Virus record (IMG/VR): IMGVR_UViG_3300021197_001437
Span: 1-31,914 of that record
Strand: one strand, 5' to 3'
DNA from: a virus
DNA: 31,914 nt
Numbering within the stretch: position 1 is the first letter of the stretch; each line of letters begins with the position of its first letter. The notes beneath the pieces are model-generated. The model ran no database searches. It was given only the letters and a program-made list of their open reading frames with translations, and had not been told where the DNA came from. Positions 1-31,914 of the stretch are shown here, piece by piece. Both the position numbers and the translations under genes were made by a program.

Positions 1-1001
1 GTGCTGGTGAGCAATCCGCAATGCAGCAGATGACACAGTTAAACCAAGATCTAACCAATCTAGTTGTAAATACTGGCTCTCTTTACTATGAATTTGACAC
101 GTCAGTATCACAAAATGGCTTTGACTTCGCTTCAGAAGGTCAAGTAATATTGGATGAGCGTGAGATCTTCGACAATTACGGTCGCTGCATGTTAATGAAT
201 CCACGCGATTTAAAAACATTTGCAACTGACCTATCAGGCCGTGAGACTCTTGGCTCAAAAGCTGAGCGTGCTGAAAATGCCTACGCTACTGGTAATGTTG
301 GTGAGTATGTGGCTAGCTTTGATATCTATAAAGGCCCATTCCTTCCAACTATCACTGGCTCTGCAATCGAAGAAACCACGGTAGATGGTGACGTATCAGA
401 GAAGCCAGAAGGTGGTATTGTTGATGAAGTAACTAACACGGTAATCAATATTGACTATCGTCGAGGTACGATTCCTGTCGTTGATTCGTCATCTTATGCT
501 GTTGGTGACTACATTAAGTTTACTAATGGTATTGATGATGTTGAGTCTGTTGGTCTAGCCTCTAAGCAGGAGACCGGTACAGCTATGACGTTTAAAGTTG
601 TCAGTATTCCAAATGGCACAACTATTGAGGTATTCCCTAAGCCTATCGCGCTAGACGATCCTGGTCTAACTACGCTTGAGAAAGCTTATGCAAACATTAA
701 CACCCAAATCCTTAATGGTTCTGTTGTTGGCAAGTTAAACACAGAAAACGCTGAAGACAAGAAAGCTAATATCTTTTGGGCTAAAGACTCAATTAAGATG
801 ATTGGTGGAGATGCCCCTTGGCAGTTAATGAGCGAGTTTGATGGCAATAAGGTTCTATCTGAAGCGCTTACTAGTGGCATTACTCTGTACATGGTTTATG
901 ACGGAGACATAGTAAAAGGCACATTCCGCTATCGTATCTTTGTATGGTATGGATTGAGCAACTTTAATCCTATGGCGAATGGTGTCGGTATTACATACTA
1001 A
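1..1001 (+). CDS. 5: Major capsid (coat) protein, P22 gp5-like, C-terminal part
   Basis: This is the 3' part of the coat gene, open from base 1. Its frame continues exactly from the 5' part at 31608-31914: the last base of the window plus bases 1-2 form an Arg codon. The segment FPKPIALDDPGLTTLEKAYA matches the P22 gp5 segment [20 protein letters not shown], and the C-terminal WYGLSNFNPMANGVGI resembles the P22 coat end. The joined protein is about 435 residues, near P22's 430. The middle insertion (about window residues 125-190, VSEKPEGGIVDEV onward) corresponds to the gp5 I-domain region but is divergent. The protein forms the HK97-fold T=7 shell. A strong terminator follows directly. Confidence 0.95.
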   Translation, partial: AGEQSAMQQMTQLNQDLTNLVVNTGSLYYEFDTSVSQNGFDFASEGQVILDEREIFDNYGRCMLMNPRDLKTFATDLSGRETLGSKAERAENAYATGNVGEYVASFDIYKGPFLPTITGSAIEETTVDGDVSEKPEGGIVDEVTNTVINIDYRRGTIPVVDSSSYAVGDYIKFTNGIDDVESVGLASKQETGTAMTFKVVSIPNGTTIEVFPKPIALDDPGLTTLEKAYANINTQILNGSVVGKLNTENAEDKKANIFWAKDSIKMIGGDAPWQLMSEFDGNKVLSEALTSGITLYMVYDGDIVKGTFRYRIFVWYGLSNFNPMANGVGITY

Positions 1002-1015
1002 CCAATATGGAAATA

Positions 1016-1042
1016 AAAAGGGGCTTTTAGCCCCTTTTCTTT
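1016..1042 (+). terminator. Rho-independent terminator after coat gene
   Basis: Perfect 10-bp inverted repeat (1016-1025 with 1029-1038, GGGGCT core) and a 3-nt loop, followed by a T-rich run. It lies 14 bases after the coat stop and would limit read-through from the abundant coat message into the neck and tail genes. Confidence 0.9.
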
Positions 1043-1047
1043 TTATG

Positions 1048-1056
1048 TGGTAAAAT
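1048..1056 (+). promoter_or_regulatory. Possible extended -10 promoter for neck/tail genes
   Basis: TGGTAAAAT fits an extended -10 (TGN plus TAAAAT) between the coat terminator and the next gene. No good -35 is present. It would restart transcription for the block from 1088 onward. Motif-based only. Confidence 0.35.
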
Positions 1057-1087
1057 GTTTATAGGTTAAATTAATGAGGGTAAGTTA

Positions 1088-1432
1088 ATGTCTCATGTTC
1101 TTATTTACAAGGAAGGAGATTCATGCTTAATACGTGGCATTAAATGTGACATGAAGCGTGTTGGTTTTTTTGAGGCCGAAAAGCTTAAAGTTTCAGGCTG
1201 GGTTTCTTCTGTTTATGATTTATATGGTAGCAAAGATGAAGAGAATAAAGCGGAGTCAACTATCGAAGAGGCGAGCGTATCTATTGGTCAGACATTCAAA
1301 GAAGACCCAAAAAAGCTAACTAAGGACGAGTTAAAAGATTATGGGGAAACCTTTGGGTTAAAACTAAGTAAACGAATGCTTGAGGATAATATGATCTCAG
1401 CGATTCAAAATGCCATAAAGGTACAGTCATGA
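1088..1432 (+). CDS. Uncharacterised protein with SAP/HeH-like C-terminal helices
   Basis: 114 residues between coat and the gp4-like adaptor, a position with no counterpart in P22. The N-terminal half is mixed beta-type sequence. After an acidic linker (residues 50-75), the C-terminal 40 residues (LTKDELKDYGETFGLKL, then SKRMLEDNMISAI) have the leucine spacing of a short helix-extended-helix motif of the SAP/HeH/Rho-N type, which binds nucleic acid in other proteins. The stop overlaps the next start (ATGA), so the two are translationally coupled. A head-completion or DNA-contact role is an inference from location. I do not recognise a named family. Confidence 0.7.
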   Translation: MSHVLIYKEGDSCLIRGIKCDMKRVGFFEAEKLKVSGWVSSVYDLYGSKDEENKAESTIEEASVSIGQTFKEDPKKLTKDELKDYGETFGLKLSKRMLEDNMISAIQNAIKVQS

Positions 1433-2217
1433 GCACTAGTGTAGTGGCCATTAAAGACACCGGTAGGCAGATATCCAAAGTTGATGTAATTGCAGATGCG
1501 TACTCTAGACTTAGGATATCCGGACTAACAGTAAACCCAACCCCAGAGGATTTAGAGATAGCCCTTATCCGACTTGAAGATATGATGGCAATGTGGCAAA
1601 GCAGAAATATCGATGTAAACTATTTCTTTGAGGATATTCCAGACCCAAACTCTCTAACCAATGTAAATGCGGCTTATAAGATGGCGTTATCATTGAATCT
1701 AGCGGCGTTGCTGATACCTGATTTCAACAAACAAGTTCCTCAGATTTTATACCAGCAAGCATCGGCAGCGCTTGATAATATTTCTGGCAGAACTGCCTTG
1801 CAACGGCTTAATCAAGTTCCATACCCTCGCAGGCAAGCTATAGGCTCTGGGAATTCATTGAGGTGGAATAGGTGGAATCGTTTTTATAGAGAATCGAACT
1901 ACCAGCCAAATGTAAACAAATCAGAGCAAATATTTGTTGGTGACATTAACGACTACGTGGAGAACTTTGATTCATATCTAAATGAGAATGAGGTGATACA
2001 AAGTTTTGACATTCAACTTGATTCTGGCTTAGAGCTGGTTTCTTCTGCAATTTCTGCCGATCTCATTTCTGTTGAGTATAGAATTAAGGCGCTAAACCCT
2101 AGCAATTCAGATAACAACTACGTATCGCAAGTTACAATAATAATCACTACCGATTTTGGTAGAGTTGAAACTAGGCGAGTGTTTTTCAATGTATCATTCG
2201 CAAGAAGTGATAGTTAG
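1429..2217 (+). CDS. 4: Head-tail adaptor, P22 gp4-like, with extra C-terminal domain
   Basis: Residues 20-155 match P22 gp4 (packaged-DNA stabilisation protein, first ring below the portal). The helical region with LEDMMAMWQ corresponds to gp4 LEAMMAEWY, and PYPRRQAIGSGNSLRWNRWN corresponds to [20 protein letters not shown]. At 262 residues it is about 95 longer than P22 gp4 (166). The extension (about 170-262) reads as a beta-sandwich of the kind added to many phage structural proteins: an acidic strand, a 'SGLEL' strand, then a TDFGRVETRRVFFNV end resembling the usual 'TSSGR...FxV' terminus. The start overlaps the previous stop. Confidence 0.88.
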   Translation: MSTSVVAIKDTGRQISKVDVIADAYSRLRISGLTVNPTPEDLEIALIRLEDMMAMWQSRNIDVNYFFEDIPDPNSLTNVNAAYKMALSLNLAALLIPDFNKQVPQILYQQASAALDNISGRTALQRLNQVPYPRRQAIGSGNSLRWNRWNRFYRESNYQPNVNKSEQIFVGDINDYVENFDSYLNENEVIQSFDIQLDSGLELVSSAISADLISVEYRIKALNPSNSDNNYVSQVTIIITTDFGRVETRRVFFNVSFARSDS

Positions 2218-2232
2218 TATGGAGGTATTGTA

Positions 2233-3288
2233 ATGCCATTGGTACAATTTAAGCTAGATATGGCAAGCAAGCAGACTCGCGGTATTTTTGATATGTATGT
2301 ATACGAGCCGGGTAATGGTGATGAACTAGAGGAAATACAATCGTTAGGTTACTTTTCTGACTCTAGGTTTAAAACTAACCCATCATGGGTTGGATCTATC
2401 ATTAACGTTATTGCAGATGATACGTATGCATTACTAAAGGTGCTACCTGATGACGCAACAGAAGTTCTCTATGATACATCAATGGGTGGGGCTGGAATGC
2501 CAGTTGCTCCAGGCGATCAGCTATATGTGGCATTTGACAATAAATGGGAAGCAGCTATAAGAACAGCCTCATCAAATGTCTTTACGTGGTCAACAGATAC
2601 AGATACTAGTAATCCTGGTATTGGGCTAATTAAGGTAAATAACGCTGATTACACGTTAATAAATGAAATGTACATAAACAGCAGCACACTAAATGGTCGA
2701 ACTATTGACCAAGTTGCTGAGGAAATACGACAGGATGATATCTTGAGATTTGCCCAGTACGGGGCTGGCAATACACTAACAATCAAGGTTGCGTCTCTTC
2801 CAATTTACAATGGAGATTGGTGGACAATTCCAGTCGTATATCTAGGATCAGATGGTGGGTTTGCTAATGGTGTTGATGTTACTCAGGACTATTTCCCTAC
2901 TTCAAAAACATCACCAGTATTCATTGAGTCGCTTCCTTTATCAGAGACTAATGCCGATTGGGATTTAAATAGGCAGATAAAGTTAAATGAAGACTTCACG
3001 ATCGGATACACTAAAGCAAAAGTAACATTTAGCTTTGAACCATCTAGTGAATCAAATAATAGATCTGTCGTGGTCGGAATTTGGATGGATGACATCATGT
3101 TTGAGACTGAGTTTGAGTTAGATCCGAAGAATAGTGACAATAAGCCTTATATAACAAAGGTTTTTTATTATGATTTTGGAACTGTAGGTCTGTATAACGC
3201 AAAGGTGTACTTCGGTGGTCGTGGCGGTGGAAACTCATCAGAGGTTGGCCTTAAAAACGTTAGAGTGATAGTGGAGTCTGTCGAATGA
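2233..3288 (+). CDS. Putative virion accessory protein inserted between gp4 and gp10
   Basis: 351 residues, beta-rich, Gly/Asp/Asn-rich, few cysteines. About residues 125-215 resemble a module common in phage tail and neck proteins: 'G.I..N....' strand, 'IYI/MYIN', 'R.IDQV', 'DDILRF' and then 'W.IPVVYLGSDG'. The C-terminal third looks like a carbohydrate-binding-type jelly roll (VTFSFEPSSESNNRSVVVGI). P22 has no gene here. Location and composition suggest an appendage or decoration on the neck. Function is inferred only. The next start overlaps its last codons. Confidence 0.75.
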   Translation: MPLVQFKLDMASKQTRGIFDMYVYEPGNGDELEEIQSLGYFSDSRFKTNPSWVGSIINVIADDTYALLKVLPDDATEVLYDTSMGGAGMPVAPGDQLYVAFDNKWEAAIRTASSNVFTWSTDTDTSNPGIGLIKVNNADYTLINEMYINSSTLNGRTIDQVAEEIRQDDILRFAQYGAGNTLTIKVASLPIYNGDWWTIPVVYLGSDGGFANGVDVTQDYFPTSKTSPVFIESLPLSETNADWDLNRQIKLNEDFTIGYTKAKVTFSFEPSSESNNRSVVVGIWMDDIMFETEFELDPKNSDNKPYITKVFYYDFGTVGLYNAKVYFGGRGGGNSSEVGLKNVRVIVESVE

Positions 3289-3869
3289 TAATTACCTATA
3301 AGGAAGATGAGCACAACGTTGTAAGCCTAAAGGCTATATTTAAATCATTAAGCGATCTAGGTGTTAGCGATTCAATTATTCTGCTAAACGTAAGCTTAAC
3401 TATTGAATCTGATACTTTGACTGAGGAGGTTGCAGATTTAGCAGTTATCAGTGCTGATGGTGATGGATTGATACAGAGCAAAGTAGATAAAATAAAAGAG
3501 ATTGAAGCCAAATCAAAAGAGCTAACCGAAGTTGGCGTTGAATCTTGGGAGCAAGGTAAAAGCGTTAGCGTTTCTGAAGCTGAATTTTATAAACGAATCG
3601 CAGCCTATCAGTTCTATACTCAAAACCCTAGCGAACTGTCGGAGAATACACCTTACATATCTAGCACTATAGAAGGTGGTATTATCTCAACAAGTAATGT
3701 ACAGGACATTGATGACATGTCAAAAAATATCAAACATCGACTGGATTACATCTACTTTTCCATGGTGCAAAATCCTGACACTAGCAAGTCTGAGATTATC
3801 TTGCGCGCAGAAGTAGAACTAGCACAAACAATAGAAGATGTTGACGCAATTATTGATTTGAGGGTGTGA
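3285..3869 (+). CDS. Uncharacterised neck/tail-region protein
   Basis: 194 residues, acidic, rich in Ser/Glu/Ile, with a helical centre (SKVDKIKEIEAKSKELTEVG) that may form a short coiled coil and a C-terminal helix (LAQTIEDVDAIIDLRV). Four-base overlap with the preceding gene and a one-base gap to the gp10-like gene place it firmly in the structural operon. No family recognised. It may be a partner of the preceding accessory protein, since both are inserted together between the gp4 and gp10 homologues. Confidence 0.72.
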   Translation: MIITYKEDEHNVVSLKAIFKSLSDLGVSDSIILLNVSLTIESDTLTEEVADLAVISADGDGLIQSKVDKIKEIEAKSKELTEVGVESWEQGKSVSVSEAEFYKRIAAYQFYTQNPSELSENTPYISSTIEGGIISTSNVQDIDDMSKNIKHRLDYIYFSMVQNPDTSKSEIILRAEVELAQTIEDVDAIIDLRV

Positions 3870-3870
3870 T

Positions 3871-5274
3871 ATGCCAACTACACCAATAACCCTAATTAAA
3901 GGGGACCGCATTTCTGAGGGTGACTACAGAGATAGTTTACCGGTCAATATGTACGCCGTAGCTAGGGAGATACGAGGATCTAATGGCTACCTTATTAATC
4001 AACCTGGAATATCTGAATTCGGAACGACTCTTGGTGTTGATAGGGGTGGATTTTACGCTGAAAGATTTTCAACACACTTTAGGGTAACAGGTGAAAAGCT
4101 AATTGAGGTTTCGATGTCTGGTGATATTACGGAAATTGGTGATATCACTGGATCATTGCAAGCTCAGTTAGATCAGTCATTTAATAACTTTGTAGTTGTT
4201 GCTGATGGTAAGTGCTGGTATTACAACCCATCAGATGGATTTAGACAGATAACCGATCCAAATATAGGCAATCCTATTGACGTTTGTTATATCGATGGTT
4301 ATTTCTTTTTTACTGATGGTGCAACCCTTTACCATACTACACTTGCAGACCAGGAGGTAATTGAGCCTCTAGACTTCTTGACCTCAATATTCTCACCAGA
4401 CCCTGTTTTTTCCGTTAAGAAAACTAAAGATAACCAAGTAATAACATTCGGCAGATACTCGACTGAGTGGTTTGCTAATGTTGGTAGTGAAAACTTTGCA
4501 TTCCAGCGTTTACCAGGCAAGGCCATTAAGGCAGGTATAGTTGCAACTCAGTGCCAAACTGAGATGGATGGTATTTACTTTATTCTTGGCGGAAGAAAGG
4601 AAGAATCACCAAGTATTCATGCTGTAAGTGGTGGCTCAATTCAAACGGTAGCAACAAGAGAGGTCGCAAAGATAATCGACCAGTACACGGAAGAGGAGCT
4701 TAAAACTGCCTCTCTAGAATCTAGAGTTGAAGATGGCTACATGTTTATGCACATCAACCTACCTAACGAAACACTAATGTACAACCATACAATTGCTAAA
4801 AAACTTGGTGTTGATAACGCTTGGTCGATATTAAAGACATCTGTGACAGACCAGAATGGATGGGTTGGCATTAACGGAATATTCGATCCTAGAATTAGCA
4901 AATGGCTATATGGTGATAGATTTTCACCAAGGATAGGTGAGCTTGATAACACCATATCAACCTTGTACGGCGAAAAAGTAGAGTGCAAATTTTACAGCCC
5001 AATGATAACTCTTGATGATATGTCCATTGATAAAATAGAAATTAAGACGATATCAGGCTTTACGGTTGAAGAAGCCACTATGGCTATTAGTCTTTCTTAT
5101 GATGGAGAGACTTATGGTAAGGAGTGGTTTAACCTTTACGGAAATAAAAACCAAAGGGGTTATAGATTTATAGCTAGGAGAATGGGTTACGTGCGAGATT
5201 ATGTTGGGTTCAAGTTTAGGGCTGTGACACCATCACGCTTAGCAATAGGGGCATTAGAGGTTACTTATGGCTGA
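3871..5274 (+). CDS. 10: Tail accessory factor, P22 gp10-like
   Basis: 467 residues against 472 in P22 gp10, the hexameric ring under gp4 that closes the tail channel. Conserved features are the opening DYRDSLPVNMYAVAREIRGS (P22: DYIDYLPVNMLATPKEILNS), the SNGYLINQPG strand, TATREVAKI-type repeats, and the C-terminal KRxGYxRxxVGFKxR pattern (MGYVRDYVGFKFRAVT; P22: VGRIRRLIGFKLRVIT). It has seven-blade-type repeated beta strands throughout. The stop overlaps the next start by 8 nt. Confidence 0.93.
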   Translation: MPTTPITLIKGDRISEGDYRDSLPVNMYAVAREIRGSNGYLINQPGISEFGTTLGVDRGGFYAERFSTHFRVTGEKLIEVSMSGDITEIGDITGSLQAQLDQSFNNFVVVADGKCWYYNPSDGFRQITDPNIGNPIDVCYIDGYFFFTDGATLYHTTLADQEVIEPLDFLTSIFSPDPVFSVKKTKDNQVITFGRYSTEWFANVGSENFAFQRLPGKAIKAGIVATQCQTEMDGIYFILGGRKEESPSIHAVSGGSIQTVATREVAKIIDQYTEEELKTASLESRVEDGYMFMHINLPNETLMYNHTIAKKLGVDNAWSILKTSVTDQNGWVGINGIFDPRISKWLYGDRFSPRIGELDNTISTLYGEKVECKFYSPMITLDDMSIDKIEIKTISGFTVEEATMAISLSYDGETYGKEWFNLYGNKNQRGYRFIARRMGYVRDYVGFKFRAVTPSRLAIGALEVTYG

Positions 5275-5566
5275 TTACATAATAACACAAACAACTCAAA
5301 CCCTAACAGATCAAAGTGGGATAAAAGAAGCGTTTATGGGTATATCAGAAATTGGCGCCAATGATTACGCCGGCAAGACCTTTGATATATTCAGGTTAAC
5401 AAGGGCGATAAACAGACTTGCTATTGATTCAACTACTCTTGATGGCTCTGGCTCCCCAGAGGGATTAATTACATCAAACTTAACAAAAATTTACATTGAC
5501 ACAGATGTGAACCAGCTCTATTTCAATCCTGTAGTTGGAGTCAATACTGGATGGGTGGCTTTATGA
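5267..5566 (+). CDS. Small tail protein in the gp26 (needle) position
   Basis: 99 residues between the gp10- and gp14-like genes, where P22 encodes the tail needle gp26. It is far shorter than gp26 (233) and shows no long coiled coil. The C-terminal 35 residues (GLITSNLTKIYIDTDVNQLY then GWVAL) fit the short 'YxDxxxxxLYxK...GW' strand-turn motif found at the ends of many phage tail proteins. Position suggests a channel plug or needle tip substitute. This is an inference. Confidence 0.65.
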   Translation: MADYIITQTTQTLTDQSGIKEAFMGISEIGANDYAGKTFDIFRLTRAINRLAIDSTTLDGSGSPEGLITSNLTKIYIDTDVNQLYFNPVVGVNTGWVAL

Positions 5567-5889
5567 TTTGCCAGTTGTGGAGTAAGCCAGAAATTGATAT
5601 TCCTCATGATGAGACACATATATTTTTCTCCTGGAAAGGATGCGTTTTCTTTAGCGCAACAAGAAGAGGTGATGCTTTAGACTGTCATGTAGCTGCGAAA
5701 GGTAAAAACAAGCTTTTACTTAGGGAGGCGATTGGACACTTTTGTAGGTATGCGATGTTCACTTACCCTTGGTGTAGTAAAGTGTCTGCATGTGTTAAAC
5801 TTAAGTCTGTAGAAAACCTATGCCTAAAGTGTGGTTTCACTGAGGTTGGCATGATTGGAGAGTGTAAGGTGATGATATGGGTAAAATAG
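5563..5889 (+). CDS. 14: Head assembly protein, P22 gp14-like (GNAT-like fold)
   Basis: 108 residues from ATG 5563, which overlaps the previous TGA (ATGA). An upstream in-frame ATG (5551) is less likely. Sequence of the type FFSWKGCVFFSA, RREAIGHFCRYAMFTYPWC, then CLKCGFTEVGMIG resembles the phage GNAT-like/DUF2824 family that includes P22 gp14, and the position before the gp7 homologue agrees. It is rich in cysteine (9). No clear acetyl-CoA loop is visible, so an enzymatic role is doubtful. It overlaps the next gene by 13 nt. Confidence 0.72.
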   Translation: MICQLWSKPEIDIPHDETHIFFSWKGCVFFSATRRGDALDCHVAAKGKNKLLLREAIGHFCRYAMFTYPWCSKVSACVKLKSVENLCLKCGFTEVGMIGECKVMIWVK

Positions 5890-6728
5890 TAGGTAAGTTT
5901 ACTGATGCTATAGGTATTACAGATTCAAAGGCTGGCGAGAGAGCTGCGTCCGCATCTAGGGATTCGTCAGAAATTCAGGCTCTGTACCAACAAGAAGCTC
6001 TAGACTTCATGAAGCAACAGGCAAAATTGCCTACAGAAATTAGAGATCAAGCTCTAACTAATCTTCAGTCGTTTTATATGGGAGGCGATGATTCTGGCTT
6101 TTATGATAAAATTACATCAGATCCAATGTTCCAGAGACAATTAGTCGGAATGGAGGATGCGGCACTGAGGAATGCAAGTGCTACCGGCGGTCTTCGTGGT
6201 GGCCAGTCAATATCTGATGTATCCAAATTGCAAGATCAACTTGTTATGAATAGGCTTGGCGGCATACAGCAACTTGCAGGATTAGATACATCAACAAACC
6301 AAATTGCTCAAATTATAGGGAATATCGGACAAACTAAAGCGCAAGGTTTAACCGCAGCCGCGCAAGCTCAAGCGGCTGGTAGTCAACAGAACTTTGGTAA
6401 TTTATTGGGGCTTGGGCAGTTAGGCATTGGAGCTGGAATGTTATTCTCTGACGAAAGACTTAAATCGAACATTGAGCCAATAGGAATTGGAGCTGGAATG
6501 TTATTCTCTGACGAAAGACTCAAATCGAACATTGAGCCAATAGGAATTGAAAATGGTGTTCCTATGTTTACTTGGAAATGGAATGATAAAGCAAAAGAGC
6601 TAGGGTTATCTGGTAGTGGCTACGGAACGTTAAGCAAACACGCGAAGGAAATTAAACCCGAATCTATCTCTGTTATTAATGGTTACGAGGCTGTAGATTA
6701 TAAAATGCTAGGAGTGAGTAATGGCTAA
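5877..6728 (+). CDS. 7: Ejection protein, P22 gp7-like, with duplicated S74-like motif
   Basis: 283 residues. The first 180 are helical, Ala/Gln-rich and match the internal ejection-protein type of gp7, which is packaged in the virion and delivered into the cell with DNA. The C-terminal third carries FSDERLKSNIEPIG, then TWKWND, YGTLSKHAKEI, KPESISV and YEAVDYKML. This is the pattern of the peptidase S74 intramolecular chaperone (Ser-Asp...Lys, Trp-Lys, 'A.E....P', 'vdY..l'). The Ser-Asp-Glu-Arg-Leu-Lys unit is present twice because of an in-frame 60-bp tandem duplication (6421-6540). The start overlaps the gp14-like gene by 13 nt and the stop overlaps the next start by 8 nt. Confidence 0.85.
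   Translation: MGKIVGKFTDAIGITDSKAGERAASASRDSSEIQALYQQEALDFMKQQAKLPTEIRDQALTNLQSFYMGGDDSGFYDKITSDPMFQRQLVGMEDAALRNASATGGLRGGQSISDVSKLQDQLVMNRLGGIQQLAGLDTSTNQIAQIIGNIGQTKAQGLTAAAQAQAAGSQQNFGNLLGLGQLGIGAGMLFSDERLKSNIEPIGIGAGMLFSDERLKSNIEPIGIENGVPMFTWKWNDKAKELGLSGSGYGTLSKHAKEIKPESISVINGYEAVDYKMLGVSNG
6421..6540 (+). repeat. Tandem duplication, 2 x 60 bp
   Basis: Bases 6421-6480 and 6481-6540 are identical except at two positions (6425 C versus A and 6461 T versus C). A third partial copy of the first 9 bases follows. The unit is 20 codons and keeps frame, duplicating IGAGMLFSDERLKSNIEP in the gp7-like protein. The near identity indicates a recent event. Confidence 0.98.
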
Positions 6729-7983
6729 TCCATTTTATGTAGACCCAACAGCAGGCATTGATAGAGGTGCAATGATTGGCCAGTTAGGTAAATCTCTTGC
6801 TGGCCTTGGAAGTGTATTGGGTGATCGTAGAAACCAAGAGTTAGCGCAAGCTAAGCTTGCTGAAGGTAAGATGGCAATGCAATCCGCTTTTGACTCTGGC
6901 GACCCTAACGCGATAGCTGATGTGATGATTCAATACCCAGAAATGTCGCAAACAGCTCAGAACGCTATGCAGTTCAAGAATGATGCAACTAGAGAAAATA
7001 TGATTGGTTCGGCGCGTGAAATTACGATAAATCCAAGCGGTGCCGAGGAAGTTCTCACTAAAAGAATTCAAATGCTTTCAGATCGAGGGGTCGACCCAAC
7101 AGAGACTATTTTGGCATTAAAAGAGTATCAAGAAAATCCAGAAGGCTTCTTGGCTAATGCGAGAAATACATTTGCCATTTATGATCCTAAAGGATTCCAG
7201 TCTTACCAGTCTGCTCAACTAGAAAATGAGAAGTATGTAAATAAGCAAATGGGCACCGGTTCTATGTCTGGATATACATTCGACCCTTCAACTGGAAAAT
7301 ACACAATTCAGAAAGATATCAAAGACCAGCTAACCGCAAAAGCAGATATGGAAGCTAGAGAGGCTGAAGAGAAAAGCGGAAAGGTTGATATAAAGACAAG
7401 GCAGTCTATCAATAAAGATTTCACCTCTCTAATTAAAGATAGCGTGTCTATAAACAAGGCAGCAAAAGACCTAGATAAATTAAAGGCAACCAGCTCACCA
7501 ACAGACCAATTGGCGGCAATCTTTAAATTTATGAAGTCTCTAGACCCGGCATCGGTGGTTAGAGAAGGTGAGCAGCAAATGGCCCAAACAACCGGAGGTC
7601 CGGCTGACTTTCTTGTTGGCTACGTTAATCAGATAAAGGGCGATGGCAAATTAACAGATATCGCATTTAGCAATATGGTTAATACTGCAAAAAATCTTTC
7701 CGATAGTGCTGTTGATGTTGCTAAATCCGAGTCATCAGACTGGCTTAACGTGTACGGTGATACATTGCCAGCAAAAATGAGAGCATCACTGGAGAAGAGG
7801 ATTCCAGCTAGATTTGAGAGAGTTAAACCAATGGTTGTTGATAATACACCAGATCAGACTGTTGAGCCTGCACAGCCTACAGAAAAGCAAGCACCTCAAG
7901 CAGCGCTTCAATACTTACAACGGAACCCACAAATGGCTGAGCAGTTTAAATCTAAATACGGGTATTTACCGGAGGGGATGTAG
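6721..7983 (+). CDS. 20: Ejection protein, P22 gp20-like
   Basis: 420 residues (P22 gp20 is 471), in the gp20 position between the gp7 and gp16 homologues. Mostly helical, Ala/Gln/Lys-rich, with the segment GVDPTETILALKEYQENPEG and the following FAIYDPKGFQSYQ typical of gp20-type DNA-transfer proteins. Packaged in the head and ejected to help form the DNA conduit across the envelope. The C terminus ends ALQYLQRNPQMAEQFKSKYG. The stop TAG shares its last base with the next GTG start. Confidence 0.85.
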   Translation: MANPFYVDPTAGIDRGAMIGQLGKSLAGLGSVLGDRRNQELAQAKLAEGKMAMQSAFDSGDPNAIADVMIQYPEMSQTAQNAMQFKNDATRENMIGSAREITINPSGAEEVLTKRIQMLSDRGVDPTETILALKEYQENPEGFLANARNTFAIYDPKGFQSYQSAQLENEKYVNKQMGTGSMSGYTFDPSTGKYTIQKDIKDQLTAKADMEAREAEEKSGKVDIKTRQSINKDFTSLIKDSVSINKAAKDLDKLKATSSPTDQLAAIFKFMKSLDPASVVREGEQQMAQTTGGPADFLVGYVNQIKGDGKLTDIAFSNMVNTAKNLSDSAVDVAKSESSDWLNVYGDTLPAKMRASLEKRIPARFERVKPMVVDNTPDQTVEPAQPTEKQAPQAALQYLQRNPQMAEQFKSKYGYLPEGM

Positions 7984-9713
7984 TGGCTAATGTTTTTGAT
8001 CAGTTTGACCAACCTCAAGGTAATCCGTTTGACCAGTTTGATGCAATCCTAGAAACTCAAAAGACTGGACTAGGAATGCCTCAAGATGATCCATACTTCT
8101 TGCCAATAGAGGATGGTCAGGCAGTTGCAGTTCCAGAAGCTCCTGGAGGAAAGAAAGGTCTAGATGAGTTTGCCGCACCAGAAACCGCTATCGGTGCTAT
8201 TGAGTCTGGTCTTTCAGCCATAACTGGAGGCACCACTGGCATGGCTACTGGTGCTGCTGGTGGACTGGTTGGAATGCTTGGTGATCTAGCTAATATCCTA
8301 ACCCCAGAAGAGGCTCAGGAATTACAGCAAAGATGGGCAGCTTACGGTACTTATCAGCCAATAACGGAGGCGGGAATTAGGCAAGTTGAAGAGATTGGCG
8401 CTATTACAGGGACGCTTCCACCAATAATGGGGCCCGCTACACCAAGAGTTCGAATAGGAAAAGAGTCTAGACCAAGATTAGTTAGCGATCAAGTGAGAAG
8501 GGCTGAACAGTTTTCCGAAGATAAAGGAGCTCCATTGATGGCGACTGATATTTACCAGCCATCTACATTTGCCGGTAAGGCCGTTAGAGGAGCTGCCGAG
8601 AAGGTTCCAGTCGTTGGAACTGGTGGAAAAAGGGCTGAGCAACAAGAGGCGAGACAGAGATTTACTGGTGATTACATTGAATCATTTGACCAAGTAACAG
8701 ACTTAGATCTCTACAATGATTTGTTGCGAGGAAATAAGCGAGATCAAGCTATAGCTAATCGCTATAATGAGATCGGAAAACAAATGGGTGACACTGTTGT
8801 TACTCCATCTAAAACCATTTCAGTTATTAATTCCGAGTTAGAGAATCTAACCAAAAAAGGCAAGGTTCAGTCACCAGAGGTAATAAATAAACTTGAAACA
8901 TTGCGAGAACAATTATCATCTGGAGAGGTTGATTACCAAGGGATGCGCAACAACAGAACCTTAATGCGAGAAACGTTAAAGTCTGAGGAAAGTAAGACAT
9001 TGTCAGATAGAGTTATCAATAGGGTTTACAGCGGTATGACTGAGGATATTCAAGACGCTGTAACAGAAAATCTTGGAAATGAAGCAGCAAGAAAACTAAA
9101 ACAGGTTGATCGCGCAACGTATGATAAGTACAACGAAACCAAGAAAACAAAGCTTAAAAACGTGCTAAATAAAGGCGATGTTAAACCAGAAGAAGTAACA
9201 AAAATGCTACTTAGTAATGATAAGTCTGAGGTTTCTAAGCTGTACAAAGCCCTTGATAATTCAGGAAGGAGTAATGCAAGATCTCTAATTATAGGAGAGT
9301 TAAGGAAGGTTTTTGATGAAACTGATAGCCCGGAAAGAGTAATGCAAAGAGCGAGAAAGCTTGGTAACCAGTTTGAGACGTTTTTCAAAGGCTCTCAAAA
9401 GGATGATTACCTTAACCTAGCGTCATACCTAAAGCAAACAAAGCAAGCAGCAAATTCAGGAGTTTATAATCAAAATGGTCAGCAATTAATGGCTGCTATC
9501 ACAATGGCTCCTGTGGCTGACATTGCTGGCGCAGGAGGAGTTGCAACAGGTGCTGCGGCAACGATTGGCCTTGCTGGAAGGGTGTTAGAATCAAGACGCG
9601 TAAGAATCGCGCTAAGAAGACTTAAGGGGATTAAACCTTACACACCAGAATACAATCAAGCCTTGATAGCGCTTGATAATGCTGTCAATGAGGTTAGTGG
9701 TGATAACGAGTAA
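7983..9713 (+). CDS. 16: Ejection protein, P22 gp16-like
   Basis: 576 residues (P22 gp16 is 609). The N terminus repeats an FDQFD motif (NVFDQFDQPQGNPFDQFDAI), characteristic of gp16-type proteins. It is followed by a Gly/Ala-rich hydrophobic stretch (about 60-95) that could contact membrane, then long charged helices and a second Gly/Ala segment near residue 505-530. In P22 gp16 partitions into membranes and supports DNA entry. GTG start at 7983, coupled by TAGTG to the previous stop. The only other nearby ATG is out of frame. Confidence 0.87.
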   Translation: MANVFDQFDQPQGNPFDQFDAILETQKTGLGMPQDDPYFLPIEDGQAVAVPEAPGGKKGLDEFAAPETAIGAIESGLSAITGGTTGMATGAAGGLVGMLGDLANILTPEEAQELQQRWAAYGTYQPITEAGIRQVEEIGAITGTLPPIMGPATPRVRIGKESRPRLVSDQVRRAEQFSEDKGAPLMATDIYQPSTFAGKAVRGAAEKVPVVGTGGKRAEQQEARQRFTGDYIESFDQVTDLDLYNDLLRGNKRDQAIANRYNEIGKQMGDTVVTPSKTISVINSELENLTKKGKVQSPEVINKLETLREQLSSGEVDYQGMRNNRTLMRETLKSEESKTLSDRVINRVYSGMTEDIQDAVTENLGNEAARKLKQVDRATYDKYNETKKTKLKNVLNKGDVKPEEVTKMLLSNDKSEVSKLYKALDNSGRSNARSLIIGELRKVFDETDSPERVMQRARKLGNQFETFFKGSQKDDYLNLASYLKQTKQAANSGVYNQNGQQLMAAITMAPVADIAGAGGVATGAAATIGLAGRVLESRRVRIALRRLKGIKPYTPEYNQALIALDNAVNEVSGDNE

Positions 9714-9738
9714 TATCGTATGAGTAACCAAGGCACAA

Positions 9739-9744
9739 TATAAT
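9739..9744 (+). promoter_or_regulatory. Possible -10 box before spike gene
   Basis: The 92-base gap between the gp16 and spike homologues contains a perfect TATAAT but no recognisable -35. No other feature is seen in the gap. Weak candidate for a spike promoter. Confidence 0.25.
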
Positions 9745-9805
9745 CAATAACGTACAGATAAAAATCAACATAAGAACTCCATAAACTAAATCAAAAGGAA
9801 AAATC

Positions 9806-11134
9806 ATGGCTCTAGTATTACTACCTTACATGTATGTTCCAGACCCAATAAGGGGGCGACCTGTTTTTAGCGGTAAAATATACATAGGCGAGGCCGACAC
9901 AGACCCAAGAATACCAGCAAATCAAAAAATAGCGACTCTAGTTCAGGAAAATGGAAGCAGAATTGAGGCAGAGTACCCAATACTAACTAATGCCGGAGGT
10001 GTTCCAACCTATAATGGGTCACCAGTGGCAATCGATGTTGTTGGTACTTACTCACTGGCAATAGATGATAGGAACGATCAGCAAGTTTATTACTATCCTA
10101 TAGCTGGTGATGATGTCGAGTTTTTAGCTACCGACTTAAGATCGATAATGTTTGATCTTGGTCTTACTTATGATGATATCGGTACAGTTCTAGTTCTTGG
10201 TGTCGAGGGCACTGAACTTAATGAGGCTAGATATATACTTGATGTTGTTACTGGTGAAGTTTGGATTCTAGGCCCAGATATCCCTCTTGGCACAACGGTT
10301 GTTAGTTTATCTGGCTCAACTCTAGTCACCAACAACGGGCAGTTTGAACTAAAGAGGGCTCCAAACAGCGCGAATCAAATTGCACCAAATTTAATTAAAA
10401 CCTCACGCCTGGTCGTTGAAGGCACAACAGGAGATCAGCTACCAACCAACGGCGTAGATACATCTTACACACTTAACTCTGAGGTGGCGCTTGATTGTAT
10501 CGCAGGAACTGCAATCACTGACTTAACCAATGATGAAGTGGGTGATACTGGTAACTGGATTGCCGCAAGCGGTGAGATTTACTATGAAGTTGAAATGGGG
10601 CCAAGCCGGACGCTAAGCGATTATTACGGCTCGATAATGCAAAAAACTGGCGGAGAAATCGTTCAGATTTACTCTACCGATTCTTCAGGAATAACTTTAT
10701 CTGAACCAGTTGCCGGCACCATTAGATTAACGGTTGATTTTTCCGTGATCAATGAAGGGTTTATTGCTTGGGGTATAAGTGAGCAAATTGGAAGGTTAGA
10801 GATACTTCCGTTAGATGATGTAACATTTGAAGCGTCACCACGAGATAGTGAGAACCTAAAACCTGTTACAGTCAAGGCTTGGGTTATATTTAATGGAATT
10901 GGTGTACCCAGCATCATAGGTAGTTATAATGTGGCGAGTATTACAAATAATGGGACTGGAAACTATACTATCAATACAGAAAACGCTTTAGAACCAACAG
11001 CTTCAGTTTCTTTCCAAACAGATACATCAATTCAAAAAAGAATAGGCAGTAACATCCTCAACATTACTACATTCGACATCGCATCTAATCCTGTAGATTG
11101 TAATCTTGTATGTGCGCAGTATTTCTCAAGCTAA
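9806..11134 (+). CDS. 9: Tailspike/receptor-binding protein with P22 gp9 head-binding domain
   Basis: 442 residues. The first 115 match the P22 gp9 head-binding domain: GKIYIGEADTDPRIPANQ (P22: GKIYIGQIDTDPVNPANQ), an 'NG...PILTNAGG..TYNG' strand pair and VVGTYSLAIDDRNDQQVYY (P22 VQGHSMAIYDANGSQVDY). The remaining 330 residues do not resemble the P22 O-antigen endorhamnosidase beta-helix and are much shorter. They are beta-rich with Ser/Thr/Asn-rich strands ending in a small C-terminal domain. The protein should trimerise on the gp4/gp10 tail and bind the host surface. Its ligand and any enzymatic activity cannot be told. SD AAAAGG. Confidence 0.9.
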   Translation: MALVLLPYMYVPDPIRGRPVFSGKIYIGEADTDPRIPANQKIATLVQENGSRIEAEYPILTNAGGVPTYNGSPVAIDVVGTYSLAIDDRNDQQVYYYPIAGDDVEFLATDLRSIMFDLGLTYDDIGTVLVLGVEGTELNEARYILDVVTGEVWILGPDIPLGTTVVSLSGSTLVTNNGQFELKRAPNSANQIAPNLIKTSRLVVEGTTGDQLPTNGVDTSYTLNSEVALDCIAGTAITDLTNDEVGDTGNWIAASGEIYYEVEMGPSRTLSDYYGSIMQKTGGEIVQIYSTDSSGITLSEPVAGTIRLTVDFSVINEGFIAWGISEQIGRLEILPLDDVTFEASPRDSENLKPVTVKAWVIFNGIGVPSIIGSYNVASITNNGTGNYTINTENALEPTASVSFQTDTSIQKRIGSNILNITTFDIASNPVDCNLVCAQYFSS

Positions 11135-11153
11135 TTTTTAAGGAGTAATTAAA

Positions 11154-11375
11154 ATGGCAAAAGTATCAATTTTTGTAGAAGATGGAGAGCTTAAAATAAT
11201 CAGCTGTCTTCCTAAAAGCATAACAGTAGCAAGAGCCAAAATCGATACTCCATACGGGCTACCTTTTAAGCTTATTGATTTTTCAGATCTGCCAGAAGAC
11301 TACAGCAACAGAGAGCGATGGTTTTTTGATGGTGATCTATCAACTGATAATGATGGGTATGGTGAAAGAGAATGA
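11154..11375 (+). CDS. Small protein downstream of spike, possible spike assembly factor part
   Basis: 73 residues with a strong SD (AAGGAG, 8 nt before ATG). Reads as two beta strands, a proline-rich turn (DTPYGLPFKLIDFSDLPED) and an acidic end (FDGDLSTDNDGYGE). Stop overlaps the next ATG. Such short acidic proteins often precede DUF4376-type proteins behind fibre or spike genes, so a role in spike folding or assembly is plausible but inferred. Confidence 0.65.
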   Translation: MAKVSIFVEDGELKIISCLPKSITVARAKIDTPYGLPFKLIDFSDLPEDYSNRERWFFDGDLSTDNDGYGERE

Positions 11376-11728
11376 TTAAAGTCAAACAACTAACAGAGCA
11401 AGAGATTGCAACTAACAATAGTGTAGAAGCAAAGGCAATTCGTGATAGCTCCATTGAGTCCCCAATTGAATGCAATGGTTCGATATTTGATATAGACACA
11501 AAATCGCGAGATAACATTGGAGTCGCATTGCGAAAGGCTGACCGAAATGGGTATCCAGATACAGAGATTAGAGACTGGCGACTGGCTGATAACACCTGGC
11601 GAGAAACCACACTTGCAGAACTGAAGCAATTACTTGAGCTTTATGATGTTAGATTTGAGTCCGTATGGTATCAATTTAACATATGGGACGATGGCGACAA
11701 GCAAGAACCATTCGAAGTTGAGTTATAA
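11372..11728 (+). CDS. DUF4376-like protein, putative spike/fibre assembly chaperone
   Basis: 118 residues. The block from residue 25 on (RDSSIESPIECNGSIFDIDT, then SRDNIGVALRKADRNG, a short insertion, DWRLADNTWRETTLAELKQL) fits the DUF4376 pattern 'R...I...G..f..d..s..ni..al...g.....w...dn....t..el..l'. That domain is common in the C-terminal parts of tail-fibre assembly proteins. Coupled by ATGA to the preceding gene and followed by a terminator, so it is the last gene of the rightward late block. Function inferred from family context. Confidence 0.7.
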   Translation: MIKVKQLTEQEIATNNSVEAKAIRDSSIESPIECNGSIFDIDTKSRDNIGVALRKADRNGYPDTEIRDWRLADNTWRETTLAELKQLLELYDVRFESVWYQFNIWDDGDKQEPFEVEL

Positions 11729-11730
11729 AG

Positions 11731-11757
11731 AAAGGGCATATTGCCCCTTTTATTTAA
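11731..11757. terminator. Terminator between convergent genes
   Basis: Inverted repeat AAAGGGCA / TGCCCCTTT with one bulged base and A/T runs on both sides, right after the DUF4376 stop at 11728. The opposite-strand gene also ends here (stop 11756-11754), so it may serve both directions. Confidence 0.7.
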
Positions 11758-11999
11758 ATATGTTGATACTCTCTACTTATCTGCTTATCAACTTTCCTAG
11801 CTTTAAGTTTTGATTGCTGCCTTGTGTTAAATAGCTTTATCTTAGCTTTCTTTCTCTTGTTTTTTTCGGTAGGTCTTTTGGTGGTCATATTATTGAAAAT
11901 GCGCTTTGCTTTACCAGTGTGTTTTGACATAGATTCCCCATCAAGTAAAAGGAAGAGGGCTTCGCGAAATTTATAAGCCCTCTCATTGAAACCATCCAT
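11754..11999 (-). CDS. Small basic protein, function unknown (start uncertain)
   Basis: Up to 81 residues, very basic in its C-terminal half (TKRPTEKNKRKKAKIKL, QQSKLKARKVDK), suggesting nucleic-acid contact. Two starts are possible. The ATG at 11999 gives the full length. An internal ATG near 11930, preceded by GGGGA, gives about 58 residues starting MSKHTGKAKR. A 9-bp inverted repeat (11954-11962 with 11975-11983) followed on this strand by a T-rich run lies between the two starts and may be regulatory, which favours the shorter product. No family recognised. Confidence 0.45.
   Translation of the reverse strand: MDGFNERAYKFREALFLLLDGESMSKHTGKAKRIFNNMTTKRPTEKNKRKKAKIKLFNTRQQSKLKARKVDKQISREYQHI
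11954..11983 (-). terminator. Terminator- or attenuator-like hairpin inside/upstream of small gene
   Basis: AGAGGGCTT and AAGCCCTCT form a 9-bp stem with a 12-nt loop. On the minus strand it is followed by TCCTTTTACTT. It could end or attenuate leftward transcription ahead of the small basic gene. Confidence 0.4.
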
Positions 12000-12090
12000 T
12001 TATCTACTCGATATGCCAAAGGAAGTAACGCTCTAGCAGCGTGATGAGATATTGAGATACACCTCCACTGAATCTATTTTTAGTATAGAT

Positions 12091-12096
12091 TATAAT
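12091..12096 (+). promoter_or_regulatory. Possible promoter of the lysis cassette
   Basis: A perfect TATAAT lies 31 bases ahead of the likely endolysin start, with a weak -35 (CTGAAT) 17 bases upstream. The 12000-12110 gap holds no gene that I can see. Confidence 0.4.
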
Positions 12097-12127
12097 TTAC
12101 GTACAATAACTGATGGAGTTAACAGAA

Positions 12128-12523
12128 ATGAGCTACAGTTACGGCAAATCAAGCAGGGCAAGATTGGATACTTGCCACCCACTTTTAATTGAACTATTCG
12201 AAGATCTAATCAAAGATTACGACATATCTATCATTTGCGGGCATCGAACGGAAGAGGAGCAGAACAAAGCTGTCGCTAGTGGCAACTCAAAAACTCAATA
12301 CCCAGACAGTAAGCATAACCGTCTCCCATCGCTTGGTATTGATGCAGCTCTGTATCCTATAATTTGGGATGACCACGGTAGGCACTACATGTTTGTCGGA
12401 ATTGTAATTGAGAGAGCAATGCAGAAGGGTATTAATATTCGATGCGGAGCTGACTGGGATAGCGACTTCTCAACCAACGATCAAACATTTAATGATTTGG
12501 TTCACTTCGAATTGGTGGTGTAA
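12128..12523 (+). CDS. Endolysin, M15-family L-Ala-D-Glu/D-Ala carboxypeptidase-like
   Basis: 131 residues from ATG 12128, which has GGAG 9 nt upstream and gives MSYSYGKSSRARLDTCHPLL, the usual N terminus of this endolysin type. An in-frame ATG at 12113 lacks a good SD. The zinc site is visible: SKH (ligand His, about residue 63), the downstream GID (ligand Asp), and DLVHFEL near the C terminus (Asp acid and ligand His). Such T5/VanY-like enzymes cut the L-Ala-D-Glu peptide bond of peptidoglycan. The core is complete and of normal length. No signal peptide, so it depends on the adjacent holin. Confidence 0.93.
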   Translation: MSYSYGKSSRARLDTCHPLLIELFEDLIKDYDISIICGHRTEEEQNKAVASGNSKTQYPDSKHNRLPSLGIDAALYPIIWDDHGRHYMFVGIVIERAMQKGINIRCGADWDSDFSTNDQTFNDLVHFELVV

Positions 12524-12525
12524 TT

Positions 12526-12924
12526 ATGCTGGATAAAATAGCAAGTTTCTTTAGTGGTAGCGTCGTTAAATCAATAGAAAACATAGCAACTGAATGGATA
12601 GAAACCGATATGGAAACCGCAGAGGCCAAGTCGGTAATGATAAAAGCCCTAGACCCAAACGGTAAGATGAGGCGTGACCAGTCAAAAAATGTAGGCGGTA
12701 TGTATAAGTTCTATTTAATTTCTACAGCCGCAATGATTCTGATAGAGCTAGTTTACTGTGTATTTATGGGTGACACGCTAACCAAGGAAGACCATGTGCT
12801 GATAGCTATAAGCAGTGCTACTAGCAAGATGACCGAATTATTTGTCCCCATCACAACCCTATACGGTGCAATAGTAACGGCATCTTTTGGTGTTAACTTC
12901 GCAAATGTCAAAGCTGGTAAATAA
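12526..12924 (+). CDS. Putative holin (3-TM, GTA-holin-like)
   Basis: 132 residues starting 2 nt after the endolysin stop. An amphipathic N-terminal half with AEAKSVMIKALDPNGKMRRD is followed by hydrophobic segments at about 64-82 (FYLISTAAMILIELVYCVFM) and 103-128 (LFVPITTLYGAIVTASFGV), plus a weaker middle one. Layout resembles the 3-TM holin family found in gene transfer agents and phages. Pairing with the endolysin supports a holin role. Topology is judged by eye. Confidence 0.75.
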   Translation: MLDKIASFFSGSVVKSIENIATEWIETDMETAEAKSVMIKALDPNGKMRRDQSKNVGGMYKFYLISTAAMILIELVYCVFMGDTLTKEDHVLIAISSATSKMTELFVPITTLYGAIVTASFGVNFANVKAGK

Positions 12925-12950
12925 AAAACAAAGCCCCTTCGCTGGGGCTT
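12921..12950 (-). terminator. Terminator of the leftward early operon
   Basis: AAGCCCC (12931-12937) pairs with GGGGCTT (12944-12950). On the minus strand it is followed by TGTTTTTTATTT. It sits just past the last leftward gene (stop at 12974) and faces the holin gene. Confidence 0.85.
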
Positions 12951-12973
12951 ATGTCTATCGAGTATTGGTAATT

Positions 12974-13201
12974 TTACTTATAACTCAACTCCTCAACTCT
13001 TTTTCTGGCTTGCCTTAACTCCGCTCTCATTACATGACGATCATGCCTTGCGTGTAGCTTGGCTTCTTCACCCAATACTGGCATCACTTCGCGAATAGCT
13101 TCTAGCTCTCCCATTAAATGCCACACCTCTAAACGCCACCACCACAAGCGGAACGGTCTAGTTATTGTGTTGATTATCTTCTTCATAATTCCAACAACCA
13201 T
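12974..13201 (-). CDS. Small basic protein with Trp-rich segment
   Basis: 75 residues from ATG 13201, whose A is the last base of the previous TAA (TAATG coupling). ATG 13186 (MKKIINTITRPFRLWWWRLE) with a GGA upstream is an alternative. The N terminus is basic and aromatic and could sit at a membrane interface. The rest is an amphipathic charged helix (ELRQARKRVEELSYK), possibly a coiled coil. Last gene of the leftward operon, so proximity to lysis genes hints at a lysis accessory, but this is speculative. Confidence 0.55.
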   Translation of the reverse strand: MVVGIMKKIINTITRPFRLWWWRLEVWHLMGELEAIREVMPVLGEEAKLHARHDRHVMRAELRQARKRVEELSYK

Positions 13202-13338
13202 TAACCAAAAATCAGCGATAGATAAGTCAGAGTGATACAGGTAGCTAAAACCCACCAACCATTCACGAACTTATCACCTTTACATTTGTCGTTATTAATC
13301 CAATCTTGCGCTTTCTTGTCGTATTTGTGATGGCTCAT
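13201..13338 (-). CDS. Small single-TM protein
   Basis: 45 residues: a charged N terminus (MSHHKYDKKAQDWINNDKCK), then one hydrophobic helix (about 28-45, WWVLATCITLTYLSLIFG) that runs to the C terminus. Four-base gap-free coupling on both sides (the stop overlaps the next ATG). Predicted tail-anchored inner-membrane peptide. Role unknown. Confidence 0.6.
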   Translation of the reverse strand: MSHHKYDKKAQDWINNDKCKGDKFVNGWWVLATCITLTYLSLIFG

Positions 13339-13339
13339 T

Positions 13340-13936
13340 TCATTCGCTCCACTTAACGATTGATTCGATTACAGCAATTATCGCTCGGTACTGTTCACCA
13401 TGTTGAGTATTTGACTCGTATTCATATTCAACACGCACCTTAAACTCACCGAGCGTTAAACCAGTTTTACACCCGTATTCAATTAAAACTGTATTATCTG
13501 TTAACAAGTAAACACGGGTTGTGCGACTCACATAGCCAAAACCACCAAACTGATAATACTTCTTGAACTCATTTTCGTTGTAATGACACCACTCACCGAA
13601 GCTACAACACTCACCGAAGCTACAACACTCACCGAAGCTACAATTCCCACCGAAGCTACACCGCTCACCGAAGAGACAACTCCCACCGAAGCTACACCAC
13701 TCACCGAAGCTACAATTCCCACCGAAGCTACAACACTCACCGAAGCTACACCGCTCACCGAAGCTACAACACTCACCGAAGCTACACCGCTCACCGAAGC
13801 TACACCACTCACCGAAGCTACACCACTCACCGAAGTTACTAACTTGTGTTAGGTCTGTGTTCGCTGGTATGTTTTTGATACCATTCACGTCACGTTCAAT
13901 CGCGTCGAACTGCTCTTGTGTTAATTTATTTTTCAT
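13340..13936 (-). CDS. Cysteine-rich hexapeptide-repeat protein
   Basis: 198 residues from ATG 13936 (AGGAG 8 nt upstream; a GTG at 13945 is too near the SD). N-terminal helix (MKNKLTQEQFDAIERDVNGI), then 14 consecutive hexads of the form F-G-E/G-x-C-S, with x = W, R, C, N or S, then a 75-residue beta-type C-terminal domain (YYQFGGFGYVSRTTRVYLL...). A six-residue period with one aromatic and one Cys per rung suggests a left-handed beta-helix with stacked Phe and Cys columns. Related hexad arrays occur in phage and bacterial proteins of unknown function. ATGA overlap with the upstream zinc-finger gene. Binding of metal, DNA mimicry or host-factor inhibition are all open. Confidence 0.8.
   Translation of the reverse strand: MKNKLTQEQFDAIERDVNGIKNIPANTDLTQVSNFGEWCSFGEWCSFGERCSFGECCSFGERCSFGECCSFGGNCSFGEWCSFGGSCLFGERCSFGGNCSFGECCSFGECCSFGEWCHYNENEFKKYYQFGGFGYVSRTTRVYLLTDNTVLIEYGCKTGLTLGEFKVRVEYEYESNTQHGEQYRAIIAVIESIVKWSE
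13583..13834 (-). repeat. 14 tandem 18-bp repeats in coding sequence
   Basis: Fourteen 18-bp units (CTCACCGAAGCTACAACA type on the + strand) without spacers. Third-position and x-residue changes are concentrated in the codon before Cys. All repeats stay in frame, so copy number can change by slippage or recombination without loss of the protein. Confidence 0.97.
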
Positions 13937-14091
13937 TTTCCGCACTCCTGATTTAACTTATCCTTGCTGGCTTCTTTCTTTGATAGCTCGCGCCAGCCTC
14001 TCTGTTTGCATTTCGGTGAGCAGTATATGGCGTTTTTACTTCCGAAGAACTCATCACCACACACCTTGCACTTTCTAATATCAATTGCCAT
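13933..14091 (-). CDS. Small zinc-finger protein
   Basis: 52 residues with GGAG 5 nt before ATG 14091. CKVCGDEF...YCSPKCKQRGW forms a treble-clef-like CxxC...CxxxC zinc ribbon, followed by a lysine-rich tail. Similar mini-proteins occur in phage early operons and probably bind nucleic acid. The stop overlaps the hexapeptide-repeat gene start (ATGA), so the two are coupled. Confidence 0.7.
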   Translation of the reverse strand: MAIDIRKCKVCGDEFFGSKNAIYCSPKCKQRGWRELSKKEASKDKLNQECGK

Positions 14092-14118
14092 TTAGACTCC
14101 TTATTGCTTTATGTGATA

Positions 14119-14170
14119 ATTGTAGCTAAATTTAGTAACAAATAAAGAGAAAAAAATCGATGAATATACA
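14119..14170 (-). promoter_or_regulatory. Possible promoter/operator before the zinc-finger gene
   Basis: The 101-base gap contains TACAAT (14124-14119 on the minus strand) as a possible -10 without a clear -35, and AAATCGATGAATA (14154 onward), which resembles the operator-like repeats at 21414 and 21445. Confidence 0.25.
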
Positions 14171-14192
14171 CCGACTTCTTTCCTTTTTTCGA

Positions 14193-14354
14193 TTAACTTG
14201 GCTTATTACCCCTGCCCATGCCTTTTAGTATTAGCTTCTCTACTGCATTGGTATAGTTGCCAGACTCTTTAGCTGTCTTAGCTAGTTGGGCTTTTTCGGT
14301 GTAAAAATAAAGTCTTTGCAGCTCGAATATAGTTAACCCTTGAGTGTCGTTCAT
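14193..14354 (-). CDS. Small uncharacterised protein
   Basis: 53 residues starting MNDTQGLTIFELQRLYFYTE, helical, with a basic glycine-rich end (KGMGRGNKPS). The start overlaps the dUTPase stop (ATGA), so it is translated with it. No family recognised. Confidence 0.6.
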   Translation of the reverse strand: MNDTQGLTIFELQRLYFYTEKAQLAKTAKESGNYTNAVEKLILKGMGRGNKPS

Positions 14355-14764
14355 TTTCCGCTACTCCCAAAACTGCTAGTACCGCGTTCTGTATCTAATA
14401 GTTCATCAACAACCTCTAGTGAAACTTTAGATACTGGCACAATCATAAGTTGAACAATGCGATCACCTTTTTCAACTAGTGTCCCACCAACTGCAACCGA
14501 TGTTAAAGGCGCGTGTATATCACCACGGTAGTCTGAATCTATAACACCTACATAGTTAGCCATTCTAATTCCTAGCTTTGCCATAGATCTCCTACACACC
14601 AACAAGCCGACATAGTTTTTAGGTATTTCGCAAGCAATTTCAAGGTTCATCATGCGAACATTACTAGATAGAACGGTTGTCTCAGTTGCGCACAAATCAA
14701 ATGCAGCAGCTTCTTGTGAGTGGTATTTTGGGATTGGCTGATTCTTGCCTAATTTAATTTTCAT
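14351..14764 (-). CDS. dut: dUTPase (deoxyuridine 5'-triphosphate nucleotidohydrolase)
   Basis: 137 residues with all five trimeric-dUTPase motifs in order: AAFDLCA (20-26), RRSMAKLG (58-65), GVIDSDYRGD (73-82), GDRIVQL (100-106) and RGTSSFGSSG (127-136). It hydrolyses dUTP to dUMP and PPi, limiting uracil in phage DNA and supplying dTMP precursor. The catalytic Asp in motif III is present and the length is normal. SD AGGA 9 nt upstream. Confidence 0.96.
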   Translation of the reverse strand: MKIKLGKNQPIPKYHSQEAAAFDLCATETTVLSSNVRMMNLEIACEIPKNYVGLLVCRRSMAKLGIRMANYVGVIDSDYRGDIHAPLTSVAVGGTLVEKGDRIVQLMIVPVSKVSLEVVDELLDTERGTSSFGSSGK

Positions 14765-14782
14765 TTTTATTTATCCTGGTAG

Positions 14783-15409
14783 TTACACAATTGGTTTAAC
14801 ACCATGCTCACGTAAAAGTGATCGATATCGTTTAATTTCTGTCTCGTAGTCAGACCAGTGTGGAAATCTTACTTTGAGCGGATCGTGCGATCCATCCAAC
14901 CACACTAAATGTTCAGCTCCATAGTGGTACTCGATAAAGCCCTGATACTCCTTGCGCATTCCAGATCCTTGTTGATTGCACTTTACTGAGCATTGCTTGT
15001 GGATGTTAGTAAGCTCATACCGAATCTCTGGTGCTGCTGCTCTAGTTCGGTAATGTCCCGCGTCATACTTGATACTTGGTGAGTCAGTTCCGCAAGTGCA
15101 GCAAGGCTTATCCTTATCTCTAACATGCACTATAAATTGGTTAACTAACTTCTGAAGTTTATCTTGCCACTCCTTAATTGGCTTAACCTTCTTCTTATGC
15201 TCTGTATGTGCCCTATTTACCTTCCTTTTAAACTCAGCTTGTGATTTTGCAGCTTCCTTTTGTTTCTTCTCCTTGATCTTTTTAGAAAGGTTTATGGAGT
15301 GCTTCATTGCGCACTCTCTATCACAAAACCAATTAACGGGAGATTGGAATCCCTGGTTAGCTATTTTTTTGTTTTTACAGTGCTTACAAGTTCTAATTCT
15401 ATTGCTCAT
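14783..15409 (-). CDS. ninG: NinG/Rap-like recombination nuclease
   Basis: 208 residues from ATG 15409, which overlaps the NinB-like gene end. An N-terminal zinc knuckle (CKHCKNKK...FCDRECA) is followed by a lysine-rich helix and the conserved NinG core: a CCTCGT motif, then DAGHYRTRAAAPEIRYELTN, then HKQCSVKCNQQGSG, YHYGAEHLVWLDG. It follows the lambda NinG/Rap pattern, an HNH-like endonuclease that targets branched recombination intermediates. Cys and His ligands are all present. Confidence 0.93.
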   Translation of the reverse strand: MSNRIRTCKHCKNKKIANQGFQSPVNWFCDRECAMKHSINLSKKIKEKKQKEAAKSQAEFKRKVNRAHTEHKKKVKPIKEWQDKLQKLVNQFIVHVRDKDKPCCTCGTDSPSIKYDAGHYRTRAAAPEIRYELTNIHKQCSVKCNQQGSGMRKEYQGFIEYHYGAEHLVWLDGSHDPLKVRFPHWSDYETEIKRYRSLLREHGVKPIV

Positions 15410-15824
15410 CTTCTTTCTCAATATATCGAAAATTAAAACCGTGAGCGTTATAAAAACTCTGAACGTTATCCCTAAAGTCATTATGCTGGCGAGTGGATAA
15501 CTTCCTTGTTACTTCCATTGCATTAACAAGAATTAATTGATTATCATCAGGCAATCCCCAAAAGTTAGTTTTCTTGAGGATGTAATCAACTACAGGACCG
15601 TTAACAGGGTCGGATAGTAAGATAGGCAATCCGTGATCTCTTTTCATTCTTGCAAAAACGGTTTGCACATCCTCGCCTGTTTCTTTGCTGATTTGGTTGG
15701 CCCAAACCCAAACCTGCGCATTTGCGCTCAACGAGCGTCTATCTGTCAACTTGAACATTAAGGGCTTAACGCTTGAATCAAAGTGATCATGGATCTCGCT
15801 TACAATGCGCTGTGTGTCCTCCAT
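15399..15824 (-). CDS. ninB: NinB-like recombination mediator
   Basis: 141 residues from ATG 15824, preceded by AGAGGTGG. Two earlier in-frame starts run into the previous gene. The segment LTDRRSLSANAQVWVWANQI resembles the RS..QN...W motif of lambda NinB (Orf), and STRQHNDFRDNVQSFYNAHG matches the C-terminal helix of that family. Orf proteins help load annealing protein on SSB-coated DNA. Pairing with ninG, as in lambda, supports the call, though the middle is divergent. Confidence 0.75.
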   Translation of the reverse strand: MEDTQRIVSEIHDHFDSSVKPLMFKLTDRRSLSANAQVWVWANQISKETGEDVQTVFARMKRDHGLPILLSDPVNGPVVDYILKKTNFWGLPDDNQLILVNAMEVTRKLSTRQHNDFRDNVQSFYNAHGFNFRYIEKEDEQ

Positions 15825-15837
15825 GATAAAACCACCT

Positions 15838-16044
15838 CTAACCATAAATTCTTTCATCTGTCGCACTCACTAATAACCGTTTATTGCCATCTTCCATTAA
15901 CGCCCAGTTAAAGCTAATCCGCTTTAACTTAACGCCGAACATCTTTTCGCACATCACAGTAGCTTTGTAGATAGATTTGGTATCAAGATTGATTTCTGGC
16001 GTATTTATCGGCGCACTATCTAGTTTGTACCATTTAGCGATCAT
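15838..16044 (-). CDS. Small uncharacterised protein
   Basis: 68 residues: MIAKWYKLDSAPINTPEIN then a helix (SIYKATVMCEKMFGV) and two strands (ISFNWALMEDGNKRLLVSA). Start overlaps the upstream stop (ATGA) and the stop lies 14 nt before the NinB-like start. Real by context. No family recognised. Confidence 0.65.
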   Translation of the reverse strand: MIAKWYKLDSAPINTPEINLDTKSIYKATVMCEKMFGVKLKRISFNWALMEDGNKRLLVSATDERIYG

Positions 16045-16181
16045 TCGACTATCTCCGCCTCTTCGACTTCCTTACCTAAACATTCAAGCGCATAATCACA
16101 TGCTTCGTCACGATTTAGATTGTTATCAACAATGCAGCAAATCATTTCTTCTAGTAGGTCTTTGCTAATTTCAAACTTCAC
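16041..16181 (-). CDS. Small acidic protein
   Basis: 46 residues with a GTG start and AGGGG 8 nt upstream. Acidic, helical, with the pattern LLEEMICCIVDNNLNRDEAC, and a stop fused to the next ATG. Such mini-proteins are common in ninB-ninG operons. Role unknown. Confidence 0.6.
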   Translation of the reverse strand: MKFEISKDLLEEMICCIVDNNLNRDEACDYALECLGKEVEEAEIVE

Positions 16182-16185
16182 TTGC

Positions 16186-16323
16186 TTACCCCTCTAACTT
16201 GATTGATGGACGAATTAACTTAGGCGCAAACTCTCTTGTTAACATGTCCTTACCGCGCTTATTTCCCATTCGTGCAATGTACAAGCAACCAACTCTGATT
16301 CCTTCTTTGATTATTCTTTCCAT
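16186..16323 (-). CDS. Small basic protein
   Basis: 45 residues beginning MERIIKEGIRVGCLYIARMG and ending FAPKLIRPSIKLEG. Its last codons hold the SD of the next gene. SD weak. The competing frame over the same bases lacks a start in register, so this frame is preferred. Role unknown. Confidence 0.55.
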   Translation of the reverse strand: MERIIKEGIRVGCLYIARMGNKRGKDMLTREFAPKLIRPSIKLEG

Positions 16324-16354
16324 TGTCTAACGCCTTGTTTCTTGGATAACTTAT

Positions 16355-16939
16355 CTACTCAAGTAAATCTTGACCGTTATTTTTACGAAATTGATTTATG
16401 CCATCCATTAATGATTTCATACTTTGCTGTGACTCTTGCTTTTGGTTGTGCAATTCTTCAATACCAGGTAATGACTTCGGAAGTAATTCTACAGGTGTAT
16501 TTTCAAAGGTCATGTAATTATCAATGAACTGTTTCTTTTTCCACTGAAGATCGCATTCCTTTGTTTGGCATAAACCAACCCAACTACCTAGATTCTTCAC
16601 TGCGGCCATTGCTTGTTTATCTTCAAGCTTTAATGTTCCATATGAACCAACGGAGCTAATCGAGTTAATAACCTGCATCCATGCTAGCTCTGCTTTATCT
16701 TCTGCAGTTTCGTCATTAGCAGTTAAGTGTCGAATAATATCCGCAGGCTTAGGCATAAATGTTCCATGCCTTGGGTCGCGCAAATGGCAATCAATACCGT
16801 GGCTTATTTGCTCAAGCGTGAATTGCTGCAGTGCATTAAAGTAAATCCTTGCCTTTGGTTTACTGAATGACTTGTCGTAAGTTTCAGATAATCCCATCAT
16901 AAGTTCTGCAAAGTCTTTAGCATCCGTTTCATAGTTCAT
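16355..16939 (-). CDS. Putative helicase loader (lambda P-like, DUF6475-like)
   Basis: 194 residues with AAGGA 7 nt upstream. The N-terminal half fits a phage replication-module family: 'F..LM..L...Y.K..SK...RIYFNAL..FTLEQI..GI..H..DP..GTFMPKPADI'. This is the type annotated as lambda P-like or DUF6475. The position directly after the RHH/DnaT-like protein matches the O-P order. It would recruit the host replicative helicase. No ATPase motif, as expected for a lambda P analogue. Role is inferred from order and pattern. Confidence 0.68.
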   Translation of the reverse strand: MNYETDAKDFAELMMGLSETYDKSFSKPKARIYFNALQQFTLEQISHGIDCHLRDPRHGTFMPKPADIIRHLTANDETAEDKAELAWMQVINSISSVGSYGTLKLEDKQAMAAVKNLGSWVGLCQTKECDLQWKKKQFIDNYMTFENTPVELLPKSLPGIEELHNQKQESQQSMKSLMDGINQFRKNNGQDLLE

Positions 16940-16940
16940 A

Positions 16941-17399
16941 TTAAAAGTCCTTTAGGTTATTCATAGTTTGCTGAGCTGCAGAACTAACACCACTAATCTG
17001 CATATTTGAACCGCCTTTATCTTGCGCTCGTTTTAGCCATGAGCTTATAAAGTTTTTAACTCCATTTGCTGTCTTGCGTTTTGTTGGGTTTGCATCAAGC
17101 CAGCCAATCATTGCTAGAAGCTCAATGTTTACATCAACTGCAGGGTATAAAGATTGATACTTTTCAATATCGCTTTTAGTTACGCCATGCTCGCCAGAAT
17201 TTAACGGCATGAATATGATTGCGTTTTCTACTTCTGCAGTCGGTTTAGCTTTTGCCTTTGGCTTCTTCTTGTTTAAATAAGCCTCTAGCGCCTTATTTAG
17301 AATCCAGCTACCTGAGCGGTCATCAATCTTTCCAGCCGCCTGAGCATCTTTCCATAACTGATTATCTAACATTACGTTTGTTCTACAAAGTCCCACCAC
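16941..17399 (-). CDS. Replication initiation-type protein: RHH N terminus plus DnaT/O-like C terminus
   Basis: 152 residues from a GTG with GGGAG 5 nt upstream. Residues 6-45 (RTNVMLDNQLWKDAQAAGKI, then RSGSWILNKALEAYL) look like a ribbon-helix-helix DNA-binding unit. After a Lys/Pro-Ala linker, the C-terminal half (YPAVDVNIELLAMIGWLDAN, PTKRKT, GVKNFISSWLKRA) matches the domain at the end of many phage replication proteins, including DnaT/gp18-like ones. Gives an origin-binder/loader adaptor design. The A-rich linker and neighbouring tract may hold the origin, but I see no clear iterons. Confidence 0.72.
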   Translation of the reverse strand: MVGLCRTNVMLDNQLWKDAQAAGKIDDRSGSWILNKALEAYLNKKKPKAKAKPTAEVENAIIFMPLNSGEHGVTKSDIEKYQSLYPAVDVNIELLAMIGWLDANPTKRKTANGVKNFISSWLKRAQDKGGSNMQISGVSSAAQQTMNNLKDF

Positions 17400-17437
17400 A
17401 TATACTCCCGTGTAATTATTGTGTAGCTTTTACATAC

Positions 17438-17443
17438 ATTATA
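17438..17443 (-). promoter_or_regulatory. -10 element before the replication genes
   Basis: A consensus TATAAT on the minus strand, 39 bases ahead of the GTG of the replication gene and just past a terminator. The -35 is poor (CTTTCT at 17 bp). It could re-initiate transcription of the replication-recombination block. Confidence 0.5.
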
Positions 17444-17456
17444 CACACCTTCTTAT

Positions 17457-17480
17457 AAAAAGAAAGGGGAATCAATCCCC
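17457..17480 (-). terminator. Leftward terminator ahead of the replication genes
   Basis: GGGGA (minus strand) pairs with TCCCC over a 5-nt loop (stem 17466-17470 with 17476-17480), followed by TTTCTTTTT. It overlaps the end of the upstream 57-residue gene, so the replication genes must be reached by antitermination or by their own promoter. Confidence 0.7.
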
Positions 17481-17645
17481 ATTCGATACTATTTGAAGTG
17501 TGACAAGCTTTTCTCTCAATCGTTTCAGCTCATCGCTAGCCTTTAATTTATCAGGCAGCTCCTTTGCGTATAGTTGCTTCTTCTTCTGCTTGGCTATCTG
17601 TTTCTGTGTTCGTGATATTACCCTTTTTAGGTGCGCAGGGTGCAT
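17472..17645 (-). CDS. Small Lys/Gln-rich helical protein
   Basis: 57 residues with GGAG 5 nt before ATG 17645. Reads as a single basic amphipathic helix (RTQKQIAKQKKKQLYAKEL, then KASDELKRLREKLVTLQ), a likely coiled coil. Overlaps the end of the DUF3268 gene. Unknown function. Confidence 0.65.
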   Translation of the reverse strand: MHPAHLKRVISRTQKQIAKQKKKQLYAKELPDKLKASDELKRLREKLVTLQIVSNGD

Positions 17646-18016
17646 TTAATCTCCTCAATTGCCTTGTATGCAGCTCTGCATTCATCAAGGCTTTTCAATG
17701 ATCCTGTGTGATACTTGAACCCTAGCTTTTTAGAAATCAACTTATATAGCTCCGATCTCTTCATTCTCCCATCTTTCCATACTGGATCGATAATCCCATG
17801 CAATGCCTGTCTATGCTTTTTGATTTCAGGAGTTGGTATGCATCCAAGTGGTTGAGTTCTGTTTTTTGTCTTATGGTGACAGCCTACAAAGTTATTGCAG
17901 CAATCACATTTCCAGAAAGGGAGTTTAGCTAAATCACTTCTGTGCGGATAAATCTCAATTCCATTGGTTAATCTAGCCTCGATTTCATCTTCACATGAGC
18001 AGCAATAGATATTCAT
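17627..18016 (-). CDS. DUF3268-family zinc-finger protein
   Basis: 129 residues fitting the DUF3268 layout: paired cysteines at the start (YCCSCEDE), 'IEIYPHRSDLAKLPFWKCDC', CNNFVGCHHKTK, PLG, a basic helical middle (HRQALHGIIDPVWKDGRMKR) and CRAAYKAI at the end. The family is common in phages and prophages and binds zinc; its role is unknown. First protein gene after the structured non-coding tract, so it may be read from the promoter at 18.55 kb. Confidence 0.85.
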   Translation of the reverse strand: MNIYCCSCEDEIEARLTNGIEIYPHRSDLAKLPFWKCDCCNNFVGCHHKTKNRTQPLGCIPTPEIKKHRQALHGIIDPVWKDGRMKRSELYKLISKKLGFKYHTGSLKSLDECRAAYKAIEEIKCTLRT

Positions 18017-18019
18017 ATT

Positions 18020-18527
18020 CTTTAATCCAATAGTTCAATTAAGACATTAGGTTTGATATACCCAATGCACTTTAAAGTAAAAATATTTAAGAATAAGCCA
18101 ATCAGGTATCACGCCATATTTAAAGTGTTCTCACACTAGTCACTCTTTCGAGTATCAAACCTAAGTTAGCTATGTTTGTCGCAGTCTTATGCTTAGATGG
18201 CTTATTCGAATGTCATTGGTGTTTTATATACCGCTCTAGCCAACTGGTTGCGGCACTTACTTTGCGGATAGCTAGTGGAAGCTAAGGTGTGAACTCTGTG
18301 GAGGCTGTAAGGAAGTGGATTGTGTCTGGCAGGATTCGAACCTGCATCTGCCCCGCTGTTAACGAGAGTTTGTACCATTTAACTACAGACACAAAAAAGG
18401 GCTTAGTAAGTAACAACCCCGTTGGAAGTGGGGCGCAAAACAGTAAGTTTAAAAAACCCTCCGTGATTGCTACTGACTAAACCCACTTACTTTTTGACTT
18501 TCTAACGGCTTCCACACCGCGTATTAC
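18020..18527 (-). ncRNA. Candidate large structured non-coding RNA with embedded tRNA
   Basis: About 510 bases without a credible protein gene, carrying long complementary segments. 18047-18058 with 18153-18164 is 12 bp perfect, enclosing 18068-18076 with 18119-18127 (9 bp). 18091-18100 with 18198-18207 is 10 bp and crosses the first helix as a pseudoknot. 18297-18316 with 18497-18516 is 20 nt, with 16 Watson-Crick pairs plus three that are G-U on the + strand and A-C on the - strand. 18399-18411 with 18472-18484 has 11 of 13 pairs. Smaller hairpins lie at 18231-18253, 18269-18284 and 18417-18433. A TTGAAT-17-TAAAAT promoter abuts the right edge and points leftward, and the tRNA is on that strand, so minus is preferred. 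The wobble pattern of the longest helix favours plus. Size, pseudoknots and tRNA recall GOLLD/ROOL RNAs of phages, but I cannot match a consensus. Confidence 0.55.
18321..18392 (-). tRNA. tRNA gene, unusual anticodon (AAC by position; Val-type?)
   Basis: 72 nt folding as a cloverleaf on the minus strand. The 7-bp acceptor (GTGTCTG/CAGACAC) is perfect, followed by U8-A9, a D-loop with AATGGTA, anticodon stem TCTCG/CGGGG (two G-U), a 5-nt variable loop, and a perfect T-arm GCAGG-TTCGAAT-CCTGC. CCA is not encoded. The 7-nt loop TTAACAG places AAC in the anticodon. Bacterial Val tRNA has TTGACAT, so this may be a Val(GAC) type with G34 changed to A. The D-stem is weak (2-3 pairs). It lies inside the structured tract. 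Confidence 0.75.
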
Positions 18528-18533
18528 GTTACT

Positions 18534-18562
18534 ATTTTACTACTTGTTTATGTTTCATTCAA
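18534..18562 (-). promoter_or_regulatory. Sigma-70 promoter of the structured tract/tRNA
   Basis: TTGAAT (18562-18557), a 17-bp spacer and TAAAAT (18539-18534) on the minus strand. The expected start is near 18527, a few bases before the first long complementary segment. It overlaps the last codon of the upstream gene. Confidence 0.65.
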
Positions 18563-18734
18563 GTGACCACACCTCCCGCATTAAAAATTCCACATGATTT
18601 TTGTCTTTTAACTTCGCTGACATGATCAGATAATGTGTTTTGTTGTAACAATGTCGATAGTCATCACCGAAACGCTCAATACCTCGAATGATGCGCGTGT
18701 ATGTATCGCTGTTGGTTCTTAGTGTCATTTTCAT
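18555..18734 (-). CDS. Small uncharacterised protein
   Basis: 59 residues from ATG 18734, which overlaps the stop of the upstream TM peptide (ATGA). A GTG at 18743 is an alternative. Sequence MKMTLRTNSDTYTRIIRGIE continues into FGDDYRHCYNKTHYL and a final helix (NHVEFLMREVWSLE). No family recognised. The downstream promoter begins in its stop codon. Confidence 0.6.
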   Translation of the reverse strand: MKMTLRTNSDTYTRIIRGIERFGDDYRHCYNKTHYLIMSAKLKDKNHVEFLMREVWSLE

Positions 18735-18811
18735 AGCAACCACCAGCTAATCATAGCCACTCCGCTTACAAGCATCAAGAACACCAATTCAGCCAATATT
18801 CCTACTCTCAT
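18731..18811 (-). CDS. 26-residue membrane peptide
   Basis: MRVGILAELVFLMLVSGVAM followed by ISWWLL: one hydrophobic helix. GGAG 8 nt before ATG, and the stop and start are fused to both neighbours by ATGA overlaps, which argues that it is translated despite its size. Confidence 0.5.
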   Translation of the reverse strand: MRVGILAELVFLMLVSGVAMISWWLL

Positions 18812-19218
18812 TTTTTATTCTCCGCTAAATCTAAAATTGATACTTTGCTTTTTCTTGCCTTGCCACCAGAAGGGTTCATTCCTGGCGTTGCTTCATATCT
18901 TTGTCGAGTTCTTCTTTGAAGCTCTGGCAGTGACGGCGATTCTTCTTTTTGCTCTGTTGGTTCTGGCGCGCAAGGCTCTGGAACTGGTTTGTTGTCGTGT
19001 TGAATATTACTTTCTTCATTTCTGACCTCTCTAAATATTTGTGATACTTGTTCGTGCGTGTAGCCTAGCTATCTGGCTCGGGTAACTATCTAACCAAAGG
19101 CGTCAAACTTAGCTACGTCATTGAGAGGCTTAGCAGATAGATATCTTTGCCTTACCTCCTCTCTGTGCTGATTGGTGACTGGTTTGATAGTTCACCTTTT
19201 ACTATATGTATTATTCAA
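18808..19218 (-). pseudogene. Interrupted early gene (three in-frame stops)
   Basis: A 137-codon frame starts at a TTG fused to the previous stop (TTGA, 19218-19215) and ends in an ATGA overlap with the TM peptide gene. It is coding-like throughout: TIKPVTNQHREEVRQRYLSA, LNDVAKFDAFG, LGYTHEQVSQIFREVRNE, a Pro/Glu linker (PVPEPCAPEPTEQKEE) and a basic tail (GGKARKSKVSILDLAENKK). In-frame TGA (codon 9) and TAG (codons 43 and 50) break it. A strong SD-like AGGAGG near 19165 could allow internal initiation but has no good start codon. Either a decayed gene or one needing read-through. Family unknown; YTHEQVSQIF suggests a helix-turn-helix-like motif. Confidence 0.6.
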
Positions 19219-19436
19219 TGGGATTGGTCTTTGCGCAACTCTTTGTATAACTCCTGAATGAACTCGACCTCTTCTTCGTTTGCTTTTAGAGTTAGCATTC
19301 CCATTACTCCAAAGTTTTTTAATGCGCTCTTTATGCTGATTACCATAATGTCTGCATTATGCGCTATCTCTTTATAGGCCTGCCACTGATCGACCGTTAA
19401 GTTAAGCACTTCTTTTCTGATTCTGTATTGCTTCAT
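19215..19436 (-). CDS. Small uncharacterised protein
   Basis: 73 residues starting MKQYRIRKEVLNLTVDQWQAY, all-helical, ending EEVEFIQELYKELRKDQSH. GAGAAG precedes the ATG. Intact, unlike both neighbours. No family recognised. Confidence 0.65.
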   Translation of the reverse strand: MKQYRIRKEVLNLTVDQWQAYKEIAHNADIMVISIKSALKNFGVMGMLTLKANEEEVEFIQELYKELRKDQSH

Positions 19437-19454
19437 CTTCTCTATTCCTTATGT

Positions 19455-19883
19455 TTAGTCTTTAAGTTCAACAATCAAATGAGGCGCATATTCTTTGATG
19501 TATCGAACCAAGTCAGAGTCTTTTATTTTTATGGAGGCTAACTAAGTTGATCCGCCCCATGCTTTTGGCCCTGCAATTCTGTAGCTGCAGTCATATCCAT
19601 CGACACCCATGTAAGCAAGCTTACTACCTTCTGCATTTCTGTGTATTTCTAGTAAATGTTCCATCAGTCTTTCTCCTATGTGGTAGTCTAAAATGTCATT
19701 ATTCTTGAATGAATCATCTTTATCTTTCACCTTGCATTCAACCCTTTGTAATGCGCCGCCAATTTCCAACCCTAACTTACTGGTGAACCAAACCTCAGTG
19801 CCTTGATAGAAAATATTGCATCTTGCCAATTTGCCACTCTCAAGCTTATATATTGCTCCGTGTTCCAAATCGCTTATTTTCAT
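19455..19883 (-). pseudogene. Early gene interrupted by one TAG near its 3' end
   Basis: From ATG 19883 (SD GAGGTG 5 nt upstream) the frame encodes 113 residues (MKISDLEHGAIYKLESGKLA ... YRIAGPKAWGGST), stops at TAG 19544-19542, and then continues in the same frame with typical coding sequence IKIKDSDLVRYIKEYAPHLI to a TAA at 19457-19455. The tail after GGST looks like the natural end of the protein. The shorter form alone may still fold. Read-through, a nonsense mutation, or a sequence variant are the options. Confidence 0.65.
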
Positions 19884-19902
19884 ATTCACCTCTAATAGCC
19901 AG

Positions 19903-20115
19903 TTAACCTAAACGCCTATCTGTCATTTGACCGTTAAGTACACCAATCCGATGTATTAACTCTGTCTTGCTAAAACCTATTAACTTTGCTTGCTCCGTGA
20001 AGCGGTCTGTAATCGTTTTTAAGAGGCTTAGATTTTTGGCGTCTTCTTGTCTTAGTTCTCGGTTGCAAGCCTGTGCTAGTCCGTTCAAGGCTGCGTGTTG
20101 TTGTTCTGTTTTCAT
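19903..20115 (-). CDS. Small uncharacterised protein
   Basis: 70 residues beginning MKTEQQHAALNGLAQACNRE, helical, basic (KLIGFSKTELIHRIGVLNGQ). The start overlaps the stop of the extended frame of the upstream interrupted gene (ATGA), which supports the view that the upstream gene once extended to 20112. No family recognised. Confidence 0.65.
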   Translation of the reverse strand: MKTEQQHAALNGLAQACNRELRQEDAKNLSLLKTITDRFTEQAKLIGFSKTELIHRIGVLNGQMTDRRLG

Positions 20116-20495
20116 AATCCTTTACCTATTTTTGAGATTTGTCCAACTAGGAGACCTCGCTCTTGTTTTAGCAATCCGATTTTTCGCTTTTCTTTATATG
20201 CTCCAATGCAGTTTAGGCAACCATGCTCTTTGAGTATGTCGTAGAATTCGCAGTAACTACCCCACGCATCGTATCCGCTACCACTATCGCTCGCTGACTA
20301 TTCACGATCTTCCTTTGACCACTGGTACGCAACTGTTAGGCAGTTGTCGTAAATATCTTTGTTGATAGCCTCGTAAAATTCTTTAATTTCAGAGCCGTGA
20401 CACTTACACAAGTTTATTTCTCTTTGGGACTGTCTAAGTTTTATCTCTTCGCCTATTTCGCCGATGCGTTTTGCAAGTTTTTCTAATGTATTCAT
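20112..20495 (-). pseudogene. Early gene interrupted by one TAG in the middle
   Basis: 128-codon frame from ATG 20495 (GAGGG 7 nt upstream) to a TGA fused to the next ATG. Codons 1-65 (MNTLEKLAKRIGEIGEEIKL ... VAYQWSKEDRE) are followed by TAG (20300-20298), then the same frame gives DAWGSYCEFYDILKEHGCLN, CIGAYKEKRKIGLLKQERG and GQISKIGKGL. The combined layout, with a CxxC pair before a Lys/Arg-rich C-terminal helix, resembles a family of small phage proteins. The exact ATGA overlap shows that the full length is ancestral. Confidence 0.68.
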
Positions 20496-20507
20496 AATAT
20501 GCCCTCA

Positions 20508-21233
20508 CTATAGTGATTCAAATTCAACGTGAACTAGATTTCCGTCCCAATTATTTTTCATTGGTAGCTTGTTGCTCAGGTATGCTCTATAAAGCCATTT
20601 AGCACCAGCTAGCGTTAGTGTGGTTTCGGCAACTTGACCGTTCCAACCTGTTTTTTTATTCTCCTTATCTCTGTATGAGACCTTAAAGTATTTATCACGA
20701 GCGTAAGAGGTTGGTTCTATACCTCTAGCTGTCTTGAGTAGCATACCCATACCTATTAGCTTGTTATTAACCTGCTGAACATTTACACCATTAAGTTGAC
20801 GGAAAAATACTGGCGCTGTCGTACCTTTGGAAAATTGAGCGGTTATAGTATTGCAAACGCCCTGTAAGCGATCCACTTCCAGCATTGCAGCTTCTTTTTC
20901 TTCCTCAGCTTTGATTACCATTAAAGCGAGTTCTTTTGTGCTTGGTAATGCAGGTTTATTTTCGTTTCCCTTATTAATCCAATATCTAGTAATCATCTCT
21001 AGATATTCAATGTCGTATTTTGCGACAAACATTTTTGATTCGAGCTCTGGAAGGTGGTACTCAGAAACGTATCCGCGACTATCTAATGATGGTCGAATAA
21101 TCTGACCATCTATTTTTTCAGAAAACATACCCCTGATTGACTCGTTAATGTGCTTCTTTTGCTTACCAAGCATTTTTGCAAGCTGGCTAGATGTCATTGT
21201 TGCTGATTGGTTACTTGTCATTAGTTGGTTCAT
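20508..21233 (-). CDS. Rha/antirepressor-like regulatory protein
   Basis: 241 residues from ATG 21233, which has GGAG 7 nt upstream. A TTG at 21260 is less likely. N-terminal region (MTSSQLAKMLGKQKKHINES, then IRGMF) fits the Rha-type DNA-binding domain found in phage regulators. The middle (EYHLPELESKMFVAKYDIEYLEMITRYW) is the usual linker strand. The C-terminal 110 residues (LGMGMLLKTARGIEPTSYAR, FKVSYRD, TTLTLAGAKWLYRAYL) resemble KilAC/antirepressor C-terminal domains. It would switch early or lysis gene expression. No CI gene is present, so its target may be a host prophage repressor. Confidence 0.75.
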   Translation of the reverse strand: MNQLMTSNQSATMTSSQLAKMLGKQKKHINESIRGMFSEKIDGQIIRPSLDSRGYVSEYHLPELESKMFVAKYDIEYLEMITRYWINKGNENKPALPSTKELALMVIKAEEEKEAAMLEVDRLQGVCNTITAQFSKGTTAPVFFRQLNGVNVQQVNNKLIGMGMLLKTARGIEPTSYARDKYFKVSYRDKENKKTGWNGQVAETTLTLAGAKWLYRAYLSNKLPMKNNWDGNLVHVEFESL

Positions 21234-21351
21234 TCTCTCGCTCCAGTTTCCATTGCTCAATTAACTTCTTAACTTCTGGCACCAGCTCAACAGGAACTGA
21301 TACTCGCTTAACTGCCCATTCGTTTGGTGGGCGACCTGCTTTGTTATTCAT
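21211..21351 (-). CDS. Small RHH-like DNA-binding protein
   Basis: 46 residues from ATG 21351: AGRPPNEWAVKRVSVPVELV followed by a helix PEVKKLIEQWKLE. 'GRP...KRVSVPVEL...' is the strand-helix opening of Arc/MetJ-type ribbon-helix-helix proteins. First gene behind a promoter with clustered GATT/AATC sites, which suggests autoregulation (inferred). Overlaps the next gene by 23 nt. SD GGATAG is moderate. Confidence 0.62.
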   Translation of the reverse strand: MNNKAGRPPNEWAVKRVSVPVELVPEVKKLIEQWKLERENEPTNDK

Positions 21352-21374
21352 CTGCTATCCTTCGTTTCGATAAA

Positions 21375-21461
21375 TTAATCATAGATTAACTGGTTTTAAA
21401 ACACCAAGGAATTAAATCGATTGATAATCTAATATTTATGAGAAAAATCGATTAACAATCT
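21375..21461. promoter_or_regulatory. Operator-like cluster at the second early promoter
   Basis: Two 17-bp direct repeats, AAATCGATTGATAATCT (21414-21430) and AAATCGATTAACAATCT (21445-21461), differ at two bases and start 31 bp apart, three helical turns. Each contains GATT-N3-AATC. A third palindrome TTAATC-ATA-GATTAA (21375-21389) covers the -10 box. The pattern suits co-operative repressor binding. Confidence 0.6.
21378..21407 (-). promoter_or_regulatory. Second early promoter (leftward)
   Basis: TTGGTG (21407-21402), 18-bp spacer and TATGAT (21383-21378). The bases after the -10, TAATTTATCGAAACGAAG, repeat almost exactly those after the -10 of the promoter at 23.9 kb, so both early transcripts would begin with the same leader. 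Confidence 0.65.
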
Positions 21462-21470
21462 CTAGGCAAT

Positions 21471-21498
21471 AAAAAAGCCCGCATAAGCGAGCTTTTTT
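21471..21498. terminator. Bidirectional-type terminator
   Basis: AAAAAAGCCCGC (21471-21482) pairs with GCGAGCTTTTTT (21487-21498) around ATAA with one mismatch. T-runs lie on both strands. It ends the leftward recombination transcript after the SSB-like gene. Confidence 0.85.
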
Positions 21499-21524
21499 TG
21501 GTGGAGGTGCTGGTGGTGTGTTAA

Positions 21525-21848
21525 TTAAAACTCATTGCCTTGATATCCGTTATTCTGGCTACCTTGGTTTTGATACCCTTGATTTTGATTTTGATAGCCG
21601 TGACCGTTATGGTTGTTGTTTTGATATCCGCTTTGTTGCTGATTGTTTTGTTGGCCCTGATTATTGTCTTTCTCGAAGACTTGCCCCTGAGTCGACCCTG
21701 TCGGCCCCCATAATTCAAAAGATTGAGATCCATCATCCCACGTTGTAAGCTCGCCAATGGTTTTCCAAACTTTCTTTGTTTGGCCTTGCCCATCTTGGTA
21801 CTCACGAATTGCGATTGTCATGTTTTTTTTATTTGCTACTTGTGCCAT
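21525..21848 (-). CDS. Putative ssDNA-binding protein (SSB-like, Gln/Asn-rich tail)
   Basis: 107 residues. The first 55 form a compact beta-type domain (MTIAIREYQDGQGQTKKVWK, TIGELTTWDDGSQSFELWG). The second half is a low-complexity Gln/Asn/Gly tail with repeated GYQNQN units ending in GNEF. The layout of a small beta domain plus disordered tail next to an annealing protein suggests an SSB-type role. The usual acidic DDDIPF tip is absent, so partner recruitment may differ. A complementary frame is open only because of the repeats. Confidence 0.6.
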   Translation of the reverse strand: MAQVANKKNMTIAIREYQDGQGQTKKVWKTIGELTTWDDGSQSFELWGPTGSTQGQVFEKDNNQGQQNNQQQSGYQNNNHNGHGYQNQNQGYQNQGSQNNGYQGNEF

Positions 21849-21858
21849 TTTTAATTCC

Positions 21859-22983
21859 TTAGTAATTGATAGTTAAGTTGCGGATTTGATTTTTAGCGAT
21901 GGCAGAAACAACTTTCTTCGCTGTTTCCTCATCGATACCGATTGCAATTATATCTTCTTTTGACTGCTTGCATATTTTGCCAACGTGACGCTTATTTGCT
22001 TCGAGTTTTTCTTGCTCAATGCGCTGGTGCTCTTGTTCATCCTTTTGGCGTTGAACCTCTGCTTTTCTGGCTGCTTCCGCTGCCTCCTTCGTGTCACGCT
22101 TCGCCTTTTCTTCTGCCGCTATACGATTAGCTTCAGCTTTACGCTCTTGCTCAATGCGGCGCTGTTCTGCTTCTTCAGCTTCGCGCTTCGCCTTTTGCTC
22201 GCGCTTGATTGCATCTTGCTTTTCTTGCTCAATTAGTTCGCGCTCTTGCTGTTGGCGCTGAATCTCTTCCTGCCTTGCTCGCTCAGCTGCTTCAGTTTCA
22301 ATGCGTGCCTTTTCAGCTTCACGCTCTGCATTTTCTTCAGCAAGCCTAGCTGACTCCTCGCGCTCAACTTGCTCTCTGCGTAGCTTCTCAAGCTCGACTC
22401 GCTCAGCTTCAACTCTTGCGGCCTCAACCTCTCTTTCAATTGCCTGTACATGGCGGTTTGTTAGCTGTTCAAGCGTTAATGCAACCAGTGCGGCAACTTC
22501 ATCAACGCGGCGTCCAAATCTCTCCTTTGAAATATCAGACTCGGCAAGCTCGTCAATCATAATCTCAATTTCAGATGAGTGCTTTTCAATTGCCAAGGTT
22601 GGCATATCTTTGATTGATATAATGCGATCTTCTATTTCTAGTTTGATACGCTTCTTTTCGTCATCAATAGCTTTATACGCTTCCTTGAATGGGATTTCGA
22701 TCGATGATATCTCGCTTGTTAATCGCTTTGCTTCTGAGTCGATCATTTTGCCAAATGCTAACACTGGCGCTTTCATCTCCTTGCGGCTTTTTTCAAGAGA
22801 TGTTCTTAGTTTTGTCATCTCACTGGCGATTGACTTAGATCGGCCATACCCTTCCGTGGTTGAAGCGTCTGGAACTTCCGATCCATAAGTTTCTCGAAGT
22901 TCAGCTAGTCTTGCGTCAACTTCCTTATATTCAGTAACGGTGCCGTTTTGTACTTCTTCGTTGATCTTACTTAGTAGTTCCAT
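21859..22983 (-). CDS. Long coiled-coil protein of the recombination module
   Basis: 374 residues from ATG 22983 (GAGG 8 nt upstream; ATG 22995 lacks an SD). N-terminal 190 residues are helical (AELRETYGSEVPDASTTEGY, then ASEMTKLRTSLEKSRKEMKA), followed by about 140 residues of uninterrupted Glu/Arg/Lys/Ala coiled coil and a small C-terminal domain (CKQSKEDIIAIGIDEETAKK, VVSAIAKNQIRNLTINY) typical of several phage proteins encoded beside ssDNA-annealing recombinases (DUF1351-type context). Likely a structural partner or exonuclease accessory. No catalytic motif seen. Confidence 0.65.
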   Translation of the reverse strand: MELLSKINEEVQNGTVTEYKEVDARLAELRETYGSEVPDASTTEGYGRSKSIASEMTKLRTSLEKSRKEMKAPVLAFGKMIDSEAKRLTSEISSIEIPFKEAYKAIDDEKKRIKLEIEDRIISIKDMPTLAIEKHSSEIEIMIDELAESDISKERFGRRVDEVAALVALTLEQLTNRHVQAIEREVEAARVEAERVELEKLRREQVEREESARLAEENAEREAEKARIETEAAERARQEEIQRQQQERELIEQEKQDAIKREQKAKREAEEAEQRRIEQERKAEANRIAAEEKAKRDTKEAAEAARKAEVQRQKDEQEHQRIEQEKLEANKRHVGKICKQSKEDIIAIGIDEETAKKVVSAIAKNQIRNLTINY

Positions 22984-23737
22984 TTTGTGCCTCATATGCT
23001 TTTTTTAGTTCATTAAACCTATAGTCAAACATAGCCTTAGCTTTCGTTAGGTACTTTTCAGGGCTAATACCAAGCTTGCGGCATTCTGTGTGTATCTTCT
23101 GGCAGTCAGCCTTGTGCATAGCGTTAAGTGAATGAGATATAGTTACCTTCGAGTATTTAGTCGCCCATTCGTGAACCTCTTTATCAAACGCTTCAATTTT
23201 CTGAGGTAGTTCAGATTGAGCTTTCATGTCTTTTTCGCTTTGTAGTATCTGTTGGTATTCTTGGCTATCCATTAGACCAAGGAATATATCAGCACCAAAA
23301 CCAAGCATTGACAGTGATTTTTTTATAGAGTCTGCAAGAGTTTTCTTGAAATACTCACCATCATGCGATGGTCCGTACTTTGTTCGACTGATGTATGGAG
23401 TGTGACCGGCTTGCACTGGGCAGGTTATCTTTTCATCGCCAATCATGTACCACAACCTAACAATCAAAGTGTGCGTTATTTCTTTAACTTCTGGTGTTAT
23501 GTCTCCGTTCTCATGTGTTACTGCGTCTTGGATTATCGCACCTTCGTCGAACCTTTCAGTTTCAACCTCATAACCCCATCCTTTACCAAACATCCCAAAC
23601 TCTTTAGTTGCCATCATAACCACTGACTGCAAACTAAATGATGTTATTTTTTGCCCTTTAACGTTTGCTTGCTTGGTGTACTTTTGGTCGATGGTTTTAT
23701 TTCGATCCCAAACGTTCATGTTTAAATTGTCGCTCAT
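22967..23737 (-). CDS. Rad52-like ssDNA-annealing protein
   Basis: 256 residues. The N-terminal region with YTKQANVKGQKITSFSLQSV, 'ATKEFGMFGKGWGYEV' and later KKTLADSIKKSLSMLGFGAD-IFLG is the pattern of phage Rad52/Sak-type single-strand annealing proteins: K-Y-T-K, FG..G.GW, K..L.MLGF.AD. It takes the place of P22 Erf. The C-terminal 80 residues are helical and probably contact SSB or partner. Overlaps both neighbours (ATGA with the small gene upstream). Confidence 0.75.
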   Translation of the reverse strand: MSDNLNMNVWDRNKTIDQKYTKQANVKGQKITSFSLQSVVMMATKEFGMFGKGWGYEVETERFDEGAIIQDAVTHENGDITPEVKEITHTLIVRLWYMIGDEKITCPVQAGHTPYISRTKYGPSHDGEYFKKTLADSIKKSLSMLGFGADIFLGLMDSQEYQQILQSEKDMKAQSELPQKIEAFDKEVHEWATKYSKVTISHSLNAMHKADCQKIHTECRKLGISPEKYLTKAKAMFDYRFNELKKAYEAQNGTTK

Positions 23738-23871
23738 CGCTTTTTCTCCATATCAGCAACTATCAAAGAGCGTATGTATGCAGTGATTGTCCCATACTCT
23801 TCTTTTTTATCCCTCAGCCATTCAGCGGTTTTCCCTTTGGCTACCCACTGCGGCACTAATTGTTTTTCCAT
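23734..23871 (-). CDS. Small early protein, first gene of the leftward operon
   Basis: 45 residues from ATG 23871 (AGAGG 8 nt upstream). Basic-acidic helical sequence KGKTAEWLRDKKEEYGTITA then YIRSLIVADMEKKR, possibly RHH-related. The upstream in-frame start at 23928 would precede the promoter's transcript start and is rejected. Stop fused to the recombinase start. Confidence 0.65.
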   Translation of the reverse strand: MEKQLVPQWVAKGKTAEWLRDKKEEYGTITAYIRSLIVADMEKKR

Positions 23872-23899
23872 GCTTATTCCTCTTCGTTTCGATGAGTTA

Positions 23900-23928
23900 A
23901 ATTTAGCCTGTAGATAAAATACAGTCAA
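23900..23928 (-). promoter_or_regulatory. Main leftward early promoter with internal palindrome
   Basis: TTGACT (23928-23923), 17-bp spacer, TAAATT (23905-23900). The spacer holds the inverted repeat CTGTA-N7-TACAG, a probable operator. It is one base longer than a LexA box. Confidence 0.75.
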
Positions 23929-23961
23929 TCATTTTTACGTATTTATTTTATTATTTTTTTA

Positions 23962-23990
23962 TTGACAAGATATAATGTTTATTCTAATAT
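23962..23990 (+). promoter_or_regulatory. Rightward early/accessory promoter
   Basis: Consensus TTGACA, 17-bp spacer, TAATAT, preceded by a very A/T-rich run that could act as an UP element. Divergent from the leftward promoter 35 bp away. Start near 23997 fixes the ATG of the first gene at 24022 rather than 23989. Confidence 0.8.
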
Positions 23991-24021
23991 GAATCCATCA
24001 AAACAAAACAAGGTCACGCAA

Positions 24022-24210
24022 ATGAAGCGATTAACAATTCCAACTGTAACAACTAGCTTTAATGACAGTTATATGGTTATCAGTATCGATCCAAAAGTTC
24101 TAGCTATAGCAATTGCCAATAATGGAGAGTACGCCCAAGACTTGATTTCACATCTTCGTGATGAGCTTGGCAAGGAACTGTTCGATTCAATTGTAGAGGA
24201 GAAGTGTTAA
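24022..24210 (+). CDS. Small uncharacterised protein
   Basis: 62 residues, MKRLTIPTVTTSFNDSYMVI, then a helix (PKVLAIAIANNGEYAQDLIS) and an acidic end. AAGG 8 nt upstream. First gene of the rightward accessory unit. The stop overlaps the next ATG (TAATG). No family recognised. Confidence 0.65.
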   Translation: MKRLTIPTVTTSFNDSYMVISIDPKVLAIAIANNGEYAQDLISHLRDELGKELFDSIVEEKC

Positions 24211-24404
24211 TGAATGTAATGATGACATATCTATGCCGAAAGGATTGGGAAGAACAGTGGGAAGATCAACTAATTCACGCTTTCCAAACTACTGATCATA
24301 GCTTTGATGATGTAGACGACTTTATCCATGATGCTTGGGAGAATAGGTTAGAAAATGAAACTGAAGATGCACTAACAACTAGGGAGTTAAATGATGAGTA
24401 TTAA
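24210..24404 (+). CDS. Small acidic protein
   Basis: 64 residues, strongly acidic and aromatic (CRKDWEEQWEDQLIHAFQTT, SFDDVDDFIHDAWENRLENE). GGAG 8 nt before ATG 24210. Such surface-acidic mini-proteins in phage early regions often act as DNA mimics or host inhibitors. This is speculation here. Confidence 0.65.
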   Translation: MNVMMTYLCRKDWEEQWEDQLIHAFQTTDHSFDDVDDFIHDAWENRLENETEDALTTRELNDEY

Positions 24405-24579
24405 CGCGATAAATCAAAAAGAAACCAGTGAGTGCAGAATGAGATTTTAATCTGTACCAAAGGCTGATAGAAACTACAATCTATCAAAAAAGATGATTAA
24501 TAAAATGAAAACCAGAAAGCGCATTGCTGATGAGCTTGGTTGAGATTTGTCAGTAATTAATACAGAAATCTTGGTTTAA
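24394..24579 (+). pseudogene. Small gene interrupted by TAA and TGA
   Basis: Starts at ATG 24394 with GGGAG 8 nt upstream, overlapping the previous gene. Codon 19 is TAA and codon 50 is TGA, yet the frame keeps a coding character: SVPKADRNYNLSKKMINKMK, TRKRIADELG, then DLSVINTEILV. IADELG-x-DLSVI looks like a helix-turn-helix segment with a lost aromatic residue. Both stops could derive from TGG. Confidence 0.55.
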
Positions 24580-24606
24580 TTTTTAGATTAAAAAAGGTGA
24601 TTTATT

Positions 24607-24801
24607 GTGAAACTCATAGCTAGTATTTTGGTTGTTATTGCACTGTCTTGATGATATTGCATTAATGAAAAGGTTGAGAGAATGTACCAGTTATACACTA
24701 TAAATTGTGAAGGTGATGGCTTTAAGGATTACTCAGAATTAGGAAGTGATATAGTTGTTTTTGTATGCAGCAACGGTAATCTCGGAAGGTTTGGGTTTTA
24801 A
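24607..24801 (+). pseudogene. Small membrane or secreted protein gene with double TGA
   Basis: GTG start with AAGGTGA 7 nt upstream. MKLIASILVVIALS is a signal-peptide/TM start, then TGA-TGA (codons 15-16) and YCINEKVERMYQLYTINCEG, FKDYSELGSDIVVFVCSNG. The double stop sits exactly where a signal or TM helix ends and where Trp-Trp would be natural. Translation without suppression would give only 14 residues. Confidence 0.55.
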
Positions 24802-24811
24802 TGGTCTACTT

Positions 24812-25240
24812 ATGATTGAGAATTACTTAGCACTAATTGTTTTACTTTTAATAACTCGCATCTCTAAAAGGTGCGAATTGCCATGCATTATCATAGCGTT
24901 TTACGTGGCGTATATTGTAATTGACATCATGATAACTTATGATAATAGGTGGTTTTATTTGATAAACGCCGTTCTCGATATTGTTATAATGCTTATGTGT
25001 TTTCGATTGATCTTATCTGGAGTGTCATATGCAAAGACTACATTCGCCTTCATGCTTTACGTTGCGGTATTCTATGTCATTCCAGACCTATCAATGTACT
25101 CTATGCTTAATATGAAACAATACCATCTAGTGACTGATATTTACTACTCGGTCATGAATGTTACGGTTTTTATTGATATACTATTCGCATTAGTTGGCTC
25201 TGATAATATAATAAGCAAGTGGCTTTTTAAGGATAATTAG
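24812..25240 (+). CDS. Multi-pass membrane protein
   Basis: 142 residues from ATG 24812 (earlier TTG starts overlap the previous gene). Four hydrophobic segments: about 5-15 (LALIVLLLITR), 25-40 (IIIAFYVAYIVIDIMI), 50-65 (LINAVLDIVIMLMCFRLIL), 75-90 (FAFMLYVAVFYVIPDL), and a final one near 115-130. Very few charges between. SD is poor. Could be a superinfection-exclusion or lysis-related protein; no family recognised. Confidence 0.6.
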   Translation: MIENYLALIVLLLITRISKRCELPCIIIAFYVAYIVIDIMITYDNRWFYLINAVLDIVIMLMCFRLILSGVSYAKTTFAFMLYVAVFYVIPDLSMYSMLNMKQYHLVTDIYYSVMNVTVFIDILFALVGSDNIISKWLFKDN

Positions 25241-25440
25241 TGCATGAAGTACTGATTCTCGTATATGAAAACTGGAGTAACTTTGTTGATGATCAGATGG
25301 GTGTTATACTTATAACATTAAGCATTGGTCATCTTGCCATACAAATAATAAAAGGTGCATGGATAGTATATGTCGATAGATACAAGCCAACTGGCGAACG
25401 GTGTGACCGGAACAACTGTCGCAACAGGCGTGGTGGGTAG
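25240..25440 (+). CDS. Small single-TM protein
   Basis: 66 residues from GTG 25240 sharing a base with the previous TAG. One TM helix (MGVILITLSIGHLAIQIIKG) then a basic Cys-containing tail. The last 71 nt overlap the next gene in another frame, so the exact C terminus is uncertain and only one of the two frames may matter there. Confidence 0.5.
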   Translation: MHEVLILVYENWSNFVDDQMGVILITLSIGHLAIQIIKGAWIVYVDRYKPTGERCDRNNCRNRRGG

Positions 25441-25675
25441 TGGGTTATCACTAACTAGCATTATTAGCGAGTACGCCCTAGTGATTACTGTTTCTTGTAC
25501 ATTTTTTGGTGTAATTATCGCCCTAGTTTTTCACATTATAAACTCAAGAATTAATAGAAAGCGCCTAAACATACAGCGAGCTGACAAGGTTTCGCAATGG
25601 ATAAGTGAAGGTAAGACTATTGATGACATCGAGAAAATACTTGCCATTACAGATGGGATATACAAAAAGAGATAA
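25370..25675 (+). CDS. Putative holin or holin-like protein
   Basis: 101 residues. Start MSIDTSQLANGVTGTTVATG, glycine-rich turn, then one long hydrophobic helix (EYALVITVSCTFFGVIIALV) and a basic face (NSRINRKRLNIQRADKV), the layout of many class II phage holins ('NGVT...g.g.g...eya.i....i.f......n...k.r'). It is remote from the endolysin and in the accessory unit, so it may be a second holin, antiholin or unrelated membrane protein. Confidence 0.6.
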   Translation: MSIDTSQLANGVTGTTVATGVVGSGLSLTSIISEYALVITVSCTFFGVIIALVFHIINSRINRKRLNIQRADKVSQWISEGKTIDDIEKILAITDGIYKKR

Positions 25676-25677
25676 TC

Positions 25678-25886
25678 ATGATCGTCGATACTAAAATGAT
25701 TCTTACTGATAATTAAGATTATGGTTACATGTATGGTTCGGCCAATAGTGTCGATCGGATTATGAAGGATTTAAATCTATAGGGCAGACGCTAACAGATG
25801 GATCTGCAAGAACCGTCACTTTTCTAATGTATGAAATTGGTTACACTGGTGATGTGATAGTTACAATTAACAGAATATCGAGGTAG
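25678..25886 (+). pseudogene. Small gene with internal TAA and a possible -1 frameshift
   Basis: Frame 1 from ATG 25678 (MIVDTKMILTDN, TAA, then DYGYMYGSANSVDRIMKDLN) stops at TAG 25780-25782. The -1 frame continues as SIGQTLTDGSARTVTFLMYE, IGYTGDVIVTINRISR to a TAG at 25884-25886. The switch coincides with TTTAAAT (25770-25776, read as T-TTA-AAT), followed after 7 nt by a stem GCAGA/TCTGC (25784-25788 with 25803-25807). This is the layout of programmed -1 frameshifting. The upstream TAA makes decay the more economical explanation, unless an internal ATG (25729) is used. Confidence 0.5.
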
Positions 25887-25888
25887 TT

Positions 25889-26002
25889 ATGCCAAAGAAG
25901 CGAGTTTACAACCCAAAAACGACACCTAAGTCAAAATTAAAGCGAAAAGACCGAATGCGTATGATTAACGGGGTTCCCGACAAAAAAGGATACATAAAGT
26001 AA
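25889..26002 (+). CDS. Small basic protein
   Basis: 37 residues, Lys/Arg-rich (MPKKRVYNPKTTPKSKLKRK, DRMRMINGVPDKKGYIK). GAGG 6 nt upstream. Last gene before the 26.0-kb terminator. Probably nucleic-acid binding. No family recognised. Confidence 0.55.
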   Translation: MPKKRVYNPKTTPKSKLKRKDRMRMINGVPDKKGYIK

Positions 26003-26007
26003 TACAG

Positions 26008-26028
26008 ACCGCCAAATGGCGGTTTTTT
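26008..26028 (+). terminator. Terminator of the rightward accessory unit
   Basis: ACCGCC-AAAT-GGCGGT hairpin followed by TTTTTTG. Perfect 6-bp GC-rich stem. Confidence 0.92.
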
Positions 26029-26043
26029 GTCTCCTCAATAATT

Positions 26044-26052
26044 TGTTATAAT
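26044..26052 (+). promoter_or_regulatory. Extended -10 promoter of the packaging/head operon
   Basis: TGTTATAAT is an extended -10 with a perfect TATAAT, right after the terminator and 33 bases before the small-terminase start. -35 region is only T-rich. Likely the late promoter. Confidence 0.6.
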
Positions 26053-26084
26053 ATTAGAAATAAAGGCTGAAATAAGGGTAAGAA

Positions 26085-26558
26085 ATGCCTAAGTCATCAA
26101 CAACATTAAAAAAAGGTGATAATCTACCACCACGCGGAAAAGCAAAAAAAAATCTAATCCTTGATGCTATATCAGAAAGGGCGCTTCTAGGTCTTGATAA
26201 GGGAGCTTCAAGAGATGAAGCAGAAAAGGCTGTGTTCGGGTTCCTTGCTGAGTCTGCCTTTAATCCTACCGAGGATACATCAGCAGTATCAAACACATGC
26301 CTAAATCAATTAATGAAAAAGGGCTGGCCTGATGTTAAGCCGGTATATCAACCGGTAGAATTTGAATTAAACGAGAATTCAAAACCTCACGAAAAAGCAT
26401 CACAAATACTCAAGGCTGCTAGTGATGGTATTTTACCTCCAGATATTGCTAATATGCTAATATCCTCAATAGCCTCTATGCTTAAGATCGAAGAGGTTAC
26501 AGAAATCAAGCGCGAGATAGAGAAGATTAAAGAGATGCTAGGTATTAATAATGAGTAG
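26085..26558 (+). CDS. 3: Small terminase subunit (TerS)
   Basis: 157 residues directly ahead of the large subunit, overlapping it by 8 nt. N-terminal basic region (RGKAKKNLILDAISERALL) and a helical core with RDEAEKAVFGFLAESAF, followed by a C-terminal helix EIKREIEKIKEMLG. These are the features of a ring-forming TerS with DNA-binding N terminus. It should recognise the pac site and start headful packaging. Identity rests mainly on position; the sequence is not close to P22 gp3. SD AGGG. Confidence 0.75.
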   Translation: MPKSSTTLKKGDNLPPRGKAKKNLILDAISERALLGLDKGASRDEAEKAVFGFLAESAFNPTEDTSAVSNTCLNQLMKKGWPDVKPVYQPVEFELNENSKPHEKASQILKAASDGILPPDIANMLISSIASMLKIEEVTEIKREIEKIKEMLGINNE

Positions 26559-28236
26559 CATCCTTCGTGACATTAAAAAGATAAAACCTCTCGTTGCGTC
26601 TATGAGTGGTAATATTGAACCTACTGTGTATGGAATAATTGATAGGGTTGATAATGTAGATGGAGAGTTGGTTCCTCACGTTATTAGGAGATGGAAGGGC
26701 ACTATAGGTGATATGTCGGAAACGGATGAAGAACCGACCATTTACGTTATAGAGAAGTTTGAGATAGCCTTGTTGGTTCATAAGAAATACAAATGCTTCC
26801 CTGGCTCTCGAGCATCAACCAAGACTATGTTTGCTCAAAATACCCAAGTATCAGAGGTTCACACTACCGGTCAAAAAATATATGTACTTCGTGAGCGTAT
26901 GAATTCAATTAAGGAATCAATATTTTCAGGCATTGAGTCAACGATTAAAAAGTCTGGGCTTTCTGGGTTTTTATCTGTTCCATCTAGGTGGGAAATACGA
27001 AACACTAATGGTGGTAAGTTTGTATTTGGTGGGATGCAGAACATTATTGACATGAAAGGCGCATCAGATTTTAAGCGGTTTTTGATGGAGGAAGCTGAAA
27101 AGACAAAGCAATCTACAATTGACACTCTTGGCCCGACACTTCGCGATGTTGATGGTGCTGAGCTTTGGTATATCTGGAACGTTGCTAGCTCTCAAGACCC
27201 AATGTCAAAGGAGTTTATTATTCCTTACCAGTCTGAGCTTGATAAGAACGGTGTTTATGAGGATGAGCATCACTTGATAATATTTACCACTCATGAGGAT
27301 AACCCTTGGCTTGAGCATGATGAGTCGTTAAGGCTTGAGCTAGCTAAAGATAAAGAGAAAAGGGATAAGGGTATTATGTCAAAATCAAGGTTTGATAATA
27401 TTTGGCATGGGAAGTTTAACGATGATTGCACAACGTCAATTATTCAGGAAGACTGGTTTAACGCCTGTATAGATGCCCACAAAAAGTTAGGATTTAAGGC
27501 TAATGGGATAAAGGTCGGCGCTGGAGATCCATCAGATATCGGAACTGACCCGTTTGGATTCTCAATTAGGCATGGAGTTGTTGTTACGCATATTGATGAG
27601 ATTGAGGGCGATAACGGGAATAGAAAGATGGATGAGGCATGTAAGGTTGCAATCCTTAATCAAGTTGATTCGTTTGGTTATGATGCTGATGGGCTAGGTG
27701 CAACTCTTAGGGATAACGCTCACGCAGCCTTTGCAAATAAAGGAACAAAAGTTTATGCCTATAAAGGGTCCGAATCATGTCACTTGCCCGATGCTGCTTT
27801 TAAAAGTGAGACCGCTCAGTTGACGCAAACTAATAGGGCTTTATTAAATAAAGATGTATTCAAAAACAAGAAGTCGCAGAACATTGTTGATTTTGCGGAT
27901 CGGGTTTTTAGGACTTACGAAGCGGTGGTTGAAGGTAAGTATTACGACCCTGATACGCTAATAAGCTTTGATAGTGAATCAATTAAGGCTAATATGCTTC
28001 AGAAACTTAAAGCTGAAGCGTGCAAGCTACCAATAAAACCAGGTAATACTTTGCAGTTCTACACCAAGCCAGAAATGCGTAAAGGCATAACTTTGCCAGA
28101 TGGATCAAGGCTCGTCATTCCTTCACCTAATCTTTTCGATGCTGTTGTGGTATCATTTGATAGAGATTCACTTGTAACCGTGGGAACTCAACCACGAGCG
28201 ATACCAAGGCCATTGAGAACTATGGGGCGTAAATAA
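26551..28236 (+). CDS. 2: Large terminase subunit (TerL), P22 gp2-like
   Basis: 561 residues. The ATPase has a Walker A variant GSRASTKT (85-92) and Walker B FLMEEAE (177-183) with the coupling glutamate. The nuclease domain has GDPSDIGTD (325-333), FGYDADGLGA (about 375-384) and a final Asp-rich strand (LFDAVVVSFDRDS). It cuts concatemeric DNA and translocates it into the procapsid. The phage-type Ser-Arg P-loop is complete and the length is slightly above P22 gp2 (499). Confidence 0.93.
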   Translation: MSSILRDIKKIKPLVASMSGNIEPTVYGIIDRVDNVDGELVPHVIRRWKGTIGDMSETDEEPTIYVIEKFEIALLVHKKYKCFPGSRASTKTMFAQNTQVSEVHTTGQKIYVLRERMNSIKESIFSGIESTIKKSGLSGFLSVPSRWEIRNTNGGKFVFGGMQNIIDMKGASDFKRFLMEEAEKTKQSTIDTLGPTLRDVDGAELWYIWNVASSQDPMSKEFIIPYQSELDKNGVYEDEHHLIIFTTHEDNPWLEHDESLRLELAKDKEKRDKGIMSKSRFDNIWHGKFNDDCTTSIIQEDWFNACIDAHKKLGFKANGIKVGAGDPSDIGTDPFGFSIRHGVVVTHIDEIEGDNGNRKMDEACKVAILNQVDSFGYDADGLGATLRDNAHAAFANKGTKVYAYKGSESCHLPDAAFKSETAQLTQTNRALLNKDVFKNKKSQNIVDFADRVFRTYEAVVEGKYYDPDTLISFDSESIKANMLQKLKAEACKLPIKPGNTLQFYTKPEMRKGITLPDGSRLVIPSPNLFDAVVVSFDRDSLVTVGTQPRAIPRPLRTMGRK

Positions 28237-30380
28237 TGCTTACACTGGACGAATTAAAAAAGCTTCACGATAAGGCGTATAACGCCAATCAAGTAACGAG
28301 AGAGCAAGCCTCTGATGATTTAATCTTTTATCACGTTACCCAGTGGGATGATCAGTTGCTTGGTGACTCACAGTTACAGTATCGCGGTGAGTTCAATGTA
28401 CTTAGAAAGGCTGGTCGCCAAATCATGGCAGACCTTTCCGCAAGCCCTGTTCAGCCAGATTTTCATCCAAAAAATGAATCAAGAAGTGATGATGCTGAGA
28501 TTATGGACATGCTTTACAGAGCTGATGACCGAAGGCTTGCAAGTCAAGAGGCTTATGATTTTGCAAAACAGGATGCTGTTGTGTGTGGTTATGGGGCTTG
28601 GGAGTTATTGACCGAGTATAGAACTAATGCGATCGGAGATGATGACCAAGTAATTAAGCGTCGATATGTACCAGAAGCAAATAACACATGTTTATGGGAC
28701 CCTAATGACAGCTCTCTAGCAAAGGAGAATGCCAAATATGTATCTATGCTTACTAAGTTTTCAGAAGATGGTTATTGTGACTTAGTTCGCGAGCTAACTG
28801 GTGATGATGACTATCAGTACTCTCAAGCTAGCTTTAAAGATCCAGAGCAAAGCTATACATTCCCGTGGGCTGGCGGTGAAGCTAAAAAGATTTACGTGGT
28901 TAGCTTCTACCACCGAAAGAAAGTAAAAGACAATGTATTAACATTTGTTGACCCTTTTGAGCAAACATTATCTCTGTATGAATCGCAAATAGAAGAGCAG
29001 ATGGATGAGTTAGTGAGCTCAGGTTATGAAGTTCTATCCACTAAGGAAGTGATGCGATGGGAGGTTAGGAAATACATCGCGTCAGGTGAAATGATACTTA
29101 ATGGAGATGTTAACCAAAAAACAGGAGAAAGAACTGGTGAGGTTGTGGCTGGTGAATTCATACCAGTAGTGCCAGTTTATGGTGAGTACGCTCCACAGTT
29201 AGAAGGTGAATCTTACTGGTCTGGAATTACTCGATTAGCTAAAGACCCGCAACGACTTAGAAACTTTCAGTTATCATACCTAGCTGATATAGTTTCTCGC
29301 TCACCTAGAAGAAAGCCAATCTTTACCCCTGAGCAGATCCAAGGGTTTGAGATTATGTATGAAGAGAACGGGGCAGATAATAACTATCCGTACCTGCTTC
29401 AAAATAGAACAACAGCACAGGGTGAGCCTCTTCCGCTGGGTCCTATCGCTGAGATGCCAGATCAACCTATCCCTCAAGCACTTGCGGTAAGTATTGATCT
29501 AACCAGACAGGCTATTGAGGATGTTGCCAGCCCTGGATTACCTCAAAATGTAGCTGATCCAGATATGTCAGGTAAAGCAATATATGCAATACAAAATAGA
29601 ATAGACCAGCAGTCATACATCTATCAGTATAACTTCAAACACGCCAAAAAGAGGGATGCTGAAATATATGCATCTATGGCTAGTGAGATTCACGACACAC
29701 CTAAAGTTATCACCGTAGAGACTGCAGACGGAAGCATGAAGCAGATCGATCTCATGCGAGTTGTCATTGATAGTGAAACTGGGGAAGCTTTAGTTCTTAA
29801 CGATCTAACTAACATGGAGTTTGATGTTTATGCCGATATTGGCCCGTCTTATGAGTCGCAGAAACAGCAGACTCTAGAGAGACTGGAGATAATGGCTAAC
29901 TCGGTTGCAAGCACAGATCCAGCATTACATAAGATTCTAGTTATGAAACAGCTTGAGATAATGCCAGGCGTTGATTTTGATGATGTTCGCGATTATGTTA
30001 GAAGTCAATTGCTGATTATGGGAATAAAAGACCCAGAGACAGAGGAGGAGGCTCAGGTTGTAATGCAATCACAACAAAGCCAGCAGCAAGACCCTGCTAT
30101 GGTTCTAGCCCAAGCAGAGATGACAAAGGCGCAATCAATGCTAACCAAAGAGCAGCGACAAGCGCAGAAAGACCAAGCTGATATACAAATTAACTCTGCC
30201 AAGGTTGAGATTGACGCTTACAAAGCTCATACAGATCGAGCAGAACAAGAAGTTAAAGCGGTGGAAGCTGGTGCAAACATCAATAAAACACTGTCAGAAA
30301 CAGAGGCTATCAATGTTGACTCTCAAGTTAAAAGAGCGCAAACAATAGCAAACCAATTCAGAGGAGCATTGATTCAGTGA
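28236..30380 (+). CDS. 1: Portal protein, P22 gp1-like
   Basis: 714 residues (P22 gp1: 725), starting one base before the end of terL. Segments FYHVTQWDDQLL, MADLSASPVQPDF, FAKQDAVVCGYGAWELLTEY, HPRR-type wing (YWSGITRLAKDPQRLRNFQL) and the long helical C-terminal barrel rich in Gln/Glu (after about residue 620) are typical of P22-like portals. Forms the dodecameric DNA channel and headful sensor. Confidence 0.93.
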   Translation: MLTLDELKKLHDKAYNANQVTREQASDDLIFYHVTQWDDQLLGDSQLQYRGEFNVLRKAGRQIMADLSASPVQPDFHPKNESRSDDAEIMDMLYRADDRRLASQEAYDFAKQDAVVCGYGAWELLTEYRTNAIGDDDQVIKRRYVPEANNTCLWDPNDSSLAKENAKYVSMLTKFSEDGYCDLVRELTGDDDYQYSQASFKDPEQSYTFPWAGGEAKKIYVVSFYHRKKVKDNVLTFVDPFEQTLSLYESQIEEQMDELVSSGYEVLSTKEVMRWEVRKYIASGEMILNGDVNQKTGERTGEVVAGEFIPVVPVYGEYAPQLEGESYWSGITRLAKDPQRLRNFQLSYLADIVSRSPRRKPIFTPEQIQGFEIMYEENGADNNYPYLLQNRTTAQGEPLPLGPIAEMPDQPIPQALAVSIDLTRQAIEDVASPGLPQNVADPDMSGKAIYAIQNRIDQQSYIYQYNFKHAKKRDAEIYASMASEIHDTPKVITVETADGSMKQIDLMRVVIDSETGEALVLNDLTNMEFDVYADIGPSYESQKQQTLERLEIMANSVASTDPALHKILVMKQLEIMPGVDFDDVRDYVRSQLLIMGIKDPETEEEAQVVMQSQQSQQQDPAMVLAQAEMTKAQSMLTKEQRQAQKDQADIQINSAKVEIDAYKAHTDRAEQEVKAVEAGANINKTLSETEAINVDSQVKRAQTIANQFRGALIQ

Positions 30381-30415
30381 CATAACTTCAGCGCGAGGAA
30401 AGAACGAATATAGGT

Positions 30416-30571
30416 ATGGGGAACAGCACAGACAAGTACAGGAGCCAAAATCCCACTTCTTGCAAGCACTCTCTATCGGGTGTAAAATCAAATTACTGAG
30501 ATGAACAGGTTAAACATGAATCTACTCATGGATTGCATGAGGTTTTACTTGATCAAAACAAGGTGACATAA
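30416..30571 (+). pseudogene. Small gene between portal and scaffold interrupted by TGA
   Basis: 52-codon frame from ATG 30416 ending 1 nt before the scaffold ATG: MGNSTDKYRSQNPTSCKHSL, SGVKSNY, TGA (30497-30499), DEQVKHESTHGLHEVLLDQN. The region lies in the otherwise gap-free head operon and no other gene fits it. An SD (GAGG, 30395 region) would suit a start at 30410 if its ATA were ATG. The TGA may replace Trp. Nothing homologous is known to me at this position. Confidence 0.45.
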
Positions 30572-30572
30572 A

Positions 30573-31592
30573 ATGCCAAAGAATCAAACTTTGGAAGAGC
30601 TAAAGAAAGGAAACGCAGAAGCTGAGAATGGCACAGAGGTGGAAACCGCAACCACCAATGTAGAAACTCAAGTTGAAGCGGTAGAAGAATCTGAAGTTGA
30701 ACCACAACAGGTTGCGGAACCTAGTGATGATGAAACTGAAGAAGATACTACTCCTGCCTGGATGCAAGCAGGCGATGACGAGCCTGATGATGACGATTCT
30801 TTTTCTAACTCTGATGCGGCCAATATTCGACGAAAGTGGAAAGGCAAGCTGAAGGAGGTGGAAAAAGAAAAGGACAGTGAAATTGATGAATTGCGCGCAA
30901 AAATAGCAGCGCTTGAAGTTAATAAACCTGTCGCAGCTAACTCTGTATCTATGCCTACAATGGAAAGTTGCGATTTTGACGAGATTGAGTATCAATCACA
31001 AATGACTTCTTATTTTGCAAGTCAGATCGATACAAAGATTCAAAAACAAAGTCAAACAGCTAGCCAAAAGCAAGCGCAAGATGAAGCTGTAAAGCAGCAG
31101 GAAAAGGCTATTAACAGTCATTATGAACGAGCTGCAAAGCTGGCGAAGGAGTCAAATATTACTCCAGAGCAGTACCAAGCCAGTGATATTGCTGTTCGAA
31201 AGGTTGTAGCTAGCATTCCTAACTTTGGTGAGCAGCACGCTGACGCTGCAGTAGACGGTATCATCTCAATGATTGGTGATGGTAGCGAGAAGCTAATGTA
31301 TTATGTTGGCGTAAATAAGCAGGCCAAGGCCAAGTTTAAGGATGCACTTGAATCAGATCCATCTGGAATTCGAGCTGCAATGCTTCTTGGTGAAATGAAA
31401 GCGACTGTAATGCAACCGGTCAAAAAAGTTAGTAAAGCTAATAAGCCTACCACACAGGTTCAAGGTGATGAAAAATCCGACACTGCATCTTTATCTAGCT
31501 GGCAGCGTAAGTACGAAAAGGCAAAGGTAGGGCAGGAAAGGTTTAAGATTTACCAAGAGGCCAAGAAGGCCGGGTTTAATGTTCATTCTTGA
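30573..31592 (+). CDS. 8: Scaffolding protein, P22 gp8-like
   Basis: 339 residues (P22 gp8: 303). Acidic, disordered N terminus (about 1-85, many Glu/Asp with WMQAGDDEPDDD), a coiled-coil centre (KGKLKEVEKEKDSEIDELRA), and a C-terminal helix-turn-helix region (about 300-339, SSWQRKYEKAKVGQERFKIY) with the basic coat-binding surface expected for P22-like scaffolds. It directs procapsid assembly and is recycled. Position just before coat agrees. SD AAGGTGA. Confidence 0.88.
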   Translation: MPKNQTLEELKKGNAEAENGTEVETATTNVETQVEAVEESEVEPQQVAEPSDDETEEDTTPAWMQAGDDEPDDDDSFSNSDAANIRRKWKGKLKEVEKEKDSEIDELRAKIAALEVNKPVAANSVSMPTMESCDFDEIEYQSQMTSYFASQIDTKIQKQSQTASQKQAQDEAVKQQEKAINSHYERAAKLAKESNITPEQYQASDIAVRKVVASIPNFGEQHADAAVDGIISMIGDGSEKLMYYVGVNKQAKAKFKDALESDPSGIRAAMLLGEMKATVMQPVKKVSKANKPTTQVQGDEKSDTASLSSWQRKYEKAKVGQERFKIYQEAKKAGFNVHS

Positions 31593-31607
31593 TAAAGGTA
31601 AAATCTT

Positions 31608-31914
31608 ATGTCTACATTAAGTGCAGGTAAAATCGCTGAAGTAATGTTCGGCACGTTTGTTGAGAAATACAAACACCAATCGGTAATGCTCGATCTCATT
31701 GATGGTGAATCGGCAGATCCAATTAAGCTTCAAAATGCTGGCAATACAATATGGTACCCAGTGCAGCAACACCGACCAATTCTTGCTGGTTTTGACTTAA
31801 CAGGTCAGGAGCAAGGAATTATCGAAGAGACAGTTCCTATTTCTTTAGGAACTCCTAATAATGACCTAATCGAGCAGCGCATTGACAATATGCGTGATAT
31901 GCGATTCTGGGAGC
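31608..31914 (+). CDS. 5: Major capsid (coat) protein, N-terminal part (continues at base 1)
   Basis: 102 codons and one base of the coat gene. The N-terminal helix (MSTLSAGKIAEVMFGTFVEK), GNTIWYPVQQHRPI (P22: SNTIWMPVEQESPT), and an 'RDMRFWE' end. The broken codon is completed by bases 1-2 of the window. A weak SD (AAAGG, about 9 nt) fits high expression by coupling after the scaffold. Confidence 0.93.
   Translation, partial: MSTLSAGKIAEVMFGTFVEKYKHQSVMLDLIDGESADPIKLQNAGNTIWYPVQQHRPILAGFDLTGQEQGIIEETVPISLGTPNNDLIEQRIDNMRDMRFWE

Follow-up and report, generated by a model that had tools for sequence, protein, structure and literature searches.

Genomic context of the tract

The window, that is the whole 31.9-kb virus record analysed here, carries a P22-type portal and a terminase, and between two of its minus-strand genes lies about half a kilobase which an earlier note, made from the letters of the window, had described as free of any credible protein gene. 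This description holds: the sole frame within the tract has 63 codons and a GTG start, no reading frame in the tract is conserved across homologues, and nearly all of the homologues are non-coding. The complementary segments, the promoter and the tRNA listed in the same note are likewise each present at their positions. The locus is laid out as follows:

17627-18016, minus strand: DUF3268 zinc-finger gene, left flank of the tract
18047-18527, minus strand: structured RNA of ~480 nt, with the 5′ domain matched by covariance model R1 (described below) at E = 2.9e-31, followed by the helices of the 3′ domain
18534-18562, minus strand: sigma-70-type promoter, with −35 TTGAAT at 18557-18562, a spacer of 17 and −10 TAAAAT at 18534-18539, kept in homologues
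18555-18743, minus strand: small open reading frame, right flank of the tract

The 5′ end of the RNA is placed at 18527 from the position of the −10 box, and the 3′ end at 18047 from the last covarying helix arm. Folded as a single sequence the tract has a mildly low energy only (z = −1.9 on the minus strand, −1.7 on the plus strand), which would suit a reading without any functional RNA, in which the complementarity arose by chance in a non-coding gap or belongs to an unrecognised gene. We regard that reading as exceedingly improbable, since it is already refuted by the double compensatory changes across independent sequences set out below, and the lack of a conserved reading frame also speaks against it. 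The DUF3268 gene itself (17627-18016) recurs with ~68–72% DNA similarity in many Vibrio phages, most of them without a match to the RNA tract.

Homologues and distribution

We counted 24 distinct copies of the element in approximately 20 Vibrio phages and contigs. Almost all of them occupy gaps without annotation, and many lie beside tRNAs. Distant blastn matches to the tract came from phages 1.275.O, 1.122.A/B, three V. breoganii phages, Seahorse, BT-1011 and H2, and among these homologues the RNA strand is conserved and a tRNA often adjoins. Pattern scans of IMG/VR added L046-L054, L085, L094/L096/L098, L100 and L114, and further searches added NF, 242E40-1 and one contig belonging to a genome of the order. 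We built the covariance model R1 on 13 copies of the 5′ domain; it recognised copies outside its training set at E-values of 1e-6 to 1e-23 (L041 4.6e-6, L069 1.2e-17, L070 and L100 ~1e-6, L102 3.2e-23, L101 9.6e-8, L154 2.1e-20). It also matched L114 at 4.4e-11, a copy that had been retrieved by a pattern of the 3′ domain alone, so the two domains travel together. Two copies each are present in four phages: G003 (L046, L069), G004 (L052, L070), G242 (L114, L151) and NF (L101, L150).

The element looks like one that belongs to phages, as R1 matched 0 of 228 genomes of the host genus, in a search run without a positive control, and 1 of 296 genomes of the order; this single match, on C199, which is probably a phage contig, lies near the end of the numbered contig and holds a tRNA-Gly in its slot. 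None of the plasmids searched carries the element, the exact pattern CCCCRCTTCCAACGGGGTTRYWA has no matches in IMG/VR, and the portal-gene relatives of the window (L003-L036), searched in part with R1, gave no copy in the DNA searched. The pattern matches L055-L061, most of L071-L093 and most of L106-L143 were set aside as chance.

Structure of the 5′ domain

The 5′ domain (18520-18399) begins with hairpin 1 (GCGG...CCGY), followed by the arms of P2, P3, P2 and P3 in that order, with hairpin 2 lying within P3:

18505-18520, minus strand: hairpin 1 (GCGG/CCGU), 76 of 76 cells canonical, with one-sided G-U changes
18485-18495 with 18437-18448, minus strand: helix P2, spanning 18437-18495 and crossing P3 as a pseudoknot
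18467-18484 with 18399-18416, minus strand: helix P3, spanning 18399-18484, with covariation
18417-18433, minus strand: hairpin 2 (CCCC/GGGG), whose loop joins the kissing pairing
18509-18514 with 18423-18428, minus strand: kissing loops UGGAAG and CUUCCA, 112 of 114 cells canonical (98%, shuffle mean 84)

Covariation was counted by a script on a hand-made structural alignment of 19 sequences, with shuffles that ignore kinship, and it is strong, the major helices covarying between homologues. All six kissing pairs have double changes, the P2 core is canonical in 97 of 103 cells (shuffle mean 66) with double changes in 6 of 7 core pairs, and P3 in 314 of 330 (shuffle mean 257) with double changes in 9 of 18 pairs; none of 2000 shuffles reached the counts for the kissing loops, P2 or P3. 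Several helices are rewritten and still paired in L114, L150 and L154, as in hairpin 1 of L154 (CAGC/GCUG), and P3 is completely rewritten in L114 and L150 with its pairing retained. With so many helices independently rewritten, chance is untenable as an explanation even though the shuffles ignore relatedness. The earlier note lacked the strongest elements of the RNA, which all lie between 18520 and 18399: both hairpins, the kissing loops and the pseudoknot of P2 with P3.

The kissing loops fall into nine classes which pair better within a class than between classes (exact permutation 2 of 362,880); examples are UGGAAG with CUUCCA, UUGAAAGA with UCUUUCAA, GUAGGAG with CUCCUAC, UUUGGCGA with UCGCCAAA, and UGAUGG with CCAUCA. 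In three of the four phages with two copies, the loops of one copy pair poorly with those of the other; G242 is the exception, and we take this non-pairing as only a hint. An 8-bp match from the hairpin-1 loop to 18275-18282 was dropped; L100 does not keep it.

Joining helix, 3′ domain and modularity

Beyond the 5′ domain the RNA continues through a long-range helix and a second, pseudoknotted domain:

18498-18507 with 18305-18315, minus strand: helix P1b, spanning 18305-18507 and enclosing the P2/P3 region and insertion site 1
18264-18284, minus strand: hairpin UAGCU/AGCUA followed by UCCGC, the conserved start of the 3′ domain
18212-18254, minus strand: small pseudoknot, GCCGC/GCGGU crossed by GUUGG/CCAAU, with covariation
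18198-18207 with 18091-18100, minus strand: 10-bp helix, spanning 18091-18207 and crossing the 12-bp helix
18153-18164 with 18047-18058, minus strand: 12-bp helix, spanning 18047-18164 and closing the last part of the 3′ domain
18106-18153, minus strand: two GNRA-type hairpins (18142-18153 and 18124-18137) and a conserved core AUAUGGCGUGAUAC (18106-18119), kept in homologues

The 20-nt helix 18297/18497 that the earlier note proposed stands in part. With G-U allowed it forms 19 of 20 pairs on the plus strand and only 16 of 20 on the minus strand; the half next to hairpin 1 is P1b, which covaries across members (permutation 37 of 20,000) and is weak in the window itself, and the other half is unsupported. 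A longer form of the 20-nt helix, continued over the loop of hairpin 1 (P1a), is complementary in many members, but the permutation gave 970 of 20,000 and it was rejected for want of support independent of the kissing pairing.

The 12-bp and 10-bp helices, which had been predicted to form a pseudoknot, are real: they cross, and they covary in homologues, with other, fully paired arms for the 12-bp helix in L100, L052 and L114 and for the 10-bp helix in L100, L052, L114 and L002. Of 300 mononucleotide shuffles of a 240-nt stretch, a single one had an exact inverted repeat to match the 12 bp. The small pseudoknot is GCCCC/GGGGU and GUUGA/UCAAU in L100, and the UAGCU hairpin becomes UUACU/AGUAA in L038 and UUAGC/GCUAA in L070. 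A 9-bp helix in the same note (18068-18076/18119-18127) is there in the letters, but overlaps the conserved GNRA hairpin at 18124-18137 and was discarded as probably due to chance.

Not all copies share this 3′ domain. Unrelated 3′ domains occur in the Seahorse group and in the V. breoganii group, at least three types overall, and L103-L105 (phages 1.226.O, 1.177.O and 199E37-1; ~1330-1480) have the promoter and 3′ domain of the members with different 5′ domains, which nonetheless end in a GC-based helix and U6. On comparison of these sequences the latter are cases of domain swapping at a fixed site, and together with the unrelated 3′ domains they mark the RNA as modular. The parts may have separate roles, since several members retain the 5′ domain although their 3′ domain is unrelated or their insert has decayed.

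Promoter, strand and U-tract

The promoter TTGAAT-17-TAAAAT that the earlier note saw at the right edge of the tract is present on the minus strand (18562-18534) and conserved in homologues. By themselves promoter-like matches are not above chance (three found against 1.7 expected), and hexamer pairs with a 17-nt spacer lie a few bases before hairpin 1 in the window, L002, L041 and L037. A dyad, CCACTACCCACC...GGTGGGT, overlaps the promoter in the manner of an operator upstream of L039, L043, L047, L048, L051 and L101, and the promoter dyads of other groups differ, for example AGGAGTAGTATAATACTCC in L100.

The strand had been left unsettled, with promoter and tRNA pointing to minus and wobble pairs to plus; in our comparison the homologues settle it as minus. 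In helices other than P1b, G-U pairs on the minus strand outnumber A-C mismatches by 76 to 3, a count somewhat biased as the arms were picked with minus-strand pairing in view; this argues for the minus strand, since the ratio would be reversed for a plus-strand RNA. In P1b alone the ratio of G-U to A-C is 10 to 15. The covariance model scores 136 bits on the minus strand versus 27 bits on the plus strand, and the G-U counts, the conservation of the promoter and the model score together rule out a plus-strand reading. The wobble argument for plus relied on the 20-nt helix, whose outer half is unsupported.

Directly after P3 comes a run of uridines:

18393-18398, minus strand: U-tract right after P3, 5–7 U in all copies

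This U-tract is possibly a terminator or a linker, and it opens the way to an alternative in which the element is a cis-acting 5′ leader, its 5′ domain, with the GC-based helix P3 and the U-tract at the end, serving as a regulated terminator (an attenuator or antiterminator) that sets the output of the tRNAs and the downstream gene. The run of U is present in all copies, including those with a completely rewritten P3, and in L103-L105 despite their other 5′ domains; the element begins a few bases past the promoter, and a scan of the interval from the last helix (18047) to the start codon of the next gene (18016) found no terminator, so that the RNA may be an mRNA leader. Nevertheless P1b and the 3′ domain, which lie past the U-tract, are under selection for structure, which implies that the read-through RNA is itself functional, and a leader fitted to one particular gene is hard to square with downstream genes that are unrelated from member to member (C5 cytosine methylase, Dam-like methylase, phosphoesterase, HNH nuclease, DUF3268). 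P3 and U5-7 are conserved, but with a loop far beyond the length that the scanner permits they are not recognised as a standard terminator. Overall we consider a leader, the chief rival reading, rather unlikely.

Insertion sites and the tRNA-like insert

Comparison of the copies shows two sites in the RNA that accept either tRNAs, intact or decayed, or plain hairpins. In the window, the first of them lies as follows:

18320-18394, minus strand: insertion site 1, with a 9-bp closing stem (18386-18394/18320-18328) around a tRNA-Val(AAC)-like sequence

Its closing stem is canonical in 89 of 89 cells with double changes in 6 of 7 pairs (variants include GUGUCUG/CAGACAC, GUAUCUG/CAGAUAC, AUGCCUG/CAGGCAU and GUACCUG/CAGGUAC). 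The tRNAs held by site 1 are Val-like in the window, Trp-Arg-Gly in Seahorse, Met-Arg in H2, Ser-Arg in L047, L048 and L051 and Gly in L154; L101 and L102 hold decayed tRNA-like sequences, and L002, L041, L046, L052, L069, L070, L100 and L150 hold inserts without a tRNA. Site 2, just downstream, carries tRNA-Arg or tRNA-Met in L037, L038, L040 and L114, and 11 of the 24 copies have at least one tRNA. In BT-1011 (L042, ~1460-1500) the tRNA-Met of L043 survives in the site as no more than a 5′ fragment, after which comes an open reading frame, making it a decayed copy.

A tRNA within the tract had been noted before, and a cloverleaf of 48 bits is present at 18393-18320 on the minus strand, but it is atypical and probably not a working tRNA. 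Given its AAC anticodon, a D stem of three pairs, the lack of CCA and an outer stem of nine pairs, it looks like a tRNA-derived insert as opposed to a decoding tRNA. This odd CCA-less tRNA-Val(AAC)-like sequence occurs in three vibriophages, all on the minus strand (window 18393-18320, L044 1562-1491, L045 1568-1496); the copy in the 349-kb phage 2.275.O has 94.5% identity over 55 nt, and that in 1.250.O likewise lies within a long non-coding stretch.

The enclosure of the tRNA site by P1b, and the presence of at least one tRNA in the 11 copies, would be expected if the helices merely presented tRNAs to RNase P and RNase III for maturation, like the stems around spacer tRNAs in rRNA. The domains and the covarying site-1 stem are nevertheless retained in the half of the copies that lack a tRNA, and processing needs neither a kissing loop nor two pseudoknotted domains, which makes a maturation scaffold improbable.

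Interpretation

The earlier note had suggested a large phage RNA like GOLLD or ROOL, a new member or a new class, and the existence of homologues, their covariation and the non-coding nature of nearly all of them bear this out. Against all families of Rfam 15, cmscan (E-values up to 10 for the window and up to 1–10 for homologues) returned only tRNA at its gathering score, with other families as scattered weak matches below theirs. In this search of the window and homologues the ROOL model had no match, and HEARO and OLE had none above gathering score; the GOLLD model (RF02032), run without a positive control over the cut-off, had no match in 11 records. The covariance-model check proposed for GOLLD, ROOL, OLE and HEARO thus gave no convincing family besides tRNA. 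Since no other Rfam family matches at permissive E-values and the GOLLD model finds nothing, we favour a new class over a new member of GOLLD or ROOL, its newness being judged against the open-access literature of PMC. A very divergent GOLLD or ROOL, beyond the reach of the Rfam models, would share the habits of those RNAs (phage carriage, size class, a tRNA in an internal linker, pseudoknots and kissing loops; PMC12286853), but no member matches at permissive E-values, the RNA is shorter than GOLLD, and its widely shared part is the 5′ domain as against the conserved 3′ region of GOLLD; we think such a relationship quite unlikely.

Our reading, to which we give a probability of roughly 0.6, is that the tract specifies a large, structured RNA, belonging to a phage class absent from Rfam and acting like GOLLD and ROOL. 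It draws on the comparison of homologues, which establishes the structure, strand, promoter, modularity and, within the sets searched, restriction to phages, and on the habits in common (large size, phage carriage, pseudoknots, kissing loops and linker tRNAs), from which we propose that the new class works as they do. By this comparison the minus-strand RNA comes just after the conserved sigma-70-type promoter and forms the 5′ domain, with hairpin 1, the P2 and P3 pseudoknot, hairpin 2 and the kissing of both hairpin loops; the pseudoknotted 3′ domain is tied to it via P1b, around the insertion site for an intact or decayed tRNA or a hairpin. By analogy with GOLLD and ROOL, the RNA would be produced during infection and function in its own right, probably as a compact particle with tRNAs and hairpins as interchangeable peripheral parts, and the kissing loops may lock a single molecule or join copies. 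More tentatively, the RNA may stand beside GOLLD and ROOL, with neither of which it would share sequence or fold, as a third class of phage RNA particle that assembles itself, its copies joined by the variable kissing loops and its two sockets open to exchangeable tRNA or hairpin cargo.

To our knowledge the function of GOLLD and ROOL is unknown, and the present RNA is a new case for asking what large phage RNAs do. A distinct class with their habits would suggest that unrelated RNAs have converged on one job. The class is present in cultured Vibrio phages (Seahorse, NF, BT-1011, H2 and the Nahant collection) and is therefore directly testable by deletion, expression and structure determination, and what the tRNA contributes could be probed with the range of inserts found in nature in a single socket, from tRNA through decayed tRNA to plain hairpin.

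Comparison with known systems

GOLLD and ROOL are large phage RNAs with pseudoknots, kissing loops and tRNAs in a linker (PMC12286853). The new RNA resembles GOLLD in being a phage-encoded large RNA near or with linker tRNAs, with one shared and one variable half and a kissing interaction (PMC12286853). It differs in length, many GOLLD RNAs exceeding 800 nt against ~480 nt in the window, and in which half is shared: the 3′ region is universally conserved in GOLLD, whereas here it is the 5′ domain that is shared most widely, the 3′ domain being of several unrelated types. With ROOL it has in common carriage by phages or prophages, a place near tRNA islands, a length of several hundred nucleotides, pseudoknots, a covarying kissing loop and a variable linker (PMC12286853); it differs in having no Rfam match, in its anatomy and in being found only in Vibrio phages so far.

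A large noncoding transcript of a Vibrio phage is the abundant ~800-nt RNA of ICP1, the most abundant transcript of that phage (PMC7567579), which the predicted new RNA resembles in its general nature; the ICP1 RNA is longer (~800 nt) and ICP1 has no tRNAs. R1 has no significant match to ICP1 (best E 0.58), and the ICP1 RNA was rejected as a homologue on this value. The put RNA of phage HK022 is likewise structured and placed directly after a phage promoter, and is tied to transcription termination. It consists of two simple hairpins in ~70 nt, whereas the vibriophage RNA has a 130-nt pseudoknotted domain and a 3′ domain in addition.
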